From positions 1 through 5,049 of the forward strand of contig JACPQY010000015.1 of the NCBI GenBank assembly GCA_016190245.1: DNA of 5,049 bases. Reading direction: 5' to 3'. The stretch is from Nitrospirota bacterium. GTDB taxonomy: Bacteria > JACPQY01. Shown in pieces: positions 1 through 5,049 of this stretch; positions within the stretch are counted from its first letter, which is position 1; each line of letters begins with the position of its first letter. Under the pieces are notes generated by a model. That model was not told where the DNA came from, did not search any database, and saw nothing but the letters and a program-made list of their open reading frames with translations. Position numbers and translations under genes: made by a program.

Positions 1-1211
1 GCGTAGGGGCCGGTGAAGGGGCCGTCGTAGGGCTCGAGGCCGGACTCTTCGATCACCTCGACGTCCTTGTTGATCCTGGCGACGGCCTTCTTCAGCAGGG
101 CGAACGCCTTCCTGGGGCTCTGCCTGGGGACGAGGCGCATGCTGACCTTGGCCTCGGCCCAGGGCGGGACGACGGTCTTGACGCCGGGGCCGGTGTAGCC
201 GCCGACGAGGCCGTGCACCTCGAAGGTGGGGGTGGCCCAGATGCGGACCATGACGTCGAGGGGGTTGGTGGTGCGCAGCGAGTGCAGCTCGTGGGCGGAC
301 TGGAATTTCTTGACGTTGAACCCGGAGGCCTTGAAGCTCTTGATCTCGGCGGCGGTCGGCTTGACGACGTCCTTGTAGAAGCCGGGGATGAAGACCTTGC
401 CGGTCCTGGCGTCGTACAGCTTCGAGATGACCTGCGCCAGCTCGCCGATCGGGTTTCGGGCGGCGCCGCCGGTGAGGCCGGAGTGGGCGTCCTTCCCTCC
501 GGTGCGCAGCACGAGGCGCGCCGGCTTCATGCCGCGCAGGCCGTACGGGATGGCCGGCTTGCCGGCCGACAGCCAGATGGTGTCGGACACGAGGACCGAC
601 TCGGTCCCGAGGGACGGGAGCTTGCTCTTGATGAACTCCTCGAAGTGGGGGCTGCCGATCTCTTCCTCGAACTCCCAGACGAAGCGGATGTTCAGGGGGA
701 TGCGGTTGTCGGCGGCGTACCGGGCGGCGAACAGGGCGGTGAGGCCGGGGCCCTTGTCGTCGGTCGAGCCGCGGCCGAAGTAGCGGTCGCCGTCCTTCCT
801 GAACTTGAACGGCTCCTGCTTCCACTCCGGCTCCTGCGCCGGCTGCACGTCCATGTGGTTGTAGATGGTCAGGGTGGGGTGCGCCGGGTTCCCGGTCCTG
901 AATTCCCCGACGACGACCGGGTTGCCTGAGGTCGGCACGACCTCGGCCGACGTCGCGCCGCACTCGCGCAGCAGCTCGACGGCGGCCTCGGCGCCGCGCG
1001 CGATGTCGGGCTTGTGCGCCGGGTCCATGCTGACGGTCGGGATCTCGACCAACTGGCAGAGGCGGTCCTCGAACTCGCCGCGGATGCCGGCCACGTAAGC
1101 GTCGATCTTCGCGCCGTCGGCCTGGATGACCTGGCCGGCCCGGACGCTTTCCATCGGCTGCTGGCGGGTTCCTGTCCTGGTGCTGCTCATCGGTGTGCTC
1201 GGGCTGCTCAT
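1..1211 (-). CDS. M20-family metallodipeptidase (CNDP/DUG1-like), C-terminus off window
   Basis: Predicted zinc-dependent cytosolic dipeptidase or aminoacyl-peptide hydrolase; no signal peptide is visible. About 403 codons can be read. The catalytic set is in order: NHMDVQP (metal ligand His119, Asp121), GRGSTDDKGP (bridging Asp151), FEEEIGS (general base Glu183, ligand Glu184) and VLVSD (ligand Asp210). KDAHSG (His243) opens the lid/dimerisation domain, and PPWAEAKVSMRLVP near residue 350 returns to the catalytic domain. The last metal-binding His should lie in the missing C-terminus; family members are usually about 450-480 residues. The ATG at 1211 is chosen because AGGAGG (minus strand, 1224-1219) lies 7 bases upstream; in-frame ATGs at 1190 and 1154 lack this. 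Arg is often encoded by AGG. Family assignment is firm; the exact substrate is not determined. The upstream ATPase gene is co-oriented but 199 bases away, so an operon is doubtful. Confidence 0.93.
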   Translation of the reverse strand, partial: MSSPSTPMSSTRTGTRQQPMESVRAGQVIQADGAKIDAYVAGIRGEFEDRLCQLVEIPTVSMDPAHKPDIARGAEAAVELLRECGATSAEVVPTSGNPVVVGEFRTGNPAHPTLTIYNHMDVQPAQEPEWKQEPFKFRKDGDRYFGRGSTDDKGPGLTALFAARYAADNRIPLNIRFVWEFEEEIGSPHFEEFIKSKLPSLGTESVLVSDTIWLSAGKPAIPYGLRGMKPARLVLRTGGKDAHSGLTGGAARNPIGELAQVISKLYDARTGKVFIPGFYKDVVKPTAAEIKSFKASGFNVKKFQSAHELHSLRTTNPLDVMVRIWATPTFEVHGLVGGYTGPGVKTVVPPWAEAKVSMRLVPRQSPRKAFALLKKAVARINKDVEVIEESGLEPYDGPFTGPY

Positions 1212-1280
1212 CGTGCGGCCTCCTGGGGGCGGCGCTGCCGCGGGTCGTCCGTCGTCACCTGTCTCGGCGTCGCAGAGAGT

Positions 1281-1310
1281 ACTACAGGCCGGGGGGCGGG
1301 GACTACAGGC
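1281..1310. repeat. Two direct copies of ACTACAGGC, 21 bp apart
   Basis: ACTACAGGC occurs at 1281-1289 and 1302-1310, each followed by a G-rich stretch. The pair lies 70-100 bases upstream of the peptidase start codon, inside its probable leader or promoter. Spacing of two helical turns is compatible with a protein-binding pair, but no function can be read from the sequence. Confidence 0.4.
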
Positions 1311-1334
1311 AGGGCGGGTGAAGGTCATCACGAA

Positions 1335-1364
1335 TTGCTCAACACGCTGAGTAAATTTGCTCAA
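1335..1364. promoter_or_regulatory. Cluster of TTGCTCA-type half-sites with a 16-bp imperfect palindrome
   Basis: TTGCTCAA occurs at 1335-1342 and again at 1357-1364, 22 bp apart. Between them lies TGAGTAA (1348-1354) in inverted orientation. The stretch 1348-1363 (TGAG, T, AAATTT, G, CTCA) is a palindrome in 14 of 16 positions. This is the only AT-rich patch in the 199-base gap between the ATPase stop and the peptidase start, so it is the best candidate for the peptidase promoter/operator. No convincing -35/-10 pair was found on the minus strand. Inference: a dimeric repressor or activator site. Confidence 0.4.
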
Positions 1365-1401
1365 TCAGCTTGATCCCGTCCCGGGCCTGGCCAGATTGCT
1401 C

Positions 1402-1418
1402 CGCCGTTGTTCACGGCG
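1402..1418 (-). other. Small hairpin across the ATPase stop codon
   Basis: CGCCGT (1402-1407) and ACGGCG (1413-1418) pair perfectly around a 5-base loop. The hairpin overlaps the TGA stop of the ATPase gene (1413-1411). No T-run follows on the minus strand, so it is not a standard intrinsic terminator. It could still slow transcription or protect the transcript end. Confidence 0.3.
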
Positions 1419-2664
1419 TTTCCCAGAGCGCGCGGAGCGACACGGCATGAAGTCCGTCGCCGAAACTTGCACTCGTCTCGCCGTCATAGAGCACCACACC
1501 ACCAGCAAAGCGCCTGCCCGCGGCTTCCCGGAGCTTGCGCAGGCCACGAAAGTCCGCGGCTGTCACCGTGGCCGCCGCCTTGACCTCCACGCCGGCAAGA
1601 GCACGCGCGCCATGTTCCATGACGATGTCCACCTCCGAGCCGTCCTTGTCGCGGAAATGAAAGAATGCCAACGGATCTTCGTACCAGCTCGCCTGTCGCC
1701 GCAACTCCTGGAATACAAAGGTTTCGAGAAGCTGGCCCAGCAGGGGCCGATCGGCCGCGAGCCCCGCGGGGTCCATCCCCACGAGCGCGCAGGCGAGCCC
1801 GGTATCGCCGACGTGAAGCTTGGGTGTCTTGACGAGCCGGCTCAGGCGGTTGCTGTGCCAGGGAGGCAGCGTCTCCAGCAGAAACACCCGCTCCAGCAGA
1901 GTGACGTAATCGCGGATCGTCGGCCGACTGAGCTGGAACGGTGCCGACAGATCGGCTACGTTCAGCAGCCGCGCGGTCTGCGCCGCGGCCAGCGCGAGCA
2001 GACGCGGGAGTGCGTCGAGCGAGCTGATGCGAGCCAGATCGCGGACGTCCCGCTGAACCAGTGCGTCGAGATAATCGCGGTACCAGGCGGTGCGCCGCCG
2101 CCCCGCCTGTCTCGCGAGCGCCGCCGGATATCCGCCCGCGACGATCCGCTCGGCGAGCTGGACGCCCAGCCGTTCGGTTTGCCGGGTCTTGAATCCGCCT
2201 TCAAACAGGGCATCGAGAAAGCCAGGCGCACGACGCGCCAGCTCGCACTGCGCCAGCGGGTAGAGCCGCTGGATCTGAATGCGACCGGCCAGCGAGTCAG
2301 CCAGCTTCGGCACCAGCAGCACGTTCGCCGAGCCCGTCATGATGAAACGGCCCGGCACACGGCTGCGATCGACCGAAGTCTTCAGCGCCGTGAAGAGCGT
2401 TGGAACCCGCTGCACCTCGTCCAGGATCGCGCGCGTCGGGAGATCGGCCACGAATCCCGCAGGGTCGGCCTCGGCGGCACCGCGCGCGACCTCATCGTCG
2501 AAGTTGATGTAGGCGTAACCCATGCGGTCGCCCACCACCCGCGCGAGCGTGGTCTTGCCGCACTGGCGCGGGCCGTGGATGAGCACGACGGGCGAATCCG
2601 TCAGCGCCTCGGTCAGGGGCGCCTCGGCGTAACGTGGGTAGAGGGTGGTCGTGGGCACGGCCAA
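1411..2664 (-). CDS. AAA_14/DUF4143-family ATPase with C-terminal nuclease-like domain
   Basis: Full-length member (417 residues) of the widespread AAA_14 + DUF4143 ATP-binding family; its cellular role is not established. The N-terminal P-loop domain shows Walker A GPRQCGKTT (31-39), Walker B AILDEVQ (79-85), a sensor-like FIMTGSAN (107-114) and SLAGR (Arg128). GGYPAAL (175-181) and the Y-x-RDVRDL region (193-208) are family hallmarks. A winged-helix-like part covers about 222-262. The DUF4143 domain ends in a PD-(D/E)XK-like core: Glu312 in LLETFVFQEL, Asp344 in GSEVDIV, and Glu358/Lys360 in GVEVKAA. All key residues are intact. The start is set at TTG 2664, 6 bases after AAAGG (minus strand, 2675-2671); GTG at 2658 is the alternative. 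The gene stands alone between the peptidase and the IS. The start region carries a 23-bp tandem repeat array that may control it. Confidence 0.9.
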   Translation of the reverse strand: MAVPTTTLYPRYAEAPLTEALTDSPVVLIHGPRQCGKTTLARVVGDRMGYAYINFDDEVARGAAEADPAGFVADLPTRAILDEVQRVPTLFTALKTSVDRSRVPGRFIMTGSANVLLVPKLADSLAGRIQIQRLYPLAQCELARRAPGFLDALFEGGFKTRQTERLGVQLAERIVAGGYPAALARQAGRRRTAWYRDYLDALVQRDVRDLARISSLDALPRLLALAAAQTARLLNVADLSAPFQLSRPTIRDYVTLLERVFLLETLPPWHSNRLSRLVKTPKLHVGDTGLACALVGMDPAGLAADRPLLGQLLETFVFQELRRQASWYEDPLAFFHFRDKDGSEVDIVMEHGARALAGVEVKAAATVTAADFRGLRKLREAAGRRFAGGVVLYDGETSASFGDGLHAVSLRALWETP

Positions 2665-2749
2665 TCGTAACCTTTGGGTTCGGCCAATTGCAAGGTTATG
2701 GGTCGGCTAAACGAAAGGATTGCGGCCGGCCGATTGCAAGGCGAGGCCA
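2658..2749. repeat. Four-copy tandem array, 23-bp period, over the ATPase start
   Basis: Units begin at 2658, 2681, 2704 and 2727, exactly 23 bp apart. Their first 15 bases are CGGCCAATCGTAACC, CGGCCAATTGCAAGG, CGGCTAAACGAAAGG and CGGCCGATTGCAAGG. Eight of these 15 positions are invariant (CGGC at 1-4, then 7, 10, 12, 13) and five more agree in three of four copies. The remaining 8 bases of each unit diverge. Copies 2 and 4 match at 14 of 15. The array starts at codon 3 of the ATPase gene and extends about 85 bases upstream, covering its SD and presumed promoter. Inference: iteron-like operator, possibly bound by the ATPase's own winged-helix region. Confidence 0.75.
2668..2698 (-). promoter_or_regulatory. 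7-bp inverted repeat overlapping the ATPase SD
   Basis: TAACCTT (2668-2674) and AAGGTTA (2692-2698) are perfect inverted copies 17 bases apart. In the minus-strand transcript the downstream arm contains most of the AAAGG Shine-Dalgarno (2675-2671) that precedes the TTG start at 2664. If folded, the stem would hide the ribosome binding site; as DNA it could be an operator. It sits across units 1 and 2 of the 23-bp array. Confidence 0.4.
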
Positions 2750-2873
2750 GGATTGCCTCGACACTGAAGCTGCCCGCTGCCTCATCCCCTCCATTCTCGA
2801 GAAGCAGTGCACGAGCGTCCTGATCCCGCCCTGCGCCCGCTGGGCTCGCGCCCCCCCGGCCCCGGGTAATGGG
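2750..2873. other. Gap between ATPase upstream array and IS, no gene seen
   Basis: No reading frame here looks coding: the short frames in this stretch run into or antisense to the neighbouring genes. A C-run (2851-2857) lies just outside the IS. A tRNA T-arm-like string at 2817-2834 does not extend to a tRNA. Confidence 0.5.
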
Positions 2874-3903
2874 CTAAATCCGTGTTGCCGCCTCAAGTAG
2901 CTCACGCACCGTCCAAACGTGATCCGTGATTCCGCTTCCCATGCCAGGCGTGACTCGGGTCGCGGAGTGAACGCGGCACAGGTTGTACCATGCCGCGAAG
3001 AGTGCCACGGCCGCCTTGAAGCCGTCCAGCTTCTTGCTGAATGCGTTCACGAGTCGCCCCATCCGGCGGATGTGCTGGCGAAGGATGCCGTTCGCCCGCT
3101 CGATATGGCAGGTGGAGATTCGGGACGGGTCCGGATCGCCTGAGAAGATTCTTCGGAACATCCCGATCACCTTCGGTGCAGGCTTGTACCACTCAGGGGC
3201 GCTCGGCGTCTCTGGCTGACCGAATACCTTGGTCTGCTGACCGTAATGCACGTCCGCACCGAAATGCTCCTCGACCGCCGGAACGTACCAATTCAAGCCG
3301 TCCGTGCTGAGTTGGAACACGCCGTCAACGCGACGGCGCAGACCTTCGATGAATTCATAAGCCGACACGCTGTCGCGCTTCCCGACGTGATACGAAAGGA
3401 TCGCCTTCGTCTCAGAATCCAGCGCGGCCCACACGTAGCAGTCGCCCCACTCAGGAGGGTCGGTCCGGCGGACACGCTTTTCCTTGGTGTGGATGTAGCT
3501 CCACGCTTCGTCCGCCTGGACAAACCGCGTCCGGACGCCGCTCATCTTCGCATCCATGAGGCGCTCACAGTTCCGGCCGATGGTCAGGAGGATCGCCATC
3601 ACCGTGTTCTTGTGGAGTCCCGTGAGTCGGCTGGTTGCCCTGATGCTCATGCCCTCGGTGATGAGGCCGACCACATGGATCGCCTTCTCCATGTCGGTGT
3701 AGTGGTTCCCGAGTGGCTTCTGACGGGGCTCAAGGAACGTGGCCCGGCAGGAGTGACAGCGGTAACGCTGAATGCGATTCTTAGCGAAGCCGAAGCGCTT
3801 CGCCTTCCCGTGCTGGCATTTCAGGCAGGTCATAGTCCGCCCCTTGCAGAAGAGGCGGGGAAAGCCGATAATGGCGCTGTCTCTGGGCCATGCGGCTTAC
3901 CCC
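2864..3903 (-). mobile_element. IS1-like insertion sequence, about 1.04 kb (ends approximate)
   Basis: The element is defined by the intact transposase gene. The best candidate ends are GGGTAA at 2864-2869 and its inverse TTACCC at 3898-3903, which place the left end 10 bases past the transposase stop and the right end about 65 bases before its start. Beyond these 6 bases the ends match only scattered positions, and the flanking 9 bases (2855-2863 and 3904-3912) are not a target duplication. The boundaries are therefore tentative; the presence of an IS is not in doubt. Confidence 0.6.
2874..3833 (-). CDS. IS1-like DDE transposase, complete
   Basis: Catalyses cut and strand transfer of its own IS. 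The 319-residue protein begins with a zinc finger (Cys3, Cys6, Cys26, Cys29), as in InsA-type proteins. A helix-turn-helix follows (about 60-85, SIRATSRLTGLHKNTV). The DDE catalytic core is Asp108 in QADEAWSY, Asp178 in STDGLNWY and Glu245 in CHIERANGILRQH. The C-terminal block FSKKLDGFKAAVALFAAWYN, followed by CRVHSATRVTP and GITDHVW, is a signature of IS1-like single-frame transposases from environmental bacteria. Unlike classical IS1, zinc finger and catalytic domain lie in one frame, so no frameshift is needed. ATG at 3833 is preceded by GGGGCGG. The reading frame is unbroken and all catalytic residues are present, so it may be active. Asp131 and Trp111 also fit the family. Confidence 0.93.
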   Translation of the reverse strand: MTCLKCQHGKAKRFGFAKNRIQRYRCHSCRATFLEPRQKPLGNHYTDMEKAIHVVGLITEGMSIRATSRLTGLHKNTVMAILLTIGRNCERLMDAKMSGVRTRFVQADEAWSYIHTKEKRVRRTDPPEWGDCYVWAALDSETKAILSYHVGKRDSVSAYEFIEGLRRRVDGVFQLSTDGLNWYVPAVEEHFGADVHYGQQTKVFGQPETPSAPEWYKPAPKVIGMFRRIFSGDPDPSRISTCHIERANGILRQHIRRMGRLVNAFSKKLDGFKAAVALFAAWYNLCRVHSATRVTPGMGSGITDHVWTVRELLEAATRI

Positions 3904-4080
3904 GCGTGGTTTAGAACGGCCCGGCCAGCCGTTCACGCGGCTGACCGGGCATTGAACTGAGTGGCCCACCATGGCCCGTTCCTGCGACCCGGCGAAGGCA
4001 TCGAGGGACGGGCCTTCGTGTTTCTGCCCGCTCACGTCGGTGAGCGCCTCTTGAACGTCGCGGGCTAGGTTAGGTCTCAT
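3781..4080 (-). CDS. Possible small protein running into the transposase gene
   Basis: A frame of 99 residues from ATG 4080; GGGAG (minus strand, 4094-4090) lies 9 bases upstream. An in-frame TTG at 4086 is only 3 bases from that SD and less likely. The first 45 or so codons show GC-rich third positions like a real gene (MRPNLARDVQEALTDVSGQK is the N-terminus). The last 18 codons overlap the start of the transposase in another frame. No domain is recognised. It could be a host gene truncated by the IS, an IS leader peptide, or a chance frame. The ATG is 170 bases from the divergent gene at 4250, so the two could share control sites. Confidence 0.35.
   Translation of the reverse strand: MRPNLARDVQEALTDVSGQKHEGPSLDAFAGSQERAMVGHSVQCPVSRVNGWPGRSKPRGVSRMAQRQRHYRLSPPLLQGADYDLPEMPAREGEALRLR
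3919..3950. repeat. Strong hairpin: 13-bp stem with one mismatch, 6-base loop
   Basis: GCCCGGCCAGCCG (3919-3931) pairs with CGGCTGACCGGGC (3938-3950) around TTCACG, with one C-A mismatch (3925/3944). There is no T-run on either side, so it is not a standard intrinsic terminator. It lies just outside the candidate right end of the IS and inside the small minus-strand frame. It may limit read-through into the transposase or be a short interspersed palindrome. Confidence 0.55.
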
Positions 4081-4144
4081 GGCCAATCACTCCCACTGAC
4101 GCGCCCCTTGTATCACCGCTACATCTACCTGTCAAGGACAATAT

Positions 4145-4180
4145 GAGGCTAATTTCAGGATGCCTTTGATTGAAAGCCTC
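4145..4180. promoter_or_regulatory. Imperfect inverted repeat upstream of the 4250 promoter
   Basis: GAGGCT (4145-4150) and AGCCTC (4175-4180) are perfect inverses; TTCA (4154-4157) and TGAA (4171-4174) extend the stem after a 3-base bulge, leaving a 13-base loop. It ends 20 bases before the -35 box, a usual place for an activator or auxiliary operator. AGCCTCG recurs at 4210-4216 inside the promoter. Confidence 0.35.
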
Positions 4181-4191
4181 GATTTCTTAGA

Positions 4192-4226
4192 GGTTGCCTA
4201 TTGACAGCCAGCCTCGGTTAGCCTAT
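4192..4226 (+). promoter_or_regulatory. Direct repeat GGTT(A)GCCTAT around the core promoter, candidate operator
   Basis: GGTTGCCTAT (4192-4201) and GGTTAGCCTAT (4216-4226) are near-identical copies about 24 bp apart. The first touches the -35 box, the second overlaps the -10 box. A protein bound to the second copy would block RNA polymerase. Stretch 4213-4231 agrees with the DtxR/IdeR iron-box consensus at 13 of 19 positions, a weak match; nothing else here points to iron. Confidence 0.4.
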
Positions 4227-4229
4227 GCT
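4201..4229 (+). promoter_or_regulatory. Sigma-70-type promoter for the gene at 4250
   Basis: A perfect -35 box TTGACA (4201-4206), a 17-base spacer and a -10 box TATGCT (4224-4229, four of six consensus bases). Transcription would begin near 4236, giving a very short leader before the SD. This is the clearest promoter in the window and lies in a locally AT-richer stretch (4100-4230). Confidence 0.8.
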
Positions 4230-4237
4230 CCGGATCT

Positions 4238-4245
4238 AAGGAGGT
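4238..4245 (+). promoter_or_regulatory. Near-perfect Shine-Dalgarno AAGGAGGT
   Basis: AAGGAGGT matches the 16S anti-SD fully and ends 4 bases before ATG 4250. It fixes the start codon of the right-hand gene and implies efficient translation. Confidence 0.85.
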
Positions 4246-4249
4246 ATAC

Positions 4250-5049
4250 ATGGGAGACAAGCGAAGCCCTAACTACCCGGCAGTTGGTCTGGGCAAAGCC
4301 GTTGAAGACGTGCGGTCATGGTGGGCCCAGGAGAAGCGCAGTCCAGTCGCGGCAGAGGTGGGCGTGAAGGCGTGGGGGTATAAGATGCTGAGCGGCCCGG
4401 CGCGAACCCGCATTTCTGCTCTCAAGAAATATGGGTTCCTGGAAGAGACTCCCAACGGGTTCAAGCTTTCTGACCGAGGGGTCGCCGTGAGCATCCACAA
4501 GCCAGAGGAGCGCGACTATCAGGACGCGATCCGCGCGGCGGCGATGGAACCGGACCTGTTCCGCGAGTTGTTGGATACGCACGCTGATGCTTCTGAGCAG
4601 GCGATCACGAACCACTTGATCATGAAGCGGGGCTTCGTGCCTCTTGGTGCCAAGCAGGCCGCCAAGGCGTTCAAGGACACGATTGCAGTTGCCAAACTTC
4701 AAGATTCCTCGTATGCTTCCCGTGGCGGTAACGGCGCTGGCAAGCCCGAGCTGGCCCTTGGCGACACGGTTCAGTGGGAATCCCAGGGGATGCTCCAGTT
4801 CGACGTGCCGCGCAAAATCACTGGTTTCAGCGACGACGGAACAATCGCCTTCGTCGAGGGAACCGGCACGGGGATTCCAGTGCAACAGTTGCAGAAAGTT
4901 GATGCTGCGCCATCAGGGGGACCGAGCCCGTCAACCTTTTCCACAATGCCTGGAAGTACGGCCAAGACATCGGTATCAAGTGTTTTCCCGCTCCCAGGAG
5001 GAAACCGCGTTCAGGTCATGCTCGATCGCAAGGTGACGGCCAAGGAATA
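4250..5049 (+). CDS. Uncharacterised protein with winged-helix-like N-terminal region, C-terminus off window
   Basis: Function unknown; 266 codons are visible and the frame is open to the edge. Residues 8-85 look like a winged helix: YPAVGLGKAVEDV, then VAAEVGVKAWGYKMLSGPAR (33-52), the recognition-like RTRISALKKYGFLEE (52-66) and a wing FKLSDRGVAV (71-80). Residues 86-152 are helical and include AAMEPDLFREL (97-107) and the MKRGFVPLGAKQAAKAFKDT segment (125-144). After a Gly/Ser linker (153-166) comes a beta-rich module GDTVQWESQGMLQFDVPRKI (171-190) to FSDDGTIAFVEGTGTGIPV (193-211), then a Ser/Pro/Thr-rich stretch (219-245) and PLPGGNRVQVMLDRKVTAKE (247-266). From memory, the AWGY/LSG/LKKYG and QWES/QF/FVEG/TGIP patterns recur together in bacterial and phage hypothetical proteins. 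There is no transmembrane segment or signal peptide. The gene has its own promoter and SD. A DNA-binding regulator or accessory/phage-related role is inference. Confidence 0.85.
   Translation, partial: MGDKRSPNYPAVGLGKAVEDVRSWWAQEKRSPVAAEVGVKAWGYKMLSGPARTRISALKKYGFLEETPNGFKLSDRGVAVSIHKPEERDYQDAIRAAAMEPDLFRELLDTHADASEQAITNHLIMKRGFVPLGAKQAAKAFKDTIAVAKLQDSSYASRGGNGAGKPELALGDTVQWESQGMLQFDVPRKITGFSDDGTIAFVEGTGTGIPVQQLQKVDAAPSGGPSPSTFSTMPGSTAKTSVSSVFPLPGGNRVQVMLDRKVTAKE

Follow-up and report, generated by a model that had tools for sequence, protein, structure and literature searches.

The four 23-bp repeats ahead of an AAA_14/DUF4143 gene in the window, i.e., the whole 5,049-nucleotide stretch of Nitrospirota DNA that was analysed, are on comparative sequence evidence part of a conserved, gene-linked control switch. 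The array probably serves as operator and core promoter of this gene, whose product, a predicted ATPase-nuclease, would bind it through a winged helix and repress its own expression. The gene is a member of PDC-S01, a very common single-gene candidate for anti-phage defence. PDC-S01 is reported to rank fourth in abundance among prokaryotic defence types and to combine ATPase and PD-(D/E)XK parts, and for most PDCs experimental validation is pending (PMC12988326). The gene and the four repeat units are located as follows:

1411-2658, minus strand: AAA_14/DUF4143 ATPase-nuclease gene (PADLOC PDC-S01), 415 aa from GTG, assigned by Pfam, PADLOC, AlphaFold2 (AF2) and fold matches
2658-2680, minus strand: unit 1, gene-proximal, TTACGATTGGCCG core; TACGAT (2669-2664) is a putative -10 box, and the GTG start begins with the final base of the unit
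2681-2703, minus strand: unit 2, TTGCAATTGGCCG core, matching the consensus exactly; TTGCAA (2693-2688) is a putative -35 box, 18 bp from the -10 box
2704-2726, minus strand: unit 3, TTTCGTTTAGCCG core
2727-2749, minus strand: unit 4, gene-distal, TTGCAATCGGCCG core

The position of the phased four-unit array (2658-2749) and its exact 23-bp register, both reported in the initial annotation, are borne out, also by TRF, which detected the same array. In gene direction each unit consists, approximately, of CC-TTGCAATTGGCCG with a variable spacer behind it. The division of each unit into a conserved and a diverged part likewise stands, with an exact register but unit sequences that are not identical. 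A period of 23 gives the best phased match over 69 window positions, with 44 identities, as compared to 35.2 +/- 1.3 and a maximum of 43 in 300 local shuffles at periods of 10-40. The array has no match to a known structured RNA in Rfam.

A scan of 84,980 species genomes yielded 46 relatives of 48-84% identity, distributed over Acidobacteria, Proteobacteria, Chloroflexi, Actinobacteria, Verrucomicrobia, Bacteroidetes and other phyla, and a paralogue in the own genome, 73% identical, has the same array. Repeats upstream of close homologues, which the initial annotation had proposed to look for, are present in all 48 members of the set formed by these relatives, the window and the paralogue, with 1-12 units per gene and the consensus TTKCRATYRGMCG. 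At least two units are found in 47 of the 48; in the one locus with a single unit (L053), the sequence at that spot contains a run of N. The spacing of the units is highly constant (133 of 137 spacings at 22-23 bp, comprising 121 of 23 bp and 12 of 22 bp; 4 are other), and the information content reaches up to 2 bits per position in the TTKCRATYRGMCG core versus 0.1-0.4 bits in the spacer, in loci of 41-72% GC. Few motif matches occur in the remainder of the 48 loci. The shuffles, the conservation of spacing over the 48 loci and the difference in information between core and spacer rule out chance or recent slippage as origin of the array, as had been supposed for slippage. In one homologue (L078) at least 12 units lie upstream of position 1501, with three-unit blocks (69 bp) tandemly repeated into a higher-order array. 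In another (L071, 2797-2835) two more units are observed on the plus strand, ~60 nt past the gene's stop codon, and no other member of the family comes after them in this locus.

The motif is closely linked to this gene family. A search of the own genome for other copies, also proposed at the outset, revealed no scatter: exact copies occur only at the array gene and its paralogue, which rules out a genome-wide dispersed repeat, and copies with a single mismatch elsewhere are at or below the number expected by chance. In 386 genomes picked irrespective of the gene, the two-unit phased pattern, with at most 2 mismatches, is found in 10 genomes at a total of 11 places, of which 8 lie directly before a PDC-S01-family gene, while the reversed pattern, used as control, has no occurrences in the same genomes. 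One of these eight genes is broken, the reading frame behind the array being interrupted near its start (L154, G119:C162). The other three places comprise one inside a coding sequence, one three-unit array and one degenerate set. The three-unit array (L151, G310:C3:4060-4118), with TACAAT in its last unit, is followed by no family gene up to the end of the contig and is possibly an orphan remnant. The degenerate phased units (L159, G317:C30:39804-39839) are located directly before a leucyl-aminopeptidase-like gene and may be due to chance, be a remnant or be a target in trans.

The array had been placed over codons 1-3 and the SD of the gene, and this part of the description has to be revised. 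Since the homologues begin directly behind GCCG, the GTG at 2658-2656 is the likely start, and the array therefore overlaps the gene by its first base only; it would reach codons 1-3 only if the TTG at 2664 were the start. No SD is present under the array, where the gene-proximal unit provides a -10-like hexamer instead, and SD-like motifs are found in only 2 of the 53 array-bearing genes, leaving 51 without. The units thus placed probably form a leaderless promoter. An A occupies the fifth scored position in 38 of 48 last scored units but in only 13 of the 121 others (Fisher p 1e-17), and this A changes TTGCAAT to TTACAAT, giving a TACRAT -10 hexamer in the gene-proximal unit. The preceding unit provides the -35 box (TTGCAA or TTTCAA), 17-18 bp from the -10 box. 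The ten exceptions that lack the A mostly show a degenerate unit in the next register with TATCAT, TATAAT, TACTAT or similar. A leaderless mRNA is predicted, because the start codon lies 0-4 nt behind GCCG in about 38 of the 48 genes and SD-like motifs are nearly absent. The -35/-10 pair of the window itself is weak (8 of 12 consensus bases), and a generic consensus promoter scan of the window returned nothing at the array above its threshold. The period of the arrays may be so constant because, at 22-23 bp, it matches the distance between -35 and -10 boxes.

The protein encoded by the array gene is, according to the models, an ATPase fused to a PD-(D/E)XK nuclease, as in PDC-S01. Both Pfam domains pass their gathering scores (PF13635, 154.8 bits with a cut-off of 28.1; PF13173, 90.3 bits with a cut-off of 27), and the PADLOC PDC-S01 profile PDLC04790 spans residues 5-414 of 415 (E 4.3e-167). 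The predicted protein contains an AAA+ domain (~2-140), a winged helix (~216-265) and a PD-(D/E)XK nuclease domain (~304-407). The AF2 model of the full protein, obtained with 33 homologues as input (pLDDT 83.5), shows an AAA+ core and a C-terminal alpha/beta domain, with a winged helix between them at ~216-265, in agreement with the winged-helix-like part that had been attributed to the product. Modelled residues 2-294, comprising the ATPase and the winged helix, match the archaeal ATPases 2qen (Z 15.4) and 2fna (Z 14.3) over ~250 residues with rmsd values of 4.2-4.3, and also match NLR/STAND cores. A search by sequence for a solved homologue gave matches to the ATPase core only. The C-terminal domain, modelled alone with pLDDT 92.6, resembles EcoT38I, McrC, Can2, EndoMS and other PD-(D/E)XK nucleases with middling Z scores of 7-8. 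The E-x-D...E-x-K residues of the PD-(D/E)XK fold (E342, D344, E358, K360) and the Walker A and B motifs are invariant or near-invariant.

Among more distant relatives the arrangement is kept while the motif drifts. At 45-50% identity, rhizobial and other plasmid relatives show a drifted motif in arrays of period 22, and a period of 23 is kept with other motifs in L113 (37% identity, TTAACATTTCGCCA) and L114 (36%, GGCAAATGGTGG), as well as in L120, L127 and L129. Several other clades contain palindromic units; in L130, copies of TGGTTGACATTCAACCA spaced by 22 bp cover the -35 and -10 boxes, with an ATG directly behind, and similar palindromic units are found in Azotobacter and Pseudomonas mendocina. 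The operators of 117 family members comprise 53 TTKCAAT arrays, 16 other phased arrays, 25 palindromes and 23 classed as none by the cut-offs of the analysis, with L113, L114 and L129 (other phased arrays) and L053 (TTKCAAT) placed by hand. Of the genes that lack a TTKCAAT array, 43% have a palindrome with z >= 2, compared with 9% of control windows (p 3e-7). Long promoter palindromes are also observed at distant DUF4143 genes (L116, L146, L117, L188 and others), which are perfect in places (L116, 21 bp per arm). In the own genome, two distant paralogues, L003 (41% identical) and L007, have a common upstream block (CCCGTTCAGTAACTTGCATTTT and CCCGCTCAATAACTTGCATTTT, respectively, followed by GGCT...AGCC), while their proteins are only distantly related.

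Operator and protein diverge together. On the protein tree the TTKCAAT class requires 3 changes versus 36.8 when shuffled, a contrast to which near-copies contribute. Operator similarity correlates with protein identity (r 0.77; 0.43 below 60% identity). Below 45% protein identity operator likeness is at chance level, in line with motif turnover, although unrelated promoters might be concealed in this range as well. The recognition segment of the winged helix is clade-specific as well (FQLSRPTIRDY, LGLNHVTTQKY, LGLPQSTLKRY and others). Self-recognition would predict that the motif varies with the protein clade and not with the host, as is seen here. Shared descent of gene and promoter would explain part of the correlation, but not a conserved core beside a random spacer. 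An indirect result relevant to regulation in this family comes from the Thermus thermophilus HB27 AAA_14/DUF4143 gene TT_P0211, which is up 6.6-fold with plasmid DNA in an Argonaute-positive strain (PMC4406477). On pTT27, the gene at 209853-211073, which by gene order is probably TT_P0211, has TGAATGACTATCATTCA just before its ATG.

Self-regulation, which the initial annotation suggested in a cooperative form and together with the SD and codon 1-3 details that did not stand, is the best reading of these observations, because the motif diverges along with the protein and a winged helix is predicted in the latter. As in autoregulatory operators, the site overlaps the predicted promoter of its own gene and co-evolves with the protein; the promoters of relatives likewise bear palindromes or repeats of similar phase, and the protein therefore probably regulates itself. 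We infer that the ATPase-nuclease itself would bind the units through its winged helix, probably as a row of several molecules, each taking up 22-23 bp. The units cover the -35 and -10 boxes of its putative leaderless promoter and the region upstream, so that binding would shut out RNA polymerase and keep expression of the gene low. Loss of binding, whether by ATPase switching, by titration by foreign DNA or upon arrival in a new host, would then allow expression of a potential defence nuclease. Against this reading count the weak -35/-10 pair of the window and the 23 of 117 members in no operator class; DNA binding is, moreover, not universal among STAND-like winged helices.

The intact AAA+ and nuclease domains, with their Walker and E-x-D...E-x-K residues, would also suit an assembly or holding site, where oligomers of the AAA+ ATPase would form on the phased units and control the nuclease, kept inactive or loaded, with transcription as a secondary matter. 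The up to 12 units of L078 exceed what a simple repressor needs and are in line with this possibility, which we nevertheless regard as unlikely, as the tuning of the gene-proximal unit as -10 box and the constant position of the arrays on the promoter point to transcription. Self-regulation and enzyme control may also be combined. We put forward, as a tentative and rather doubtful generalisation, that a large candidate-defence family self-regulates through a clade-private DNA address, an array or palindrome over its own leaderless promoter, at which binding would also restrain the AAA+ nuclease and loss of binding would switch on both gene and enzyme; address and gene would form a self-contained cassette able to establish itself in a new host.

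Array and gene appear to travel between genomes as one cassette of ~1.4 kb. Close pairs in unrelated contexts (L060/L073, L072/L075 and others) have a third-codon identity of 63-84%, while both flanks are 30-40% identical, which is near random; the same-locus pair L057/L059, on the other hand, has a downstream identity of 92%. The similarity between near-copies begins at the distal array and stops ~5-20 nt past the stop codon, and array and gene are thus inherited and transferred as a unit. Such near-copies, with third-codon identities up to 84% and similarity that is gone just outside the array and shortly past the stop, would be expected if the array were the left end of a mobile element, consisting of array and gene and recognised by its own nuclease for transposition. 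However, no conserved motif follows the stop codon in 50 loci, where no 8-mer is common to more than 3 of the 50. A second end, terminal repeat or downstream partner site was not found, a scan for the motif on both strands gave no regular downstream copy, and the protein has no transposase domain. Because a second end was not found, array and gene are not called a transposon, and since sharp edges may also arise via other transfer mechanisms, we consider a mobile-element end distinctly improbable.

It is very unlikely that the array is bound by an unlinked host regulator, with the gene as a member of its regulon. Phased arrays are typical of ordinary repressors and activators, but the motif is tied to the gene across many phyla, is absent at other genes of the own genome and follows the protein clade rather than the host. 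That there is no dedicated binder at all, the units being duplicated promoter boxes that drifted apart, is hardly credible, since conservation of the YRGMCG half, which is no promoter element, about equals that of the box half, even if TTGCAA looks like a -35 box and TACAAT like a -10 box, with the 23-bp period equal to the usual spacing of both.

Self-regulation through the array has parallels in several known systems. Plasmid iterons are in-phase direct repeats of ~20 bp that adjoin an autoregulated winged-helix Rep gene and overlap its promoter. The array resembles them in its phased repeats at the promoter of a winged-helix gene, but the protein is no Rep initiator and no origin is indicated; an iteron-controlled replication origin was rejected, as the adjacent protein has only AAA_14/DUF4143 domains. 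In type II toxin-antitoxin systems defence or addiction genes are self-limited through operators on their own promoter, a likeness to the array gene, which, however, would act as one gene and not as a toxin-antitoxin pair. The proteins 2qen and 2fna and the STAND/NLR proteins share the ATPase and winged helix fold, to which the array gene's protein adds a DUF4143-type PD-(D/E)XK C-terminus and a linked operator. RptR of a phage defence island represses its own promoter, as shown by experiment, and the direct repeats there overlap the -10 box of this defence promoter, but it is a separate 9-kDa repressor that uses three 9-bp repeats with a TAGCTA palindrome (PMC12255303). For the array gene, with units 23 bp apart, there is no sign of a separate regulator, and the effector itself, the ATPase-nuclease, is the likely binder. 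RptR is the closest documented mechanism to the array.

The arrangement had been taken as undescribed for this family. The family itself is listed, as PADLOC PDC-S01, but no description of a PDC-S01 promoter, operator or repeats was found in the open-access papers searched. In these papers DUF4143 is mentioned once in passing, nothing useful appears under COG1373 or AAA_14, and PMC12988326 uses neither the term "promoter" nor "operator". A clade-specific DNA address would provide a handle on PDC-S01, as a defined ligand for the purified protein and as a reporter for the trigger, and the array would be a sequence signature that tells functional cassettes from remnants. If the self-regulation reading is correct, a nuclease that reads a DNA address via its own winged helix would unite effector and regulator in one polypeptide.

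Besides the array gene, the 5-kb contig contains only an M20 peptidase gene, an IS1-like transposase gene and an ORF without family match. The M20-type peptidase gene (3-1211, minus strand) is cut by the contig start. The IS1-like transposase gene (2874-3833, minus strand), upstream of the array, matches NF033558 with 93 bits, just below the cut-off of 100, and inverted-repeat ends of this IS are absent from 2750-4100. The ORF (4250-5047, plus strand), which has no Pfam or NCBIfam match, is preceded by AAGGAGG and runs off the contig. Some of the plasmid relatives have toxin-antitoxin genes as neighbours.
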